A DNA stretch of 64,000 bases, taken from positions 62,001-126,000 of the forward strand of contig DASPKU010000008.1 in the NCBI GenBank assembly GCA_035627955.1, given 5' to 3'. Numbering within the stretch: the first letter of the stretch is position 1; every line of letters starts with the position of its first letter. Origin of the DNA: Phycisphaerales bacterium (lineage in GTDB: Bacteria; Planctomycetota; Phycisphaerae; Phycisphaerales; UBA1924). The translations under genes and the position numbers were made by a program. Below are positions 1 to 64,000 of the stretch, in pieces. The notes under the pieces were generated by a model. That model worked only from the letters and a program-made list of their open reading frames with translations, was not told the origin of the DNA and did no database searches.

Positions 1-1280
1 TTCAATGGCGCGGCCTCATAGCCCAGACCACCGGCGAGCCCGAGCTCCGCGCCCACCTCGCCTCTGCCACCCGGCGCGGCTACGCCGGGTTCGACCCCAC
101 TTCCGACTCCTTCACCATCGGCAACATGGTCCCCATGATGCTCCTGGCCCACTTCCAGCGCGCCGGCCACATCCCGGTCGTGGTTGGCGGCGGCGGCACC
201 GGCCTCATCGGCGACCCCTCGGGCAAAACCGCCGAGCGCCAGCTCCTCACCCGCGAGAAGGTCGAGGCCAACGTCGCCAGCCAGAAACGGATCTTCGAGA
301 AGATCATCGACTTCAGCGGCCCCCGCGCCGGCATCATGGTCAACAACGCCGACTGGCTCTGCGCTATCAGCTACCTCGAGGCGCTCCGCGACATCGGCAA
401 GTACTTCAGCGTCAACGCCATGATCCAAAAGGAGTCGGTCCGCGAGCGCCTCAGCAACCGCGACCAGGGCATCAGCTACACCGAGTTCTCCTACATGGTC
501 CTCCAGGCCTACGACTTCCTGCACCTGCACCAGAAGCACGGCGTCACTATGCAGCTGGGCGGCAGTGACCAGTGGGGCAACATCACCGCCGGCACCGACC
601 TCATCCGCAAGGTCCACGCCGCCAGCGGCTCAACAGGCCCCGCCCCCGACGTCCACGGCCTCACCACCCCCCTCATCACCAAGGCCGACGGCACCAAGTT
701 CGGCAAGACCGAGTCCGGCGCCGTTTGGATGACCGCCGACCGCACCAGCCCCTACGCCTTCTACCAGTTCTGGCTCAACGCCGACGACGCCGACGTCGAG
801 CGCTTCCTCAAAACCTTCACCTTCCTCCCGCGCGAGCGCATCGAAGAGCTCATGCTCCTCCAAAAGAGCAACCCCGGCGCCCGCGAGGCCCAGCGCGCCC
901 TCGCCCGCAGCGTCACCGAGATGCTCCACGGCAAGACCGAGCTCGACCACGCCGAGGCCGCGGCCAAGGCCCTCTTCTCCGGCGAGATCGCCGGCCTCCC
1001 CGAGAAGACCCTGCTCGAGGCCCTCGCCAGCGTCCCCAGCAGCGACCAGCCGCGCACGCAGCTCGAGGGCGACGGCGTGCCCATCCTCGACCTGCTCGTC
1101 ACCACCGGCCTCGCCGCGAGCAAGCGCGAAGCCAAGGAGTTCCTCGCCGGCGGCTCCGTCGCCCTCAACGGCCGCAAGGTCGGCCCCGAGGACCGCGCCA
1201 GAACCGCCGACCTGCTCCACGGCTCCATCATCGCCCTCCGCCGCGGCAAGAAGAACTGGCACGTGACCCGCTGGAAGTAG
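1..1280 (+). CDS. tyrS: Tyrosine--tRNA ligase, 5' end outside the window
   Basis: Charges tRNA-Tyr with tyrosine in the cytoplasm (class Ic aminoacyl-tRNA synthetase). The reading frame is open from base 3, so the gene starts left of the window; the first visible residues (RGLIAQTT, then GFDPTSDSFTIGN) belong to the conserved N-terminal part of the Rossmann domain. The HIGH-equivalent motif reads TIGN, with Thr where His is usual; whether that is normal for this lineage cannot be told here. Further landmarks are QLGGSDQWGNI in the tyrosine/ATP site and KFGKT in the KMSKS position. The C-terminal ~70 residues (LLVTTGLAASKREAKEF...VALNGRKV) form an S4-like RNA-binding domain. A downstream ATG at 126 is in frame, but the family homology upstream of it shows it is not the start. 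The next gene follows by 50 bp on the same strand. Confidence 0.95.
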   Translation, partial: QWRGLIAQTTGEPELRAHLASATRRGYAGFDPTSDSFTIGNMVPMMLLAHFQRAGHIPVVVGGGGTGLIGDPSGKTAERQLLTREKVEANVASQKRIFEKIIDFSGPRAGIMVNNADWLCAISYLEALRDIGKYFSVNAMIQKESVRERLSNRDQGISYTEFSYMVLQAYDFLHLHQKHGVTMQLGGSDQWGNITAGTDLIRKVHAASGSTGPAPDVHGLTTPLITKADGTKFGKTESGAVWMTADRTSPYAFYQFWLNADDADVERFLKTFTFLPRERIEELMLLQKSNPGAREAQRALARSVTEMLHGKTELDHAEAAAKALFSGEIAGLPEKTLLEALASVPSSDQPRTQLEGDGVPILDLLVTTGLAASKREAKEFLAGGSVALNGRKVGPEDRARTADLLHGSIIALRRGKKNWHVTRWK

Positions 1281-1330
1281 CTGGTAGACTGCAAACCGCC
1301 CTCGGCTCAGCCGATGGCCTGGAGGTCCGG

Positions 1331-2317
1331 ATGTCCCCCCTCATGCACAAGCTCGGCGCGTCATTGGCCGTCTCACTCGTGCTCGCCTCCACGAGCACGG
1401 CCCAGGTCGATCGCTTCAACAAGCCGCGCGACCAGCGCCAGCCGGAAACCAAGCAGCCCGCCAAGGCGCCCGCGAAAGAAGTGAAGTGGCCCGCGACCCC
1501 CGTCAAGGACCTCAACGCCCAGAAGGACTTCCGCAACAAGAAGCCCCCGGCCTTCAAGGTTGAGAAGTGGCTGAACAAGGAGCCCGACCGCGAGAATAGG
1601 GTCGTCCTCATCGACTTCTGGGCCACCTGGTGCGGCCCCTGCCGGCGCGTCATCCCCGAGCTCAAGGCCTGGCAGGAGAAGTACAAGGACGACCTCGTCG
1701 TCATCGGCATCAGCAACGAGGCCCCGCGCGAGGTCGAGAACTTCATGCGCGCCCAGCAGATCACCTACGCCATGGCCATCGACACCAAGCAGACGATGTC
1801 CAAGGCCATCGGCATCGGCGGCATCCCCCACGTGCTCGTGATCAGCAGCGACGGCATCGTCCGCTGGCAGGGCTTCCCCGGCGGCGAGGACCCGCTCACC
1901 GAAGAGAAGCTCGCCCAGATCATCGAGGCCGACAAGGCCATGCGCGCCCGGGCGGAGGCCGAGGCGCAGGACACCCAGAAGCCCGACGCCGCGCCCGAGA
2001 AGGACAAGCCCCGGAAGACCACCGCCCCCGAGCGCATGCGCACCGACCGCCCCGCGCGCACACCCACCGACTACACACTCCCCGACTCCTCCGACGAGCT
2101 CCGCGCCCACATCGAGAAGCTCCGCCAGCAGCGCAAGGACATCGAGGCCGACAACGCCCGCCTCCGCGCCAAGATCAAGGAGCTCGAGGGCAAGAAGGAC
2201 GCCGACGGAGCCATCACCGGCGCGTACCTCGAGATCAGCGCGAACGCCACCAAGCTCACCAAGCTCAACGCCGAGCTCGACGCCGCGGAAGCCAAGCTCA
2301 AGACCCTCAAGCCCTGA
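1331..2317 (+). CDS. Secreted thioredoxin-like (TlpA/AhpC-TSA type) protein with a coiled-coil tail
   Basis: Probable exported thiol-disulfide oxidoreductase, 328 aa. The ATG at 1331 follows GGAGG closely and opens a Sec-type signal peptide (LGASLAVSLVLASTSTAQ). A basic, Pro-rich linker (about residues 28-70) leads into a thioredoxin fold with FWATWCGPC (Cys101 and Cys104 redox pair), VVIGISNE and a cis-Pro-type GIPHVL motif. Residues ~200-328 are an addition: a charged Pro/Lys linker, then a heptad-like Glu/Lys/Leu segment (DELRAHIEKLRQQRKDI...) likely to be a coiled coil. Role inferred: reduction or isomerisation of disulfides in envelope proteins, with the tail possibly tethering or oligomerising it. 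It ends 4 bp before the stop of the opposing methyltransferase gene. Confidence 0.85.
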   Translation: MSPLMHKLGASLAVSLVLASTSTAQVDRFNKPRDQRQPETKQPAKAPAKEVKWPATPVKDLNAQKDFRNKKPPAFKVEKWLNKEPDRENRVVLIDFWATWCGPCRRVIPELKAWQEKYKDDLVVIGISNEAPREVENFMRAQQITYAMAIDTKQTMSKAIGIGGIPHVLVISSDGIVRWQGFPGGEDPLTEEKLAQIIEADKAMRARAEAEAQDTQKPDAAPEKDKPRKTTAPERMRTDRPARTPTDYTLPDSSDELRAHIEKLRQQRKDIEADNARLRAKIKELEGKKDADGAITGAYLEISANATKLTKLNAELDAAEAKLKTLKP

Positions 2318-2321
2318 GCCT

Positions 2322-2987
2322 CTACGAGATCGGCGTCAGCCGCGCCACCCAGTTGAACCCCGCCCGCCGCAGCTCCACCACGCGCAACCCCGCCTCCCCC
2401 GCCAGGCGCTCTAGGCCGCGCCGCGTGTACATCGGCACGCTGAACCCGTTGCACCGCCGCAGCAGCCAGTAGCCGTACCCGGTCACGCACCGCGCCAGGA
2501 TTAGCAGCGTGATCTCCCGTGGCCCCTCCACCCGCAGCCCCCGCGCCAGGTTCGCCAGCGCCCTCTCTCGATCGGGCACAAACTCCAGCACCCCCGCGCA
2601 CACCACCTTGTCGTACACCGGCTCCAGCCGCACCGTCGCCAGGTCGCCGTGCACGCCCTCCACCCTGAGCCGTTCCCGCACCCGCTCCAACATCGGCCGC
2701 AGTGCATCCAGCGCCGTCACCCGCGCCCCCGCCGCCACCAGCGCCTCGGTGTAGTGCCCCGCCCCGCACCCCGCGTCCAGCACCCGTTCGCCCGGCCTCA
2801 CCGCGGCCATCTGCATCACCACCGGCGTCTCGATGGACCGCAGGTGCGCCCACAGCCCGCGCCGCGACTTCGCGTCGTACTGGTCCGCACGCTCCGCGAA
2901 GTACCGGCGCGCACGGTCGCTCGTCCACCGTGCCGCGTTCTCGCCGCCCGCCGCGCCCGCACTCGTATTCGCAGCGTCCCCCGTCAC
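2322..2987 (-). CDS. Class I SAM-dependent methyltransferase
   Basis: Predicted 221-aa methyltransferase of unknown substrate. Motif I is LDAGCGAGHY, followed by the acidic residue of strand beta2 (ALDALRPML) and a motif II-like VVCAGVLEFVPD, the usual class I order. I place the start at GTG 2987 because it overlaps the TGA of the upstream cls gene as GTGA (4 bp), a common arrangement for translational coupling. The longer ATG start at 3053 would overlap cls by 70 bp and add only an Ala/Glu-rich stretch. The conserved N-terminal RARRYFAERADQYDAKSR (phosphatidylethanolamine/ubiquinone methyltransferase-like) fits either start. Co-transcription with cardiolipin synthase hints at a lipid substrate, which is an inference. 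It converges on the thioredoxin-like gene with 4 bp between stops. Confidence 0.8.
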   Translation of the reverse strand: MTGDAANTSAGAAGGENAARWTSDRARRYFAERADQYDAKSRRGLWAHLRSIETPVVMQMAAVRPGERVLDAGCGAGHYTEALVAAGARVTALDALRPMLERVRERLRVEGVHGDLATVRLEPVYDKVVCAGVLEFVPDRERALANLARGLRVEGPREITLLILARCVTGYGYWLLRRCNGFSVPMYTRRGLERLAGEAGLRVVELRRAGFNWVARLTPIS

Positions 2988-4429
2988 AGCAGCGGGCTCA
3001 GCAGCATGGCCGCGTTCTGCGTCAGCTTCCGCCACGTCGGCCGCCGCTTCCACCCCTCCGCCGTCACCTTCTCCGAGTCCATGATGTACTGGCTCTGCAC
3101 GAACCGCAGCTTCGCCGTGGCCTCCTGCTCGTACAGCAGCAGGTTGAGCTCAAAGTTCAGGAAGAACGAGCGGATGTCGAAGTTCGCCGAGCCGATCATC
3201 GAGAACCCGTCGTCCACCGTCATCGTCTTGGCGTGCAGCATGCCCGCGCGGTTCAAGTACATGTTGACTTTCGCGTCCAGCAGCTGCGCGAAGTAGCTCC
3301 GCGCCGCGGCGTCCGCGAGCACGTTGTCGCTCGCGTGCGGCATCACCACGTCCACCTGCACCCCCCGCGCCGCCGCCAGCCGCAGCGCCGTCACCAGCGC
3401 CTCGTCGGGCACGAAGTACGGCGTCGTGATGATTACCCGCGTGTGCGCCGAGTGCAGCGCCTCGATGATCACGTCCCGCATGATCGCGTTGAGCCCGCCG
3501 CTCGGGCCCGTGGGCACGACCTGGATCGGCGTGCGGTCGGGCGTGTGCGGCGGCGGGAAGAGCCCCTCGGGCTTGATCGACTCCTCCGTCTCGAAGCACC
3601 AGTCGTCCAGGAATACCGCCTGCAGCTGGTTGACCGTCGGCCCCACGATCCGCGCCGTCAGGTCCTGCCACGTGCCGCCCCGGCGCGTGCCGATGCTGGC
3701 CCGCACGATGTTGTGCGAGCCGGTGTACGCCACCAGCCCGTCGATGATCGCCAGCTTGCGGTGGTTCCGCAGATCCAGGCGCGAGAGCAGCCGCCGCAGG
3801 TTCCGCACCGGCAGGTTCGCCCGCACCTCTACGCCCTGCTCCTCCAGCCGGTCCGCCAGATCGCTGAAGAAGAAGAACGACCCCGCCGCGTCCGCCAGCA
3901 CGCGGCACTTCACCCCCCGCTGCGCCGCCCGCGCCAGCGCCGCCCCCACCCGCCGCCCCACGTCGTCATCCTCGAAGATGAAGTACAGCAGGTGCACGCT
4001 CGTCTTCGCCCCGTCGATCTCCTCGATCAGGCGATCGACGAACTTGGCCGTGTGCGGCATCAGATCGACCTGGTTCCCGCCCAGGATCGGCATGCCAACC
4101 AGAGACTCCGCGACGTTCACCAGCCGCCGCTGGTGCTCGTCGATCTGCGGTTTGGCGACAAACGCCCGGTTCACGCCCGGGTGTTTGGCCATCTGCTCGA
4201 GGTGCACCGACTGCACGTACTTTCGGGCCCGCTTCCGCCCCAGCCGCCGCTCCCCGATCAGGAAGTACAGCAGCAGCCCCAGCCACGGCAGTGTGAGGCT
4301 CACCGCCAGCCACGCCAGCGCCACCACCGGCCGCTGCGGGCGCGAGATCACCACGTAGAACATCCAGCCGCGGATGAGCCACTCCGCGACTTCGAGAAAG
4401 AACGAGATATCGAGGTTCGTCCACGGCAT
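2984..4429 (-). CDS. cls: Cardiolipin synthase (phospholipase D superfamily)
   Basis: Membrane enzyme that condenses two phosphatidylglycerol molecules (or PG with PE) into cardiolipin. The 481-aa length is typical. Two N-terminal hydrophobic segments (about residues 5-30 and 35-60, including PQRPVVALAWLAVSLTLP) precede two catalytic HKD motifs: H223-x-K225-x4-D230 (HRKLAIID, followed by GSHN) and H399-x-K401-x4-D406 (HAKTMTVDD, followed by IGSANFD). Both are intact, so the protein should be active. Its TGA overlaps the GTG of the downstream methyltransferase by 4 bp, implying a two-gene operon. Confidence 0.93.
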   Translation of the reverse strand: MPWTNLDISFFLEVAEWLIRGWMFYVVISRPQRPVVALAWLAVSLTLPWLGLLLYFLIGERRLGRKRARKYVQSVHLEQMAKHPGVNRAFVAKPQIDEHQRRLVNVAESLVGMPILGGNQVDLMPHTAKFVDRLIEEIDGAKTSVHLLYFIFEDDDVGRRVGAALARAAQRGVKCRVLADAAGSFFFFSDLADRLEEQGVEVRANLPVRNLRRLLSRLDLRNHRKLAIIDGLVAYTGSHNIVRASIGTRRGGTWQDLTARIVGPTVNQLQAVFLDDWCFETEESIKPEGLFPPPHTPDRTPIQVVPTGPSGGLNAIMRDVIIEALHSAHTRVIITTPYFVPDEALVTALRLAAARGVQVDVVMPHASDNVLADAAARSYFAQLLDAKVNMYLNRAGMLHAKTMTVDDGFSMIGSANFDIRSFFLNFELNLLLYEQEATAKLRFVQSQYIMDSEKVTAEGWKRRPTWRKLTQNAAMLLSPLL

Positions 4430-4477
4430 GCCGGCGCGAGCGCGCCCGGAGTGTACGGGCCGCCGCCGTTTCCTGCG

Positions 4478-5104
4478 TCAGCGCCCCGTGCGGGGCGCCC
4501 GTGCTGGCGCGTTATCTGCTTCGCAGAACGCGTCGAACCAGTCGAGCGACCGCTCGCCGGCAGCCTCCTCCTGCACGCTCCCGCCGCCCCGCCCGCGCCC
4601 GTGGCGCGTCGGCGACGAGCCCTCGCCGCCAGTAACCCGCCCCCAGCGTGTCGCCACCGGCGTCTGCTCCCGTGCCGATGCGCGGGCGCACAGCTCAAGG
4701 TCATTCCCGTCGGGGTCCTTGATGCCCACGGTCAGGCTGCGCCCGCGGGTAAGAAGTGGGGTGGTCGCCGCACCCAGCAGGCGGGCGAGCATGTAGCGGT
4801 CCAGCAGCTCCGAGCTGCTCTCAAGCTCCAGCAGCAGCCCATGGGAGGTCGCCCCCCGCTGGTCGCGCGTGAGCACGATCGAGCGGTACCCGTGCGCCAG
4901 CAGCGGCGACACCAGGACGAGGCGGTTGTCCGTATACCCGTACCCCTCCGCGGGAACGAAGCCGAGCAGGTCGAAGTAGAACTTGCGGGCGACTTCCAGG
5001 TCCGCGACCCACAGAACGACAGGAGTCGCCGGGCGCGGGCCCGGCAGCTCGCGAGCGAGGCCGTAGCCGGTGTGTGCAAGAGCGTCAAAGGGCTGGCTGT
5101 ACAT
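4478..5104 (-). CDS. VOC-family (glyoxalase/bleomycin resistance/dioxygenase-like) protein
   Basis: 208-aa protein with one recognisable vicinal-oxygen-chelate fold. The stretch PVVLWVADLEVARKFYFDLLGF is the typical first beta-alpha-beta unit, and DPDGNDLELCAR is the usual C-terminal metal-site strand. The ATG at 5104 is preceded by GGAGG with good spacing; the longer frame to 5221 lacks this. Substrate unknown: members include glyoxalases, dioxygenases and resistance proteins. The C-terminal ~60 residues after the VOC fold are low-complexity (HGRGRGGG), and the last codons contain an 8-bp GC hairpin (4481-4498). It may be a second domain decayed to a tail. Confidence 0.75.
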   Translation of the reverse strand: MYSQPFDALAHTGYGLARELPGPRPATPVVLWVADLEVARKFYFDLLGFVPAEGYGYTDNRLVLVSPLLAHGYRSIVLTRDQRGATSHGLLLELESSSELLDRYMLARLLGAATTPLLTRGRSLTVGIKDPDGNDLELCARASAREQTPVATRWGRVTGGEGSSPTRHGRGRGGGSVQEEAAGERSLDWFDAFCEADNAPARAPRTGR

Positions 5105-5195
5105 GAGGCCTCCGGTCCGAGAACTGGGGAGAGAACGGGCCCAAGTCTCGCGGGAGGGGCTTAAGGACCTCTCAATGCCGGGTGAATCAGCCGGG

Positions 5196-6716
5196 TCAGG
5201 CGTGCACTGGCTCGGGGGCACGCTCGATCGCAGCCGAGACGGCCGGCTGAAGCGGCGGCAGCGGCAACCGCACGCGGAAGGTGCAGCCGCCCTCGGGGTC
5301 GTTCCGCAGGTCGATGGTGCCCCCGTGCAGGTCCACGATGCTCTTGGAAATCGTGAGGCCCAGGCCGCTGCCGCGGCGCGTCGCCGCCTTGCTGGGGGCC
5401 TGCTGGAACCGATCGAAGATCCGCTCCGCGTACTCCGCGGGCACGCCCGGCCCCTGGTCCTTCACCGTGAACACCAGCATCCCGTGTTCCACACCTGTCT
5501 GCGGCGGCTCGTACCCCAGCCGGATGAACACCGAATCGCCCTTCTTCGAGAACTGCACGGCGTTGCGGATGAGGTTGTCGGCCACGACCCGCAGCAGCTC
5601 CGCATCGCCCCGGATCAGCGCCTCGGGCTCGTTCTCCGCCGCGTCGTACAGCGTCAACGCCAGCTTCACGCCGTGCTGGCGGGCGTACAGCGTCGAGTGC
5701 TCCACCGCGTCGAGCACCACGTCGTTCATCGGCACAACCGCTTCCGCCACGAACTGCTTGCCGTGCCCGAAGCGCGCGAGCATCAGGAAGCTCTCCACGA
5801 GCTTCCCCAGCCACCGCATTTCTTCCTCAACGCTCAGCACGAACCGCTCGTAGGGCTCCAGCGCCCGACGCGTCTCCGCCAGCTGCTTGGGATCGATCCC
5901 CGGCACGCTGTACCGCGGCGCCGCCCGCATCTGCTTGAGCACCTGGGCCTCGGTCAGCAGCGCTGACAGCGGCGTCTTGAGCTCGTGGCTCACTTCCGAC
6001 ATGAACCGCTCCTGGCTGCGGAAAGCAACTGCCATCCGCTCCAGCATCTTGTTCAGGTCGCGGGTCATCTGCCCGATCTCGTCCTCGCCCGCGGGTATCT
6101 CCACCCGCTCGTCCAGTCGCGTCGGCGACACCTCCCGCACGGCCCTGGCTACGCGGTCGATCCGCTTCACCACCACGCCCGAGACCATCCACCCGCCGAC
6201 GCCCGAACCGATAAGCCCGACGACGAGCCCCGCCGCGAGCATCGTGATGAGCGAGCTGTGCATCCGGTCAAACGCTGCCAGCGACAGGGCCGCGTAGATC
6301 TTGACCGGCTGCCCGTCCACGTCCGCGGTGGTCACAGCGACCTGGTACCTCTCCTGCTCGCCTGTCTCCGGGTTCGTGGCCTTGATGATCGAGTCGTTCG
6401 CGGCTTCGGCGCCGAAGAACCCCTCGCGGGCCGTGGTGCCGATCGCCACGTTCTGCGCGTTGCGCACCTCGATCGTCAGCCCCGCCCGGTCCAGCTCGGA
6501 GGACTGCAGGCGCGTCTGCAGGTCCCCCAGCCCGCCATCCCGCAGCGACTGCACGATCCGCGGCACGGCGTCCTCGAGCCGCTGCTCGACCTCCCGGCGC
6601 ACGAAAACCTCCCGCGCGAGCGGGAGGGCGATGACGAGCCCAAGCTGGAAGAGCCCCGTCCAGATGAAGAACGCGAGGGCGAGGCGGAAACGGAGCGTGC
6701 GAACCAGCGGTGGCAA
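5196..6716 (-). CDS. Membrane sensor histidine kinase with HAMP domain
   Basis: Inner-membrane two-component sensor, 506 aa. Order: TM1 (about residues 12-35), periplasmic sensor of ~150 residues, TM2 (LITMLAAGLVVGLIGSGVGG), HAMP linker, HisKA dimerisation helix with SHELKTPLSALL (phospho-acceptor His244), then HATPase_c with the N box (DNLIRNAVQ), the G1 box (DQGPGVP) and the G2 box (GSGLGLTI). The start appears to be TTG at 6716, placed 7 nt after GAGGGG; no ATG or GTG lies upstream in frame. It lies 39 bp downstream of its likely partner response regulator, so the two form an operon. The periplasmic domain matches nothing I recognise; the signal is unknown. Confidence 0.92.
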   Translation of the reverse strand: MPPLVRTLRFRLALAFFIWTGLFQLGLVIALPLAREVFVRREVEQRLEDAVPRIVQSLRDGGLGDLQTRLQSSELDRAGLTIEVRNAQNVAIGTTAREGFFGAEAANDSIIKATNPETGEQERYQVAVTTADVDGQPVKIYAALSLAAFDRMHSSLITMLAAGLVVGLIGSGVGGWMVSGVVVKRIDRVARAVREVSPTRLDERVEIPAGEDEIGQMTRDLNKMLERMAVAFRSQERFMSEVSHELKTPLSALLTEAQVLKQMRAAPRYSVPGIDPKQLAETRRALEPYERFVLSVEEEMRWLGKLVESFLMLARFGHGKQFVAEAVVPMNDVVLDAVEHSTLYARQHGVKLALTLYDAAENEPEALIRGDAELLRVVADNLIRNAVQFSKKGDSVFIRLGYEPPQTGVEHGMLVFTVKDQGPGVPAEYAERIFDRFQQAPSKAATRRGSGLGLTISKSIVDLHGGTIDLRNDPEGGCTFRVRLPLPPLQPAVSAAIERAPEPVHA

Positions 6717-6755
6717 CTCAGGTCCCCTCGTTCACAGGCCTGTGCTCACCCCCGC

Positions 6756-7433
6756 TCAGGGACGGTGGGCGCTGAACATGTAGCCCGTGCCGATGATCGT
6801 ATGGATCAACGGGGAGTCAAACTCCTTGTCGATCTTGCGGCGGAGCATCGACACGTACACGTCGATGACGTTGGAGGACGTGTCGAAGTTCATGTCCCAC
6901 ACGTGCTCGCCGATCTGTGTGCGGGTCAGCACGCGGTCCGCGTTCCGCATGAAGTACTCCAGCAGCGCGAACTCCTTGCTCGTCAGCTGGATCACCTGCC
7001 CGGCCCGCTTCACGTTCCGCTTCGCGAGGTCGAGCTCGACGTCGCCCACGCGCAGCACCGCCGCCTCCGTCGCCTGCCCGCGACGCAGCAGCGCCCGCAC
7101 CCGCGCGATCAGCTCGTCGAACTCGAAGGGCTTGGCCAGGAAGTCGTCGGCGCCCGCGTTGAGCCCCGCGACCTTGTCGCTGGTGGCGCTGATCGCCGAC
7201 AGGATCAGGATCGGCGTCTTCACGCCCCGCCGGCGGAGGGCACGGCACACGTCCATGCCGTCCCGGTCGGGGAGCATCAGGTCCAGAACCACCACGTCGT
7301 AGGGCGACAGGGCCGCGGCCTCCTCGCCTTCGAACCCGGTGTGGAACGTGTCGACCGCGTAGCCCTGCTCCTTGAGACCCTGGGCGATAGCCGCGGCCAT
7401 CTTCGGGTTGTCTTCGATCACGAGCGTTCGCAT
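6756..7433 (-). CDS. OmpR/PhoB-family response regulator
   Basis: DNA-binding response regulator, 225 aa. The receiver domain (residues 1-115) carries the acidic pair at E7/D8, the phospho-acceptor D51 (VVVLDLMLPD) and the conserved Lys in LAKPFEFDEL. The C-terminal half is a winged helix (RVGDVELDLAKRNVKR..., LTSKEFALLEYFMRN, VWDMNFDT, RRKIDKEF). Start chosen at ATG 7433, where family homology begins (MRTLVIED); an in-frame extension to 7607 would add a Pro/Ser-rich stretch unlike the family. Located directly upstream of the sensor kinase and presumably phosphorylated by it. Downstream of the BON-protein gene, so it may serve the stress genes to the right (inference). Confidence 0.93.
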   Translation of the reverse strand: MRTLVIEDNPKMAAAIAQGLKEQGYAVDTFHTGFEGEEAAALSPYDVVVLDLMLPDRDGMDVCRALRRRGVKTPILILSAISATSDKVAGLNAGADDFLAKPFEFDELIARVRALLRRGQATEAAVLRVGDVELDLAKRNVKRAGQVIQLTSKEFALLEYFMRNADRVLTRTQIGEHVWDMNFDTSSNVIDVYVSMLRRKIDKEFDSPLIHTIIGTGYMFSAHRP

Positions 7434-7655
7434 GGTGGTTGCCTTTGTGGAATCGCCGGAGTTCTCCGGCTGCTGGCTGGGAGGAGGAACGGTCGCACGC
7501 CCGAGGCCCGAGGGGGAAGCAGTGGGGGCGGGCTTCTGCTCCGCCAAACGGTTCTGCGCGCGTCCTGGGGTAGACGTCGCCGGCTGGTTCTGATTCACGC
7601 TGGGCATTGTCGGGTACTCCGCGGGCTTGGCAAGTGGGACCGGACCGGAAAGGCT

Positions 7656-7679
7656 GCCCCGCCCCGCGAAGGGAGGGGC
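7656..7679 (-). terminator. GC-rich hairpin, possible terminator of the BON gene
   Basis: GCCCCGCCC and GGGAGGGGC pair with one mismatch around a 6-nt loop, between the stop of the BON gene and the response-regulator start. No clear T run follows on the minus strand, so factor-independent termination is uncertain. Confidence 0.4.
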
Positions 7680-7729
7680 AACCGAGAAGAAGGAGCTAGC
7701 TAAGTCTGTCAGTCATCTGCACTTCTGAA

Positions 7730-9280
7730 TCATCGGGACTTGGAAGAGCTGCCGCCACTGGTGGAACCCCCCGAGAAGCTCGATCCCGTGCTTCCGCCGG
7801 TCGTGCTGCCCGAAGTGCCCCCGCCCGTGCGCGAGCGGCTGCTGTCATCATCGCTGCTGTAGCTGCCGGCAGTGCTGCCGGTCCGCGAGGTTGAGCGGTC
7901 GCGATCCTTGTCGCCCCCGCCGAACATGCCGCTGAACAGCCCACCGGACACCTTGAGGTTGTTGGTGATCTCCTTGACGCCCCACACACTGTCGACGATG
8001 TCCTCGATCTGGTGCTTCACGCGCCGGTTGTCGACGTTGCCCGAGAGGGTCACGTCGCCCTGGTTCACCTGCACCTCGATCTGGTCAAGGTCGATATCGC
8101 TCTGCTGCAGCAGCTTGTCGATCACCTCCTCGCGGAGGCGGTCATCGGAGCGCTGGTAGCCCTTGGGGCCGCGCCGGGAACGCATGTCGCTCTGGCGCCC
8201 GGCGAAGGTCGACGAGCCGTAACCGGTCGCCGCGCCCTGGCCGCCGTACCACGAGCTGCTGCCGAACGCCGAGGGGTTGTAACCGCCGTACGAGCCGCCG
8301 CTGGAGCCGCCCGCGCCCATGCCGGACCCCGAGCCGTACTGCGAGCCGTAGCCGCTGGAGCCCATGCCCCCGTAGCCGCCGCTCCCGTAGCCGCTGCTGC
8401 CGCCGTACCCGCCCGAGCCGCCGTAGCTGGTTGAGCCCATGCCCTGCCAGCCGCTGGTGCCCGAGCCCATGCCCTGGCCGTAGCCCGAGCCAGAGCCGCC
8501 GCCATAGGAGCCGTAGTCAGACCCGCGCCCGAAGGAGCCGGACTGCCCGTAGCTGCCGTACTGGCTCGACCACGGCGACTGCCCACCGCCATAGCCGCCG
8601 CCGTACTGGCCGCCGTACTGGCCGCCCGACCCGTAGGACTGCAGCCCGCCGTAACCGCCCGAGCTCGTGCCGTACCCGGGGCTCTGGTAGCCGCTGGAGC
8701 CCTGGCCGCCAAAGCCCTGGGACCCGCCCCAGCTGCCGCCGGAGCTGCCGTAGCCCTGAGAGCCGTAGCCCTGGCTGCCGTAGCCCTGCGAGCCGCTGCC
8801 GAAGCCCTGCGACCCGTAGTTGTGGCCGCCGAAGCCCTGCTGCGAGGCGTACTGCTGTGAGCCGCCAAAGCCCTGGCCGTAGCCGCCGCCCATCGAGCCG
8901 CTGCCGTATCCCTGGCCGTAGCCGCTGCTGCCGTAACCGGAAGAGCCCTGCCCGTAGCCGCTGCCGCCGTAGCCGGAGAAGCCCGAGCCGCCCATGCTGC
9001 CCTGGCCGCCGTAGCCGCCGCCGCTCATCGAGCCGTAACCGGAGCCGAAGGACTGGCCGCTGCCGGACTGCCCGCCACCCTGCCCATAAGACTGGCCGGA
9101 GAACGAGTCCTGGTGACGGCGCCCTTCACCCTGCGAAGACGAATAGCTGGGATCGTTGAACTGCGAGGACGAGGAGTACGTACCCTGACCCTGACCCGAG
9201 CCCTGCCACGAACGGTGCTGCCCCTGGTCGTGCCGATCGGAGTCGTAGTTCGAGCGGCTGGAACGGTCATCATGCTGCAT
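7730..9280 (-). CDS. BON-domain protein with a large Gly/Ser/Tyr/Gln low-complexity region
   Basis: 516-aa protein. After a hydrophilic N-terminus (MQHDDRSSRSNYDSDR) residues ~30-360 are almost entirely Gly, Ser, Tyr and Gln in repeats such as GYGSSGYGQG and SQGYGSQGYGS. Next comes RRGPKGYQRSDDRLREEV, which leads into one BON domain (about residues 370-445; VTLSGNVDNRRVKHQIEDIV), then a Ser/Thr/Gly tail. BON domains bind membranes or other envelope proteins and occur in osmotic-stress proteins such as OsmY; the RGPKGY...R..EDV lead-in is common in such proteins. No signal peptide is evident. Start at ATG 9280, six nt after AAGGAG; the ATG at 9286 abuts the RBS and is less likely. Function unknown; a stress-related scaffolding role is inferred. 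An inverted repeat lies ~60 bp upstream. Confidence 0.85.
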   Translation of the reverse strand: MQHDDRSSRSNYDSDRHDQGQHRSWQGSGQGQGTYSSSSQFNDPSYSSSQGEGRRHQDSFSGQSYGQGGGQSGSGQSFGSGYGSMSGGGYGGQGSMGGSGFSGYGGSGYGQGSSGYGSSGYGQGYGSGSMGGGYGQGFGGSQQYASQQGFGGHNYGSQGFGSGSQGYGSQGYGSQGYGSSGGSWGGSQGFGGQGSSGYQSPGYGTSSGGYGGLQSYGSGGQYGGQYGGGYGGGQSPWSSQYGSYGQSGSFGRGSDYGSYGGGSGSGYGQGMGSGTSGWQGMGSTSYGGSGGYGGSSGYGSGGYGGMGSSGYGSQYGSGSGMGAGGSSGGSYGGYNPSAFGSSSWYGGQGAATGYGSSTFAGRQSDMRSRRGPKGYQRSDDRLREEVIDKLLQQSDIDLDQIEVQVNQGDVTLSGNVDNRRVKHQIEDIVDSVWGVKEITNNLKVSGGLFSGMFGGGDKDRDRSTSRTGSTAGSYSSDDDSSRSRTGGGTSGSTTGGSTGSSFSGGSTSGGSSSKSR

Positions 9281-9324
9281 GTGCATCTCCTTGGAGGTGT
9301 GCGGACGGGCTGACGACGAGTCGG

Positions 9325-9364
9325 GGGCCCTGAACAACATGAGAACCTCGTTCTCGGGCCCTGA
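9325..9364. promoter_or_regulatory. Candidate operator upstream of the BON gene
   Basis: A perfect 6-bp inverted repeat GAGAAC-ctc-GTTCTC (9341-9355) is bracketed by two direct copies of GGGCCCTGA (9325-9333 and 9356-9364), 45-85 bp before the BON start. A second small palindrome, TTGTgaaACAA, sits at 9400-9410. The symmetry suggests a regulator site, but no known consensus was matched. Confidence 0.35.
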
Positions 9365-9466
9365 GTTTCATCTCAATGAGTGAGGGGTTGGTGAGGGGGT
9401 TGTGAAACAAACCTCATGGGGCGTCACTCGGGCGCAAGTCCAGCTGCCCCAAGTGACTCCACGAGG

Positions 9467-9724
9467 TCACGAGGACTGATGCTGAGGCTGATTCGCGCTA
9501 TGCTCGGAGCTGCCGTTCCCGTTATTGCCGTGGGCGCGAGCATCGCCCCCCATCCGCCGGATGCTCCCGGCGAACTGCCCCTTCGGGCCTCGAACCTGCG
9601 TGCTGGCGGAGCGCTGCCCGCCCCGAACCCGATCCTCTTGAGTGAGGTTGTCGGCGGGGTTGCGGCCGGCCCGGGAACGGGACTGCGAGGTCCCCGCGTG
9701 TTCAGTCGGCTTGTTGGTCTCCAT
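9467..9724 (-). CDS. Small GGQRSA-motif stress-type protein, copy 1
   Basis: 85-aa hydrophilic protein, very likely real because it is paralogous to the protein at 10882-11223. The core RVRGGQRSASTQVRGPKGQFAG matches RVKGGQRSAQVQVRDEHGQFAG there, and both have an N-terminal Asn/Ala-Leu-Ser/Thr element and a disordered Asn/Gly/Gln tail. Start at ATG 9724 with GGAAGG just upstream; an upstream in-frame codon at 9793 lacks an RBS. The motif recalls small 'KGG'-type general stress proteins (e.g. YciG), but the match is loose. Function unknown. Confidence 0.7.
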   Translation of the reverse strand: METNKPTEHAGTSQSRSRAGRNPADNLTQEDRVRGGQRSASTQVRGPKGQFAGSIRRMGGDARAHGNNGNGSSEHSANQPQHQSS

Positions 9725-10040
9725 ACGCCTTCCTTGTCCTTTTGCGTGCCTTTCACCCGGCCGCGTGGGGGGCCGCTGGTGCAGAACGGCCAACTACCTG
9801 CGACGGTGCATGCCCGGCGTCATGGAGAGAAAACCTGAGTTGTGCCGGACTCCCGCCTGCCCCGACACAATGGGCAGGTGGAGTAAGTCTGTGTCGAAAG
9901 AACCGTGAAACACCCGGGGGGTGCCAGACTTAGATTCAGGCAACCTTCAGGCGTGCGCGTCTGAGGCTGTGTTTTCAGGCCTTTGGAAGCGCTTTCACGA
10001 GCGCTCCAGCGCGCAAGTCAACCGCACAACTCGGCGCTGC
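9725..10040. other. Noncoding interval between two minus-strand genes
   Basis: About 315 bp with no convincing gene. It should hold the promoter of the 9467-9724 gene. A short GC palindrome (CACCC/GGGTG, 9917-9929) is visible; nothing else stands out. Confidence 0.5.
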
Positions 10041-10544
10041 TCAGCTCGTGGGCTGGCCGGGCGTCTGCGTCGAGGTCTTCGGGACCACCACCTCCAGCGA
10101 GTCGGGCTTGCTGGGCAGCGTCACCACCTCCAGCCAGTACTCCTTCAGCCGGCGGATCACGTCGAACAGCTCGTCGGGGCTCGAGGGCTTCACGATGTAG
10201 CTGTTGGCCCCCGCCAGGTAGCACGCCTCGATCTCCCGGGCGCTCGAGCTGGTCGAGAAGATGATCACCGGGATCGCCTTGAGCACCGGGTCGGCCCGGA
10301 TCTCCTGCAGCATCCGCAGCCCGTCGGTCCCCGGCAGGTTCAGGTCCAGGATCAGCAGCCCCGGCCTCGCCTCCGCCCCGTGCTTGAAGTACCGGCCACG
10401 CTGCTTGAGGAAGTCAAACGCGTCCTCGCCGTAGGAGAACCGGTAGATGGGGTTGGGCACCTTCGCCTTGCTGAAGGCGCGGACGGCCGCCTCGAAGTCC
10501 TCGGGGCTGTCCTCCACGATCAGGATCGGCAGATTCGACTGCAT
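10041..10544 (-). CDS. Single-domain response regulator (CheY/Rcp1-like)
   Basis: 167-aa stand-alone receiver. It has the acidic pocket (IVEDSPED), phospho-acceptor D67 (LLILDLNLPGTDG), the switch Thr/Ser region (IIFSTSSS) and the conserved Lys (YIVKPSS). Length and the LNLPG motif resemble Rcp1-type regulators that accept phosphate from phytochrome-like or hybrid kinases; no DNA-binding domain is present. Start at ATG 10544 with GGAG seven nt upstream; the in-frame extension to 10661 is not conserved receiver sequence. No cognate kinase is adjacent. The position between the two GGQRSA genes suggests a shared stress regulon (inference). Confidence 0.88.
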   Translation of the reverse strand: MQSNLPILIVEDSPEDFEAAVRAFSKAKVPNPIYRFSYGEDAFDFLKQRGRYFKHGAEARPGLLILDLNLPGTDGLRMLQEIRADPVLKAIPVIIFSTSSSAREIEACYLAGANSYIVKPSSPDELFDVIRRLKEYWLEVVTLPSKPDSLEVVVPKTSTQTPGQPTS

Positions 10545-10677
10545 TGAGCGCTCCGGCACCGGCTGGGAATCCACCGGTAGAGGTACCCTGAGAATAGTCT
10601 GAACTGGCCAAGCCGGGGTGAAGATTTCCATGCGCAGCACCCATACAGCACCGGTTTTCATCCGGGCCGCGCGCGCC

Positions 10678-10755
10678 TAAGCCGGTGTAAGCCGGTCACT
10701 TGGAGCCCAACTAAATAGCGCTTACGTCACTGACCTTTCACCGACCTCTTCGGTG
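10678..10755. promoter_or_regulatory. Direct and inverted repeats in the divergent promoter region
   Basis: Two adjacent decamers, TAAGCCGGTG and TAAGCCGGTC (10678-10697), and a perfect 6-bp stem CACCGA-cctct-TCGGTG (10739-10755) lie in the 337-bp space between the divergent regulator (start 10544) and small stress gene (start 10882). They are good candidates for regulator binding; no consensus identified. Confidence 0.3.
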
Positions 10756-10881
10756 TAGAAGTGACCCTGTTGGTGTCGTGCGGGCGCCAGCACGGATGCC
10801 GACGCCCGACGCATAGCGGAAGCGTGCGTGAACCCAAACGTCTTTCAACTGGTCGGGACGCCCGACAACGGAGTGTCAGTC

Positions 10882-11223
10882 ATGGAAAAGAACTACCAGG
10901 GAGAGGGCCAGGCCTCTCAGTCTCGTGGCACCGAAGCTGGTGGCGGGGGAATGGGCGGCAACATGGGCGGTGGCGGTGGGGGGGGCGGCGGTGCCGGTGG
11001 TGGCGGCGGGGGTAACGGCGGCGGTCGCGGGCGTGGCAACGCCGCGAACCTCTCGCACGAGGCCCGCGTCAAGGGCGGCCAGCGCTCCGCCCAGGTGCAG
11101 GTCCGCGACGAGCACGGCCAGTTCGCCGGGCGCGCTGACAAGAACCGCTCCCGCGACAACCAGGGCGGTGGTCAGAGCAACAACCAGTCCTCCGGCGGCG
11201 AGAACACCCCCGGCCGCGGCTGA
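10882..11223 (+). CDS. Small GGQRSA-motif stress-type protein, copy 2, with poly-Gly insert
   Basis: 113-aa protein starting at ATG 10882, eight nt after GGAG. Residues ~15-53 are nearly pure Gly with scattered Asn, Ala and Arg. The conserved core NLSHEARVKGGQRSAQVQV...GQFAG follows, then an Arg/Asn/Gln-rich tail. It is a paralogue of 9467-9724, which lacks the glycine run. The gene ends upstream of a strong terminator at 11291. Function unknown; the composition and neighbourhood suggest a desiccation or general-stress protein. Confidence 0.75.
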   Translation: MEKNYQGEGQASQSRGTEAGGGGMGGNMGGGGGGGGGAGGGGGGNGGGRGRGNAANLSHEARVKGGQRSAQVQVRDEHGQFAGRADKNRSRDNQGGGQSNNQSSGGENTPGRG

Positions 11224-11290
11224 TCAGCCTCCCTGGGGCGAGGTGCACACGTCAATCTGGATGGGACGCGCCCGACCCAAAACGGGCGGA

Positions 11291-11318
11291 AGAGGCGCCC
11301 GCTTGAGCGGGCGCCTCT
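11291..11318 (+). terminator. Strong hairpin terminator after copy 2
   Basis: Perfect 12-bp stem AGAGGCGCCCGC / GCGGGCGCCTCT with a TTGA loop, followed by a short T-rich stretch. It lies 68 bp after the stop of the small stress gene. Confidence 0.8.
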
Positions 11319-11607
11319 TTCTCACCCAAGACAGTCCGAGCCCGGTCAGGCTGGGGGTTACTTTCCGGGCTGGACTGCCGAACCCCTCCCAATAGCGGCG
11401 CCTGATCGGCGTCCGCTCCAAGGAGCTCAACAGTCAGGAACAACGCAAGGGCCAGGCTCAGGATCCGCCACGCCGCGGCTTCGACGATCACCCGCGAACG
11501 TGGCTTGACCTTCACAACCCTCACGGGCAGGACTATCGGATCACCCGGTGAGCCTCCCGTAAGGTCAAAGTGAAAGCGACTTTATTTCAGACGGTGACAA
11601 AGTAACC

Positions 11608-11637
11608 AAAGCCCAGGGATCACGATCCCTGGGCTTT
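11608..11637 (-). terminator. Hairpin terminator downstream of the SDR gene
   Basis: Perfect 13-bp stem AAAGCCCAGGGAT / ATCCCTGGGCTTT with a CACG loop, 18 bp beyond the minus-strand SDR stop. The stem ends in A/T on both sides, so it could act in both directions. Confidence 0.75.
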
Positions 11638-11654
11638 CGACGCTCTGGCCTCGG

Positions 11655-12524
11655 TCACGCATTCACGATCTCGCCGCCGTTGGGGTGCAGCACCTGCCCT
11701 GTCATGTATGACGAGTCGTTGCTCGCCAGGAACACGTAGCACGGCGCGATCTCCTCGGGCTCGCCCGCACGCTTCATGGGCACGTCGCTCCCGAAGACCT
11801 TGACCTTCTCTTTATCGAAGCTCGCCGGGATCAGCGGGGTCCACACCGGCCCGGGCGCCACAGCGTTTACGCGGATGCCCTTGTCCGCCAAGTTGAGCGC
11901 CAGCGACCGGGTGAAGCCCACAATCGCGCCCTTGGTCGACGCATAGTCCACCAGCGTCTTGCTGCCCCGGTACGCCGTCACCGAGGTCGTGTTGATGATC
12001 GTGCCGCCCTTCTTCATGTGCGGCAACGCGGCCTTCGTGAGGTAGAACATCGACAGGATGTTGGTCCGGAAGGTCTTCTCCACCTGCTCCAGATCGATGT
12101 CCTCGAAGTCCTCTACAGGGTGCTGCTCCGCGGCGTTGTTGATGAGCACATCAAGCCTTCCGAGCTGCTTCGTCAGCTGGTCCACGGCCGCCTTGCAGAA
12201 CGCCTGATCACCGATGTCTCCCGCCAGCGTCAGGCACCGCCGGCCCTCTGCCTGCACCAACTCCTTGGTCTTGGCGGCGTCCTCGTTCTCCTCGAGGTAG
12301 AGGATCGCGACGTCGGCCCCCTCTTTCGCGAACGCGATGGCGATCGCCCGCCCTATCCCGCTGTCCCCGCCGGTGATGATCGCCTGCTTATCGCGCAGGC
12401 GCGGGCCCGGCGCGGGCTTGTCCTCGCCGCTGCGCGGGCGCGGCCGCATCTCGGCCTCGCGGCCCGGCTGATGTTCCTGGTGCTGCGCGGGACGGACTGG
12501 CTTGGGGGGGTTGCTCTCGGGCAT
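11655..12524 (-). CDS. SDR-family oxidoreductase (general-stress/YghA type)
   Basis: 289-aa NAD(P)-dependent short-chain dehydrogenase. The dinucleotide motif is TGGDSGIGRAIA, then NNAAEQHP, a catalytic Ser in TTSVTAYRG and the YxxxK pair in YASTKGA. The ~45-residue Pro/Arg-rich N-terminal extension before LRDKQAIITGG and the GGDSGIG form are typical of the YghA/YdaD-like subgroup, many members of which are general-stress proteins; the substrate is unknown. All catalytic residues are present. Transcribed away from DUF1328/DUF892, with a shared promoter region upstream. Confidence 0.9.
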   Translation of the reverse strand: MPESNPPKPVRPAQHQEHQPGREAEMRPRPRSGEDKPAPGPRLRDKQAIITGGDSGIGRAIAIAFAKEGADVAILYLEENEDAAKTKELVQAEGRRCLTLAGDIGDQAFCKAAVDQLTKQLGRLDVLINNAAEQHPVEDFEDIDLEQVEKTFRTNILSMFYLTKAALPHMKKGGTIINTTSVTAYRGSKTLVDYASTKGAIVGFTRSLALNLADKGIRVNAVAPGPVWTPLIPASFDKEKVKVFGSDVPMKRAGEPEEIAPCYVFLASNDSSYMTGQVLHPNGGEIVNA

Positions 12525-12720
12525 GGGGCGAAGTTGAGCGCGCGTGAGTGAGCCGTGAGTGAGCCGCCCCTGAGACCTCGCGTCTGAATGTGGGACGGCT
12601 CCCGCACCCGCCTTTTACGCCCTGCTTCACCGACCCCTTACCGGCTGCCGCAATGGTCTGGTGTGGCCTGCGCGGCGGGCTGTTCGTCACTCGGCTGCCC
12701 GTCGGGCAAGGAGGCCTGCA

Positions 12721-12900
12721 GTGTTCTATTGGGCTTGTGTGTTCCTGGTGGTGGCGCTGTTCGCGGCCGCGATCGGCTTCGGGCTCGCCCCCGCCGGGCT
12801 GGCGGTGATCGCCAAGGCCCTGTGCGTCATGTTCGTCGGCCTCTTCGTCATCTCGATGGTGGCGGTGATGAGCCGGGCGCAGGGGGTCGGACGAGCGTGA
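12721..12900 (+). CDS. DUF1328 (YtjA-type) small membrane protein
   Basis: 59-aa protein with two hydrophobic segments: FYWACVFLVVALFAAAIGFG, and AKALCVMFVGLFVISMVAVM. The pattern and length match DUF1328, a small inner-membrane family often found with stress genes. The start is GTG 12721: an essentially perfect AAGGAGG six nt upstream decides it over the ATG at 12661, whose extra residues are an Arg-rich shadow. Function unknown. Gap of 53 bp to the DUF892 gene, possibly one operon. Confidence 0.85.
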   Translation: MFYWACVFLVVALFAAAIGFGLAPAGLAVIAKALCVMFVGLFVISMVAVMSRAQGVGRA

Positions 12901-12953
12901 CTCATGCCGGTGTGTTCCGGTAGGTGTGTTCAACAGAAGAAGGAATGCTGGGG

Positions 12954-13445
12954 ATGAAGCTGGAAAGCCTTTCGGACCTCTATATCGCGGAACTCCAGGA
13001 CGTGTACAACGCGGAGCGTCAGCTGCTCAAGGCCCTGCCCAAGCTGGCAAAGAGCGCACAGACCACCGAGCTGAAGAACGCGATCCAGGAGCACCTCGAG
13101 GTGACGCAGAACCACGTCACCCGCCTGGAGAAAATCCTCAACGACCTGAACGAGCGCCCGGGCGGCGAGGTGTGCGAGGCCATGCAGGGCCTGGTCGCCG
13201 AGGGCGAGGAGGTCATGAAGGCCGACGGCGAGGACGCCGTCCGCGACGCCGGCCTCATCATGGCGGCACAGAAGGTCGAGCACTACGAGATCGCCTCCTA
13301 CGGCAGCCTGAAGGAGTTCGCCCACCTGCTCAACCGCGAGCAGGACGCCGCCCTGCTCGAGCAGACGCTCGAGGAAGAGAAGCAGGCGGACCTCAAGCTG
13401 ACGCAGCTGGCGGAGCAGGTCGTCAATCGACGCGCGGTGGCGTGA
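12954..13445 (+). CDS. DUF892 ferritin-like protein (YciE/YciF family)
   Basis: 163-aa all-helical protein. It begins SLSDLYIAELQDVYNAERQL, which with Glu/His positions further on (EHLEVTQNH, KVEHYEIASYGSL, LEEEKQAD) is the family's ferritin-like four-helix di-metal pattern. E. coli YciE and YciF are induced by osmotic and general stress; their exact activity is not settled. ATG 12954 is chosen because AAGAAGGA is properly spaced from it; the upstream in-frame ATGs at 12924 and 12945 are worse placed. Likely co-expressed with DUF1328 and the downstream lipoprotein. Confidence 0.9.
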   Translation: MKLESLSDLYIAELQDVYNAERQLLKALPKLAKSAQTTELKNAIQEHLEVTQNHVTRLEKILNDLNERPGGEVCEAMQGLVAEGEEVMKADGEDAVRDAGLIMAAQKVEHYEIASYGSLKEFAHLLNREQDAALLEQTLEEEKQADLKLTQLAEQVVNRRAVA

Positions 13446-13507
13446 CCGCCGCGCATTGTCCTTCAGGGCGCTCTCGGCGGCGCCAACAGCACGGAAAGGA
13501 GCCGGAG

Positions 13508-13870
13508 ATGAAGAAGATCGCGATCATGTGGACGGTGGTGGCCGCGGGGTCCCTCGTGGGCTGCAACAACAACCGCGTGGACGAGCCCCTCGTCGAGGAG
13601 CGCCCGCAGATCAGCCTGCGCACCAGCAACCGCGAGATCGTCGAGGGCGAGGTCACCACGCTCTCGGTCTACAGCAAGAACACGCTGGGGCGCGACGCCG
13701 AGGTGGAGTGGAACACCACCGGCGGCAACCTCACCACCGCCGACAACGGCCGCATCGCCCGCGTCACCTTCGAGGAGGCCGGCGTCTACACCATCACCGC
13801 GCGCCTGCTGGTCGACGGCCAGGAGGTTGACCGGGAGGCCACCAACATCACCGTCCGCCCCCTCAAGTGA
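13508..13870 (+). CDS. Small lipoprotein with an Ig/PKD-like domain
   Basis: 120-aa predicted lipoprotein. A short signal peptide ends in the lipobox SLVGC (Cys19-20 region), after which a single beta-sandwich-like domain (VEGEVTTLSVYSKNTLGRDAEVEWNTTGG...YTITARLLVDG) resembles bacterial Ig-like or PKD folds. ATG 13508 is preceded by AAAGGAGCCGGAG. It lies between DUF892 and the PRC-barrel protein, 31 bp upstream of the latter, probably in one transcription unit. Function unknown; an envelope role is inferred. Confidence 0.8.
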   Translation: MKKIAIMWTVVAAGSLVGCNNNRVDEPLVEERPQISLRTSNREIVEGEVTTLSVYSKNTLGRDAEVEWNTTGGNLTTADNGRIARVTFEEAGVYTITARLLVDGQEVDREATNITVRPLK

Positions 13871-13901
13871 TTCCCGTTCACCCCCTTTGGAGCATCAACG
13901 C

Positions 13902-15686
13902 ATGAATACCCGAATCCTGTCCGCGACCGCCGTGCTCGCCCTCGTCGCCGGCACGGCCATGGCCCAGATCACCAGACCCCGCGAGGACCGCAGGGGTGAG
14001 CAGGTTCAGCCCGATGTGCGCGTGGAGACGCGTCGGGACGTGATCGGTCAGCGCGCACAGGCACGCCACGAGCTCGTGCCCGTGGACTGGGTGGTCGGCA
14101 CCCGCGTCATCGGCCAGGACCGCGAGCGCCTGGGCGACGTCAGCGACCTCATCATCGACGCCCAGCGCGGGCGCGTGATCTACGGCATCCTCGAACACGG
14201 GGGCATGCTGGGGATGGGCGATCGCCACGTCGCGATCCCCTGGAGGACCTTCGACTGGGACCACATGAACCGCGTCCTGACCCTCCCCATCAGCACCGAC
14301 CGCCTCGCCAGCGCCCCGCGGTTCGACCGCGACGACTGGGAGCGCCTCACCGACGTCAACTTCCGCAGCCGCTTCGACGACTTCTTCGGCCGGCAGGGGT
14401 TCAACGACGGCAAGGCCGACGCGCAGTTCACCAAGTACGTGCAGCAGAGCCGCCCCATTACCGTGCGGGGCACCATCACCGACGTCGACGCGTTCGAGCC
14501 CATGACCGGCATGGGCCAGTACCGCGTGCTCCGCGTGCAGACCGATGACAACAAGGACCGCTCGGTGGTCGTCGGCCCGCAGTGGTTTGTTGACCGCCAG
14601 CGCCAGCTCTTCCAGCGCGGGCAGCAGGTGCAGATCAACGGCGCCCTGCTCGACCTGGAGGGCACCCGTGAACTGGTCGCCGCCAAGTCCATCAACACGC
14701 CCCAGGGCAGCATCCGCCTCCGCGATGATGACGGCAAGGCGGTCTGGGACCTCGCCTCCGACTTCCGCGAGGAGCGTCAGGAGGAGCGCCGCGAAGAGAA
14801 CATGCGCGACCGCGAGCGTGAGCGCCAGGACGACCGCGACTTCGAGCGCCGCGACCGCGAGGACAACCGCGGGCGCGGCATCCTCGACGCCAAGCGAGAG
14901 ACCCGAGGCATGATCATCCGCGCCCGCGACATCCGCGGCCAGCGCGTCACCGACGACCAGAACAACGACATCGGGCGCGTTGACACCTTCCTCATCAACC
15001 CCGCCAACGGCAAGCTCGGCTACGCGGTGATCACCGTCGGCGGCTTCCTGGGCGTGGGCGACGAGAAGTACGCCGTGCCGTGGCGCAGCTTCCAGATCAA
15101 CCAGCAGGGCAAGCTGATCGCCAAGGTGGACCGCGAGCAGCTCCGCAACGCCCCGAGGATCGAGACCCGCAACTGGTCCGAGCTCCAGGACCCCGAGTTC
15201 GGCAAGCGCGTCTTCCAGCACTACGGCGCCCCCATCGACTGGGACAAGGACGAGGACTGGCAGCGCGACGACCGCAACGACAACTGGCGCGACAACCGCA
15301 ATGACCGCGACCGTACCGACCGCGGCAACCGCAACGACGACCGTCTCGGCCAGTGGGACGAGGACACGTTCACGCGGCTGTTCGCCGACGGCGCGTCCAC
15401 CGACTTCGAGGGCCGGATCGTGCGGATCGACCGCGCCGGGCAGGGTGGAGTCGTAGACGTCGTCGTCCGCACCGACGCCGGCGAGCGCGTCGTGAAGCTG
15501 CTGCCCCAGGCGCAGGTTGACAACGCCATCCTCAACCTGGACGAGGGCGACCGCGTCTCGGTGAGCGGCCGTCACGCCAACATGGACGGCCGGCGCGTGA
15601 TCATCGCCCGTGAGATCGCCGCGGAAGGCCGTACCTACCAGCTGCGTGATGAGCACGGGCGTCCCGAGGTGCGCGTGCGCCGGTGA
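13902..15686 (+). CDS. Secreted protein with two PRC-barrel domains
   Basis: 594-aa exported protein. Signal peptide SATAVLALVAGTAMAQ, then a PRC-barrel (about residues 60-125; GTRVIGQDRERLGDVSDLII...HVAIPWRTF). A middle beta-rich region with RPITVRGTITDVDAFEPM (OB-like) follows. Next is an extremely charged Arg/Asp/Glu stretch (EERQEERREENMRDRERE), then a second PRC-barrel (about 340-405; GQRVTDDQNNDIGRVDTFLI...YAVPWRSF). A basic/acidic Asn-Asp-Arg tail leads to a final OB-like repeat (DFEGRIVRIDRAGQGGVVDV). PRC-barrels occur in photosynthetic reaction centres, RimM and many stress-linked envelope proteins. No precise function can be given. Confidence 0.88.
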   Translation: MNTRILSATAVLALVAGTAMAQITRPREDRRGEQVQPDVRVETRRDVIGQRAQARHELVPVDWVVGTRVIGQDRERLGDVSDLIIDAQRGRVIYGILEHGGMLGMGDRHVAIPWRTFDWDHMNRVLTLPISTDRLASAPRFDRDDWERLTDVNFRSRFDDFFGRQGFNDGKADAQFTKYVQQSRPITVRGTITDVDAFEPMTGMGQYRVLRVQTDDNKDRSVVVGPQWFVDRQRQLFQRGQQVQINGALLDLEGTRELVAAKSINTPQGSIRLRDDDGKAVWDLASDFREERQEERREENMRDRERERQDDRDFERRDREDNRGRGILDAKRETRGMIIRARDIRGQRVTDDQNNDIGRVDTFLINPANGKLGYAVITVGGFLGVGDEKYAVPWRSFQINQQGKLIAKVDREQLRNAPRIETRNWSELQDPEFGKRVFQHYGAPIDWDKDEDWQRDDRNDNWRDNRNDRDRTDRGNRNDDRLGQWDEDTFTRLFADGASTDFEGRIVRIDRAGQGGVVDVVVRTDAGERVVKLLPQAQVDNAILNLDEGDRVSVSGRHANMDGRRVIIAREIAAEGRTYQLRDEHGRPEVRVRR

Positions 15687-15789
15687 CAAGGTAGTGGAAT
15701 CGCACCGGGCGCGCGGGGGAGACCCCGTGCCCCGGTTTCGTTGAGTGGTTCGCAGCGGCAATGGCCGGGAGGGGGACTGGAGACGCACG

Positions 15790-16737
15790 ATGGCGCGTCC
15801 AATCTGGAAAGGCTCCGTGTCCTTCGGCCTCGTGACGATCCCCGTTACCCTCTTCTCCGCCGAGAATCGCGAGGAGGAGCTGCACTTCAACCTGCTCGAT
15901 TCCCGCAACCACGCCAAAATCAAGTACAAGAAGGTCAACGAAGCGACGGGCGAGGAAGTCCCCTGGGACCAGATCATCAAGGGCTACGAGTACGAGGACG
16001 GCCAGTACGTCTTCCTCGGGGACGAGGACTTCAAGCGGGCCGCGGTGGACGCCACGCAGACGGTCTCCATCGAGGACTTCGTCGACCGTGACGCCATCAA
16101 GTACGTGTTCTTCGACAAGCCCTACTACCTCGTGCCCGGCAAGGGCGGCGAGAAGGCCTACGCCCTGCTGCGCGAGACCCTCAAGCGCACCGGCAAGGTC
16201 GGCATCGCACGCGTGGTGATGCGCACCCGCCAGTACCTCGCCGCGGTGATCCCCGAGGGCGACGCCCTCGTCATGGACGTCGTCCGCTACGCCAACGAGA
16301 TCCGCACGCCCGAGGAGGTCGGCATCCCCGAGGCGGTGGCCAAGGCCGGCAAGATCAAGCCGCAGGAGCTGGCCATGGCCGAGCAACTCGTCGAGACGAT
16401 GAGCGGCGACTGGGAGCCCGAGAAGTACCGCGATGAGTACAAAGACAAGCTGATGAAGTGGATCGAGCAGAAGGTCGAACGCGGCGAGTTCGGCCCGGCC
16501 GCGGGCGGCGCCGCCACCGAGGAGGAGGGCGAGGCACCCGCACCCATCAACATCATGGACCTGCTCAAGCGCAGCGTGGAAGGACGCGGCAAGGGCAAGC
16601 CTTCCCGCAAGGCCGCAACGGACGAGCCGCCAAACGGCAAAGCGGCGGGACGCAAGGCACAGGGGGGCACGAAGAAGAAGGCCCCGGCCAGATCAACAGG
16701 CGCCAAGAAGAAGACCACGCGTCGCCGCGCGGCCTGA
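15790..16737 (+). CDS. ku: Non-homologous end-joining protein Ku
   Basis: Bacterial Ku homodimer subunit, 315 aa: binds DNA double-strand ends as a ring and recruits LigD. The N-terminal MARPIWKGSVSFGLVTIPV is the family hallmark. The central barrel and bridge (FDKPYYLVPGKGGEKAYALL, IPEGDALVMDVVRYANEI) are complete. The last ~60 residues are Lys/Ala-rich (GTKKKAPARSTGAKKKTTRR), the usual disordered DNA-binding/LigD-contact tail. ATG 15790 begins exactly at family homology. LigD starts 13 bp downstream, so the two are co-transcribed. Confidence 0.96.
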   Translation: MARPIWKGSVSFGLVTIPVTLFSAENREEELHFNLLDSRNHAKIKYKKVNEATGEEVPWDQIIKGYEYEDGQYVFLGDEDFKRAAVDATQTVSIEDFVDRDAIKYVFFDKPYYLVPGKGGEKAYALLRETLKRTGKVGIARVVMRTRQYLAAVIPEGDALVMDVVRYANEIRTPEEVGIPEAVAKAGKIKPQELAMAEQLVETMSGDWEPEKYRDEYKDKLMKWIEQKVERGEFGPAAGGAATEEEGEAPAPINIMDLLKRSVEGRGKGKPSRKAATDEPPNGKAAGRKAQGGTKKKAPARSTGAKKKTTRRRAA

Positions 16738-16750
16738 CCGGAGGTGTTGA

Positions 16751-19700
16751 GTGCCCGCACGCCGGTCCACAACTCGCACGACAAAGAAGAGTGGGGGAGC
16801 TGCGGGCCGCAAGGCCGGCGTGTCCGGCGACCGCCCCACGATGCGCGCACGCACCGCCGCCGGCCGCGGCGCCGGCCTCACGGAATACAACGCCAAACGC
16901 CACTTCAACATCACCGCCGAACCCACGGGCAAAGCTAAAAAATCCGCCACGGGCCGCTCCTTCGTCATCCAGAAGCACGACGCCTCCCGCCTGCACTACG
17001 ACTTCCGCCTCGAGCACAACGGCGTGCTCCTGAGCTGGGCCGTGCCCAAGGGCCCGAGCCTCGACCCCGCCGAACGCAGCCTCGCCGTGCAGGTTGAGGA
17101 CCACCCCGTCGACTACGGCACCTTCGAGGGCACGATCCCCAAGGGCCAGTACGGCGGCGGCACGGTCCTCCTGTGGGACCGCGGCACGTGGGAGCCACTC
17201 GGCGACGTCGACGAGGCCCTCGCCTCCGGCAAGCTCAAGTTCAAGCTCCACGGCGAGAAGCTCCGCGGCGGCTGGACCCTCGTCCGCATGCGCGGCGGCA
17301 AGTACGGCGAAGACGGCAAGAACTGGCTGCTCATCAAGGAACGCGACGAAGAGGTCGTGCCGCACGCTAAAGGCGACGTCCGCGTTGACGAGCCCCTGAG
17401 CGTCAAGACCGGGCGCGACCTCGACGAAATCGCCGCGGCCAAGGACAACGTCTGGCAGAGCAACCGCCCCGAGAAGACCACCGCGAAGTCGAAGATCGCG
17501 AAGAAGGCCGCGGCGGTGAAGAAGCAGGCGCGCACACCTGCGGTCACCCCTCCGGAGCCCTTGCCCAAGAAAGTGGTTGGGGTGAGTTCGACCGACACAG
17601 GCAAGCGAAAATCGGGCGCAAGTCCGGCCGGCAGCATCGACGCCTCCTCCCTCAAAGCCGCCACCAAGGCCGACTTCCCCGACACGCCCTTCCCCCAGCT
17701 CGCCACCCTCGTAAAGGAGGCTCCCACCGGCGACGAGTGGGTCCACGAGGTCAAGTTCGACGGCTACCGCATCCTCGCCCTGAGCAATAAGAACAAGGTC
17801 CAGCTCCTCACCCGCCACGGCAACGACTGGAGCGACCGCTTCACCACCATCGCCGGAGGCGTCAAAGCCCTCGGCAAGACCCCCGCCGTGTTCGACGGCG
17901 AGGTCGTCGTCCTCAACGAGCACGGCCGCAGTGACTTCCAAGCCCTCCAGAACGTGCTCAAGGGCCTCAAGAAGCGGGCCCAGCTCATCTACTTTGTATT
18001 CGACCTCCTCTACTACGACGGCCACGACCTCACCCGCGTGCCGCTGCTGGAACGCAAACGCCTCCTCAAGCAGGTGCTCGCAAGCGCAGGCGACGACTCG
18101 CCCCTCCGCTACAGCGAGCACATCCAGGGGCACGGCGGCCAGGTCCTCGCCCAGGCCTGCCAGAACCAGCTCGAGGGCATCATCAGCAAGCGCGCCACCA
18201 GCCTCTACACACCCAAGCGCAGCAAGGACTGGCTCAAGGTCAAGTGCGGCAACCGCCAGGAGTTCGTCATCGGCGGCTACACCGACCCCGGCGGCAGCCG
18301 CATGCACTTCGGGTCGCTGCTGCTGGGCACCTACGACGCCAAGGGCGACCTCATCTTCAACGGCAAGGTCGGCACCGGCTTCGACTCCCGCCTGCTCGCC
18401 TCACTCCTCAAGCAGATGAAGCAGCACGAGGCCCCGCTGCCCGCTTTCAAGAACCCGCCCCGTGGCTACGAGGCCAAGGGCGTGCACTGGCTCAAGCCCG
18501 CCCTCGTCTGTGAGGTGCAGTTCTCTGAATGGACCAGCGAGGGCATTCTCCGCCACCCGTCATTCCAAGGCCTGCGCGAGGACAAGGACCCCCGCGAAGT
18601 CGTCCGCGAGAACCCCAAGATCGTGCTCGAGGAGGTCGACGGCACCGCGAAGGGAGTCACAGACACCCTGCCAGCACGCAAGCCGTCGGCGACGAGCCCC
18701 GAACGCAGTGAGCGGGCCTCTTCTCGCGGTTCTTCGCGTAGCGCACCCGGCCGCCGCGCTGGCGACCACCGCCCAACCTCCATCGAACGCGAGCGCGCCG
18801 AAGAAACGCCGCGCAAAGCCCCATCACGCACCAACGCCGCGCAGATCACCACCAAACCCTCCAAACCACCCAAGCTCGAAGAAGGCCCCGTCGCCGGCGT
18901 CACCCTCACGAATCCCCAGCGCGTCCAGTACCCCGAGTCCGGCGTCACCAAGCTCGAGCTCGCCCGCTACTACGAATCCATCGCCGACTGGGTCCTCCCG
19001 CACATGGTCCGCCGCCCCCTCTCACTCGTCCGCTGCCCCGCCGGACGCGAGAAGCACTGCTTCTACCAGAAGCACCTCAGCGACATGCTCCCCAAGTCCG
19101 TGCACGGCGTGCCCATCCGCGAAAAGAACGGCGTCGAGGAGTACGTCGCGATCGAGAACCTCACCGGCCTCGTCGGCCTCGTGCAGCTTGGCGTCCTCGA
19201 GATCCACCCCTGGGGCAGCCGCGAGGACGATGTCGAGCACCCCGACCGAGTCATCATCGACCTCGACCCCGGCCCGGGCGTCGAATGGGGCGAAGTCGTC
19301 GACGGCGCCCGCCTCGTGCGCGAGCGGCTCGATGACCTCGGCCTCGAGTCCTTCGTCAAGACCACCGGCGGCAAGGGCCTGCACGTCGTTTTCCCCATCC
19401 AGCGCCGCACCAGCTGGGACGACGTCAAGGCTTTCGCCAAGGCCATCGCCGACAACATCACCCGCGACCACCCCGACAAGTACCTGGCCGTGATGGCAAA
19501 GGCCAAGCGCACGAACAAGATCTTCGTCGACTACCTCCGCAACGGGCGCGGCGCCACCGCTATCGCCCCCTACTCCACCCGCGCCCGCGAGAACGCCACC
19601 GTGGCCACGCCCCTTTCGTGGGAAGAGCTCAGCGAGAACACCACGCCCGCGATGTTCAACGTTCGCACCGTCCCCCCGCGGCTGGCCAAGCTCAAGGAAG

Positions 19701-19774
19701 ACCCCTGGGCTGACATCGGCAAGCTCCGCCAGTCCATCACCGCCGCGGCCATGTCAAAGGTCGGCCTGCGATAG
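16751..19774 (+). CDS. ligD: Multifunctional DNA ligase D (phosphoesterase-ligase-polymerase)
   Basis: 1007-aa NHEJ enzyme. Starts with GTG at 16751, five nt after GGAGGT. Domain order is 3'-phosphoesterase (about residues 70-205; QKHDASRLHYDFRLEH, IPKGQYGGG), ATP-dependent ligase (about 300-620; nucleotidyl Lys335 in EVKFDGYRI, then DGEVV and GIISKR), and AEP-type polymerase/primase (about 715-1000; catalytic pair D837 and D839 in IIDLDPGPG). This PE-Lig-Pol order is that of Pseudomonas LigD, not the Pol-PE-Lig order of Mycobacterium. Two low-complexity linkers separate the domains: Lys/Ala-rich at ~235-295, and Ser/Arg/Pro-rich at ~635-715. All catalytic motifs look intact. Works with the upstream Ku to process and seal double-strand breaks. 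Confidence 0.96.
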   Translation: MPARRSTTRTTKKSGGAAGRKAGVSGDRPTMRARTAAGRGAGLTEYNAKRHFNITAEPTGKAKKSATGRSFVIQKHDASRLHYDFRLEHNGVLLSWAVPKGPSLDPAERSLAVQVEDHPVDYGTFEGTIPKGQYGGGTVLLWDRGTWEPLGDVDEALASGKLKFKLHGEKLRGGWTLVRMRGGKYGEDGKNWLLIKERDEEVVPHAKGDVRVDEPLSVKTGRDLDEIAAAKDNVWQSNRPEKTTAKSKIAKKAAAVKKQARTPAVTPPEPLPKKVVGVSSTDTGKRKSGASPAGSIDASSLKAATKADFPDTPFPQLATLVKEAPTGDEWVHEVKFDGYRILALSNKNKVQLLTRHGNDWSDRFTTIAGGVKALGKTPAVFDGEVVVLNEHGRSDFQALQNVLKGLKKRAQLIYFVFDLLYYDGHDLTRVPLLERKRLLKQVLASAGDDSPLRYSEHIQGHGGQVLAQACQNQLEGIISKRATSLYTPKRSKDWLKVKCGNRQEFVIGGYTDPGGSRMHFGSLLLGTYDAKGDLIFNGKVGTGFDSRLLASLLKQMKQHEAPLPAFKNPPRGYEAKGVHWLKPALVCEVQFSEWTSEGILRHPSFQGLREDKDPREVVRENPKIVLEEVDGTAKGVTDTLPARKPSATSPERSERASSRGSSRSAPGRRAGDHRPTSIERERAEETPRKAPSRTNAAQITTKPSKPPKLEEGPVAGVTLTNPQRVQYPESGVTKLELARYYESIADWVLPHMVRRPLSLVRCPAGREKHCFYQKHLSDMLPKSVHGVPIREKNGVEEYVAIENLTGLVGLVQLGVLEIHPWGSREDDVEHPDRVIIDLDPGPGVEWGEVVDGARLVRERLDDLGLESFVKTTGGKGLHVVFPIQRRTSWDDVKAFAKAIADNITRDHPDKYLAVMAKAKRTNKIFVDYLRNGRGATAIAPYSTRARENATVATPLSWEELSENTTPAMFNVRTVPPRLAKLKEDPWADIGKLRQSITAAAMSKVGLR

Positions 19775-19937
19775 CGGCGTCCACCGCACCCGCGCACCGG
19801 CCCGCGCGCAAGTCACGCAGCCGCACGCCTCACGCACACCTAAGCACACACTCACCGGGTCAGTACGGCCCGTTCACGCCCGTCTTTAGACTTGGTGACG
19901 ACTCAGCCCCACCCCGCTTCCGTGAAAGGGAACCCAG

Positions 19938-20222
19938 ATGAGCAGCATGAACACCGGCGACAAGGCCCAGCGCGGCCTCCAGGACGACCTCAACAGCCTC
20001 CGCGAGGACCTTTCCAACCTCCGCCAGGACGTCTCCAGCATGGCCAGCGACGTCTTCGGCGTCGCCCGTGAGGGCTTCGGCGGCGCAACCGAAAACCTCA
20101 AGAAGAAGGGCGTCGAGATGGCCGAAACCCTCGAGGAGCAGATCCACGAGCACCCCCTCGCCACCGTCGGCATCGCGTTCGGCATCGGCCTGCTCGTCGG
20201 CGCCCTCGTCCGCCGCAGCTGA
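19938..20222 (+). CDS. DUF883 (ElaB/YqjD-type) membrane-anchored protein
   Basis: 94-aa protein with an amphipathic, heptad-rich N-terminal part (LQDDLNSLREDLSNLRQDV) and one C-terminal TM helix (ATVGIAFGIGLLVGALV) ending in RRS. That layout, including the HPLATVGIAFGIG motif, is DUF883. In E. coli YqjD and ElaB are stationary-phase inner-membrane proteins that bind ribosomes through the N-terminus. First gene of a three-gene run resembling yqjD-yqjE-yqjK. ATG preceded by GAAAGGG. Confidence 0.9.
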   Translation: MSSMNTGDKAQRGLQDDLNSLREDLSNLRQDVSSMASDVFGVAREGFGGATENLKKKGVEMAETLEEQIHEHPLATVGIAFGIGLLVGALVRRS

Positions 20223-20236
20223 TTCGAAAGGACGCA

Positions 20237-20551
20237 ATGGTGGCCCGCATTTCGCAGTACATCGTGGGTGTCACCGACCTGCTCGAGGCCGAGGGAAGAT
20301 CCTTCCGCGAAGTCGCCCGCGCAGAAGGTCGCGACCTCAAGCAGGCCACCACCAAGGTGCTCCTCGGCTTTGCCGTCCTCCTCGCGGCCGCGCCCCTCGC
20401 GGTCGTCGGCCTAGGCCTGCTCCTGGCCGCTCTGTTCTGGGCACTCCGCGAGCCGCTGGGACAGCCCGCGGCCGCGGCCATCACCGGCGTCGTCACCCTT
20501 TGCCTCTGCGGCGGACTCCTATGGCTCTACAAGAAACTGACCACAAACTAA
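20237..20551 (+). CDS. Phage-holin-like / YqjE-type membrane protein
   Basis: 104-aa protein: a cytoplasmic amphipathic segment (LLEAEGRSFREVARAEGRDLKQA) followed by two TM helices (VLLGFAVLLAAAPLAVVGLGLLLAAL and AAAAITGVVTLCLCGGLLWLY). It matches the DUF1469/YqjE or 'phage holin family' type; there is no phage context, so it is not a lysis holin. It follows the DUF883 gene by 14 bp and overlaps the next gene by 31 bp. Role unknown, envelope stress assumed from synteny. Confidence 0.8.
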   Translation: MVARISQYIVGVTDLLEAEGRSFREVARAEGRDLKQATTKVLLGFAVLLAAAPLAVVGLGLLLAALFWALREPLGQPAAAAITGVVTLCLCGGLLWLYKKLTTN

Positions 20552-21051
20552 CCGTCGCCGAGGCCAAGGCCCGACTCATCGCCATCGGCGAGCAGGCCAA
20601 GGCCGAACGCGCCGCCAAGGGCCCCCTCGGCACCATGAAGGGCAAGGCCGTCGTTGGCGGCGCCGCCGCGGCCCTCGCCATCGGGCTCCTCATCGCCCGC
20701 CCCATGTTCGCGGGTAAAGACGATGAACCCCGCCCGCGCCGCCGCTCCCGCGGCTCGCGCGAGTGGTCCCCACGCTTCGACCGCTTCAAGGAGTCCTTCG
20801 GCCACTGGGGCGGCGAGACCGAGCGGGCCAAGAACGTCAAGAAGGCAGCAGTAGGGGGCCTCTCCCTCGGCCTCATGATGCAGCTCGCCAAGCCCCTGCT
20901 CCCGCACCTCGCCCAGTTCGCCGCCGCGAAGTACGCCCAGTACCGAATGGCCAAGGCACAAGCCGCGCAAGCCGCCGCCCACGAACAGGTCGCCAAGGCC
21001 CAGGCCGCCCAGGCCACGGTCGAACGCAAGCGCGCCGAAGAAGAGCTCTAG
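20521..21051 (+). CDS. Hypothetical membrane protein, third gene of the yqjDE-like run
   Basis: 176-aa protein starting at ATG 20521 inside the end of the holin-like gene (31-bp overlap, different frame). A TM helix (GKAVVGGAAAALAIGLLIARP) follows ~45 residues of charged sequence. Then come a basic Arg/Ser patch, a second weakly hydrophobic stretch (AVGGLSLGLMMQLAKPLLPHLAQF) and an Ala/Gln/Lys-rich helical tail (AQAAQAAAHEQVAKAQAAQA) likely to be a coiled coil. It occupies the place of YqjK in E. coli but I see no clear sequence match. Followed by a strong hairpin. Confidence 0.75.
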   Translation: MALQETDHKLTVAEAKARLIAIGEQAKAERAAKGPLGTMKGKAVVGGAAAALAIGLLIARPMFAGKDDEPRPRRRSRGSREWSPRFDRFKESFGHWGGETERAKNVKKAAVGGLSLGLMMQLAKPLLPHLAQFAAAKYAQYRMAKAQAAQAAAHEQVAKAQAAQATVERKRAEEEL

Positions 21052-21057
21052 CCCCAA

Positions 21058-21083
21058 AGCCCATGGACCAAGGTCCATGGGCT
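21058..21083 (+). terminator. Terminator of the yqjDE-like operon
   Basis: AGCCCATGGACC and GGTCCATGGGCT form a perfect stem (11-12 bp, minimal loop) seven nt after the last stop of the operon. Confidence 0.7.
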
Positions 21084-21107
21084 GTGCGACTTGCCAGCCA
21101 AAGAGAA

Positions 21108-21135
21108 AGAGCCCCGCGACTCCGCGCAGGGCTCT
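21108..21135 (-). terminator. Possible terminator of the secretin-TPR operon
   Basis: AGAGCCC and GGGCTCT pair, with an inner CGCG-actc-CGCG stem, 41 bp past the minus-strand stop at 21176. On the minus strand it is followed by TCTTTCTCTTTGG, a moderately T-rich tail. Confidence 0.6.
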
Positions 21136-21175
21136 CCCGGTTCCCATCCTGTACGTTGTCTCCGCGCGACGGGCG

Positions 21176-22456
21176 TTACTCCGCCTGCACCCCCGCGAAC
21201 GTCCCCTCCGAAGCGCTCAGCAGCATCCCTGCGTTGGCGTCCTGCGGGTTCACCCGCAGCGCTTCCGCAAAGCTCAGCCGCGCGGCCTCGTTCTGGTTGA
21301 GGTCCTGCTGGATCATCCCCAGCAGCACGAGGTTGTCGCTGGTGCGATCGATCTTGACCGCCGTCTCGATGCTCTTCTTCGCGCCCGCGAGGTCGCCCGA
21401 CTTCCGCTGGCTGAGCGCCTTGAGCACATAGCCATCCGGACGCGAGGGCGCCAGCGCGGTCACGCGATTCGCACACTGCTTCACCCGCGGATAGTCCCGC
21501 AGCATGTACGCCACCTGCCCCAGCTCCGCCCAGGCCTCGACATCCGAGGCGCCCGCCTGATCCAGCGTGAGGTTGATCAGGATCTCCCGCGCCTCCACCG
21601 GCCGGTCCAGCAGCACCAGGCACGTCGCCCGCATGTGCTTCAGGTCGCGCCGGTCCTTGTTGTCCTTGCCCAGCAGCAGGCGGTTGAGGTTGTACTCCGC
21701 CTCCGCGTACCGCTTGGTCGCGATCTGCGCCCGGATCAGGTCCTCGGTGATCGTCTGGTCATCAGGCTGGAGCAGGCGCGCCTCGTTGAACAGCGTCACC
21801 GCCTCCTCCGGCTTGTTCTGCATCATCGCGACGTGCCCTAGCGTCTGCCGGATGCCCGCGTTGTGGTCGAAGTTCGCCGAGTGCCCGTTCAGGTACGCCT
21901 GCGCCTCGTCCACCTTCCCCAGCTCGATCATCATCTCCGCGGCCGCGATCGCGTACTGCGGGTTGCTGGTGTCCAGCTCCGACGCCGCCACATAGTGCTC
22001 CAGGGCCTTCTCGCGCCGCTCGATGCGCTCGGCGATCGTGCCCAGGTAGTACTCGGCGTCGACGTTCTTCGGGTCGATCGCCTTGGCGAGCGCCAGGCAC
22101 TCATTCGCGCCCTCGATGTTCCCCATCTCCGCCAGAATGCGCCCGCGCAGCACGTGGCTGCGGGCCACATCGCGGTTAAGCGACAGCGAGTAGTCCACGT
22201 GCTTGAGCGCCTTGCGCAGATCGCCCGCGAGGAAGGCCTGCTCGGCCATCTTGAACTCGGTAGCCGCCTTGATGCCCTCCATCTTCATCTTCGCCGTGGA
22301 GTAATGCTCCGCCGTGCGGTTGCCGTGCGTGCCGCCGCACCCCTGGGCGTTGAGGAAGCCCCAGGCCAGGCCCGCCGTGACGGTGACTCCCACAGCGATG
22401 CGGACGGCCTGAGCCACGAGACGTGCGACGCTGCGGTTGTTGCTGACGGTGTGCAT
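21176..22456 (-). CDS. TPR-repeat protein with N-terminal anchor, partner of the secretin
   Basis: 426-aa protein. After an N-terminal hydrophobic segment (AVRIAVGVTVTAGLAWGFLN) comes AQGCGG, a possible though imperfect lipobox. The rest is a helical repeat array of about ten TPR units; typical pieces are ARSHVLRGRILAEMGNIEGA, AEYYLGTIAERIERREKALE and NLVLLGMIQQDLNQNEAARL. Start at ATG 22456, 6-7 nt after CAGGAG; the in-frame TTG two codons earlier is less likely. It sits 83 bp downstream of the secretin gene. TPR lipoproteins act as pilotins or assembly factors for secretins (PilF/PilW-like), a role inferred from context. Confidence 0.85.
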   Translation of the reverse strand: MHTVSNNRSVARLVAQAVRIAVGVTVTAGLAWGFLNAQGCGGTHGNRTAEHYSTAKMKMEGIKAATEFKMAEQAFLAGDLRKALKHVDYSLSLNRDVARSHVLRGRILAEMGNIEGANECLALAKAIDPKNVDAEYYLGTIAERIERREKALEHYVAASELDTSNPQYAIAAAEMMIELGKVDEAQAYLNGHSANFDHNAGIRQTLGHVAMMQNKPEEAVTLFNEARLLQPDDQTITEDLIRAQIATKRYAEAEYNLNRLLLGKDNKDRRDLKHMRATCLVLLDRPVEAREILINLTLDQAGASDVEAWAELGQVAYMLRDYPRVKQCANRVTALAPSRPDGYVLKALSQRKSGDLAGAKKSIETAVKIDRTSDNLVLLGMIQQDLNQNEAARLSFAEALRVNPQDANAGMLLSASEGTFAGVQAE

Positions 22457-22539
22457 GTTCAAGCTCCTGAATCTCTCGCGTATCTGCGGTTGTTAAGCGA
22501 AGCGGGGGGCCGCTGAGCCCCCCGCACCCGCGGTTGCTC

Positions 22540-25362
22540 TTACTTCCCTTCGGCGTTTTCGGGCAACTCCTGAACCTCGGTGAACACACCCGAGGAGCTA
22601 TTGCTGAACCCGAACTCGCGGAAGAACGCCCAGCTGCCCCCCAGCAGGCCGCTCCGGCCCAGCCACAGGCGGGCAAACTCGGTCCCCATGGCGGTGGGGA
22701 CCGCCGTCTGGGTGCTGTTCGCCACGTTCTGGGCAGGATTCTGCGAGTTCACCGGGGCGTTCCCGATGGTGTTGCTCGCCATGCCCACGCCACACGGGGC
22801 CGGGAGCGTGGTATCCGCCACGTTTACGGTCGTCCTGTTGAGCGTGCTGGACGACCCCATGCCTTTGCTCGCGCCCTCATCCCCCTCGGGCATGCGCGGT
22901 TCGGTGGGGTTGGTCTCGTCGAACAGCTCGCTGGAGTCGCCGCTCTCCTCAGAGTTCATCGGTGCAGTCTCGCTGCCCTGGGTGCTCTGCGAAGTGCTGC
23001 CCTGGCCCGGGCTGCTGTTCATCGGGGATGTCCCGGCGCTCTCGTTTGCGGGCGTCACGTTCTCCGTGCCGCCCTCGTCGGACATCTCCCCGTTCTCGTT
23101 CGAGCCCTCAAAGCCCTCGTCAGCCTTCGCCGGCTCCACATCGGTCGGCTCAGTCTTCGCGGGCTCCAGCGCCGGTGCGGGGTTGAAGGTGTTGCTCGCG
23201 TTCGCGGGCGTGTTCGTCACCACGTCGCTGGTGCTCGGCGCGACCGTGGGGGTCGCCGTGCCCGACGCCATCTCCTTCGTCGCCGGCTCGCTCATGCAGT
23301 CGGTGGTCTTCGGCGCCTGCGGAGCCGCGGCCTGCTCCAGCACCGCCTCGTCCTCACGCTCGTTGCTCGCGGGCGTGGTCTTCGCGCCCTCGGGCATGTC
23401 CGGGCTCTCGGCGTTCTCGACACGCCGGATCTCGCTCATCTTCTTCGCGTCACCGTGCAGCACGCGCTCCAGGAACGAGCGGTCCGGCCACTGGCTCTTC
23501 TCACCGGTCAGACGCTCACGGAGAGCGACCGCCTCCGGCTGGCGCGGGTTGAGGCTCAGCGAGCGGTTCACCTTCCAGATCGCCTTCTCGGTGTCGCCGG
23601 CCTGCGCCAGGCGCTCGGCCTCGACGTTCATCTTGCTGGTGAGCTTCTCGCGGCTCCAGTACAGCAGGCCCTCGCGGCTGCCCGCACGCACGTGGTCGAT
23701 GTAATCCTTGCCCCGCGCCCCCGCCTCGCTCATCATCGTGTCGTTCACGATAGTGGGGGTGACGAGGAAGATGATCTCGTTGCGGTTCGTGCTGTCGTCG
23801 TTGCCGCGGAACGCCTGGCCCACGACCGGGATGTCACCCAGGAACGGGATCTGCCGGCGGGCCGAGTTGGTCGCCTCGCGGAACAGGCCGCCCAGCACCA
23901 CCGTCTGGCCGTCGCCCACGATCACGTTCGTCACGAGCTCGTTGGTGATCTCGTCAGGGATGGTCACGGTCTTGCCGGCCGAATCGTTCGTGTCGCGGAT
24001 CACCGCCTCCGACACCTGCGGCTTGAGCTCCATCCGCACCATGCCTTCGTTGGTCACGAAGGGGCGGAAGTTCAGCTGCGTGCCCGTGTCGAGGAACTCG
24101 ACCGTCTGAGTCGTCGCCGTATCGGTCGAGGTCGTGCTCAGGTAGCCCACCTTGCGGCCAACCAGCACGCGGCTGGGCTGGCGGTTGAGGGCGAGGATCT
24201 TGGGGTTGCTCAGAATCGTCGTATCGGTCACTTCATCCAGGACGCGGAGGAACACCGCCACGTCGTTGCTGACCACGCCCACCTTCAGGCCGCCCGGGCC
24301 CGCGGTGTTGCCCACCGTGGACGACACGGCGCTGCCGCCGCCGTCGGCCGGCAGTGGCGTAGAGCCGCCGGGCGTGCCGCTGCCACGGATCAGCGAGTTC
24401 ACCGCGCTGGTGGGCCCGCCGATGAAGTCGGTGAAGTTCATGTCCGCAATGATCGAGAAGTCCACGCCGAAGGCGTTGGCCTCGGTGAGGGTGGTCTGCA
24501 GGATCGTCGCCTCCACCAGCACCTGCGCCGGACGCGTGTCGAGCTGCTTGATCAGGTTCTCGACCTCGGCGACGTGATCCTCAAAGTCGATCACGACGAG
24601 CGTCGCGTTGCCCGCGTACTCGTCGTTGCCCAGCGGCACCGCGCCGGGCGTGGGGAACACGGCCGTCTTGCCGTTGGTCTTGATCTGGCCCGCCTCGCTC
24701 AGCAGCGGCTTCACGAACTCCGCCGCGTCGATCGCGTTCAGGTAGTTCAGGTTGATGACCTTGCTGACCTTCTGACGCTGGGCCTTCGCGATCACCTCCA
24801 GCTCGGCCTGGGTGTACACGTAGATGAAGTTGCCCTGCTGGATGTAGCCGAACCCGTTCACGTTCAGGATCGCGTCCAGGGCCTCGAAGAACGTCACGCC
24901 GTAGAGGTTGGCCGTCACGCGGGCGCTCACGGCCTTGCTGGCCACGATGTTCTTCTGGCTCTGGATGCTCAGCATCTCGAGCACGTTGGCCAGCTCCTCG
25001 TCGTTCACGTGCAGGTCGACGATGTTGTTCTCATCGACCTTCACCTTGTCGGTGGACACGCCGCCGCCATTGCCGCCGGTGGTCGCGGTGTTCTCAGAAG
25101 TGCCCGCGCCGTCGTCACTGCCGACGGGAGTGGTGGGGCTGGCGGGCGCCGCGTTGTCGGCCGGCAGCGGGCGCGTTTCGGGCACGCGCGGCTGGCTGGG
25201 CACCGTCACGTTGTTGGTCGCCGGAGCCTCCGACTGGCCCAGGGCGATCGCCCCGCCCGCCGCCTGCGTGAGCAGGGCCGCGAACAGAGCGCGGTGCATG
25301 GTGCTGGTGGTCCGCGTACGACGGTTCTGATTCTTCTGGTTCATGGTGTCAAGCCTCGTCAT
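22540..25362 (-). CDS. Secretin (type II secretion / type IV pilus-like outer-membrane pore)
   Basis: 940-aa outer-membrane secretin. A signal peptide region (HRALFAALLTQAAGGAIALG) precedes a low-complexity Thr/Ala/Pro stretch, then N0/N1-type domains (VDLHVNDEELANVLEMLS; VINLNYLNAIDAAEFVKPLL; LVVIDFEDHVAEVENLIKQL with LDTRPAQVLVEATI). The secretin core follows (VGRKVGYLSTT, DTGTQLNFRP, VVLGGLFREATN, IPFLGDIPVVGQAFR, RNEIIFLVTPTIV). After the core a short TPR-like helix pair (RLAQAGDTEKAIWKVNRSL) and an unusual ~280-residue Ser/Thr/Glu/Asn/Pro tail follow. Start uncertain: ATG 25362 (AGGA at 6 nt) or ATG 25344 (GAGG at 9 nt). No other secretion genes are nearby apart from the TPR gene. Confidence 0.9.
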   Translation of the reverse strand: MTRLDTMNQKNQNRRTRTTSTMHRALFAALLTQAAGGAIALGQSEAPATNNVTVPSQPRVPETRPLPADNAAPASPTTPVGSDDGAGTSENTATTGGNGGGVSTDKVKVDENNIVDLHVNDEELANVLEMLSIQSQKNIVASKAVSARVTANLYGVTFFEALDAILNVNGFGYIQQGNFIYVYTQAELEVIAKAQRQKVSKVINLNYLNAIDAAEFVKPLLSEAGQIKTNGKTAVFPTPGAVPLGNDEYAGNATLVVIDFEDHVAEVENLIKQLDTRPAQVLVEATILQTTLTEANAFGVDFSIIADMNFTDFIGGPTSAVNSLIRGSGTPGGSTPLPADGGGSAVSSTVGNTAGPGGLKVGVVSNDVAVFLRVLDEVTDTTILSNPKILALNRQPSRVLVGRKVGYLSTTSTDTATTQTVEFLDTGTQLNFRPFVTNEGMVRMELKPQVSEAVIRDTNDSAGKTVTIPDEITNELVTNVIVGDGQTVVLGGLFREATNSARRQIPFLGDIPVVGQAFRGNDDSTNRNEIIFLVTPTIVNDTMMSEAGARGKDYIDHVRAGSREGLLYWSREKLTSKMNVEAERLAQAGDTEKAIWKVNRSLSLNPRQPEAVALRERLTGEKSQWPDRSFLERVLHGDAKKMSEIRRVENAESPDMPEGAKTTPASNEREDEAVLEQAAAPQAPKTTDCMSEPATKEMASGTATPTVAPSTSDVVTNTPANASNTFNPAPALEPAKTEPTDVEPAKADEGFEGSNENGEMSDEGGTENVTPANESAGTSPMNSSPGQGSTSQSTQGSETAPMNSEESGDSSELFDETNPTEPRMPEGDEGASKGMGSSSTLNRTTVNVADTTLPAPCGVGMASNTIGNAPVNSQNPAQNVANSTQTAVPTAMGTEFARLWLGRSGLLGGSWAFFREFGFSNSSSGVFTEVQELPENAEGK

Positions 25363-25689
25363 TGGTGTTCCTGTCCTGTCACCCAGCCGCTGGCTGCCCG
25401 TTGGAGGGGCTGGGGACGAAAGGTCGCGGTCCCACGCGGCACGCTTCACTCTGTGTCGGCGGTACCGGGGCGCGACTTTGGGCAACCGCGCGGTTTGCGG
25501 GAAACACTGCCGTCTGGGCCGTTTATGCAGGCGAGCGCCCACCCCCCGAAACCACGCCCCCCGCCCGGGCGAACCCGGGTCCGGGAGCGTCCAGCCGCCG
25601 CTGGTTCGCCAGGCGGTGGGGCATCAGCACTTCTGGACCGCCTACGCTGCCACACCACCCGCATTCAGCACATCAACAGGAGGATCACG
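25363..25689. other. Divergent intergenic region between secretin and DinB-like genes
   Basis: 327 bp holding both promoters. An imperfect palindrome GCAACCGC/GCGGTTtGC (25478-25494) is the only structured element seen. No credible small gene. Confidence 0.4.
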
Positions 25690-26226
25690 ATGGGCCAGTA
25701 CCTCAACATGATGATCGACTCGTCCCGGCGCGGCCGCGGCCTTGCCGAGAAGCTCCTCGTCGGCATCAAGCCCGAGCAGGCCGCCCGCAAGCCCCACTTC
25801 GAAACCCCCGCCGCCCCGCAACTGATCGACACCAACCACCCGACCTTCTGCTACGGCCACCTCGCCATCTACCCGGCGCGCATGCTCAAGGTCGCCGGCC
25901 TCGACAGCACCGCGGCCGCGTGCCCGCCCGAATGGGACAACCTCTTCAAGGCCGGCTCCCCCTGCCTCGACGACAAGGACGGCACGATCTACCCCGCCTT
26001 CAGCACCATCACCGCCGCCCTCTTCAAGAACATGGACGCCGCCTTCGCCCAGCTCAGCACCCTCGACGACAAGGTCCTCCTCAACCAGATGCCCGACGAG
26101 CGCTACCGCGAGTTCTTCCCCACCGTCGGCATCGGCCTCAACTTCCTCCTCAACAACCACGTCATGATGCACCTCGGCCAGGTCAGCGTCTGGCGCCGCT
26201 GCTTCGGCCTCCCCAGCGCGATGTAA
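25690..26226 (+). CDS. DinB-like putative metalloenzyme
   Basis: 178-aa protein of the DinB/YfiT four-helix-bundle type. Recognisable are the N-terminal RGLAEKLLVGIKPEQAARKP, the first metal His in NHPTFCYGHLAIYPARML and the C-terminal LLNNHVMMHLGQVSVWRR, which matches the H-x3-HxGQ helix of the family. Substrate unknown; relatives use small thiols or act in stress responses. ATG 25690 has CAGGAGG seven nt upstream, an excellent RBS. Followed by two hairpins. Confidence 0.8.
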   Translation: MGQYLNMMIDSSRRGRGLAEKLLVGIKPEQAARKPHFETPAAPQLIDTNHPTFCYGHLAIYPARMLKVAGLDSTAAACPPEWDNLFKAGSPCLDDKDGTIYPAFSTITAALFKNMDAAFAQLSTLDDKVLLNQMPDERYREFFPTVGIGLNFLLNNHVMMHLGQVSVWRRCFGLPSAM

Positions 26227-26250
26227 GAACCCCGACCGTCAGGGAGGGGC

Positions 26251-26271
26251 ACGACCGCGCTTCGCGGTCGT
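26251..26271. repeat. Short hairpin after the DinB-like gene
   Basis: ACGACCGCG-ctt-CGCGGTCGT, perfect 9-bp stem. A similar ACGACCGT hairpin follows the mmsA-like gene at 52710, suggesting a dispersed small element. Confidence 0.5.
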
Positions 26272-26293
26272 CCGTGCAACTTCGACCCACGAC

Positions 26294-26323
26294 CAACGCC
26301 CGCAACTACGGGCGTTGTTTATT
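26294..26323 (+). terminator. Rho-independent terminator after the DinB-like gene
   Basis: CAACGCCCG-caacta-CGGGCGTTG, perfect 9-bp stem followed by TTTATTT; 67 bp after the stop. Confidence 0.85.
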
Positions 26324-26376
26324 TCCCGACGAATCCGCGAAACTCCGCCCCCTCCGCGCACCTCCGCGGTAGTTCT

Positions 26377-27033
26377 TCACCCCCGCACGAAAGGATTCGA
26401 CCTCTTCTCCTCACCCACCGACGTCTCCGGCCCATGCCCCGGGTAGCACACCGTCTCCTCCGCCAGCGTGTACAGCTTCTCCCGTATCGCCCGCTCCAGC
26501 GTCCTGAAGTCCGACCCCGGGAAGTCCGTCCTTCCCACCGACCCCGCGAACAGCGCATCACCCACGATTGCCACGTGCGACGGCGCATGGTGCAGCGTCA
26601 CGCTTCCCGGCGAGTGCCCCGGAGTGTGCAGCACGCGCCACTCCATCCCCTCCAGCGTGAGCACATCGCCATCCTTCAGCAGCCGGTCCGGCCCGTGCGC
26701 CGTCACCCTCATCCCCGACAACGCGCTCAGGTTCAGCAGGGGGTCGCTCAGCCACTTCTCCTCCGCCGCGTGCAGCAGCACCGGCGTCTTCGGGAATGCC
26801 CGCAGCGTCTCATCGACCCCCGCGATGTGGTCCACGTGCGCGTGCGTCAGCACGATGGCCTCGGGCCTCAGCCCCAGCCCCCGTACCCGCTCTAGCACCC
26901 TCCCGGGCTCAAACCCCGGGTCCACAATCCAGCACCCGTTCCCCGACTCCGTGCGTACCACGTAGCAGTTCTGTGCGAACGGGCCCAGAACAAACCCCTC
27001 GACAATGGGGGACTGCTGCTGCGATTGTGCCAT
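26377..27033 (-). CDS. MBL-fold metallo-hydrolase (glyoxalase II-like)
   Basis: 218-aa metallo-beta-lactamase-fold hydrolase. N-terminal GPFAQNCYVV is typical of the glyoxalase II-like (YcbL) subgroup. The metal motif THAHVDHIAG (HxHxDH) is intact, followed by HTPGHSPGSVTL, GDALFAGSVGRTDFPG and PGHGPETSVGEEK, which supply the remaining His/Asp ligands. Likely hydrolyses S-lactoylglutathione-like or other thioesters; the true substrate is unknown. Start at ATG 27033, where homology begins; the longer frame extends over the opposing gene and is not real. Divergent from the gene at 27175. Confidence 0.9.
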   Translation of the reverse strand: MAQSQQQSPIVEGFVLGPFAQNCYVVRTESGNGCWIVDPGFEPGRVLERVRGLGLRPEAIVLTHAHVDHIAGVDETLRAFPKTPVLLHAAEEKWLSDPLLNLSALSGMRVTAHGPDRLLKDGDVLTLEGMEWRVLHTPGHSPGSVTLHHAPSHVAIVGDALFAGSVGRTDFPGSDFRTLERAIREKLYTLAEETVCYPGHGPETSVGEEKRSNPFVRG

Positions 27034-27174
27034 AGCCGACACTGTAGTTGACGGGCATTGCCGGAGATGCAGTGCGAACGGCCCGGTCGTACGCTGGTCG
27101 GGTATGTGCAACTGCACCCCGCCTTCATGCCCCGCCACTTGGCCCGCGCCACGCTTGGTGCGAGGAGACTCCGT

Positions 27175-28152
27175 ATGAGCCAGATCGATGATCCCTCCGT
27201 GGTCCCCGCGTCCATGCGCCCGCGCTCCCGCGGCAACGCCATCCTCGTGTGGCTCGCCGTCATCTACGCCGTGGCCCTGGGCCTCTCCATCCTCCTCATC
27301 GTCCAGGGCGACCGTCAGCTCGGCGCCGCCGGCGCCCTGCTCGTCCTCACCATGGGCCCCGTCGGCTTCGTGCTCGCCATGAGCCACGCCGACCGCCGCC
27401 GCGAGCAGGTGATGGACCGCCTCGAAGAACTCACCCGCACTGTCCGCGCCCTCAACAACCACGCCTCCCTCTCCAACGACGCCCGCCGCGTCCTCAACCG
27501 CCAGGCCGAGCGCGACCTCCTCCGCCTCGCCATCGAAGAGGACGTCAACAACAAGAACTGGGACGCGGCCATGGTCCTCGTCAAGGAGCTCGCCGACAAC
27601 TTCGGCTACCGCGCCGACGCCGAGGAGTTCCGCCGCAAGATCGACCAGGCCCGCGCCCAGACCGTCGACCGCGAGATCAACGAGGCCGTCGCCTACCTCG
27701 ACGGCCTCATCATCCAGCGCCGCTGGGACGAGGCCTTCGCCGACGCCGCCCGCCTCATGCGCCTCTACCCCGAGCTCCCCCGCGTCGAAAGCCTCAAGGC
27801 CCGCGTCGAGCAGGCCCGCGACTCCTACAAGAAGGAGCTCGAGCGCCGCTTCCTCCAGGCCGCCAACGAAGGCCGCCCCGAGGAGGCCCTCAGCCTCATG
27901 AAAGAGCTCGACCCCTACCTCACCGTCACCGAGGCCGAGCCCCTCCGCGAGAAGGCCCGCAACGTCATCGGCATGGCCCGCGATACCCTCGGCTCCGCCT
28001 TCAAGATGGCCGTGCAGGACCGCCAGTGGCGCGAGGCCGCGCGCCTGGGCGACCGCATCATCGCCGAGTTCCCCAACAGCCGCATGGCCGCGGAAGTAAA
28101 GGACGTCATCGACGGCATCCGCATGCGCGCGAACGAGATGCAGGCTGTCTGA
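27175..28152 (+). CDS. Membrane-anchored helical-repeat (TPR-like) protein
   Basis: 325-aa protein: two TM helices near the N-terminus (AILVWLAVIYAVALGLSILL and GAAGALLVLTMGPVGFVLAM) with a short loop, then a long soluble all-helical region. That region carries repeats resembling degenerate TPRs (DLLRLAIEEDVNNKNWDAAM; FADAARLMRLYPELPRVES; AARLGDRIIAEFPNSRMA). ATG 27175 is preceded by GAGGAG; the frame upstream to 27058 has no RBS. No specific function recognised; probably a scaffold facing the cytoplasm. Confidence 0.78.
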   Translation: MSQIDDPSVVPASMRPRSRGNAILVWLAVIYAVALGLSILLIVQGDRQLGAAGALLVLTMGPVGFVLAMSHADRRREQVMDRLEELTRTVRALNNHASLSNDARRVLNRQAERDLLRLAIEEDVNNKNWDAAMVLVKELADNFGYRADAEEFRRKIDQARAQTVDREINEAVAYLDGLIIQRRWDEAFADAARLMRLYPELPRVESLKARVEQARDSYKKELERRFLQAANEGRPEEALSLMKELDPYLTVTEAEPLREKARNVIGMARDTLGSAFKMAVQDRQWREAARLGDRIIAEFPNSRMAAEVKDVIDGIRMRANEMQAV

Positions 28153-28324
28153 TCGCACCAAAAGAGCCGATCGCGCAACCGATCGAGTCTTCTTCTGCCC
28201 CATGAGATGACGAGACCGAGGCGCAAGCTTCGGACGATTCAACTGTCACCAGCGGTTGAACCACCCACCCAACGAGCCCGACGCGCAGGCGAGGGGCCGT
28301 CCCCCCACAAGGACCGACGCCTAC

Positions 28325-28984
28325 TCAACCAGCCACCGATCCCCCGGCTCCCGCCCCCTCACCCTTCGCCACCTTCTTCGGCGGCCCCGGCTCCCGCAAC
28401 GCCTTCACCACCAGAATCCCGATCCCCACGATCAAAAACAAGTCCGCCACGTTCGACACATAAGGCCACACGTCCCGCCCGCCCCACGGCCACGTCCACC
28501 CAAACGGCAGCTTCACCCGCGGCAGCGGGTGAATGAAGTCCCGCACACAGGCGTAGAACACCCGGTCGTACAAGTTCCCGATGCCCCCCGCCAGCAGCAG
28601 CGCGATCGCCACGTGCGACACATACTCCCGCGGCCTCGTCCAGAAGCAGAACAGCAGCACCCCCAGCACCAGCGCGATCATCGTGAACACGATGAAGAAC
28701 CCGCGCTGCCCGGCCCCGAGGCCAAACACCGCGCCCCGGTTGGCCACCAGCGTGAACTCCAGCACCTTCGGCACCACCACCACCGGGTTGTGCAGCGGAA
28801 TCTGGTCCGACGGGTTCCCCGTCCGCAGCACCTCTTCGCGGTCGATCACCACTGGCGAGCCCGCCACGCGGTTGAACGCCCACTCCTTCGTGCCAAGGTC
28901 CGCCGCCAGTGCCAGCAAAGTGACAACGAGCAAAACCGCCCAGGCCTTGCCCGAACGCCACGTCGGCTTGGGTGCAGTCACCAC
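28325..28984 (-). CDS. lspA: Lipoprotein signal peptidase (SPase II)
   Basis: 219-aa inner-membrane aspartyl protease that cleaves signal peptides from diacylated prolipoproteins. Four TM helices are visible. Conserved motifs are DLGTKEWAF, NRGAVFGLGAGQ, GGIGNLYDRV (first catalytic Asp) and YVSNVADLFLIVG (second catalytic Asp). I choose the GTG at 28984, two nt after the TAA of the upstream DksA-like gene and eight nt from GAGG; the ATG-like start at 29047 would overlap that gene by 61 bp. The C-terminal Gly/Ala-rich tail is not conserved. Confidence 0.93.
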   Translation of the reverse strand: MVTAPKPTWRSGKAWAVLLVVTLLALAADLGTKEWAFNRVAGSPVVIDREEVLRTGNPSDQIPLHNPVVVVPKVLEFTLVANRGAVFGLGAGQRGFFIVFTMIALVLGVLLFCFWTRPREYVSHVAIALLLAGGIGNLYDRVFYACVRDFIHPLPRVKLPFGWTWPWGGRDVWPYVSNVADLFLIVGIGILVVKALREPGPPKKVAKGEGAGAGGSVAG

Positions 28985-28986
28985 GT

Positions 28987-29856
28987 TTACTGCCTCATCG
29001 ACTGACGCTCGAGCTCCCGCGCCGCCTCGATCGAGTACCGCGCCCACGGCAGCTCCTCCAGCCGCTCCTGCTTGATCGGCTTGCCCGTCAGCTCGCAGAT
29101 CCCGTACGTCCCGTCCGCGATCCGCGCCAGCGCATCGTCGATCTCCCGGATCAGCTTGCGGTCCGCCGCCGCCAGGTCCAGCGACAGCGACTGGTCGTAC
29201 GCCTCCGAGCCCTGCTCCGCCAGGTGCTGCGGCATGTTGGAGAGCGACCCGCTCTGCCCGCGCAGCGCCTGCGTCTCCATCGTGGAGATATCGCCGAACA
29301 GCTCCTTGCGCTTGGCCAGCAGGATCTGCCGGAAGTGCTCCAGCTCCTTCTTGTTGAACGGCGACTTGGCCTGCGGACGCGGGGCGTCGTCATTAGTCAC
29401 GCCGCCGTGCTGCCCCAGCGGTCGCAGGTGCGCCGCCTTCGGTCCCGACGGAATCAGCGGCTTGCGCGACGGCCCTTTGGGGTCCAGCAGCCGGCTCATC
29501 CCCGCCGGGATCGCCGACACCGAGCTGCTCGGCGCCTTGGCCTTCTTCACCGGCTTCTGCGAGACGATCGTGATGCCCTTGCGCGCCGGCTTGTCGCCGC
29601 CCGCATCGCCCGCCTTCAGCGTCTCAGACTCCGGCGCCGCCTTCGCAGCAACCTTCTTCTTGGCCTCAACCTTGGCCTCAATCTTCGCCGCCGCCGCGGC
29701 CTCCGCCTTCGGCTTGGCCCCGCCCTTGGCCTTCGGCTCCGGCTTTGTCTCGGGCGCCTTCTTCGAAACCTTCTTCTCCGGTTTCTCGGCCTTCGCCTTC
29801 ACCTTCGCGGCCTTGGGCTTGTCAGCGCGCTTCGCTTTCGGAGCTTTCTTCGCCAC
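28987..29856 (-). CDS. DksA/TraR-like protein with a Lys/Ala-rich N-terminal domain
   Basis: 289-aa protein beginning with GTG 29856 (GAGG five nt upstream). Residues ~1-95 are Lys/Ala/Pro-rich, like histone H1 tails (KKAPKAKRADKPKAAKVKAK). After a linker, residues ~175-289 are a DksA/TraR-type coiled coil and C-terminal domain (ELEHFRQILLAKRKELFGDI; AADRKLIREIDDALARIADG; TYGICELTGKPIKQERLEEL; PWARYSIEAA). The zinc finger is degenerate: CELT keeps only one Cys of the canonical four, so zinc binding is unlikely. DksA relatives act on RNA polymerase through the secondary channel. lspA follows two nt downstream, so they form an operon. Confidence 0.85.
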   Translation of the reverse strand: MAKKAPKAKRADKPKAAKVKAKAEKPEKKVSKKAPETKPEPKAKGGAKPKAEAAAAAKIEAKVEAKKKVAAKAAPESETLKAGDAGGDKPARKGITIVSQKPVKKAKAPSSSVSAIPAGMSRLLDPKGPSRKPLIPSGPKAAHLRPLGQHGGVTNDDAPRPQAKSPFNKKELEHFRQILLAKRKELFGDISTMETQALRGQSGSLSNMPQHLAEQGSEAYDQSLSLDLAAADRKLIREIDDALARIADGTYGICELTGKPIKQERLEELPWARYSIEAARELERQSMRQ

Positions 29857-30021
29857 TGATACCTCGCGTCCGGCGTTGGAGGAGGCCCCCGCACGCCCGC
29901 TGGGCGCACAGTGACCACCCGATAATGGGCCGAAACGTAGGCCTGTTCAGGCGGTCAGTCAATCATTCCGCCCGAACAAACCCCGGTCCGATCCCCTATT
30001 CACCACGCGATTCATTCAGAT

Positions 30022-31059
30022 TCAGCGCCCGCCAGCGCTACCCGCCGGCTCCTGCTCCCCCTGCGCTTCCAGGAACGAGCCCATCCGCCGGTACCGCTGG
30101 TACCGCTCCTCCAGCAGCGTCTCGATGTCCAGCCCCCGCAGGTGCTGCAGGTTCGACACGATCCACGCCTGCAGCGCCGCGGCCGTCGCCTTGGGATCCC
30201 GGTGCGCCCCGCCCGCCGGCTCCTCGATCACGCTGTCCACGATTCCCAGCGAAAGGTTGTCCGCCGCCGTCAGCTTCAGCGCCCGTGCCGCCGCCTGGTT
30301 CGTCTGCTCGTTGGCTTCTTTCCACAGGATGGCGGCGCACCCTTCGGGGCTGATCACCGTATACCACGAGTTCCGCAGCATCCCCACGCGGTCCGCCACC
30401 GCGATCCCCAAGGCGCCGCCCGACCCGCCCTCCCCGATGATCACGCTCACGATCGGCACCCGCAGCCGGCTCATCTCCAGCATGTTCACCGCGATCGCCT
30501 CGGCCTGACCGCGCTGCTCCGCCCCCAGCCCCGGGTACGCGCCCGGCGTGTCCACCAGCGTCACGATCGGCACGCCGTACTTCTCCGCCAGCTTCATCTT
30601 CGCCAGCGCCTTGCGGTACCCCTCCGGGTGCGCACACCCGAAGTGGCACGCGATCTTTTCGCTCGTCTGCTTGCCCTTCTGGTGCCCCACCAGCATCACC
30701 TTCAACGGCCCGATGCGGGCAAACCCCGTCACGATCGCCGGGTCATCGCCGTACCGCCGGTCGCCGTGCAGTTCCGCGAAGTCGCGGAACATGAGCCCGA
30801 TGTAGTCCCGCGTCTGCGGCCGCAGCGGATGCCGCGCCACCCGCACCGTGTCCCACGCCGACAGGTTCGCGTAAATCTTGTTCAGCAGCTCGGTGTGCCG
30901 CGAGCGCAGCCCCGCGATCTCGCCCTGCAGCTGCCGTACCGCCGCGCTCTCCTCCCCGCCCCCCGCGGCCTCAACCTTCAGCCGGTTCTCCGCCGCCTCG
31001 ATCTGCTGATCCAGCTCCACCAGCGGCTTCTCGAACTCAAGTTGGTAGAACGTCGCCAT
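30022..31059 (-). CDS. accA: Acetyl-CoA carboxylase carboxyltransferase subunit alpha
   Basis: 345-aa carboxyltransferase alpha subunit of acetyl-CoA carboxylase; with AccD it transfers CO2 from carboxybiotin to acetyl-CoA to make malonyl-CoA for fatty-acid synthesis. Matches along the whole length: FEKPLVELDQQI at the N-terminus, RHPLRPQTRDYI, FAELHGDRRYGDDPAIVTG, GHQKGKQTSEKI, PEGYRKALAKMKLAEK, DTPGAYPGLGAEQRGQAEAI, GEGGSGGALGIAVAD and WYTVISPEGCAAILWK. Start at ATG 31059, the usual family start; the longer frame up to 31749 overlaps proC and is spurious. Divergent from proC. Confidence 0.96.
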   Translation of the reverse strand: MATFYQLEFEKPLVELDQQIEAAENRLKVEAAGGGEESAAVRQLQGEIAGLRSRHTELLNKIYANLSAWDTVRVARHPLRPQTRDYIGLMFRDFAELHGDRRYGDDPAIVTGFARIGPLKVMLVGHQKGKQTSEKIACHFGCAHPEGYRKALAKMKLAEKYGVPIVTLVDTPGAYPGLGAEQRGQAEAIAVNMLEMSRLRVPIVSVIIGEGGSGGALGIAVADRVGMLRNSWYTVISPEGCAAILWKEANEQTNQAAARALKLTAADNLSLGIVDSVIEEPAGGAHRDPKATAAALQAWIVSNLQHLRGLDIETLLEERYQRYRRMGSFLEAQGEQEPAGSAGGR

Positions 31060-31075
31060 TGACTTAGTTCCGAAG

Positions 31076-31094
31076 CCCCTCCCGGAGGGAGGGG
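31076..31094. repeat. GC hairpin in the accA-proC divergent region
   Basis: CCCCTCCC-gga-GGGAGGGG, perfect 8-bp stem, just upstream of the accA start. It may be a small dispersed palindrome; regulatory meaning unknown. Confidence 0.4.
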
Positions 31095-31201
31095 TTGGGG
31101 GTGGGTTCGTTTGACTCGATGCCGCTGCGAACAGCTGTGTGCCCCTCGGCACACCCACAAGTTTACGTCCCCACCCGCGCCCACGCCGGTACGCTCCCCC
31201 C

Positions 31202-32050
31202 ATGAACCGATTCCCCGGCCCCCTCTGCTTCATCGGCGGCGGCAACATGGCGCGTGCCATCTTCGACGGGGCCCGCGCCGCGGGCGTCATCGACCCTGCG
31301 CAGGTCCTCGTCGCCGAGCCCGACGAGCACCGCCGCGCCCACTTCAATGCCGCTGGAGTCACCGCCTTTGCAGACACGCCGTCGGCTCTCTCCGCACTCC
31401 GCACCCGCGAGGGCGCCCACCCCGGCGCCATTCTCCTCGCCGTCAAGCCCCAGGTCCTCGCCTCCGTCGCTCCCGACCTCCGTGCCTTCACCGGCGCCGA
31501 CTCCACACCCCGCACCCTCATCTCCATCCTTGCCGGCACCACCACCGCCAAGCTCCAGGCCGCCATCTCCAATTCCATCCACATCATCCGCGCCATGCCC
31601 AACACCCCGGCGCAGGTGCTCCAAGGCGCTACCGCCCTCTGCCTCGGCCCAGGCGTCACCTGGGACCACGCTGCGTCCGCCGAGTTGCTCTTCCGCGCCG
31701 TCGGACCGGTCGTCGTCCGCATCGACGAACGACTCATGGACGCCTTCACCGCACTCGCCAGTTCCGGCCCCGCCTACCTCTTCTACCTCGCCAACGCGAT
31801 GATCGACGCCGGCGTTAAACTCGGCTTTGACCCCGCAACCTCCGACCGCCTCGTCCGCCAGACCATCACTGGAGCCGCGGCCCTGCTCGCCCAATCAACC
31901 TCGCCCCCCGCGGACCTGATCGCCGCCGTCAAAAGCAAGGGTGGCACCACCGAGGCCGCGCTCAACGTCCTCGCCCGCGAGAACGTGCACAATGCGTTCA
32001 TCGCTGCCCTCACCGCAGCCCGCGATCGAGGTCGTGAGCTGTCCCAATAA
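31202..32050 (+). CDS. proC: Pyrroline-5-carboxylate reductase
   Basis: 282-aa NAD(P)H-dependent enzyme for the last step of proline synthesis. FIGGGNMARAIFDG is the dinucleotide motif. LLAVKPQVL, SILAGTTTAKL, IIRAMPNTPAQV, SSGPAYLFYLANAMIDAGVKLG and the C-terminal SKGGTTEAAL complete the family signature. ATG 31202 begins at homology; the frame from 31139 adds unconserved Arg/Pro residues. A heptamer-array repeat lies 7 bp after the stop. Confidence 0.95.
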   Translation: MNRFPGPLCFIGGGNMARAIFDGARAAGVIDPAQVLVAEPDEHRRAHFNAAGVTAFADTPSALSALRTREGAHPGAILLAVKPQVLASVAPDLRAFTGADSTPRTLISILAGTTTAKLQAAISNSIHIIRAMPNTPAQVLQGATALCLGPGVTWDHAASAELLFRAVGPVVVRIDERLMDAFTALASSGPAYLFYLANAMIDAGVKLGFDPATSDRLVRQTITGAAALLAQSTSPPADLIAAVKSKGGTTEAALNVLARENVHNAFIAALTAARDRGRELSQ

Positions 32051-32056
32051 CCAGGC

Positions 32057-32088
32057 CTCGATGCCTGGATGCCTCATGCCTTGATGCC
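32057..32088 (-). repeat. GGCATNN iterated element, copy A
   Basis: On the minus strand four units GGCATCAA, GGCATGA, GGCATCCA and GGCATCGA in a row. The 32-bp sequence is identical to copy B at 47611-47642 on the plus strand. It sits between the ends of proC and the ABC permease gene. Confidence 0.85.
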
Positions 32089-32127
32089 TTCCTCTTCAAC
32101 CCGAATCCAGCTCCCGCGAGAACGCGG

Positions 32128-33336
32128 TCAGAAGTCCCGCCGCGCGAACCTCCACGACGCAATCCCCAGCACCACCGCCTCGAACGCGAACGACGTCCCC
32201 AGCACCCACCACAACGAGCGGCTCTGCAGCTCACGCCGGGCCTCCGCGGCGGACTCGGCGTGTGTAAGCGAATCGTCATCCGCGTTGCCGCGATTCCGCC
32301 GTCGCTGCAACTCGCGGTCCCGCTTCTGCCCCATGATCGCCGTGTTGAACCGCGACATCTCCTGCGGCGTCAGGATGGTCCGCTCCAGAAGCTCGATCGT
32401 CTCGGTCGTTTTGGGCAAGGGCGTTTTGAGGTGCACAAGGACGCCATGCCAGAAGCGCAGCTGCTCGGCGTCATCCCGCACCTCTTCCAGGTCGCGCCGT
32501 CCCCGGGCCAGGAAAGGGTTGGCCGCGAGAAGCTCCTCATCGGAATGCTCCCGCGACGGCGGCGGGCTGACCGGTTCGCGTTGCTCCTCTTGGGCCAGCT
32601 TCTCCTCCGCCCGCCGATCGGCCTCCTCCCGCGCGGCCTTCTCCATCCGCGGCACACGCCGCTCGAGCGACTCCAGGCGCGAGTTGTAGAACTCCCGCCC
32701 CACCAACATCCCCATGTCCCCCGCATTGAGCGTGAACAGGAGCAGCCACACCAGGAACGTCAGCAGCAGCGACGCGATCGTCGACCGCGTGAGCACGCCG
32801 AACAGCGCGCACACGCAGTACAGAAAGCTGTAGAACGCCAGCACGATCGGCACCGCCAGCAGCAGCCCCGGCTCCCACTTGCCCCCGCGGATTCCGAGCA
32901 TGACCACGCACAGAGCCGTGAACACCAGGACCTGAACGCCCACGAACAGCAGGGCCGCGAAGTACTTGGTCAGGAACAGCCGCACCCGCCCGATCGGCTT
33001 GCTGATCACCATCTCCACCGCCCCACCCGCGAGGAAGTCGGGGAAAATCGGGGCCGTGGAGATGAGCGCCAGCACCGTCGCGATCCACGCGAGCCACAGA
33101 TTCACCCCGAAGTTGACGAAGACCCACTTGTAATAGGCCGCGGGCGTCCAGAAGCTGGTGTTGAAGAGCGGGTTGGGGATTGTCCACGCCAGCAGCGTGA
33201 TGCCGCGGTCATTGATCCCCACCGCTACGAACAGCAGGACGCACAACGCCGAGATGGCCAGTGAGATCCAGAACAGCTTCTTGCTGTTCAACTCACGGTA
33301 CGTGTCCACGAAGATCGCCCACGTCTGCATCATCAT
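32128..33336 (-). CDS. ABC transporter permease with a large cytoplasmic insert
   Basis: 402-aa ABC-2-type permease. About six TM segments: near residues 20-40 (KLFWISLAISALCVLLFVAVG), 75-95 (NLWLAWIATVLALISTAP), 125-150, 160-190, 190-210 (ASLLLTFLVWLLLFTLN) and a last one at the C-terminus (WWVLGTSFAFEAVVLGIASW). Between the last two lies a ~150-residue hydrophilic charged segment (EKAAREEADRRAEEKLAQEE...), partly coiled coil, which is unusually long for this family. ATG overlaps the TGA of the ATPase gene by 4 bp, so they are one exporter; cargo unknown. Confidence 0.88.
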   Translation of the reverse strand: MMMQTWAIFVDTYRELNSKKLFWISLAISALCVLLFVAVGINDRGITLLAWTIPNPLFNTSFWTPAAYYKWVFVNFGVNLWLAWIATVLALISTAPIFPDFLAGGAVEMVISKPIGRVRLFLTKYFAALLFVGVQVLVFTALCVVMLGIRGGKWEPGLLLAVPIVLAFYSFLYCVCALFGVLTRSTIASLLLTFLVWLLLFTLNAGDMGMLVGREFYNSRLESLERRVPRMEKAAREEADRRAEEKLAQEEQREPVSPPPSREHSDEELLAANPFLARGRRDLEEVRDDAEQLRFWHGVLVHLKTPLPKTTETIELLERTILTPQEMSRFNTAIMGQKRDRELQRRRNRGNADDDSLTHAESAAEARRELQSRSLWWVLGTSFAFEAVVLGIASWRFARRDF

Positions 33337-34439
33337 GGCCGCGCCTCCCCTTCTCGCGACGCCCCCGGCGGCAGCGCCTCACCGGTCGTCGGATCGGTCA
33401 CCGCCTCCATGAACAGGTCCTCCAGCGATGGCTTCGCCAGCCGCACCTGACGGATCACCAGCCCCCGCGCCCGCGCGGCATCGATCACCGGCTGCACCAC
33501 CTCGGCGCTCATCGTCTCGATCCGCAGGTCGCTCCCGTGCAGCGTGCACGCGACCGGGTGCTGCTGCCCCCGCGTCCACGGCAGGATCGCCCGTCGACTC
33601 TCGTCATTCCCGTTGACGACCTCGCCGCCCTCGCCCTTCGCCCCCAGCAGCAGCACCTCGCCAAACGCCGCCCGCGCCGCCCGCGGCTCCAGCTCCAGCG
33701 ACACCTCGTAGTACGTCCGCGGCTCCGTCAGCTCGCGGATCGTCCCCTGCGTCGCCACCTTCCCCTGCACCATGATCCCCACGCGGTCGCACACCATCTC
33801 CAGCTCGCTCAGGAGGTGGCTGTTGAGGAAAACCGTCCGCCCCTGCTCCCGCAGCCGCATCACCACATTACGGATGTCCCGCCGCCCCACCGGATCAACG
33901 CCGTCGGTGGGTTCGTCGAGCACCACCAGGTCCGGGTTGTTGATCAGCGCCTGCGCGATCCCCACGCGCTGCCGCATCCCTTTGCTATACCCCTTCACCT
34001 TCTTGTCCGCCCACGCGGTCATCCCCACCAGGTCCAGCAGCTCGCCGCTCCGCCGCCGCCGCTCCGCCCGCGGCGTCTGCGCCAGCGCCCCATAGAAGTC
34101 CACCACCTGCGCCCCCGTGAGGTAATCCGGGAACCGGTGGTGCTCCGGCAGGTACCCCACCCGCGCCAGCGTCGGCTTGTGCCCCACCGGCCGCCCCAGC
34201 ACGGTGCCGTCCGCACGCGACGGCCTGATCACCGTCAGCAGGATCTTCACCAGCGTGCTCTTGCCCGCCCCGTTGGGACCCAGCAGCCCGAACACCTCGC
34301 CCCGCCGCACGCGCATCTCGACGCCCCGCAGCGCATGCACGCGCCCCTTGTACGTCTTGCTCACGTGCGACAGGTCGACTGCAAAGTCCTCACCCGTCTT
34401 CGTCGCCAGCACATCAGGTGCAAACACAGTGGCAGTCAT
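33333..34439 (-). CDS. ABC transporter ATP-binding protein
   Basis: 368-aa ATPase of an ABC-2 exporter. Walker A GPNGAGKST, Q-loop region GYLPEHHRFPDYLTG, signature YSKGMRQRVGIAQAL, Walker B VVLDEPTDGVDP and H-loop NSHLLSE are all intact. The C-terminal ~130 residues after the nucleotide-binding domain (including LRIETMSAEVVQPVID and LAKPSLEDLFMEAV) form the accessory domain common in NatA/CcmA-like ATPases. RBS AGGAC before ATG 34439. Translationally coupled to the permease (4-bp overlap). Confidence 0.93.
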   Translation of the reverse strand: MTATVFAPDVLATKTGEDFAVDLSHVSKTYKGRVHALRGVEMRVRRGEVFGLLGPNGAGKSTLVKILLTVIRPSRADGTVLGRPVGHKPTLARVGYLPEHHRFPDYLTGAQVVDFYGALAQTPRAERRRRSGELLDLVGMTAWADKKVKGYSKGMRQRVGIAQALINNPDLVVLDEPTDGVDPVGRRDIRNVVMRLREQGRTVFLNSHLLSELEMVCDRVGIMVQGKVATQGTIRELTEPRTYYEVSLELEPRAARAAFGEVLLLGAKGEGGEVVNGNDESRRAILPWTRGQQHPVACTLHGSDLRIETMSAEVVQPVIDAARARGLVIRQVRLAKPSLEDLFMEAVTDPTTGEALPPGASREGEARP

Positions 34440-34486
34440 TCAGTGTCCTGTTTCTGCCGTCGCTAGAGAGTTCCGCGTCCCTGTCA

Positions 34487-34514
34487 TTCCGCTTTCCGCT
34501 TTCCGCCTTCCGCT
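34487..34514. repeat. TTCCGCT heptamer array
   Basis: Four consecutive 7-bp units (TTCCGCT, TTCCGCT, TTCCGCC, TTCCGCT) with exact period 7, ending three bp before the methyltransferase stop codon. Confidence 0.8.
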
Positions 34515-34517
34515 TTC

Positions 34518-35228
34518 CTACACCCGCCGCCGCGCAACAACATGGAAGATGTGCCAATCCTTCACCTCCCCCGTCACCCCCGCCTCGCGGTTCTCGATCT
34601 CCTTGAGGTCCTCAAGGTTGAACTCCCGCAGCATCGCATTCACCTGATCGCGCGTGTGGTGCGTCCGGTCCGGCAGCGATGCCCACCCATCCCGCTCGCC
34701 GAAGAACTGCCCCGCAAACCGCCCGCCCACCGGGATCGCCCCGACGATCTCCCGCCACAGCGCCTCAAACGCCCCGGGATCACAGAACGGCAATGCATAG
34801 CTCGCGTTCACCAGCTCCACGCGCGGCAGCTTGAGCCCCTCAAATCCCGCCACCCGCGTCTCCAGCCGCGACCGCTGCTCCGCCGCCACCACCTTCTTCT
34901 TCAGCAACTCAACCGCCAGCGGCGAGCTGTCGATCGCCAGCACCCGCCACCCGCGCCCTAAAAGCTCCAGCGTGTCCCGCCCGCTCCCACACCCAAGGTC
35001 CACCGCGAGCCGCTCCCGCTTCCCCCCGCCCGCGGCGTCCTCGCGCTCGAACAAATCCAAAGCCTTCAGCAGCGTGTCCCTCGCCGGCTTGCCCTCCACC
35101 GCCGCGAAGTACGCCGGCCAGTCCCGCTTGGCCGCGTGCTCGTGGGCCTTGCCCGGCTTCGCGCCCGCGGCCTCTCCAGCAGCAGAACCAGCAGTGGGGG
35201 ACCCGCGCAGATGTTCGTTCGAGGTCAT
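34518..35228 (-). CDS. SAM-dependent methyltransferase (TehB-like)
   Basis: 236-aa class I methyltransferase. After a disordered Gly/Ala-rich N-terminus (residues 1-33) come RDWPAYFAAVEGKPARDTLL, motif I LAVDLGCGSGRDTLELL, the beta2 acid in VLAIDSSPLAVELL, ELVNASYALPFCDP and RFAGQFFGERDGWA. The VDLGCGSGRDT form and the order resemble tellurite-resistance-type TehB and thiopurine-like enzymes; the actual substrate is unknown. ATG 35228 lies only 13 bp from the start of the divergent ubiD-like gene, leaving no room for a normal promoter between them. Confidence 0.85.
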   Translation of the reverse strand: MTSNEHLRGSPTAGSAAGEAAGAKPGKAHEHAAKRDWPAYFAAVEGKPARDTLLKALDLFEREDAAGGGKRERLAVDLGCGSGRDTLELLGRGWRVLAIDSSPLAVELLKKKVVAAEQRSRLETRVAGFEGLKLPRVELVNASYALPFCDPGAFEALWREIVGAIPVGGRFAGQFFGERDGWASLPDRTHHTRDQVNAMLREFNLEDLKEIENREAGVTGEVKDWHIFHVVARRRV

Positions 35229-35241
35229 AGGCTGTGCTGGA

Positions 35242-37431
35242 ATGTATGAGACCACCCAGGACTTTGTTCGTGCCCTCGCACAATCCGGCGAGCTGAAGCG
35301 AATCTCCGCCCGCGTCTCGCCCATCCTCGAAATCAGCGAAATCACCGACCGCGTCAGCAAGTCCCCCGCCCCCAGCCTCCCATCTCCCGCCGCCCGCCGC
35401 ACCGACCCCCGCCACCACGCCAACGGCGGCCACGCCCTCCTCTTCGACAACGTCGAGGGCTCTGACTGGCCCGTCCTCATCAACGCCTACGGCAGCTATC
35501 GGCGCGTCGAGATGGCCCTGGGCTGTGACCCCGCGATCGGCCTCGAAGGCCTCGCCGACCGCATTGGCAAGCTCATCAAGCCCGAACCCCCACCCACCCT
35601 CCTTGCCAAGCTCCAGAAACTCCCCGAACTCCTCGAACTCGCCCGCATCCCGCCAAAGAAAGTCCGCACCGGCCTCTGCCAGGAGGTCACCCTCACCGGC
35701 GACCAGATCGACCTCCGCCGCCTCCCCCTCCTCCGCTGCTGGCCCCACGACGGCGACCTCGCCGCGCTCGGCTACCCCGCCGACATCAACCACAACATCC
35801 CTGGCGTCGAGCACGGCCCCGAATGGGATGCAAAGCATCGCGGCCGCTACATCACCCTCGCTGGCATCCACACCATCCACCGCGATGACCTCGGCCACCC
35901 CGCTCCCCCCAGCCGCAACATCGGCATGTACCGCGTGCAGTTCTTCGGCAAGCGCACGCTCGCCATGCACTGGCACATGCACCACGACGGCGCCCGCCAC
36001 TGGCGCAGCTGGAAAGCCAGAGGCGAGCGCATGCCCGTCGCCATCGTCCTCGGGGGCGAGAGCGTCCTCCCCTACGCCGCGACCGCCCCCATGCCCCCCG
36101 GCATCAGCGAACTCCTCCTCGCCGGCTTCCTCAACAAGGGCGCGATCCCGCTGGTGGACTGCAAAACCGTCCCCCTCGCCGTCCCCGCCAACGCCGAGAT
36201 CGTCATCGAAGGCTACGTCGACACCCGCGCGGGCTTCCCCGGGTTTGATCCCCGCGTACAAGTGGCAAAGTGGCAAAGTGACGAAGTGGCAAAGTGGGAC
36301 GCTGGTGCGCACAACTCTTCCACTTTGCCACTCAGCCACTCTGCCACTTTGCCACTTCCCTCACCCCTCGGCTCCGGCGCCGTCTTCGAAGGCCCCTTCG
36401 GCGACCACACCGGCTTCTACTCCCTCCCCGACCGCTATCCCATCCTCGAAGTCACGGCCATCACCCACCGCAAGAACCCGATCTACCCGACCACCATCGT
36501 CGGCCTCCCCCCGCAGGAGGACTACTACCTCGGCAAGGCCACCGAGCGCCTCTTCCTCCCGCTGCTCCGCACCATCGTCCCCGACATCATCGACTACGAC
36601 CTGCCGATGTTCGGCGCGTTCCACAACTGCGCGTTCCTCAAGATCAAGAAGGAATACCCCTACCACGCCCGCCGCGTCATGCACGCCATCTGGGGCGCCG
36701 GCCAGATGAGCTGGACCAAGTCCATCGTCGTCGTCGACGAAGACATCGACCTCCACGACACCAACGCCGTCATGGCAGCAGTGGGGGACCGCTGCGTCCC
36801 CGCCCGCGACACCGAGCTCGTCCGCGGCCCGCTCGACATCCTCGACCACGCCGCCCCCTTCCTCGGCGCCGGCGGCAAGATCGGCTTCGACGCCACCCGC
36901 AAAACCAGCGACGCCGAGACCCACCCAGCCGCCCGCTCGCAATCACCCGTCGCCGCCGAAGTCTGCCGCACCACTCCGATCAACGCGGTGCTCGCCGACG
37001 ACGCCCGCCGCGCCGAGCAGCGCATCCGCGAGCTACCCCACGTCCTCGACGCCGCGATCCCCGGAGCACTCGCCGGTCACTGGCTCCTCATCAAGCTCAA
37101 CAAGACCGATGCCGCCCGGGGCCCCGCCACCATCAAGGCCCTTGGCTCACTCCCCAACGAAGTCGCCATCCCCCGCTACATCATCCTCGTCGGCCCAGAC
37201 GCCGACGTGCAGAGCATCGACTCCGCCCTCTTCCACTGGCTTGCAAACAGCGACCCCCAACGCGATCACACGTTCTCGCTCTGTGGCCGGCGCGTCGCAT
37301 TCGACGCCACCCCCAAACTCCCCACCGAAACCGCCAATGGCCTCCCCTGCCGCGACTGGCCCCCGATCATCACTATGGACGAGCCTACGAAGACGAGAGT
37401 AACCCAACGCTGGCCCGAGTACAGCCTTTGA
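35242..37431 (+). CDS. UbiD-family decarboxylase with an in-frame hairpin insertion
   Basis: 729-aa member of the prenylated-FMN-dependent UbiD decarboxylases (4-hydroxy-3-polyprenylbenzoate or aromatic-acid type). Conserved parts: DFVRALAQSGELKRI at the N-terminus, HALLFDNVEGSDWPVLINAYGS, NIGMYRVQFFGKRTLAMHW, GGESVLPYAATAPMP, EGPFGDHTGFYS and KSIVVVDEDIDLHD. The ATG at 35242 fits family starts. At residues ~340-372 a repeat array (36260-36357) adds a segment translated as KWQSDEVAKW ... STLPLSHSATLPL just before the conserved EGPFGDHTG motif. This, with Pro-rich loops, makes it longer than usual members (~490-610 aa). The frame stays open, so the protein may be functional. No ubiX (prenyl-FMN synthase) is in the window. 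Confidence 0.9.
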   Translation: MYETTQDFVRALAQSGELKRISARVSPILEISEITDRVSKSPAPSLPSPAARRTDPRHHANGGHALLFDNVEGSDWPVLINAYGSYRRVEMALGCDPAIGLEGLADRIGKLIKPEPPPTLLAKLQKLPELLELARIPPKKVRTGLCQEVTLTGDQIDLRRLPLLRCWPHDGDLAALGYPADINHNIPGVEHGPEWDAKHRGRYITLAGIHTIHRDDLGHPAPPSRNIGMYRVQFFGKRTLAMHWHMHHDGARHWRSWKARGERMPVAIVLGGESVLPYAATAPMPPGISELLLAGFLNKGAIPLVDCKTVPLAVPANAEIVIEGYVDTRAGFPGFDPRVQVAKWQSDEVAKWDAGAHNSSTLPLSHSATLPLPSPLGSGAVFEGPFGDHTGFYSLPDRYPILEVTAITHRKNPIYPTTIVGLPPQEDYYLGKATERLFLPLLRTIVPDIIDYDLPMFGAFHNCAFLKIKKEYPYHARRVMHAIWGAGQMSWTKSIVVVDEDIDLHDTNAVMAAVGDRCVPARDTELVRGPLDILDHAAPFLGAGGKIGFDATRKTSDAETHPAARSQSPVAAEVCRTTPINAVLADDARRAEQRIRELPHVLDAAIPGALAGHWLLIKLNKTDAARGPATIKALGSLPNEVAIPRYIILVGPDADVQSIDSALFHWLANSDPQRDHTFSLCGRRVAFDATPKLPTETANGLPCRDWPPIITMDEPTKTRVTQRWPEYSL
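36260..36357. repeat. Octamer-array inverted repeat inside ubiD-like gene
   Basis: Left arm 36260-36299 is an array of GTGGCAAA-type octamers; right arm 36318-36357 is its inverted copy. The arms match at 35 of 40 positions and are separated by an 18-nt loop. The element is in frame with the surrounding coding sequence. Confidence 0.9.
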
Positions 37432-37528
37432 ATCCGCCACAGGCCCTGGAAGCAGGTAGCCCAAGCGTCAGTGCGGGCCCCGCGGCGACACCAGTCCTGG
37501 CCACGTCACCGCACCCAGTTCGTCGCCA

Positions 37529-37951
37529 CTAGAACGGTACCTCCCCCTCAAACTTCCCCGTCCCCCCATTCTCCTCGTCAATCCACGGCGGCGGGCACGG
37601 GTTCCCATCATCATCAAACCACCCGCCCGTGACACCGCCCTGCCCATCCCAGTTCGGGTCCACCGGGTAGATGTCCATCAGGAACCCCGCGCCGTCGCAC
37701 CCCGGCACAGGGCAGCACCAGAACCCGTGCTGCGACCCATCCTTCATCGTGCTCACACGCCACACGATCAGCTCGCTCCCATACCGCTTCCCGCAGTGCA
37801 GGCACGTCACCTCGCACGGCTTCTCCGGCGGCCCGAAGTGATCATCCTTCGGCGAGCACTCCCCCTGGAGACTCATCATCTCCCGTTCGTCCATCACCTC
37901 CGGGAAGTCATCCTCGGGCTTGTCGCCCGGCGCAGGCTGATTGGCGACCAT
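37529..37951 (-). CDS. Hypothetical zinc-ribbon-like protein
   Basis: About 140 aa from ATG 37951 (ATG 37963 also possible; neither has a clear RBS). The centre has VTCLHCGKRY (CxxC) and, ~27 residues later, FWCCPVPGCDGAGF (C-x4-C), a plausible four-Cys zinc site. The C-terminus is acidic and Gly/Trp/Pro-rich (PNWDGQGGVTGGWFDDDGNP). Not assigned to a family I recognise with certainty; small zinc-ribbon proteins of this sort occur widely in planctomycetes. The frame reaches 38053 but those residues look unconserved. Confidence 0.7.
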   Translation of the reverse strand: MVANQPAPGDKPEDDFPEVMDEREMMSLQGECSPKDDHFGPPEKPCEVTCLHCGKRYGSELIVWRVSTMKDGSQHGFWCCPVPGCDGAGFLMDIYPVDPNWDGQGGVTGGWFDDDGNPCPPPWIDEENGGTGKFEGEVPF

Positions 37952-38075
37952 GCACGCCAGCATACCAGCACGCACCCCGCCGCAACACCCTGATCTGCCC
38001 GCGGTCAACCCCTGCTCCGCCAACAAGATTTCTGAACCTGTCGCCGCAATCACTTGCGAATGTCACAACAACATC

Positions 38076-38103
38076 TGTGCGCAAGATCGTGGACATGCGC
38101 ACA
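38076..38103. promoter_or_regulatory. Candidate operator: 8-bp inverted repeat
   Basis: TGTGCGCA (38076-38083) and TGCGCACA (38096-38103) are perfect inverted copies with a 12-bp spacer, centred about 88 bp before the ATG at 38178 and about 140 bp upstream of the zinc-ribbon gene. Typical of a dimeric regulator site; regulator unknown. Confidence 0.4.
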
Positions 38104-38177
38104 ACCCCCCTTCTCGCCGCGCCGCCGCGCATCTAACTTCCTCGTAGCACCACCACTCCCCGCGCGAGGATCACGCC

Positions 38178-38638
38178 ATGCCCACGACATCCCAAATCCC
38201 ACATCCTCAATCCCAAATATCTTCTTCCTCCAGCCCTTCCTCCCCCTGCCCCCTCCCGCCACTTTCCCCCGAGGACCAGTCCACCCTCACCGCCCTCCTC
38301 CTCAACGACTTCGATCCCCTCGCCACTGCCAGCGACGCACGCTCTACGCCCCTCAACATTCTCACCTTCAGCGAGCGCCCGGAAATCGCCCCCTACATCG
38401 CGGCCCACCGCAAGCTCTCCCTGGCCCGCTTCGAAGCCCTCGCCCTCGAAACCCTCGCCCGCATGCTCACCCCGCCGCCCCACTCAACCAAGCAGCTCGA
38501 CCACCACAACACCGAGTCCCGCCGCAGCGCCACCACCATCCTCCGCGCCGTCGCCAGCGCGTACAAGCTCCTCATGCGCGTGCAGCACCCCCCGCGCACA
38601 CACCGCCCGCACCCGCCGCACCCGCGCCGTTCGACTGA
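38178..38638 (+). CDS. Small helical hypothetical protein, apparently frameshifted near its end
   Basis: ATG 38178 has AGGA six nt upstream. The N-terminus is coded by a heptamer array (TSQIPHPQSQ). Residues ~30-135 then look like real helical protein (ALLLNDFDPLATAS; ERPEIAPYIAAHRKLSLARF; EALALETLARML; ESRRSATTILRAVASAYKLL). In this frame no stop appears and the frame runs on as antisense to the next two genes. If the C run at 38587-38592 had one more C, the protein would end PPAHTPPAPAAPAPFD at the TGA 38636-38638. So either a sequencing/assembly slip or a true frameshift. Function unknown. Confidence 0.5.
38189..38216. repeat. ATCCCAA heptamer array
   Basis: Four units with exact period 7: ATCCCAA, ATCCCAC, ATCCTCA, ATCCCAA. 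They lie within the first codons of the small hypothetical gene. Confidence 0.8.
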
Positions 38639-38642
38639 ATCG

Positions 38643-39449
38643 CTAGTACCGGTTGTCCCCGTCCAGCAGCCCGCCCAGCCCGCCGAGGACCGAACCCTCG
38701 TCGCGTCGGCGGCCGCCGGCCGCGGGGCTCGCGGCGTGAATGCGGTCCGCCAGCCGGCTGAAGGGCAGCGTCTGCAACCACACAGTGCCCGGCCCGGTCA
38801 TCTGTGCGAAAAACAACCCCTCGCCGCCGAACAGCATGTTCTTGAACCCAGGGACCATCTGAATGTCGTAGTCCACGCTCGGCTCGAACGCGACCAGGCA
38901 CCCGGTGTCAACCCGCAGCACCTCGCCCGCCCGCAGCGTCTGCGTGAGGATCGTCCCGCCCGCGTGCAGGAAGGCCTGACCCCGCCCGCTGGGGCTGCTG
39001 AGCTTCTGCAGGATGAACCCCTCACCCCCGAACAACCCCGTCCCGATGCGCCGGTTGAACGCGATGTCCACGTTCACGCCGCGGGCGGCACACAGGAACG
39101 AGTCCTTCTGGCAGATCAGCGTCCCGCGGTAGTCCCCCAGTTCCACGGGCACGATCCGCCCCGGATACGGCGCGGCGAACGCGACATCCTGCCGCTCCCG
39201 GTAGTTGTTCGTGAAGTACGTCACGAAGAACGAGTCGCCCGTGAGCGCACGCTTCCCCGCCTCAAACAGCTTCCCGAGCAGCCCTCCACCCTGCTTCATG
39301 GACATCTGCGTGCCCATCTCGATGCCCTGCTGCATGTACATCATCGCGCCCGCCTCAGCGACCACCGCCTCCCCAGGGTCGAGCGTCACGATGACAGCCT
39401 GAAGGTCCTCGCCGATGATGCGAAAGTCGATAGTGTCTGGTGTGGTCAT
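38643..39449 (-). CDS. AIM24 / TIGR00266-family protein
   Basis: 268-aa protein of the AIM24 family: an all-beta fold of internal repeats rich in Gly. Hallmarks are LDPGEAVVAEAGAMMYMQQG near the N-terminus, GESFFVTYFTN-like GDSFFVTYFTNN, PGRIVPVEL and GGEGFILQKLSS, then GGTILTQTLRAGEVLRVDTG. Yeast AIM24 is mitochondrial; bacterial members are of unknown function. The C-terminal ~35 residues (Gly/Arg/Asp) are a disordered tail. Its stop is only 5 bp from the end of the frameshifted gene on the other strand. Confidence 0.88.
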   Translation of the reverse strand: MTTPDTIDFRIIGEDLQAVIVTLDPGEAVVAEAGAMMYMQQGIEMGTQMSMKQGGGLLGKLFEAGKRALTGDSFFVTYFTNNYRERQDVAFAAPYPGRIVPVELGDYRGTLICQKDSFLCAARGVNVDIAFNRRIGTGLFGGEGFILQKLSSPSGRGQAFLHAGGTILTQTLRAGEVLRVDTGCLVAFEPSVDYDIQMVPGFKNMLFGGEGLFFAQMTGPGTVWLQTLPFSRLADRIHAASPAAGGRRRDEGSVLGGLGGLLDGDNRY

Positions 39450-39503
39450 GGTTGTGGTGGGATGAGAGAACAGGGGAAAGAGCGGACTCTAACCGCGGGC
39501 ACG

Positions 39504-41597
39504 TCACTTACCTTCTTCAAGCCCCAGGTGCTCCAGGAACGAGTCCAGCCGCGGCTCGCGCCCGAGGTAGTCCTTCACCAGGTCCATCGCGTCCCGCGTA
39601 CCCCCCTGGCTGATGATCTTTCTGCGGTAGTACATCCCCGCCTCCGGGCTGAGCATCCCCAGCTCCTTGAACCGCACCGCCATGTCGCTCGCGTACACCA
39701 GCGACCACATGTACCCGTAGTAGCCCGCGGAGTAGTTCATGAGGTGCCCGAACGCGGCCTGGTAGTAGGTGTGCTCGGGCATCTTCCCGAACATGGTCGC
39801 CTGCGGGTAGAGGGCGTGGGCGACCTTGGTGGTATCGACGACGCCGTCGCTTGTGGTTTCGTAGGCCTGGTCGGTGAGGCCGTAGAAAAACTGGGTTTCG
39901 GCATCCATGCCGCTGCCGACCCGCCGGGCGCGGACCATGGCGTCAACGAGGTCGGCGGGGATCGCCTCGCCGGTCTTGTAATGCCGCGCGAAGGTGGAGA
40001 GCACCTTGGCGTCCCACACCCACTCCTCGAACATCTGGCTGGGGGCCTCGACGAAGTCGAGCTCGACGTTGGTGCCGGCGAAGCGGTTGAACCTCGCCTC
40101 GCTCACGATCGTGTGCAGGCAGTGGCCGAACTCGTGGAAGAAGGTGTCGACCTCGCCCTTGTGGTCGAGGAGGCTGGGCTTTTCGGCGGTGGGCTTGGTG
40201 AAGTTGCAGACCAGGGCGGCGAGAGGGCGGGTCACGCGCCCGTCGGACCAGACCTTGTGCTGCGACAGCCCCCACTGGGCCGCGTGGTTGTACTTGTTCT
40301 CGCGCGGGTGGAGGTCGAGGTAGAACTCGCCGATCATCGTGCCGCTGGCCTTGTCGTAGACCTCGAAGAGGCGGACCTCGGGGTGCCAGAGGGGTCGCTC
40401 GCTGGTGCCAGCCCGGGCCGCGGTGACGTCCTTGTACTCGAGGCCGAAGAGCGACTGCGTGATGCTGAACAGGCCGTCGATGGTGCGGTCCAGCGGGAAG
40501 TACTCCTTCACCTTCTGGCTGTCCACGGCGTACTTGGTGCGCAGCAGGTAGTTGTTGTAGAAGAAGTAGTCCCAGGGCTGGAGGGTCGCGTTGTCGTCGC
40601 TGGTGTGCTGACGCTTGGCGGCGGTGAGCTCGGCGTGGTCCTTCTCGGCCTTCTTGCGGACGAGGGGGCGGAGCTTCTCGTAGAAAGCCGCGATCGTCTT
40701 GGCGTCCTTGGCCATCCGCACCTCGGCCTGATAGTCGCTCTCGTGCGCATACCCCAGCAGCTGCGCCTGCTCAGCCTTGAGCTTCAGGCTCTTCTCCAGG
40801 ATCGCGACGTTCTTCTGCCCCGCCCGCCGCTTGTGCGCCAGCCACATCTTCTCGCGCGTGCTCTCGATCTCGCACGACTCCTGGATCGGCATGTACTCCG
40901 GGTTGGAGAGGCCGACAAGGAAGATGTCGCCCGACCGCTTCAGGCCCGCCAGGAACTCCTCGGGCATGCCGCGGAGCTCGTCCCGCGTGAGGTGGACGGT
41001 GCTCTGGTCCTCGGCGATGTTCTTGCTGAACTCGATGTTCAGCCTGTTGATTTCCTTCTGGACTTCGGTGAGGCGTGCCCGCTTGTCCGCGGACAGTCCC
41101 ATGCCGTTGCGGCGGAAGTCGCGCTGGATGAAGTCGAGGAGGCGCTTCTGCTCGCCCTCGAGCTTGGGGCTGCTTTGGGCGTACGCCTGCACCGCCTTGT
41201 ACAGGTCCTCACGCTTGCCCAGGTCGATGAGCCAGTTGCCGTACCGCTCCTCCGCCGCCTGGGCCTGGTCGCGGATCGCGGCGTCGGGGTGGACGTAGCC
41301 CATGAACTGGACCATGCTGGTCTCGTCCTCGAGCCGGGCGAGCAGGTCGTCGATCGCGCCGATGGTGTTCTCGAAGGTGCGCCTGGCGTCGGGGACGCTC
41401 ACGATGGCCTTCACGGCGTCATCAGCGCGCTTGAAGGCGGGGTCGACGTTCATGTCGGGGTGGGTGACGGGCGTGCGGTTGGCGGTTTTCACACCGGAAG
41501 GGGCGGGCGGACGTTCCGTCGCCTTCTGGGCGAATGCCGGGAGCGCGAGACCTGCGAGCACCGCCAAAACCGCCGCCGCGTGACCACATGAACGCAT
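39504..41597 (-). CDS. Secreted M3-family zinc metallopeptidase (oligopeptidase/Dcp type)
   Basis: 697-aa exported peptidase. Signal peptide AAAVLAVLAGLALPAFA; ATG 41597 lies seven nt after GGAGG. The M3 catalytic motif is HEFGH (His488, Glu489, His492), with the third ligand Glu expected in ELDFVEAPSQMFEEW. Other family landmarks: FYLDLHPRENKYNHAAQWG and ETQFFYGLTDQAYE. Probably degrades short peptides in the periplasm for nutrition or turnover; the relatives are peptidyl-dipeptidase Dcp, oligopeptidase A and thimet oligopeptidase, and the sequence alone does not choose among them. Confidence 0.93.
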   Translation of the reverse strand: MRSCGHAAAVLAVLAGLALPAFAQKATERPPAPSGVKTANRTPVTHPDMNVDPAFKRADDAVKAIVSVPDARRTFENTIGAIDDLLARLEDETSMVQFMGYVHPDAAIRDQAQAAEERYGNWLIDLGKREDLYKAVQAYAQSSPKLEGEQKRLLDFIQRDFRRNGMGLSADKRARLTEVQKEINRLNIEFSKNIAEDQSTVHLTRDELRGMPEEFLAGLKRSGDIFLVGLSNPEYMPIQESCEIESTREKMWLAHKRRAGQKNVAILEKSLKLKAEQAQLLGYAHESDYQAEVRMAKDAKTIAAFYEKLRPLVRKKAEKDHAELTAAKRQHTSDDNATLQPWDYFFYNNYLLRTKYAVDSQKVKEYFPLDRTIDGLFSITQSLFGLEYKDVTAARAGTSERPLWHPEVRLFEVYDKASGTMIGEFYLDLHPRENKYNHAAQWGLSQHKVWSDGRVTRPLAALVCNFTKPTAEKPSLLDHKGEVDTFFHEFGHCLHTIVSEARFNRFAGTNVELDFVEAPSQMFEEWVWDAKVLSTFARHYKTGEAIPADLVDAMVRARRVGSGMDAETQFFYGLTDQAYETTSDGVVDTTKVAHALYPQATMFGKMPEHTYYQAAFGHLMNYSAGYYGYMWSLVYASDMAVRFKELGMLSPEAGMYYRRKIISQGGTRDAMDLVKDYLGREPRLDSFLEHLGLEEGK

Positions 41598-41698
41598 GGG
41601 GAGAGCCTCCAGTCAAGAGTGAGGGCGCAAGTGTAACCCCGCGCGTGAGTGGGCGCTCCGGCGGTGCGCGCGAGCGGTGGTTCCGGGGACGAAGAAAA

Positions 41699-41725
41699 GC
41701 CCCGCCCGTCGGTGACGGGCGGGGC
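41699..41725 (-). terminator. Rho-independent terminator of the DUF4394 gene
   Basis: GCCCCGCCCGTC-ggt-GACGGGCGGGGC, perfect 12-bp stem, followed on the minus strand by TTTTCTTCG; 33 bp past the stop. Confidence 0.9.
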
Positions 41726-41757
41726 CTGCAAGAGACTCAGAGAAGCAGGAGGCCGGC

Positions 41758-42630
41758 TCAGCGGCGGCGGCGGATGATCGCCAGGCCGCCCAGGCCCATC
41801 AGCGCCAGCGCGCCGGGGGCGGGGATCACGGTCATCCCCGTGATGATGGCGCCGCCGCCAACCTCATCGATGGGCGTGAAGGTGCCGCTGGTGAGGTTGA
41901 TGGTGCCGAAGGTCGAGCGGGACTGGCCGGCGTTCACCATGGTGGCGAAGGCGGTGCCGCTCTGGCCCGAGACATCGAAGCCGCCGAGCTCGGTGGCGTC
42001 GAAGTTGAGGGAGCCAACGTTCTGCCAGGTGCCCGCGTTTCCGCCGTTGGTGAACCGCACGAGCTGGTCACGCCCGGTGTCAATGGCGAACAGCTGTGTG
42101 CTCGTCGCGCCCGGCACGTTGTTCGTGTGCGCCAGGTGGACGACGTTCGAGTTCGTGTTCGTGCCCTCGCCCGCCGACAGCGGACGGGTGTTGCCGTCTG
42201 CGGTGATCGTCGCGTTGCCGGGGTTCAGCCGCAGGTTCTGCTTGGCGTTGCTCACGATCCGCATCTGGTCGGTCTGCGGGTTGAAGTCAGTGCCGAAGTT
42301 CGAGCCGTTCAGCGCCGGGTTGAAGGGGTTGGTGCCGATACGGGTGGCCTGCCCGCTCTGCAGGTCGATGGTGTACAGCCGCCCGAAGCTGCCCAGCGCG
42401 TACAGCTGGCTGGTCGAGGGCCGCATGTCCAGGCCCAGCACCGTCTCGTTCTGCGCCAGGCCCTGGATGGCCACGCCGGTAAGGATGTTCGTGGGGTCGG
42501 CGCTGTCCCAGGTCACGAGGAAGTTCTGGAACGTGGTCGCCGCGATGATCTCCGCCTTTGCCTGGATGCCGAGCGCCGTGAGAGCCGCACACCCAGCCAG
42601 CGCCGCCGCTGCCTTCGTCATACGCACCAT
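41758..42630 (-). CDS. Secreted DUF4394 protein with PEP-CTERM-like tail
   Basis: 290-aa protein. ATG 42630 is seven nt after AGGAG. Signal peptide AAAALAGCAALTALGIQAKA, then a DUF4394-type beta-propeller-like domain with LLGLDMRPSTSQLYALGSFG-like repeats (LGLDMRPSTSQLYAL, RLYTIDLQSGQATRIG, GTDFNPQTDQMRIVSNAKQN). The C-terminus VIPAPGALALMGLGGLAII plus RRRR is a PEP-CTERM-like sorting tail (PAPG in place of PEP), as in the protein at 62561. Expected to be exported and processed at the surface. Function unknown. Confidence 0.88.
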   Translation of the reverse strand: MVRMTKAAAALAGCAALTALGIQAKAEIIAATTFQNFLVTWDSADPTNILTGVAIQGLAQNETVLGLDMRPSTSQLYALGSFGRLYTIDLQSGQATRIGTNPFNPALNGSNFGTDFNPQTDQMRIVSNAKQNLRLNPGNATITADGNTRPLSAGEGTNTNSNVVHLAHTNNVPGATSTQLFAIDTGRDQLVRFTNGGNAGTWQNVGSLNFDATELGGFDVSGQSGTAFATMVNAGQSRSTFGTINLTSGTFTPIDEVGGGAIITGMTVIPAPGALALMGLGGLAIIRRRR

Positions 42631-42837
42631 TGGTAATCTCCTAAAGGGAACGCCTCCTGAGCAGAAACCCCTTCTGCACTGGCGGAATAGGCGGCTGGGT
42701 TCTGAGGCGCCAGTGAATCTGCCCCAAGCGTGGCAAGGGGTTACATGCGGTAAGGGCTCATTCACCGACCCGACTTGCGCGCCCTTACAAGCGCATCACA
42801 TGGTGTCGACTCGGGCCCTTTGGAAGCAGCGCCAAGT

Positions 42838-44838
42838 ATGCAAGAACCCACCCCGCAAACTACGCAACTACGCCGCTTCAACCCTGTGGCACGCCTCATG
42901 AGCTTCTACCGGGGTGCACGCACCCTCGAGCAGCCGGCCAATGGGAAACCCATCCTCATCCTTCCCGCGGCGCCGATTACCACCCCCACCCTCACGACCG
43001 TCGCCACCATCGTCGGCGTCGTCATCCTCCTCTACGCGGCCAAGGAGCTCCTGATCCCTCTCGCCCTCGCCGCGTTCATCGCCATGCTCCTCCAGCCGCT
43101 TGTCGAGCGGCTCAAGAAGCTCCGCTTCTCCCACGGAGCCTCTGTCCTCATCGTCTCGACCCTCGCCCTCATCCCGGTTGTTGCCATCGGCTGGCTCGTG
43201 TTCCGTCAGTTCATGAACGTCATCACCACCCTGCCACAGCACACCGACAACATGCGCGCCAAGCTCGCCGAGGTGCAGGGCCCCGCCGGCGGCGTGTTCG
43301 AGCGATTCGGGGAGATGCTCAAGCGCCTCCAGCAGGGCAACGCGCCCGACGAGCCCTCGGGCGACCCGCTGCCGGTCACCGTGGTCGAGCCCCCCGAAGG
43401 CGCCCTCACCACCCTCCAGGAATACGCCGGGCCCATCCTCGAGCCCATCGCGATGATCGGCATCACGCTCGTCTTCGCCGTGTTCATCCTGTTCCAGTGG
43501 GACGACCTCCGCGACCGCTTCATCCGCCTTGTCTCGCGGGGGCGGCTCACAACCACCACCGCCGCCCTCGACGAGCTCTCCGCCCGGATCGGCAAGTTCC
43601 TGCGGATGCAGTTCATCATCAACACGATGAACGGGGCGTGCATCGGGTTGGGGTTGTACCTGCTGGATGTGCCCAACGCGCTGCTGTGGGGGTTCCTGGC
43701 GGCGGTGCTGCGGTACATCCCGTACGTGGGGGCGATCACGGCGGCGCTGCTGCCCATCGCGCTGACCATCGCAACGGCGCCGGGGTGGACGCAGCCGCTG
43801 CACGTGGTGCTGTTCCTTGTGGTGTACGAGATCATCAGCAATAACTTCATCGAGCCGTTCATGTACGGGGCGTCGACGGGGATCTCGGCGATGGCGCTGC
43901 TGCTCGCGGCCATCTTCTGGGGCTGGCTGTGGGGGATTCCGGGCATGCTGCTGGCGACACCGCTGACGACGTGCCTGGTCGTTGCGGGGCGGCACGTGCC
44001 GCAGCTGTCGTTCCTGGCCGTCATGCTGGGCGACCAGCCGGTGCTGGAGCCCGCGGCCAAGTACTACCAGCGGCTCATCGCGATGGACGGCGAGGAAGCG
44101 AGCGAGGTTGCGCTTCAGTACATCGAGGGCCACTCGCTCACCGAGCTTTACGACGACGTGCTGCTGCCGGCGCTCAAGAGCGCGGATACCGAGCTGGAGG
44201 ATGAGAAGCTGGACCGGGCGCACTACGACTTCATCCTGAAGGTGACAGCGGAGGTCGTGGAAGACGCGGCCCTCAAGTACTCGCAGCTGGAGCTCGCCCG
44301 GGAGGCCGAAGCGCCAACGCTGCCTGCACCCGACCCGCAGAAGCCGCCCACGCCCAGGCTGCCGCGTCTGTCGTCCCCGATCGAGCGGCTGCGGGTGCTC
44401 TCGATCCCGGCGCGGGACGAGGCGGACGCGATCGCCGGGTGCATGCTGGAGAAGCTGGCGCACTCGGTCGGGGTTAGCGTGCGGGCGCTGGACATCGATG
44501 ACCTTGGGACCGATCTGTCGGCGATCGTGGCCGAGCACCAGCCCGACTACATCCTGGTGTCGTCGGTGCCGCCGCACGCGTCGACCCATGCGAGGGCCCG
44601 GGCGAAGATCGCGCGCCGGCGGGCGGCGGACTACCGCTACATCGGGGCGGTGTGGGGGGTGACGGCGGAGTCGACGCTGCGGTCGCGGCTCGAGGCGTCG
44701 GGGTTTGAGGCGATCGTGGGATCGATGGCGGAGGCGGTGCAGTACCTGAGCGAGGCCGCGCCGAAGGTCATGCCTGAGGCGGGCGCTGTGGACCGGGGGG
44801 ACGAGCAGAACCGCGGGCCGGGGCGCGCTTCGGCCTGA
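42838..44838 (+). CDS. AI-2E family transporter with a B12-binding-like C-terminal domain
   Basis: 666-aa membrane protein. The N-terminal ~410 residues have the AI-2E/PerM pattern of eight hydrophobic segments, including a TM pair at ~50-85, FAVFILFQWDDLRDRFIRL, LWGFLAAVLRYIPYVGAI and GWLWGIPGMLLATPLTTCLV. A cytoplasmic helical region follows. Residues ~515-650 (RLRVLSIPARDEADAIAGCM; DIDDLGTDLSAIVAEHQPDYILVSS; YIGAVWGVTAESTLRSRLEA) then resemble a Rossmann-like cobalamin-binding/receiver fold without the B12 His. TqsA-type members export signals; this fusion is unusual. The start has no strong RBS. Its 3' end overlaps the opposing ligase gene by 71 bp. Confidence 0.85.
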   Translation: MQEPTPQTTQLRRFNPVARLMSFYRGARTLEQPANGKPILILPAAPITTPTLTTVATIVGVVILLYAAKELLIPLALAAFIAMLLQPLVERLKKLRFSHGASVLIVSTLALIPVVAIGWLVFRQFMNVITTLPQHTDNMRAKLAEVQGPAGGVFERFGEMLKRLQQGNAPDEPSGDPLPVTVVEPPEGALTTLQEYAGPILEPIAMIGITLVFAVFILFQWDDLRDRFIRLVSRGRLTTTTAALDELSARIGKFLRMQFIINTMNGACIGLGLYLLDVPNALLWGFLAAVLRYIPYVGAITAALLPIALTIATAPGWTQPLHVVLFLVVYEIISNNFIEPFMYGASTGISAMALLLAAIFWGWLWGIPGMLLATPLTTCLVVAGRHVPQLSFLAVMLGDQPVLEPAAKYYQRLIAMDGEEASEVALQYIEGHSLTELYDDVLLPALKSADTELEDEKLDRAHYDFILKVTAEVVEDAALKYSQLELAREAEAPTLPAPDPQKPPTPRLPRLSSPIERLRVLSIPARDEADAIAGCMLEKLAHSVGVSVRALDIDDLGTDLSAIVAEHQPDYILVSSVPPHASTHARARAKIARRRAADYRYIGAVWGVTAESTLRSRLEASGFEAIVGSMAEAVQYLSEAAPKVMPEAGAVDRGDEQNRGPGRASA

Positions 44839-46480
44839 CGGCGTCGGCGGCTTCGTCTAGTGAAATGAGCTTGCGGAGGTTGTCGAGGGTGTCAGCGTCC
44901 TGCGGCTTCTTGTCGTCTCGGATCCGGGCGATGCGCGGGAAGCGGACGGCGACGCCGGAGCGGTGGCGGGTGGAGGGGTGGATTTCCTGGAAGGCGATCT
45001 CCATGACGAGCTTGGGCTCGAGGAAGCGGACGGGGCCGCGGCGGTCGATGGTGTGGCGGCGGACGAAGGCGTCGACGCGCCGGATTTCTTCGTCGGTGAG
45101 GCCGGAGTAGGCCTTGGCGAAGGGGACGAGCTGGCCCCGGTCCCACACTGCGAAGGTGTAGTCGGTGAAGAGGCCGGCGCGCCGGCCGGAGCCGGGCTGG
45201 GCGTAGAGGAGCACGGCGTCAACGGAGTAAGGATCGACCTTCCACTTCCACCAGCCGGCGTCGCCGGCGCTCGCATTGCCCTTGACGCGGCCGACGTGGT
45301 AGACCGAGGTGCGGTGCTTGAGCATGAGGCCTTCGGAGACGCGGGATTCCGCGGCCTTGGCGCGGGCGGTGGCGAGGTCGTCCCATGACTCGTGCGGGAT
45401 CAGCTCGGACGTTCGGACCGGCAGGTTGCCGGTGTCACGCAGCGAGCGGACGGTCTGCTCGAGGCGTGCGCGGCGTTCTTCGAACGGATGGGATCGCAGG
45501 TCGGTGGCGTCGGCCTCGAGCTGGTCGAATGCCATGTAGACGATGATGGTGGTGTCGAAGAGGGAGGGCTGGAGGTCCTTGCGGCCAAGGCGGGTCTGGA
45601 TGCTCTTGAAGGGGCGGGGCTGCTCGTCGCTCGTGCTCCACGCGAGGACCTCACCGTCGAGCACGGTGCCATCGGGGAGTGCGTCTCCGATGCGGATGAT
45701 CTCAGGGAACTGGTCGCTGATAACGCCTTCGCCGCGGGACCAGAGGAATGTGCGGCCCTGGCGGCGGATGAGCTGGGCGCGGACGCCGTCCCACTTCCAT
45801 TCGGCGAGCCAGTCGCGGGCATCGCCGAGTGTGTCGGGCGCGCTGTCGAGCTGGTGGGCGAGGCAGAAGGGGTAGGGGTGGCCGATATCGTCGCGCTCGC
45901 TGCGGGGGGACAGCAGCGCGCGGTATGCCTCTGGCGTGGGCTCGATGGCGCCGGTGAGGCGGTGGGCGATGGTGTCGGGCTCGATGCCGGCGGCCTCGGC
46001 GAGGGCGCGGACAACGAGGCCGCGGGCGACCCCGACGCGGAAGGTGCCGCTGATGAGCTTGTGGAAGAGGAAGAGCTGGGCGCGGGGGAGGAGTTCCCAG
46101 GCGTGCCTGAGGAGGATGGCCGCGCCTGGGCCGTCGCTGCCGCCCATGGGGATGATGAAGTCGCGGAAGACGCGGTGCAGGGGGAGGTCGGGTTCGCGCC
46201 CCGGCGCGGGGAGGAGCAGCGTGGACATCTCCGACCAGTCACCCGTGGCGTCATAGCACTCGCCGAGCATCCACCCCGGGAAGCCCGTGACTTGGCTGAG
46301 TGAGTCGGCGAGGACGCGGATGCTGATGGTGCGCTTGAGGCGTTTGCCGGCGAGGCACATGAGGCCCCAGGCCGCGTCCTCGGGCGGGGCTTCTTCGAAG
46401 TAGCGGCGGAGGGCGGCGACCTTCTCTGACGTTTTCGTCGTTTGATCAAGCTCCTGGTAGAGGCGGGCGAAGCGTTTCAC
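44768..46480 (-). CDS. ATP-dependent DNA ligase
   Basis: 570-aa ligase of the bacterial LigB/LigC-like class. N-terminal helical DNA-binding domain (about 1-200), adenylation domain with nucleotidyl Lys in LAEWKWDGVRAQLI, then SRGEGVISDQFPE, DGEVLAW and SEGLMLKHRTS, and an OB domain with WWKWKVDPYSVDAVLL. Such ligases commonly pair with an MBL-fold exonuclease, as here (46477-47529, 4-bp overlap); many genomes add an Lhr-like helicase and a phosphoesterase, not seen in this window. The C-terminal ~30 residues are Arg/Pro-rich and antisense to the AI-2E gene end. Confidence 0.95.
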   Translation of the reverse strand: MKRFARLYQELDQTTKTSEKVAALRRYFEEAPPEDAAWGLMCLAGKRLKRTISIRVLADSLSQVTGFPGWMLGECYDATGDWSEMSTLLLPAPGREPDLPLHRVFRDFIIPMGGSDGPGAAILLRHAWELLPRAQLFLFHKLISGTFRVGVARGLVVRALAEAAGIEPDTIAHRLTGAIEPTPEAYRALLSPRSERDDIGHPYPFCLAHQLDSAPDTLGDARDWLAEWKWDGVRAQLIRRQGRTFLWSRGEGVISDQFPEIIRIGDALPDGTVLDGEVLAWSTSDEQPRPFKSIQTRLGRKDLQPSLFDTTIIVYMAFDQLEADATDLRSHPFEERRARLEQTVRSLRDTGNLPVRTSELIPHESWDDLATARAKAAESRVSEGLMLKHRTSVYHVGRVKGNASAGDAGWWKWKVDPYSVDAVLLYAQPGSGRRAGLFTDYTFAVWDRGQLVPFAKAYSGLTDEEIRRVDAFVRRHTIDRRGPVRFLEPKLVMEIAFQEIHPSTRHRSGVAVRFPRIARIRDDKKPQDADTLDNLRKLISLDEAADAVRPKRAPARGSARPPGPQRPPQA

Positions 46481-47529
46481 GCCGGCTCTCCGAGGCTGGC
46501 TTCAAGGGCCGCGGCCTGCTCGGGGGTCTCGCCGGATTCGCCCTCGTATCGGGAGGCAACCACAAAGGTCTGAAGGCCCTGCTCGGCGAGCCAGCGGGCG
46601 ACCTGCTCCGCAAAGCCGTGAGTGACACCGACGTGCTGGGCGCCGGTCTCGCGCACGGCCCACATGAGGCCGGGCCAGTCGCAGTGGTCGCTGAGGACGA
46701 AGCCGCGGTCGACGTTACGGCGTCGGCGTGCGCCGCGGACGCGCATCCAGCCGCTGACGAAGGCGGTGGAGACGCCCTCGGGGCCTGCCAGGCGGCGGAG
46801 CCAGGTGGTGGCGCTGGTGGACGGTGGCGCGACGACGAGGCCCACGCCCTGGAGTCGTTTGGCGTCGTCGCCGGTGGCGCGCTGGGTGTCGGGGAGGTGG
46901 ACTCCAGCGGCGAGGTAGGCGCGGTTGAGCCGCCAGATGGAGCCGTGGGCGCCGATGGGGCCGATGGAGGGGTCCAGCCCTGCGAGCACGCGCTGGGCTT
47001 TGCCGAGCGGCCACGCGAAGACGAGGCTGGTGCGGCCTTCGGCGGCGTTGGATCGCCACCACGCGTTGATGTCGGCGATGACGTCGGCCTGAGAGGGCCA
47101 GCGGTAGATGGGCAGGCCGAAGGTGCTCTCGGTGATGAGCGTGTGGCACTTGACGACTTCAAAGGCGCGGCACGTTGGGTCGGGCTCGACCTTGTAGTCG
47201 CCGCTGACAACCCAGGTCTCGCCCGTTGCGCTCTCGACACGCACCTGCGCGGAGCCGAGGATGTGGCCGGCGGGGTGCAGCGATACCTTGACGCCGCCCT
47301 GCTGCACCGTCTCGCCGTAGTCGATGGCTGTGATCGGCGTGCTCTCGCCCAGGCGAAGGCGCAGCACGCCCTCGCACTCGCGGGCGCACAGGTAGGCGCG
47401 GCTGCCGGGGCGGGCGTGGTCGGCGTGGGCGTGGGTGATGACTGCCCGCTCGACAGGGGCCCATGGGTCGATGTGGAACCCGCCCTCCTCGCAGTACAGC
47501 CCGTGCGCGGTGGACTGGATCAGGGGCAT
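46477..47529 (-). CDS. Ligase-associated MBL-fold DNA exonuclease
   Basis: 350-aa beta-CASP/MBL-type nuclease of the 'ligase-associated DNA exonuclease' group. The N-terminal GLYCEEGGFHIDPW is followed by the metal motif THAHADHARPGS, then HPAGHILGSAQVRV, VVSGDYKVEPDPTC, ITESTFGLPIYRWP and VLSDHCDWPGLMWA. It presumably trims DNA ends for the adjacent ligase; the ATGA overlap implies coupled translation. A dispersed repeat (copy B) and a small gene lie just upstream. Confidence 0.92.
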   Translation of the reverse strand: MPLIQSTAHGLYCEEGGFHIDPWAPVERAVITHAHADHARPGSRAYLCARECEGVLRLRLGESTPITAIDYGETVQQGGVKVSLHPAGHILGSAQVRVESATGETWVVSGDYKVEPDPTCRAFEVVKCHTLITESTFGLPIYRWPSQADVIADINAWWRSNAAEGRTSLVFAWPLGKAQRVLAGLDPSIGPIGAHGSIWRLNRAYLAAGVHLPDTQRATGDDAKRLQGVGLVVAPPSTSATTWLRRLAGPEGVSTAFVSGWMRVRGARRRRNVDRGFVLSDHCDWPGLMWAVRETGAQHVGVTHGFAEQVARWLAEQGLQTFVVASRYEGESGETPEQAAALEASLGEPA

Positions 47530-47610
47530 GGGTCACCCGTTGAGGCGCGGCAGAGCCAAGCCGCGCACCTGGGCAACATAAGTAGGCGGGGAAGGTCGAA
47601 TGGAAAGAGA

Positions 47611-47642
47611 GGCATCAAGGCATGAGGCATCCAGGCATCGAG
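47611..47642 (+). repeat. GGCATNN iterated element, copy B
   Basis: GGCATCAA, GGCATGA, GGCATCCA and GGCATCGA in tandem; the 32-bp sequence is identical to copy A at 32057-32088 on the other strand. It occupies the gap between the exonuclease start and the small gene's stop. Confidence 0.85.
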
Positions 47643-47828
47643 TCAGGGGCGGGGGGTGTCGAAGCTCTCGTAGAACTCCTGCACTTCCCATTCTGACGGC
47701 GTGGTGGGGCGGTCCTCGCGCCGCCAGCGGTGCGGCTCGTGTACGCGGCGCTGCGAGCCGCTGGCGCGTTGCGGGCTGTCCTGCTCCTCGGCACGGCGGT
47801 CCTGCGGTGAACGGTCCCAGCGGTCCAT
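47643..47828 (-). CDS. Small hydrophilic hypothetical protein
   Basis: 61-aa protein rich in Arg, Glu, Asp, Gln and Ser, with two Trp-containing elements (HRWRREDRP, SEWEVQEFYESF). Accepted because ATG 47828 has GAGGAGG six nt upstream, one of the best RBS in the window. No recognised family. It follows the DUF2383 gene by 74 bp on the same strand and may share its promoter. Confidence 0.6.
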   Translation of the reverse strand: MDRWDRSPQDRRAEEQDSPQRASGSQRRVHEPHRWRREDRPTTPSEWEVQEFYESFDTPRP

Positions 47829-47902
47829 GCAATCCTCCTCGTAGAAGGCAAACCCCCGCCGGCGCATTCAAGCGGCGGCGGGGGGAGAGAGAGGGAGAGA
47901 GT

Positions 47903-48784
47903 TCATTCGCCCTTGCCGGCCTCCATCGCGTGCTTGATGGCCGCGACCTGGTCGTGGGCGTTCTTCACAAGTCGGTAATGGCGGGAGAGGATGACCTCGA
48001 CGTCGGGGGGCAGCGCGTTCTCATTGAGGGCGTTCTGGTAGGCCTCGACGGCCGCGTCCTCGCCGCGCTCGCACTCGTCGATCACGGCCTTCTCGCCGCT
48101 GGTGAGTGCGGCCTTGAGGTTGATCCAGCCTCGGTGCATGGCGCCGGTGAGGTCGCCCTTCTTGGCGGCGTCGTCGGCGTCGCCGCCGCGGCGCTTGATC
48201 TCGTTGCGGAGTTCGTTGGCGCAGCGCTCGCGTTCATCGCTGAACTGGCGGAACATGCCGGCGTGCTGCGGAGGGACCTTGTCTGCGGCGAGGTCGAAGC
48301 CCTTGACGCCGTCCATGCAGATTTGGAGCAGGTCGTGGAGCATGGGGACCCACTTGGTGTCGGCCTCGCGGGTCGCGCCGCCGCGCTCGATGCGGGTCCA
48401 TGCGTCCTTGGCGGCGTGGCGGGCCTGCTCCCAGGAGAGTTTGGAGAGGCCGCGGTAGGTGTCCCAGCGGGACTCGAGGTCGGGCTCGAGCTCTTCGAAC
48501 TTGCGGCCCATTCCGGCGTGGGTGGTGTAGGCCTCCCAGCCGTAGCGGTAGGCGGGGGCGTACTCGTCGTAGGTGGCGCCGGGCTCGACGTAGGGGCGGT
48601 GCTGGTAGTTCTCGCGCCAGAAGTCGAGCTCGAGGGTGGAACTGACGGGGGGCTTCTGCTCGGAGTGCTGCGTCCGAGCCGGCTGGTTGCCGGAGGGGAT
48701 CTCGGTGTCCTTCTCGCGCCCGAACCGGCCGCCTTCCTGGCGCGTGTCGCGGTCCTGGCTCTGGCCCTGGTTTGCCTGCTCCAT
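47903..48784 (-). CDS. DUF2383 four-helix-bundle (PA2169-type) protein with N-terminal extension
   Basis: 293-aa protein, ATG 48784 after GGAGGTGACTG. Residues ~50-130 (DFWRENYQHRPYVEPGATYD; EYAPAYRYGWEAY) form an aromatic-rich domain seen in stress-type proteins. Residues ~145-290 match DUF2383/PA2169, a ferritin-like four-helix bundle (LLQICMDGVKGFDLAADKVP; FSDERERCANELRNEIKRRG; HRGWINLKAALTSGEKAVID; ECERGEDAAVEAYQNAL; HYRLVKNAHDQVAAIKHAM). The first ~45 residues are disordered. Function unknown; such fusions are frequent beside stress genes. Confidence 0.85.
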   Translation of the reverse strand: MEQANQGQSQDRDTRQEGGRFGREKDTEIPSGNQPARTQHSEQKPPVSSTLELDFWRENYQHRPYVEPGATYDEYAPAYRYGWEAYTTHAGMGRKFEELEPDLESRWDTYRGLSKLSWEQARHAAKDAWTRIERGGATREADTKWVPMLHDLLQICMDGVKGFDLAADKVPPQHAGMFRQFSDERERCANELRNEIKRRGGDADDAAKKGDLTGAMHRGWINLKAALTSGEKAVIDECERGEDAAVEAYQNALNENALPPDVEVILSRHYRLVKNAHDQVAAIKHAMEAGKGE

Positions 48785-48890
48785 CAGTCACCTCCTGACG
48801 GGAGAAGCGTCGCGGGACGGGGTGAGCCGGCAGTGAGGGGCGCGGGCGCGGTCTCTTCATCTGGGCGGGGCGATTCCTTTAGAATGCCCC

Positions 48891-49892
48891 ATGCGTGTGG
48901 CCCTCCTGACCGCTCCGGGCGCGAACAACCCCTGCAACCACCTGCACCGTGCCGCGGCGACGCTCGATGGGGAGGGGGTGATCTCGCACACGCTGGCGCT
49001 GAAGGATTGGGGGCAGGTGCTCGACGTTGCGGCCGAGTCTCGGCCCGATGTGATCGCGCTGGCGGGTGCTGCGGAACCGGCGTGCCTGCGTGCGCTGATC
49101 GGAGCTGGAACCCACCTGATGCTCGAGCCGCCGGCGCTCGCGCCCGAGGAGGCCGAGGACCTCGCACGGACGGCCCGGCAGAGCGGGAGCATCATCGCGT
49201 TGGCGTGGGCTGATACGGCGTACCCGATGTCGCGGGCGGCGCTGTGGATGCTGCGCGAGCGCCGGCTGGGGCAGGTGCACGCGGTGTTCGTGGAGCACAC
49301 GCGGGCGCGGCCGGCGCCGGGCGGGGCGGCGGCCAGCGGGCATGTCATCACGTCGCTCGCGCCGGCGGCCGAGTGCTTCTTGTCCACAGTGACAGGGTTG
49401 AAGGTGCGGGCGGTGTGTGCAGAGGCGGTGCTCAACCCGGTGACGCGCGGGCACGATGACGCACAGATCCTGCTGCGCCTCGAGGGGCACAGCCGCGGGG
49501 TGATGACGCTGTCCCGCACGGGTGCGCGGGCGCGGCTCGCGGTGCGGGTGCAGGGTGAGCAGGGCACCTTGGAGTGGTCCACCAGCGCGCCCGGGCTGGT
49601 GCGCGTGACGCCCGTCGGCAGGCCGACAGAGGTGATCACGGCCGCGCACGCGGAGGCGGGGCCGCTCGCGGCGGAGGCGGTGCGGAGCGCGGGGGGGAAC
49701 GAGGGCGGGGTGGAGGCGCTGGCCAACCTGTACCGCGGGATGTTCGAGGCGGTGCGGGCGAAGCGCGAGGGGCGGGCGCGGAAGGGTCTGGGGCGGGAGT
49801 TCCCCACGACTGTGGACCTGACGCGGGCCTGCCGGTTCACGGCGGCGGCGCTGGACAGCGCCCGTGCGGGCGGGGTGTGGGCGGAGCTGTGA
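48891..49892 (+). CDS. Gfo/Idh/MocA-like protein with a degenerate nucleotide-binding motif
   Basis: 333-aa protein with the two-domain layout of Gfo/Idh/MocA oxidoreductases. The N-terminal part is Rossmann-like (DVIALAGAAEPACLRALIGAGTHLMLEPP corresponds to the usual E-K/R-P element, here LEPP). The C-terminal half is beta-rich (DDAQILLRLEGHSRGVMTLS, VQGEQGTLEWS). The expected GxGxxG is missing: the N-terminus reads MRVALLTAPGANNPCNH, and the catalytic Lys of EKP is Glu/Pro here (LEPPAL). It may therefore not bind NAD(P) in the classic way. No sugar-metabolism neighbours. Confidence 0.7.
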   Translation: MRVALLTAPGANNPCNHLHRAAATLDGEGVISHTLALKDWGQVLDVAAESRPDVIALAGAAEPACLRALIGAGTHLMLEPPALAPEEAEDLARTARQSGSIIALAWADTAYPMSRAALWMLRERRLGQVHAVFVEHTRARPAPGGAAASGHVITSLAPAAECFLSTVTGLKVRAVCAEAVLNPVTRGHDDAQILLRLEGHSRGVMTLSRTGARARLAVRVQGEQGTLEWSTSAPGLVRVTPVGRPTEVITAAHAEAGPLAAEAVRSAGGNEGGVEALANLYRGMFEAVRAKREGRARKGLGREFPTTVDLTRACRFTAAALDSARAGGVWAEL

Positions 49893-49925
49893 CGGTTGGA
49901 GCTCCGGGTGCTCACTGGGTGGCGG

Positions 49926-51017
49926 TCAGCACGGCCCCCCGCCCAGGACGCGGAAGAACGACTCGATGTCCTGGTCGGTGCCGATGTCGCCGTCGGCATT
50001 GAAGTCGGCGCCGCCCGCGAAGCAGGTGTCGCAGCAGTTGCCGCCCAGGCAGGCGAAGAAGGCCTCGATGTCCTGGTCGGTGCCGACGTCGCCGTCGCCG
50101 TTGAAGTCGGAGGTGCCGCAGGCGGGCGGCGTGCCCACGGTGAAGCGCACCCAGGCGACGTCGAACGCGCCGGGGGCCGAGAGCGCAAGGTCGTGCGTGC
50201 CGGCAGAGTGGGTCAGGCGCAGGGAGACGTCGGTGGGCGCGATGTTGGAGAAGGCCACTACGACATCGGGGAAGTCCATCGCGCCGGCGATGCGGTTGCT
50301 GTCGTCGTCGGGGCAGGGCTGGTTGTTGGCGAGGCTGCGCCGGGAGACGGCGATGTGGTAGACGCCGGGGCTGAAGGTGCGGGTGAGGGTGTTGTTGCCG
50401 CCGTTCGAAAAGCCTGGGACGGGGCGGAGCTGGTCGTCGTAGATGGCAAGGTCGAGGTCGGTGGTGCTGGTGGGGGCGCGCTCAATGGTGACCGGGCCGG
50501 GCGTGAACGCGCCGGCGAGCTCGGTTGGTTGCGTCACGTCGCGGGCGAGCGTCCAGCCGTAAGGCTGCGTGGTGCTGGAGGTGCCGGTCACGCGGAAGTA
50601 GAGCTGCTCTTCGCGGCCGAAGCCGTACCACTGGACCATGCGTGGCGGGGTGGTGTTGCTGGCGGCGTTCTGCTGGGTGGAGTCGCTGCCGGCGTTGGGC
50701 TGGCAGTTGGTCATGGTGAGGCCGCGGATGGTGGTGGGGAAGTTCGCGGTGGAGGTGCTGACGAGGCGGTAGCGGTAGATGGCGAGGGGCATGGGTGCGG
50801 TGCGGACGAGGAAGTAGTCGGCGGTGCCGTTGCCGGTGGCGGTGGTGCTGCTGCCGGTGGAGGAACCCGAGATGGTGTCGCCGGGGGCGATGCCCAGGAT
50901 GGGCGTGGCGGCGGCCTTGATGTTGTTGGGCTCGGATTCGGGGAAGGTGGTCTGGGCGCTGGCGGCGCCGCAGAGGGAGAGGATGACGGCCGCCGAGAGC
51001 ACACGCACGCAGTTCAT
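49926..51017 (-). CDS. Secreted GC-type dockerin-anchored protein 1
   Basis: 363-aa exported protein. ATG 51017 has GAGGAG six nt upstream; signal peptide RVLSAAVILSLCGAASAQ. Then FPESEPNNIKAAATPILG...TADYFLVRTAP resembles pre-peptidase C-terminal (PPC-like) domains, with a second beta-sandwich after. The C-terminal ~70 residues carry two EF-hand/dockerin-like units, DFNGDGDVGTDQDIEAFFAC and DFNADGDIGTDQDIESFFRV, each with a short Cys-Cys spacer (GGNCCDTC), ending LGGGPC. The same module ends the proteins at 53368 and 63438. Probably surface-displayed; function unknown. Confidence 0.88.
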   Translation of the reverse strand: MNCVRVLSAAVILSLCGAASAQTTFPESEPNNIKAAATPILGIAPGDTISGSSTGSSTTATGNGTADYFLVRTAPMPLAIYRYRLVSTSTANFPTTIRGLTMTNCQPNAGSDSTQQNAASNTTPPRMVQWYGFGREEQLYFRVTGTSSTTQPYGWTLARDVTQPTELAGAFTPGPVTIERAPTSTTDLDLAIYDDQLRPVPGFSNGGNNTLTRTFSPGVYHIAVSRRSLANNQPCPDDDSNRIAGAMDFPDVVVAFSNIAPTDVSLRLTHSAGTHDLALSAPGAFDVAWVRFTVGTPPACGTSDFNGDGDVGTDQDIEAFFACLGGNCCDTCFAGGADFNADGDIGTDQDIESFFRVLGGGPC

Positions 51018-51143
51018 GAACGACTCCTCGATGTGGTGACGCAGGACGTCGAGTGGGGGTCTGCGCGAGGGCCGCGCAGCGTGCCGGCATATTCCCTGGA
51101 AGATTCGGTCCGGTTCCACCCGGGCGGAAGGTAGACTGCGGCT

Positions 51144-52703
51144 ATGACCAACGCCGCCCCGTCCGCGTCCGCTGTGCCCAACCTGATCGCGAACAAACCG
51201 CACGCGGGGGCGTCCGCGGCCACGCGCCCGGTGGTCAACCCGGCCACGGGCGAGACGCTGGCGCAGGTGGCGATGGATGACACGCGGGCGGCGGAGGCGG
51301 CGGTGCAGGCCGCGGCGGAGGCGTTCCCGGGGTGGAGCGCGACGCCGGTGGGGGACCGGTGCCAGTTCCTGTTCCGCTACAAGCAGGCCCTGGAGACGCA
51401 CTTCGAGGAGCTGGCGGCGCTGATCGTCAAGGAGCACGGCAAGACGCTGGCCGAAGGGCGGGGCGACGTGCGCCGCGGGATCGACTGCGTGGAGTTCGCG
51501 TGCGGGGCGCCGAGCCTGATGATGGGGCGGACGCTGCCGCAGATCGCGGTGAGCAGCTCGTTCTGCCGCACCGAGGACAAGTCCGGCGTAGGGATCGACT
51601 CGTCGGTGGACCGCGTGCCGCTGGGGGTGTGCGTGGGGATCACGCCGTTCAACTTCCCGGTGATGGTGCCGCTGTGGATGTGGCCGATGGCGGTCGCGTG
51701 CGGCAACACGTTCGTGCTCAAGCCCAGCGAGAAGGTGCCGCTGTCGGCGGTGCGCGAGGTGGAACTCGCCCATCAGTGCGGGCTGCCGCCGGGTGTACTC
51801 AACCTGGTCACCGGCGGGCCCAAGGTCGTTGACCACCTGATCACGCACGAGGACGTGAAGGCCGTGTCGTTCGTGGGCTCGACGAGGGTGGCGCAGCACA
51901 TCTACACCACCGCGACGGCGCACGGCAAGCGGGCCCAGTGCATGGGCGGGGCCAAGAACTACATGGTGATCATGCCCGACGCCAACCAGGACGCCGCGAT
52001 CGAGGGGATCGTGGGCTCGGCGTTCGGCAACAGCGGGCAGCGGTGCCTGGCGGGCAGCGTGTGCGTGGCGGTGGGGGACACGCCGGGCTGGCTGATCCCG
52101 AAGCTGAAGGAGGCCGTGGGGCGGATCAAGGTGGCGCGGGGGGATGAGCCCGGGTGCGGGATGGGGCCGGTGATCGACGAGGCTTCGCGCCAGCGGATCG
52201 TGGGGTTCATCGAGAGCGGGGTGCGCGAGGGGGCGGAGCTGGTGTGCGGGGGGATGTCGGATGTCGGAGGTCGGATGTCGGCCAAGGCATTCTCCGCCTC
52301 CGACATCGCACATCCGACATCCGACATCCCCCGGGGCTGCTTCGTGCCGCCCACCATCTTCGACCACGTGCGCCCGGGCATGAGCATCCTCGAGGAGGAG
52401 ATCTTCGGGCCAGTGCTGAGCATCGTGCGCGAGGAGACGCTGGACGCGGCGATCGCCACGATGAACCGCTCGCGCTACGGCAACATGGGCGTGATCTTCA
52501 CCAGCAGCGGCTACCACGCCCGCCGCTTCAAGACGCACGCGCAGGTGGGGATGGTGGGCATCAACGTGGGCGTGCCGGCGCCCATGGCCGTGTTCCCGTT
52601 CGCGGGGTGGAAGCAGAGTTTCTTCGGCGACCTGCACGCCAACGGGGAGGACGCGGTGAAGTTCTATACGGAGAGCAAGGTGGTGGTCGCGCGGTGGATG
52701 TGA
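51144..52703 (+). CDS. mmsA: CoA-acylating methylmalonate-semialdehyde dehydrogenase, with in-frame hairpin insertion
   Basis: 519-aa ALDH-superfamily enzyme of the MMSDH type, oxidising (methyl)malonate semialdehyde to propionyl-/acetyl-CoA in valine, inositol or beta-alanine catabolism. Landmarks: VVNPATGETLAQV, GVCVGITPFNFPVMVPLWM, LKPSEKVPLSA, SFVGSTRVAQHIY, catalytic Cys301 in NSGQRCLAGS, EEEIFGPVLSIVREETL and FPFAGWKQSFFGDLH. Residues ~370-397 are an insertion made by an inverted heptamer array (52249-52332; MSDVGGRMSAKAFSASDI), in the loop between LVCGG and RGCFVPPTIF, where homologues have a short turn. Catalytic residues are intact, so activity is plausible. Confidence 0.92.
   Translation: MTNAAPSASAVPNLIANKPHAGASAATRPVVNPATGETLAQVAMDDTRAAEAAVQAAAEAFPGWSATPVGDRCQFLFRYKQALETHFEELAALIVKEHGKTLAEGRGDVRRGIDCVEFACGAPSLMMGRTLPQIAVSSSFCRTEDKSGVGIDSSVDRVPLGVCVGITPFNFPVMVPLWMWPMAVACGNTFVLKPSEKVPLSAVREVELAHQCGLPPGVLNLVTGGPKVVDHLITHEDVKAVSFVGSTRVAQHIYTTATAHGKRAQCMGGAKNYMVIMPDANQDAAIEGIVGSAFGNSGQRCLAGSVCVAVGDTPGWLIPKLKEAVGRIKVARGDEPGCGMGPVIDEASRQRIVGFIESGVREGAELVCGGMSDVGGRMSAKAFSASDIAHPTSDIPRGCFVPPTIFDHVRPGMSILEEEIFGPVLSIVREETLDAAIATMNRSRYGNMGVIFTSSGYHARRFKTHAQVGMVGINVGVPAPMAVFPFAGWKQSFFGDLHANGEDAVKFYTESKVVVARWM
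52249..52332. repeat. Heptamer-array inverted repeat inside mmsA-like gene
   Basis: Left arm 52249-52281 holds GGATGTC heptamers; right arm 52300-52332 is the inverted copy (30 of 33 positions match). The loop (52282-52299) is 18 nt, the same as in the ubiD-like element. In frame with the coding sequence. Confidence 0.9.
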
Positions 52704-52709
52704 TGTGGA

Positions 52710-52731
52710 ACGACCGTGCTCGGACGGTCGT
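52710..52731 (+). terminator. Hairpin after mmsA
   Basis: ACGACCGT-gctcgg-ACGGTCGT, perfect 8-bp stem, seven bp after the stop. No T run follows, so it may be a dispersed palindrome rather than a terminator; compare 26251. Confidence 0.5.
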
Positions 52732-52878
52732 GGAGAGCCGCGTGCCAACCCTGTGCTCTGACCGTCGTGCCCTCCTGTTATCGCGACATTTGGGGGCAGG
52801 GCCCGCTAATAACGCCGCTGGCGCTCCGACACGCGGGTTGTTGCCGCCGACACGAGGGAAAATGGCCCCGACGAGCCC

Positions 52879-53010
52879 CGCGTTGGGGCCACAACGGAAC
52901 TTTTCAGATGGGATGTGCTCCGCGTCGGGGCTGACTTGTTTCGCGTTGGCCGGAAAAGTTCCGCGCTGGGGGCGACGGGCTCCGCGTTGGGCGGAGATCC
53001 TTCACATTGG
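52879..53010. repeat. Array of ~21-bp phased CGCGTTGG-type repeats in a noncoding region
   Basis: The core (T)CCGCGTTGGG recurs with cgcg at 52879, 52921, 52942, 52962 and 52983, and a decayed CACATTGG at 53003; spacings are 42, 21, 20, 21 and 20 bp. It lies in the 664-bp interval 52704-53367 between mmsA and the dockerin gene, where no convincing gene was found on either strand. The rest of that interval shows nothing recognisable apart from the hairpin at 52710. Confidence 0.65.
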
Positions 53011-53367
53011 CTCGGTTCTGCCCCATGTCTGGGGATCAACGGCTGTTGGTTGCCCTCCGCGACCTGACCCGCGCGATCACCTGCGCAAGGGGGGCCGCTC
53101 GCAAAAAACCAGAGGTCCAGCGCATCCTTCTTTCCATCCTCTAATAGGTTGACAGGTCAGAACTTACCGCCGCGAATGCGAGAGGGTGTCGGCGGTCACT
53201 CGCAAAAATGTTTCCCCGACTGCATCAACGGTCCAGATGAGCACGGTATAAGAACGGCCTGAGCGGCTGAGCCCCGCCCCCTACTGCGCTTCCTGCACCT
53301 CCAACCTGCTCGGCGATGCACCCGTGTGCGCGCCATCCGCATGTACCTGCTTTCGGAGGCCAGGAGC

Positions 53368-54891
53368 GTGACGAGCCATTTGAGTTTTCTCAGCGCGATC
53401 GTTGCGTTGACAGCGGTCGCGGCCGCGGGGGATGGTCCGACCCGGGTCACCGACTTCGCTGCATTGCATCAGTACCAGGAGCACGCGCGGATCAAAGCGC
53501 TCACCGCCGCTGGCGACCACGCCGCCGCCGTCGTGCTGAAGACCGTCGACCATCGGGCCACCCGGACCGTGCTGTGGACGACCGGCGACCGCGGCGAGAC
53601 GTGGGAGATGCACAACTACTCGGACACCAAGCGCACCGCCGACTACCACCCCGCGCGGATCGAGTCGTGCCTGGGGATCAGCAGCGCGGGCGTGCTGTCC
53701 ATGAGCATTGAACTCTCACCGGTGCCTGGGCAGGCACGGCAGTTCAGCTACATGCGGCGGTTCTTCGACTCGATGTGGTTCGGCACCCCAGCCCTGGTCG
53801 GGCCCGTGCACACCGAGGGCGAGCCCATGCCCGCCGAGCTCTCGGCTACCCGCCGCTGGCGCTTCCTCAGCCGGCCCGGCATCACCAAGACCGGCACGCC
53901 CTACTGGCTGGGCGGCGAGGCCGACCAGCAGCGCGGGGCGGCGGTCAACCGCGGCGTATTCATGGGGATGACGCCTTCCCGCATCCTCTCCGGCGGCGAC
54001 ACCGTGGAGCCCGACGCCGCCGTGATCGGTACCGCCGCGTCCATCGAGGCGTTCTCCATCTCACCGCTGGGTTCGCAGATCGTCGCGGTGGTGGCGGTGG
54101 ACCGCGGGTACGCGGGCGCGGGCGAATGGCGTGTGATCAACCGCAACCTTTCGGCCCCTGAGAACACGCCCGACGTCAACCACACGCTCATCAGCCAGAG
54201 CGGCACCTGGAACGGCTACCCGGTGCGCCGCTTTTACTTGCCCGCCGCGGGCGAGGTGCCCGGGTGCAATCACCCGCAGCGCTGGGCCGTGGCCGCGGAT
54301 GTGATCGATTCCGAGGACCAGGACTCGCTGGTCATCGTCAACAACGAGCTCGCATTCCGCGAAGGGACGGCGGTGGGGGGGCTGGTGCTGTCCGGCCCTC
54401 CGATGGTGCTCAAGCTCAACCTCACCAACGACCTGCTGATGGTCTGGGGCGCCCGCGAGCCCGGCGCGAGTGTTACGACCCTCGCGGCCTTCCTCAACGG
54501 GGCTCCCATCCTTAGGGTCAACGACACCGTCGACACCGACGGCGACGGCACGCCGGAGGCCGACCAGGTCGTCACCTACATCGCGCCCGTGGCAGCCATC
54601 AGCGAGATGGCGAGCGCTGACGGCAGGCTCTCCGTCTACATCTCCGTTCATATCAACGGCGCGCCCGCCATCGTCCGCCTCCGCGCCCCCGGCACGCCGC
54701 CGGGCGGCACCTCCGACTTCAACGGCGACGGCGACTTCGGCACCGACCAGGACATCGAGGCGTTCTTCGCCTGCATCGGCGGCACCTGTTGCCCCACCTG
54801 TGGGTCGGCCGACTTCAACGCCGACGGCGATGTTGCAACCGACGGCGACATCGAGGCGTTCTTCCGTGTGCTGGGCGGCGGCAGCTGCTGA
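53368..54891 (+). CDS. Secreted GC-type dockerin-anchored protein 2
   Basis: 507-aa exported protein. I choose GTG 53368: GGAGG lies eight nt upstream and the signal peptide SFLSAIVALTAVAAAG starts at once; ATG 53341 is an alternative. The body is beta-rich with an Asp-box-like TTGDRGETWEMH, suggesting a sialidase/propeller-like fold. The C-terminal ~65 residues carry the GC-dockerin module (DFNGDGDFGTDQDIEAFFAC, then DFNADGDVATDGDIEAFFRV, ending LGGGSC). Only 29 bp separate it from the giant toxin-like gene, so the two are probably co-transcribed. Confidence 0.85.
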   Translation: MTSHLSFLSAIVALTAVAAAGDGPTRVTDFAALHQYQEHARIKALTAAGDHAAAVVLKTVDHRATRTVLWTTGDRGETWEMHNYSDTKRTADYHPARIESCLGISSAGVLSMSIELSPVPGQARQFSYMRRFFDSMWFGTPALVGPVHTEGEPMPAELSATRRWRFLSRPGITKTGTPYWLGGEADQQRGAAVNRGVFMGMTPSRILSGGDTVEPDAAVIGTAASIEAFSISPLGSQIVAVVAVDRGYAGAGEWRVINRNLSAPENTPDVNHTLISQSGTWNGYPVRRFYLPAAGEVPGCNHPQRWAVAADVIDSEDQDSLVIVNNELAFREGTAVGGLVLSGPPMVLKLNLTNDLLMVWGAREPGASVTTLAAFLNGAPILRVNDTVDTDGDGTPEADQVVTYIAPVAAISEMASADGRLSVYISVHINGAPAIVRLRAPGTPPGGTSDFNGDGDFGTDQDIEAFFACIGGTCCPTCGSADFNADGDVATDGDIEAFFRVLGGGSC

Positions 54892-54920
54892 TATTGCGAT
54901 CGACTCAGGACCACCCACCA

Positions 54921-57900
54921 ATGATCAAGCATTCCATTCTCGCCGCGATGGCCGCGGCCTGGGCCCTGCCGCTCGCCGCCTCGGCGTTGCTGCTGCCAAA
55001 CAACTGCCCCGAGCCCTTTGACCTCAACCTCGACGGCGTTTCCGATGCGTTCCAAGTCGGTGCGGACGCGACGACCGCGGAGATCCTGTCCGGCGCCCAG
55101 GGCGCCGCGCTGCTGCACGCTCTCAGCACCGGGGACGCCTCCCGTGAGTTCACCGGCGCGGCCGCGGCGTTCTCGGTGCAGACGCCGGGCGTGCCCACGG
55201 TGGCCGCGGGCCTCCAGGTCAACGCCACGTTCCCGCTCGGGGCCGCCGTCGCCATGGACCCGGTCACCGGCGCGATCGACTGGATGATCCCCGGTACGCA
55301 GGGCTGCACCGTTGGCGGCGCCATCGAGGCCATCGCCGACCAGGACGGCGACGGCGTGTGCGACCTGCTGACCGCGGCCGACGAGCAGGCCGCGCAGTCC
55401 GCCATGCTGATCTCGGGCGGGCGTGGGACTGTGCTCGCCGTGCGCGAGGGCACGCTGACGGCGCTCGCCGCCTACTCCACGGCCGGGGGCCGCCTTTACG
55501 CGCCCGAGGACCTCGACGACTCCGGCCTGGTGGACTCCGCCGATATCGACCTGTTCTTTTCTTACCTCTCCGGCAACAACCCCCAGGCGGACATCAACGG
55601 CGACGGCGCCGCCGACGGCACCGACTTCGTCGCCATGGTGAACGCCTACCAGCAGGGCCTCACCACCGTGATGTCCCTGGGCAACCCGCCCGGCATCGCC
55701 GGCGGGGGCAACGAGCCGGAGCCCAACCTGCCCATGCCGCTGCCGGAGGGCTGCGACTGCCCCGACGGCGCGCCCCCCGCGGGCTGCACGCTCCAGATGA
55801 CTCTCGAGTGCGGGCTTGGCGTTCTGGTGCGGCCCGGGTCCGTCGCGATGATCCGGCCCACGTTCAAGGACGCGGCGGGCGCGGTGATCGACTGGACGCA
55901 GCTGCCCCAGGGCGAGTGGTGCTACGAGAAGCTGAGCGGTCCCGAGGGCTCGATCGTCAGCGGCGGCATCATCACCTCGCCGGTTGAGGGCGGTGTCTCC
56001 GCGCGAGTGCGGTTCGCGTACCGGCTGCCGAACGGCGACCTCTGCTGCCTGACGGCCGAGTGCGGCGTTACGTTCGGCTATGACTGCCTTCCGCCATGCA
56101 TCGACCTCGCCCCCTGCGACCTGACCCGCGCCGTCAACAGCGCGGGCGAGCTGTGGGTCAGCGCGTGCACCAACGGCGACAACGGCCCTTGGGACCCCGC
56201 CGGGTGGACCTACGAATGGACCGTCACCGCCGAGGGCGGCGGGCAGTCGCTTTCCGTCCCGATGATCTGGTGGGAAGGGCCCTACGCGTTCTTCGAAACG
56301 GCCAACGAAACCACCACCACCGCCGAAAACGTGCCCAGCAGCAACCGTGTGCGCGTGCATGTGCGCGTCATGACAGAGTGCGGCCCCGTCGAGGCGGAGT
56401 GCCTCTTCGACGTGCTTGGCGACCAGGACGGCGACGGCCTGAACGACACCCTCGAGATCGTGGGCGGCTGCCCCGACCCCACCAACCCCGACTCCGACGG
56501 CGACGGCTTCCCCGACGGCTCCGAGAAGCCCATCGAGCGCTGCGACCCCGCCAAGTTCCCCGACATCATCACCGATTCCGACAACGACGGCCTCCCCGAC
56601 TACTACGAGGGTCAGCCGGTCGCCTACGACCCCTTAGGCGCCCAGCACCCGCGCCGGCCCGACGGCTCCCCCTTCCCGCCGCCGCGCCCGCAGGCGCCGC
56701 GGGGAACGAACCGGTATGACTTCGACTCGGACGACGATGGAGTGTCTGATCGTGCGGAACACTCGCTTGGGTTCGATCCCCTCGATCCGACGAGCAATAC
56801 CGCGGAGCCCGGGACGATGGATGGGTGGACTGTCCATGCGGCATCGCGTCATGTCCACGGAATATTCGATGAGTACCTTGATGGGAGGGGATATTCGAGC
56901 GCCTTTGTGGACCATGATAGAGACGGTCTGCCAGATGCGTGGGAGCTTGTAGTTGGGTTGGACCCCGAGCTCCCAGAGCAAGGGCCAGGCGCCCCAGGCA
57001 ATCAAGTCGACAGTGATGGCGATGGCTTATGTGACAGCGTGGAGGCTCGGCTCGGAACGAACGCCTCGAGCCCGGACACCGACGGCGACGGTTTGTTGGA
57101 TGGAGATGAGATTGCAGTTGGGCTCGATCCACGCGATTACGACTCGGATGATGACGGAGTGTTCGACGGGGCCGAGGACTACGACAACGACGGCATCTTC
57201 AATGGCGCGGAGCGAGGGCATGGAACAGATCCAGCCCGATACAGCTCGAGCTCGGGAGGGGTGTGCGACACGTCTATGGGCCCCGTTTATTACCGGGAAC
57301 CAGCGTGCCCGGAGTATGCCCTTCCCCCCCTTTCTTGTCAGCCGACCGAGGACTGCCTGATCGAAGTTCGGGCGTGGGGTTCTCCAGGCTCGTGGCTCAC
57401 CTTCGATAATCAGCCGATGCCGGTCGCGACCTGTGGAGTCAGTACCCTCGTTCCTTTCAGCCCCGGTATTCACTCCATCAGCGGAGTGCTCATCGCTGAC
57501 CGATCGCAGGTAGATTGTGAATTGGCGTGGTGGCACGCGCGTGAGCAGGGTTGGCTCAACGCACCTGCCGGCAGGTGGTTCTGTTCTAGACACATCCCGG
57601 ATGGTGGCTTCGCGCTCGACCGCGACCACAATCAAGGGCGATTGAGCGACTGGTGGTGTATCGATTACCCGGAATGCAGATTCGTCGCACGCAGGTGGAC
57701 CGACTTCCACCGCACACTCGGCAACGCGACTGCTCGAACATTCCAAGTGGTGGTAGACCAGGACAACGATGATGGGCACGGATTCCCAACTGGTGATCCG
57801 TCAGATTTCGTGAAAGTAGATGCCCTGCCGAGCGATCAATCTGGAAAGTTAATCTGGGTCGCGAGCGGAGACTCCGACGTCGACGGCATCCCCGATTACG

Positions 57901-60900
57901 CGGATGGATTTGGAGTGTTCGATCAAGCAGCGTACCAGTCATTCCCGGCTCCCGCGCAGACGCAAGCCATAAGGGAACGGCTCGCTCGCACCGACAGGGA
58001 CGACACGCGGGCGCAGCTCGTTCCGCTCACGATCTGCCTGCCCGATGACCTTCAACCAACCGACGAGATCGAGGTTAGCTACCTCCTTTCTGACCCAGAC
58101 CTCCTTCACAAGACTGAAGGGGAACTATTCACACTCCCAGTCACCGGCCGCATGCGGTTGTGGGCAGCGCCTTGGAGCAATCGCGGCTCCGCGCCGGTAC
58201 CTGCGGGGATTCGAGACCCCAACAATACTTCGGTGCGCGGAACCGGATCAACATGCGCGTACGAAGGCACGATCATGCTCGGACGGAGCCTTGTGAGGCC
58301 AGGGACATACTCAATGGCTGATCTCCTGGCCAACCCCGGCGATCAGATAACCTGGTACGTCGAAGCCGTGAAGCCGAGCACTGCTCTGCAAGACCTGCAA
58401 GTCGCGATCTCGCTTAGGCGGCAGGGCCAGACGCTCGCGACGCGGGTCGCCAGCTTTACGGCTGTCGACCAAGTGTTCCTCCCCATCAACCCGGACGGCA
58501 CATTAGGTAACGCGACCAAGGCTCCAGCGGCTTCCAAGCCGGTCCCGGTGGTCACAATCACCGCAACGCAGATCACGAACATTCGGCCTCACGAGACGGA
58601 CTTCACCAAGATTGTTGCTGACGTGGTGGTCGAAGGAACGGTGCTCGACCAAGGTTGCGACATCGTTCCTGGCGCTCGCGGCACGATTCCCATATTGGGA
58701 GCATTCGTCAACGGGGATCCGTTAGCCGGCATCGATGTTCAGGTCTCGAAGGGTATTGGCCCACAGCCAAACGACCCCGCCCGGTTGCGCCACCCCTACC
58801 GGTTCTCAGGCATGTTCGCGCGGACCCTCACGGCAGTTGAGGTGACGCCCGGCGACAACGAAGTGCTCTTGACGGCCCCCGGGCCATTTGGAAGCACCGG
58901 AACCGCAAGTGTCCGTTTCACGATCACCCCCTCGTTCCAGGGTGCGTCAACCGGAGTGATCGATTGGCGTGCGTTCTCGTTCGCCACCTCGCCAGTTCAG
59001 ACGAGCGCGCCAGGTGCCGGTGGTACGTTCAACCCGGTACTCACCGCGATTGTCGGGCCGCCGGAACTGGCACGTCGCCCTGGGGCCGGCGGGAGCGCCG
59101 TGCCCGGCCTCTTCGATGAGGTGGAGATCGGGGCCCAGCGCTTTGCGTTGTTCACGCTCGATGGGCACATGGTCCTCAAGCGTCTTGATGAGGACTTTGC
59201 AAGTGCGAGCTTTATCTCACTGACCGCGCGCTCTGAAGACCTTTACGTTCGGATCGGCGACCTCGTGTTCGAGAGCCGCGACGGGCTCGACCAGTACGCC
59301 CTCGGGATCGCGAGGGGGCTCGCAGATGCGGGTATGGAATGGGCCAACGGCTGGGGTGAGATAGGGGGCGCGGTCAGAGAGGGCGTAAATACCGTCCGCC
59401 GCGATTACTCTGTGCGTCAAATGGTTTTTCGATTCCGGGCGAACGGAAACGTTCTGACGGAAAAGCACGCCGCAGCCGTGCAGGCGACGTGCGACGCCGT
59501 CGAGGAGTTCATCACCGCCGCGGCCGACCTACTCAAGAAGACCGGCCAAGAGTATTCGCAGTATGTTGCCGCGCTCATTAGAGGCGATCACGCGGCTCTC
59601 GAGAAGCTGAGTGCCGAAGCGAGGGAGACCATTCAGGTCGTGGCCGCTGTGTATGACGAGATCAGGACCCATCTTGCCATGCTCGACGATTACGAGAAGG
59701 GCAAGATCGTTGGGCGCGTCATTGGTGAAGTGTTGATCGCCGTGGCGGAGGCGCTTGTGCCCGGTGCTCTCCTCAACAAGGGTCGCGTCCTCCAGAAACT
59801 CGCGGCGCGGCTTGACCTGCCGTCTGCATTGGATGCTGCTGAAAACGCGGCCGCAGCTTCGAGGCGCGTCGGAGGCCTTATCAGTAAGGAGATGCAGGCC
59901 AAGCACCCAGGGCTGGTCGCCAACATCAAGGGTGGCTGCGGCAAGGTGGTCCGGAACGCACAAGGAATCATCACGAGCGCCTGCTGCTTCGCGGCCGGAA
60001 CGGTGGTCCATACCACGCAGGGCGCGGTCCCGATCGAGTGCATCGAGCCGGGGGACGTGGTCCTTTCGCGTGCCGAGGGCGACAACGAATGCTGCTGGCA
60101 GGTGGTCACCCGCACGATCCGGACCAGCCCGCGAGTCTTCATCCACATTGAGTACGCGGTCAATGACGGAGAGAGCCAGACGATCTCGGCCACCCCGGAG
60201 CACCCGTTCTTCGACCTGCTCCGGCAGAGGTTTGTGCTAGCCGACGAACTCGCCGCGGGCGATCTGCTGGCGCTCTCGCGGCCGGGCTACGCGAGGGTGA
60301 TCTCGGCCCGGCGTGAGGCCGTTACCAGCCACGCGGTGTTCGCGCACAACCTTGAGGTGGCGGAGTCGCACACCTACTTCGTTGGTGCGGATAAGCTCTG
60401 GGTCCACAACGAGAGCCCGAAGACATGCGACGGGCTCCGGAACGTGTTCGACTTCATCCGCAAGTCGTTCCCGAATAACCCGATGGAGGCATTTCGGCAG
60501 ACTCTCCAGTCCATCGACGATGTACCGCCGGCCTTGGCGCGAGGGTTGATCGAGGACACGCGGGATGAGATAAGACGCCTTGGTGAACTCGGTAGTCTTT
60601 CGGATGGTTGGCAGCAATTTTACAGAGATCATGATGGAACGCCACAGTGGAAGGACGTGTTCGGAATATTCCGGTACAAGAAGCTTGAGCCGACCAAGTC
60701 TCTCAGAAGGCCTCAACCGGGCTTAGATCCGGCACAGTTCATCGGCAGAGCCGATTTTGTGGAAGAGTGGGTGGAGAACGGGGTACTCCAGAAGAGGTAT
60801 TGGGATTTGAAGGGGCCCTATATCCAAGACGCGATAAACAACGCCTGGCACCACAACGAGGGAGGCGTGTTCGCAAGCCTGCTCGAGCACATCAACGATG

Positions 60901-61034
60901 AACGGAATGCCGGCGGTGCCGAACGGTTGCTTATTGATGCCACAGCACTGGATGACCAACAGGTTCAGCAGATCATCGACGTAATTAACGGAACGCCGTG
61001 GGGAAACACTGACTGGTACAGGATTATGAGGTAA
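54921..61034 (+). CDS. Giant secreted polymorphic-toxin-like protein with HINT domain
   Basis: 2037 aa. Signal peptide LAAMAAAWALPLAASA (residues ~7-22). Residues ~195-250 hold a dockerin-like EF pair (DLDDSGLVDSADIDLFFSYL, then DINGDGAADGTDF). Residues ~500-775 are thrombospondin-3-like calcium repeats (DQDGDGLND, DSDGDGFPDG, DSDNDGLPDY, DTDGDGLLDG). A long beta-rich body and helical segment (~1480-1650) follow. A HINT domain spans ~1688-1830: CCFAAGTVVHTTQG, TPEHPFF, HTYFVGADKLWVHN. The last ~207 residues form a separate domain with D1945 and D1962-x-K1964 (RADFVEEW, YWDLKGP), reminiscent of PD-(D/E)xK nucleases. Asn1830 is followed by Glu, not Cys/Ser/Thr, so cleavage rather than intein splicing is expected. 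From ~56715 onward base composition is less GC-biased than before. Toxin activity is inferred. Confidence 0.8.
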   Translation: MIKHSILAAMAAAWALPLAASALLLPNNCPEPFDLNLDGVSDAFQVGADATTAEILSGAQGAALLHALSTGDASREFTGAAAAFSVQTPGVPTVAAGLQVNATFPLGAAVAMDPVTGAIDWMIPGTQGCTVGGAIEAIADQDGDGVCDLLTAADEQAAQSAMLISGGRGTVLAVREGTLTALAAYSTAGGRLYAPEDLDDSGLVDSADIDLFFSYLSGNNPQADINGDGAADGTDFVAMVNAYQQGLTTVMSLGNPPGIAGGGNEPEPNLPMPLPEGCDCPDGAPPAGCTLQMTLECGLGVLVRPGSVAMIRPTFKDAAGAVIDWTQLPQGEWCYEKLSGPEGSIVSGGIITSPVEGGVSARVRFAYRLPNGDLCCLTAECGVTFGYDCLPPCIDLAPCDLTRAVNSAGELWVSACTNGDNGPWDPAGWTYEWTVTAEGGGQSLSVPMIWWEGPYAFFETANETTTTAENVPSSNRVRVHVRVMTECGPVEAECLFDVLGDQDGDGLNDTLEIVGGCPDPTNPDSDGDGFPDGSEKPIERCDPAKFPDIITDSDNDGLPDYYEGQPVAYDPLGAQHPRRPDGSPFPPPRPQAPRGTNRYDFDSDDDGVSDRAEHSLGFDPLDPTSNTAEPGTMDGWTVHAASRHVHGIFDEYLDGRGYSSAFVDHDRDGLPDAWELVVGLDPELPEQGPGAPGNQVDSDGDGLCDSVEARLGTNASSPDTDGDGLLDGDEIAVGLDPRDYDSDDDGVFDGAEDYDNDGIFNGAERGHGTDPARYSSSSGGVCDTSMGPVYYREPACPEYALPPLSCQPTEDCLIEVRAWGSPGSWLTFDNQPMPVATCGVSTLVPFSPGIHSISGVLIADRSQVDCELAWWHAREQGWLNAPAGRWFCSRHIPDGGFALDRDHNQGRLSDWWCIDYPECRFVARRWTDFHRTLGNATARTFQVVVDQDNDDGHGFPTGDPSDFVKVDALPSDQSGKLIWVASGDSDVDGIPDYADGFGVFDQAAYQSFPAPAQTQAIRERLARTDRDDTRAQLVPLTICLPDDLQPTDEIEVSYLLSDPDLLHKTEGELFTLPVTGRMRLWAAPWSNRGSAPVPAGIRDPNNTSVRGTGSTCAYEGTIMLGRSLVRPGTYSMADLLANPGDQITWYVEAVKPSTALQDLQVAISLRRQGQTLATRVASFTAVDQVFLPINPDGTLGNATKAPAASKPVPVVTITATQITNIRPHETDFTKIVADVVVEGTVLDQGCDIVPGARGTIPILGAFVNGDPLAGIDVQVSKGIGPQPNDPARLRHPYRFSGMFARTLTAVEVTPGDNEVLLTAPGPFGSTGTASVRFTITPSFQGASTGVIDWRAFSFATSPVQTSAPGAGGTFNPVLTAIVGPPELARRPGAGGSAVPGLFDEVEIGAQRFALFTLDGHMVLKRLDEDFASASFISLTARSEDLYVRIGDLVFESRDGLDQYALGIARGLADAGMEWANGWGEIGGAVREGVNTVRRDYSVRQMVFRFRANGNVLTEKHAAAVQATCDAVEEFITAAADLLKKTGQEYSQYVAALIRGDHAALEKLSAEARETIQVVAAVYDEIRTHLAMLDDYEKGKIVGRVIGEVLIAVAEALVPGALLNKGRVLQKLAARLDLPSALDAAENAAAASRRVGGLISKEMQAKHPGLVANIKGGCGKVVRNAQGIITSACCFAAGTVVHTTQGAVPIECIEPGDVVLSRAEGDNECCWQVVTRTIRTSPRVFIHIEYAVNDGESQTISATPEHPFFDLLRQRFVLADELAAGDLLALSRPGYARVISARREAVTSHAVFAHNLEVAESHTYFVGADKLWVHNESPKTCDGLRNVFDFIRKSFPNNPMEAFRQTLQSIDDVPPALARGLIEDTRDEIRRLGELGSLSDGWQQFYRDHDGTPQWKDVFGIFRYKKLEPTKSLRRPQPGLDPAQFIGRADFVEEWVENGVLQKRYWDLKGPYIQDAINNAWHHNEGGVFASLLEHINDERNAGGAERLLIDATALDDQQVQQIIDVINGTPWGNTDWYRIMR

Positions 61035-61037
61035 GGC

Positions 61038-61397
61038 ATGTCAGAAGTGATCTACTTCGATGAGGGACGAAAATGGAGTGGACCGAGCGGCCTGATTGAG
61101 CGGCTTGCCAGGTACTACTTGAAGCACGCACCGCTGGACGCCCGACTGCGCGAAAGGCTCACCGATCACGAACGAGAAGTGAGAAGTTCCGTCGGCTCGT
61201 GGCTGTTCAATCGGTTGCCCACGGACGAGCTCCTTGTACTTTCGAGCCTCGTTGCGCGGTTTGGCGAGGATATTCAATCAGGGGTCGAGCGCTATGATGA
61301 CCCGGTGATTGCCGCTTTGCGTGTTCGGGACCTCGGCGAACTCAAGGCGGTCATCGACGAAGTAATCGCGCTTAGGCCGAAGGGTCCGGCGGCATAG
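61038..61397 (+). CDS. Putative immunity protein for the HINT toxin
   Basis: 119-aa acidic/helical cytosolic protein with no signal peptide and no family I recognise (VIYFDEGRKWSGPSGLIERL; RSSVGSWLFNRLPTDELLVL; VRDLGELKAVIDEVIALR). It starts 3 nt after the toxin stop, and its RBS (GAGGTAAGG) contains that stop codon, so translation is coupled. Position, size and lack of export signal are what is expected for the immunity partner of a polymorphic toxin. Its base composition matches the low-GC part of the toxin gene. The immunity role is an inference. Confidence 0.7.
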   Translation: MSEVIYFDEGRKWSGPSGLIERLARYYLKHAPLDARLRERLTDHEREVRSSVGSWLFNRLPTDELLVLSSLVARFGEDIQSGVERYDDPVIAALRVRDLGELKAVIDEVIALRPKGPAA

Positions 61398-61737
61398 TTG
61401 CACCGTACGGCTGTAGTCGCTCCGCGTGGGGGTTGCGGCAGTGGCGGTCATTCGATGAACCCCGTCCACACCCACCAGTCGACTACATCGGGTGGCGGAT
61501 CGCACTCGAGCCAACCTAGTGCGGCATCGACGTGGCACATTCGACCCGCGTCACTACGCGGGCCGCTCGCTCCGCACCGACCGTCATAAACCCACCCTCT
61601 CCCCATTTTCTGTGCACTCCGGTTCACCCGCGCGAAGTTCCCGCCGATAGCACCCTCACGCCGAACGCGGCCCCTGGCCTCTCCCGTATGGAGCTGCCAC
61701 GCCGGACATGGGAGGCGCTAAGTTGTGAGGGTCCGAC
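61398..61737. other. Intergenic interval after the immunity gene
   Basis: 340 bp with no convincing ORF on either strand (the short frame 61532-61765 has no RBS and overlaps the next start). No repeat or cassette-like toxin fragment was recognised. It should contain the promoter for the 61738 gene. Confidence 0.5.
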
Positions 61738-62409
61738 ATGTCCGACGACGAAGACCGAACCGTGATTCCGCGTAAGGACCAGGAGGCGATCGAGTTCTTC
61801 GAGGCGCACTGGCCCATCTGGCAGACCGAGGCTGCCGCCATTGGTCTGGATGCCGATACCGTGCTCCAGATCAAGAACGCCACCAGCGCCGCGCGGGCGT
61901 CGCTGAGCACGCAGACGAGCGCCAAGAGCGCGGCCAAGGCCGCGACCACGGGGCTGCGCAACACCATGCGCGAGCTGCGCGGCAAGGGCGGCGACGGCAT
62001 CCGCACCATCAAGGCGTTCGCGGCCACGACCAACAACCCGTCGGTGTTTGAAAGGGCACAAATCCCTGAACCGGCCGAACCGGCGCCGACGCCCCCTCCG
62101 ACGCAGCCCACGGGGTTCAAGGTGGAGCTGACGCCCGAGGGCGGGATCCGGCTGTCGTGGAAGAGCACCGGCAGCAGCGGGGGGTTCTACTCCATCAGCC
62201 GCAAGCTGAGCGGCGAGAGCGCCTTCACGCTGATCGGCAACAGCGGCAAGAAGTTCTACGTGGACTCCACCATCCCCGCGGGGGTGTCGGGGGCGACCTA
62301 CATCGTGCAGGGCTGGCGCGGGCAGACCGCGGGCACGCCCAGCAACCAGCTCACGATCCAGTTCGGCGTGGGCGGCGGCGGGTTCGCGAGCGTGAAGCTC
62401 GCGGCCTGA
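61738..62409 (+). CDS. Hypothetical protein with C-terminal fibronectin-III-like domain
   Basis: 223-aa protein; ATG 61738 follows GAGG by six nt. Residues ~8-110 are helical (KDQEAIEFFEAHWPIWQTEA; ELRGKGGDGIRTIKAFAATT). A Pro linker (EPAEPAPTPPPTQPTG) joins them to a fibronectin-III-like beta-sandwich (FKVELTPEGGIRLSWKS; STIPAGVSGATYIVQGWRG). No signal peptide. The combination of an N-terminal helical unit with an FN3 domain recurs in planctomycete genomes as an uncharacterised family, to my recollection. Function unknown; GC returns to the host level here. Confidence 0.8.
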   Translation: MSDDEDRTVIPRKDQEAIEFFEAHWPIWQTEAAAIGLDADTVLQIKNATSAARASLSTQTSAKSAAKAATTGLRNTMRELRGKGGDGIRTIKAFAATTNNPSVFERAQIPEPAEPAPTPPPTQPTGFKVELTPEGGIRLSWKSTGSSGGFYSISRKLSGESAFTLIGNSGKKFYVDSTIPAGVSGATYIVQGWRGQTAGTPSNQLTIQFGVGGGGFASVKLAA

Positions 62410-62448
62410 GCGCGGGGCGCTTCCATCGTTTCACTCATCTCTCCGCAA

Positions 62449-62472
62449 GGGCCGGCGTGGCAGCGTCGGCCC
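62449..62472. terminator. Hairpin between convergent genes
   Basis: GGGCCGGCG-tggcag-CGTCGGCCC, 9-bp stem with one G-T pair, 40 bp after the 62409 stop. Weak T content follows. Confidence 0.45.
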
Positions 62473-62560
62473 CTGCTTGATTTCAGGGCGCGAGCGGACA
62501 GGGCAGGGGCCGCGAGCACGCCTCGGTGCTTGCTCCGTCTTTCGCGGGATCGATTGTCGC

Positions 62561-63331
62561 TTACCGCCGCCGGCGGGTGACCAGCAGGGCGGCGAGGCCG
62601 AGCAGGGCTGGGGCGCCCGGGGCGGGGATGACGGCGAAGCTGAGGCTGAGGCTCGGGGGGGCGCCCTGGTACTGGGTTGCGACGATCTCGGCGAGGGGGT
62701 CGTTGCCGGCGGTGCGGGTGAGGGTGAAGCTGAAGCTCCAGCGGTAGGTCTCGCCGCCGGTGAGCAGGCCCGACGCGGCGCCGAAGGCCGGGGACGCGGC
62801 GTCAAAGAGCGTGGCGGAGGAGTTGGGCGCGTAGGCGGGGCTGGTGCTGTAGGTGGCGAGGGTCGGGGGCATCACGCCCGAGAGCTGGGCGAGGGACATC
62901 TGGCCGGAGATGGAGGCCGCGGCGAGGGCGCCGTTGAACGCGAGGGGGATGTTGCCGCCGATGGTGTACTGGCAGGTGACGATGGGGACAAAGTCCATCT
63001 GCCCGCTGACGGTGATGGTGCCCGGGCCGGAGGGATTGCCGTTGGCGTAGAAGCCGGCGAAGTAGACGTTGGAGCTCTGGAGCGAGTTCCACGTGGGGCC
63101 GGGGGTGGGGTCGAAGGAGATGGTGGTCTGGCCGAAGGCGCCGGCGTTGTTGAATCCAGCGCCGAAGGCCGAGTTGCCCACGAGGCCGCCGCTCCAGCCG
63201 GCGGAGACGTTGAGGTTGTGGTTGGGGTAGGGGAGGGCGTTGACCTGGGCGCGGGCGTGACCGGCGGTGGTCACGAGGGCGGCAAGGACGCACGGGACCA
63301 GCAGCGCGCAGCGGGAACGGTGGGCGGTCAT
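62561..63331 (-). CDS. Secreted protein with PEP-CTERM-like tail
   Basis: 256-aa protein. ATG 63331 has GGAGAG seven nt upstream; signal peptide LLVPCVLAALVTTAGHARAQ. The mature part is a Gly/Ser/Asn/Thr-rich beta domain (NLNVSAGWSGGLVGNSAFGA; TTISFDPTPGPTWNSLQSSN) with no recognised family. The end is VIPAPGAPALLGLAALLV plus TRRRR, the same sorting-type tail as the DUF4394 protein at 41758. Presumably exported and anchored or released by an exosortase-like system not seen in this window. Confidence 0.85.
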   Translation of the reverse strand: MTAHRSRCALLVPCVLAALVTTAGHARAQVNALPYPNHNLNVSAGWSGGLVGNSAFGAGFNNAGAFGQTTISFDPTPGPTWNSLQSSNVYFAGFYANGNPSGPGTITVSGQMDFVPIVTCQYTIGGNIPLAFNGALAAASISGQMSLAQLSGVMPPTLATYSTSPAYAPNSSATLFDAASPAFGAASGLLTGGETYRWSFSFTLTRTAGNDPLAEIVATQYQGAPPSLSLSFAVIPAPGAPALLGLAALLVTRRRR

Positions 63332-63437
63332 GAAGCTCTCTCCTCTCGCGGGCCTTCGCCCACGTCCATCGGTTTTACCATGGAGAGGTGGGTTCTTGCA
63401 GCGAATTGTCCGCGAGAGGCACAATTCGAGCAGATGG

Positions 63438-64000
63438 TCAGCAGGGGCCGCCGCCGAGGACTCGGAAGAAGGACTCGATGTCCTGGTCGGTGCCGGTGTC
63501 GCCATCCATGTTGAAGTCGGCGCCGCCCGAGAAGCAAGTGTCGCAGCAGTTGCCGCCGAGGCAGGCGAAGAAGGCCTCGATGTCCTGGTCGGTGCCGATG
63601 TCGCCGTCGCCATTGAAGTCGGAGGTGCCGCAGACCTGCGTGATGACGATGGTGGCGCCGGTGGCGTCGTAGATCACCTCGGCGCCGAGGCCGGGCGCGC
63701 CTGTGGCCGTGACGGTGGGGAAGGTGCCGGTGCGCGAGGAGGCGTTGAGGATTCGGAAGGTGGAGCCGACGGCGGGCGTGAAGCCGTCGATGAAGCGGAC
63801 GTTGAGGGTGCCGTGAAGAGAGGTGGAGAAGGTGACGTTGACTCGGTCCCACTCGCCGGGGGCGTGGCCGCGGAGGTCGACGTCCATGGCGGCGTTGAAA
63901 GATTGGACGTAGGTGTGCGGGATGGTGAGGGTGGCGGTGGGGGCGTCGGGCGAGCCGGGGGAGAGGGTGCCGGCAAGGTTGAACACGTGGGCGTTAACCA
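63438..64000 (-). CDS. GC-type dockerin-anchored protein 3, 5' end outside the window
   Basis: The frame is open to the right edge, so the N-terminus is missing. Visible are ~187 residues: FNLAGTLSPGSPDAPTATLT, YVQSFNAAMDVDLRGHAPGE and WDRVNVTFSTSLHGTLNVRF, which look like the autotransporter/PEP-CTERM-type beta-helix repeat (NLAGTLSPG...). Then the GC-dockerin module (DFNGDGDIGTDQDIEAFFAC, DFNMDGDTGTDQDIESFFRV, ending LGGGPC). The module is strikingly similar in DNA to that of the 49926 gene. Probably secreted and surface-held. Confidence 0.85.
   Translation of the reverse strand, partial: VNAHVFNLAGTLSPGSPDAPTATLTIPHTYVQSFNAAMDVDLRGHAPGEWDRVNVTFSTSLHGTLNVRFIDGFTPAVGSTFRILNASSRTGTFPTVTATGAPGLGAEVIYDATGATIVITQVCGTSDFNGDGDIGTDQDIEAFFACLGGNCCDTCFSGGADFNMDGDTGTDQDIESFFRVLGGGPC

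Follow-up and report, generated by a model that had tools for sequence, protein, structure and literature searches.

A hairpin of facing heptamer arrays in an mmsA-like gene and its dispersed counterparts in a Phycisphaerales genome

Cyanobacterial STRRs are dispersed tandem direct repeats of 7 nt that lie mostly in intergenic regions. In Xanthomonas, dispersed GGGAATC heptamers are described as occurring most commonly in arrays of four units near the ends of ORFs, with a function given as unknown (Rehm et al. 2015, PMC4692102). The same account reports 70-75 facing array pairs per genome, an intragenic share of 7-11%, and the formation of G-quadruplexes by the GGG tracts. The TAACTGA heptamers of the Beggiatoaceae are presented as dispersed, mostly intergenic direct repeats, with one inverted repeat in the described genome (PMC4679880). 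Palindromic elements have also been reported within genes. Those of Rickettsia are ∼150 bp long and are reviewed as forming ten sequence families, each with a conserved peptide (PMC10969869; Ogata 2000, 2002, as cited in that review). Intragenic GTAG/CGTC REPs have been listed in DnaE, uvrA and tRNA synthetase genes, as well as at approximately the same site of recB in two Xanthomonas species, and the most intragenic GTAG repeats were recorded in Opitutus terrae, a member of the same superphylum as the genome analyzed here (PMC3733652). Nematomorph mitochondrial genes are described as carrying coding, perfect inverted repeats of up to 284 bp (PMC6649704). Among the top-ranked titles of the openly licensed literature, we found no report of tandem-armed palindromes that lie in frame and are built of changing units, in planctomycetes or elsewhere.

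The window analyzed here is a 64-kb stretch of DNA (G000, contig C8, positions 62001-126000) of a source genome of 4.26 Mb in 23 contigs. It includes the following gene and hairpin:

51144..52703, plus strand: mmsA-like methylmalonate-semialdehyde dehydrogenase gene, 519 aa (ORF list, PF00171, Foldseek)
52249..52281, plus strand: left, purine-rich arm of GGATGTC heptamers, read approximately as GGMSDVGGRMS
52282..52299, plus strand: 18-nt loop of the mmsA hairpin, different from those of the other heptamer hairpins seen
52300..52332, plus strand: right arm of complementary heptamers, read approximately as SDIAHPTSDIP

The product was assigned by Pfam to the aldehyde dehydrogenase family PF00171 (E 3.9e-136), and the nearest solved structures among the top Foldseek hits, 9q0d and 1t90, are methylmalonate-semialdehyde dehydrogenases. 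The initial annotation had described arms of 33 nt matching at 30 of 33 positions around an 18-nt loop, in frame within mmsA, and this was confirmed by the arm count (30/33, or 91%, complementary, 18 nt between), by the ORF (51144-52703, plus strand), which is stop-free across the hairpin, and by TRF, which independently detected 4.3 copies of GGATGTC at 52252-52281 and 4.4 copies of its complement at 52299-52329. In ten windows generated as order-5 Markov versions, the best 33-nt inverted repeat with a loop of up to 30 nt had 22-24 matches, compared to 30 in the real sequence, and the RNA fold of the hairpin had an energy of -64.4 kcal/mol (z -10.4). The mmsA hairpin is real and far beyond chance.

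The corresponding loop is 15 aa long in 18 of the 19 closest orthologs and 17 aa in the remaining one, compared to 34 aa here (alignment A1, a chosen subset of orthologs from which L048 and L082, apparently one locus, were left out). The net gain at the site is 57 nt, although the element comprises 84 nt, and a DGR motif present in all 24 aligned mmsA orthologs is absent from the element-bearing gene. The site therefore represents a replacement of ∼27 nt rather than a clean insertion. The mmsA ortholog of L048/L082 carries another hairpin-like insert at this site, and its DGR is also missing. In the AlphaFold model (mean pLDDT 82) insert residues 370-393 scored below 50, and the insert is probably a disordered surface loop. 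A search with an 801-nt query spanning the site returned 49 rows: the site itself, its own reverse complement, one unrelated match, and 46 rows elsewhere. The latter were confined to query positions 328-435, with the element at 350-433, and several places were matched on both strands; the genus was represented in the search by the source genome alone.

The 64 kb contain nine period-7/8 arrays of 3.5 or more copies, compared to 0.05 expected, and four of these are the arms of two hairpins, the one in mmsA and a second in a UbiD-family gene. The remaining features considered in the window are:

32055..32090, no strand assigned: period-8 array, unit GCCTTGAT (TRF)
34487..34518, no strand assigned: period-7 array, unit TTCCGCT (TRF)
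34831..37431 (start uncertain), plus strand: UbiD-family ORF with the octamer hairpin (PF01977, PF20695 and PF20696 on 35230-37428)
36260..36357, plus strand: ubiD octamer hairpin, unit AGTGGCAA, a second family with the same architecture, adding ∼33 aa to UbiD
38189..38218, no strand assigned: period-7 array, unit ATCCCAA (TRF)
47609..47642, no strand assigned: period-8 array, unit GAGGCATC, approximately reverse-complementary to that of the array at 32055

The arrays at 32055-32090 (GCCTTGAT) and 47609-47642 (GAGGCATC), 15.5 kb apart, possibly represent a third family. A further facing pair, with unit AGTAGAGG, was observed in the same genome (L171, 572-653), which points to at least one more. 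In addition, the ORF at 53326-54891 (plus strand) and the C-terminal part of the minus-strand ORF at 49926-52748 encode terminal DFNGDGDxGTDQDIEAFF-like repeats, perhaps calcium-binding domains.

The mmsA and ubiD hairpins had been noted to differ in sequence, and they were found to belong to two separate, large sequence families. The GGATGTC-family pattern GGATGTCGGATGTC, with one mismatch allowed, occurs at 94 places in the genome, in ∼36 clusters (none for the reversed-pattern control), and the octamer pattern AGTGGCAAAGTGGC at 164 places (control, 5). The octamer family has the unit AGTGGCNN and includes the ubiD hairpin; its copies were fetched from the first 100 of the 164 places, so some lie outside the sample. 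From 32 heptamer and 28 octamer stretches, 35 and 31 arrays were defined, respectively, each with at least two 14-mer matches, single matches being dropped. Two facing arms were present in 4 of the 35 heptamer arrays, the other 31 being one-armed, and in 21 of the 31 octamer arrays. The genome-wide search suggested in the initial annotation thus yielded dozens of inverted arrays, and the objection that there might be no further examples fails.

The supposed constancy of the loop did not survive this comparison. The ubiD hairpin had been credited with the same 18-nt loop as mmsA, but the arm-based count gave 20 nt, and an alternative repeat detection gave 49-nt arms with no loop at all. The loops of the 21 two-armed octamer copies examined range from 12 to 45 nt and are unrelated in sequence, while those of the four heptamer hairpins of the genome measure 18 nt (mmsA), 18 nt and 37 nt by eye, with a TRF gap of 8 in the fourth, L037. 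An equal loop length of the mmsA and ubiD hairpins is not a rule. Of the earlier proposal that structure, rather than sequence, defines the family, what stands is the recurrence of inverted 7-8-nt arrays with several unrelated units; the constant loop does not.

On balance, the mmsA hairpin probably represents a copy of a palindromic repeat that is dispersed and non-autonomous and survives in genes where it is tolerated. A mechanism that acts on single-stranded or hairpin-forming DNA would copy the arms to new sites, and an HUH Y1 transposase acting in trans is the leading, putative candidate for it. Five loci share, by eye, the unit order GGATGTC-GGATGTC-GGAGGTC-GGATGTC, with the first base altered in two of them, and since this order recurs, the mmsA-type arm appears to have been copied as a unit. 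The heptamer unit is 80-98% conserved per position, more loosely than the AGTGGC core of the octamer (98-100%), in which two spacer bases vary and are mostly A or G. Core conservation in the two-armed octamer copies was similar at genic (358/360) and other (609/612) positions. The octamer arms typically consist of four units followed by AGTG or AGTGN, i.e., ∼4.5 units (37 of 42; 19/21 left and 18/21 right arms), and 23 of the 42 carry the inner hexamer AAAGTG. The two-armed copies possess terminal inverted repeats, as is characteristic of MITEs.

Y1_Tnp (threshold E ≤ 1e-15) was present in 14 of 15 element-bearing genomes versus 25 of 74 other genomes of the family (Fisher p 2e-5), where bearing refers to two unit types only and sometimes to one match. 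This association may reflect shared ancestry (phylogeny), genome size (3.55 versus 3.30 Mb), or a general repeat load or tolerance. Beside the nine Y1 loci of the source genome (3.5-4 kb each) no heptamer or octamer units were found, the nearest matches being one degenerate 14-mer at 2 mismatches and eight at 3. Linkage of the Y1 transposases to both main units was thus rejected. Other 7/8-nt arrays were located 0.7-1.8 kb from three Y1 genes (TGAGGGGG and TCTCCGTG in L279, CTTCCCA in L282, GGATTGG in L284), a density (four in ∼34 kb versus nine per 64 kb in the window) no higher than expected. The flanks of five strong Y1 genes (L279-L283) contain other GC-rich palindromes, which by eye are apparently classical REP/TIR-like sequences. 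Target-site duplications around the 21 octamer hairpins were not in excess over shuffled flanks, and among the matches listed (for the octamer, the first 100 of 164 places) no autonomous partner flanked by arms was apparent by eye. If whole hairpins move, the dissimilar loops of the copies are unexpected, and the independent arms, the lost target sequence, the absence of target-site duplication and the mostly one-armed state of the heptamer arrays also count against the repeat interpretation.

Within genes, copies would last only in surface loops that can accommodate them. The initial annotation had placed the hairpins in frame in loops of conserved enzymes, and this description proved apt for ValS, DnaE, UbiD and others. 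Pfam named the hosts of octamer hairpins as ValS (three hairpins), DnaE, i.e., DNA polymerase III alpha (two), UbiD, a histidine kinase and Dus, with one octamer arm in the carbamoyl-phosphate synthase large chain. The heptamer hosts are MutS, MeaB with a B12-binding domain, a fumarase-type lyase, a CofH/MqnC-like radical-SAM enzyme, NAD synthase (twice), a glycosyltransferase, a UPF0004 radical-SAM enzyme, a methyltransferase-domain protein, and mmsA; this naming leaves out four genes (L176, L177, L018 and L034). Separately, DnaE (L157, 850-5040) carries at residues 379-464 an 86-aa insert that is missing in at least 75% of aligned relatives and contains inverted, GC-rich stretches of a type other than the 7/8-nt one.

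The build of the element, with inverted arms of stop-free, frame-neutral 7- or 8-nt units, may contribute to this tolerance, without any benefit to the host being claimed. Ohno is said to have pointed out that repeats whose unit length cannot be divided by three give the same reading in every frame. With 7 or 8 nt, a stop-free unit passes through the three frames in turn and therefore encodes one cyclic peptide in all of them, and because the arms are inverted, the same peptide results in both orientations. The eight genic octamer hairpins start in codon phases 0, 1 and 2 in three, two and three cases, respectively, and whatever the phase they read as permutations of SGKVAKWQ followed by LPLCHSAT; in one-armed arrays, either strand can be the coding one. 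The idea that stop-freeness is a special adaptation was rejected: at this composition, 75% of random 7-mers and 72% of random 8-mers are stop-free on both strands, and the window unit GCCTTGAT is not stop-free, so only the frame argument stands.

A more far-reaching interpretation, possible but in our opinion doubtful, is that these arrays form a class of mobile DNA set by a build rule rather than by sequence. Facing arrays of about four 7-/8-nt units, with the purine-rich one first, would be made by a dedicated unit-adding or copying activity; with stop-free consensus units and one peptide in all frames and orientations, they could spread through core genes, and lineages would swap units under an unchanged rule.

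Recurrence in other genera supports the dispersed repeat considered probable above. Seven insertion sites (three in ValS, two in DnaE, one each in mmsA and UbiD) were scanned in orthologs of other genera; 29 loci per gene were offered, and the length filter was passed by 29 for ValS and 29 for DnaE. Tandem arrays were found in 16 site-ortholog cases outside the source genome, and among the ten periods tested 14 of the 16 had period 7 or 8, the others being 9 and 12. The 14 cases comprise nine in ValS and five at DnaE site 2, with three at the threshold score, and the period scan flagged no array at mmsA, UbiD or DnaE site 1 in other-genus orthologs. TRF detected a facing GAACTCG pair at the ubiD locus L254 (G029), which coordinate arithmetic places in the UbiD loop. 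At ValS site 3, the source genome has an octamer hairpin, G050 an array of GGATGTC type, and G029 a mixed pair, the last (L295) consisting of facing arrays with different units, ACAGCGA heptamers and TCACTTCG octamers.

Loci around mmsA orthologs, picked without regard to repeats, comprised 449 kb of Phycisphaerales-type sequence with eight period-7/8 arrays, of which a single locus had four, and 75 kb of outgroup sequence with none; with nine in 64 kb, the source genome is unusually rich in such arrays. The long heptamer and octamer patterns have a patchy distribution, occurring in 13 and 12 of 150 genomes, respectively, with the source genome included. In all loci studied, close array pairs gave 63 TRF rows, of which 38 were inverted and 37 of those had the purine-rich arm first. 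As L299 accounts for two rows, the count by place is 36 of 37, and in the one deviating pair, L048, the two arms hardly differ (0.46 versus 0.50). The set includes approximately nine unit types, but most pairs come from the two main families, for which many of the loci had been selected, so the events are not independent. In the octamer hairpins the plus arm came first in 21 of 21 cases; this order was a selection criterion, yet an order-free scan also gave no reversed copy.

The same polarity is predicted if 3' ends at a double-strand break were extended by templated 7-8-nt units and then joined, which we consider unlikely. Facing G-rich arrays around a random junction are the geometry of fused telomeres. 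Such an origin predicts, besides the purine-rich arm in first position (36/37 places), loss of the target, as at mmsA, different units in one pair, such as the ACAGCGA and TCACTTCG arrays of L295, and unrelated junction loops with independent arms. The 21 octamer loops gave a best pairwise score of 11 versus a mean best of 10.3 (maximum 13) in shuffles, a mean over all pairs of 5.87 versus 5.18 in shuffles, and a best reverse-complement score of 14, a figure without shuffle control. Left and right arms within an octamer hairpin had a similarity of 0.434, compared to 0.445 for arms of different hairpins. Homogenization of arms within a hairpin by template switching was accordingly dismissed, as there was no excess similarity (permutation p 0.63). 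Two other ideas about the loop were discarded: an inner hairpin with compensatory changes, plausible by eye in three heptamer copies, was not distinguishable from shuffles in the 21 octamer loops (mean z -0.1), and retention of the loop from the native protein was ruled out by eye at ubiD and dnaE site 1. The near-constant arm of 4.5 units and the inner end AAAGTG (23/42) look more like a copied element than like tailed break ends, and a single unit that recurs at dozens of loci, as well as in other genera, also speaks against joined ends.

It is distinctly unlikely that the hairpins are functional RNA structures under selection on operon mRNA (stability, ribosome drop-off), the genic copies being by-products, even though their placement and the very stable fold of the mmsA copy agree with such a role. 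A codon-bias gene caller trained on the window placed 8 of the 21 octamer hairpins within an open gene, 11 between genes and 2 across a gene end. With one-armed arrays included, 11 of 31 octamer arrays are genic, 17 intergenic and 3 over a gene end, compared to 12 (with coding support weak on one side for L018, L034 and L040), 19 and 4 of the 35 heptamer arrays. Coding positions are the minority in both families. All 11 intergenic octamer hairpins lie between co-directional genes, 1-12 nt past the stop codon. In five of the nine neighbor pairs scanned, the two sides belong to different named families, which excludes split genes for these five hairpins; the named pairs include the succinate-dehydrogenase flavoprotein/iron-sulphur subunits, DUF58/BatA, and T6SS VasE/DotU. 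The remaining four pairs have one side without a family or unscanned, and two of the 11 pairs were outside the scan. Two DUF58/BatA-type operons (L158, 1224-1316; L175, 1200-1300) carry an octamer hairpin at the same junction, with differing loops and spacers, possibly a repeated use of one kind of site. Survivors of insertion would give the same placement as functional hairpins, and selected RNA structures fit poorly with the patchy spread of the patterns (octamer 12/150, heptamer 13/150 genomes), the many one-armed copies, and the ValS and DnaE copies, which lack such a logic.

Local polymerase slippage, with polymerases simply favoring 7-mers, is very unlikely to have made each array. Heptamers are reported to be in excess in many bacteria (PMC4692102, PMC4679880), heptamer-derived satellites have been described (PMC6749651), and long, perfect arrays exist, such as one of 18 units in G089, but slippage cannot produce facing arms of near-constant length, dozens of loci with an identical unit, or a conserved core with a variable spacer. 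A strict REPIN/RAYT system, in which paired REPs are moved by a cognate REP-associated tyrosine transposase, is barely credible, since its two inverted arms with a variable spacer, its position after stop codons, as described for REPs (PMC3733652), and the strong Y1 co-occurrence are outweighed by arms that are tandem arrays rather than palindromes, by 8-nt flanks of the 21 octamer hairpins in which no GTAG/CGTC tag was seen by eye, and by heptamer and octamer units unlinked to Y1 genes.

If the mmsA hairpin is indeed a copy of a dispersed palindromic repeat, two puzzles would be joined, the over-representation of heptamers in bacteria, which has been ascribed to polymerase slippage or, in G-rich units, connected with quadruplexes, and the survival of palindromic selfish DNA in core genes, and 7-/8-nt units in inverted arms, neutral to frame and orientation, would explain this survival. 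The same interpretation would mean that repeat-derived peptides in loops of ValS, DnaE and other core proteins of the group can mislead alignments and trees.

As in the Xanthomonas GGGAATC system, tandem 7-nt units are dispersed here and facing pairs have the G-rich arm first (36/37 places), with arms of about four units shown for the octamer (37/42). Unlike in Xanthomonas, only 4 of 35 heptamer arrays are paired and the genic share is 12/35 and 11/31 arrays. Moreover, GGATGTC and AGTGGCAA, in contrast to the GGGANTN unit, contain no G tracts, so quadruplexes cannot explain the four-unit arms, and neither they nor slippage account for near-constant facing arms of such units. The Beggiatoaceae TAACTGA arrays share dispersed 7-nt tandem units with those studied here but are described as direct repeats (PMC4679880). 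The Rickettsia palindromic elements, compared by description only, are likewise selfish-looking palindromes in frame in unrelated housekeeping genes, while the review does not describe their arms as 7-8-mer arrays (PMC10969869). The GTAG/CGTC REPs resemble the elements described here as palindromic repeats inside core genes and are presented as short, tagged and linked to tyrosine transposases (PMC3733652). The nematomorph palindromes are also inverted repeats in coding genes, in an account that does not describe short-unit arrays (PMC6649704). Facing heptamer arrays, as in Xanthomonas, and in-frame palindromes, as in Rickettsia and the REPs, are thus known separately, and no report of their combination was recognized among the top-ranked titles.
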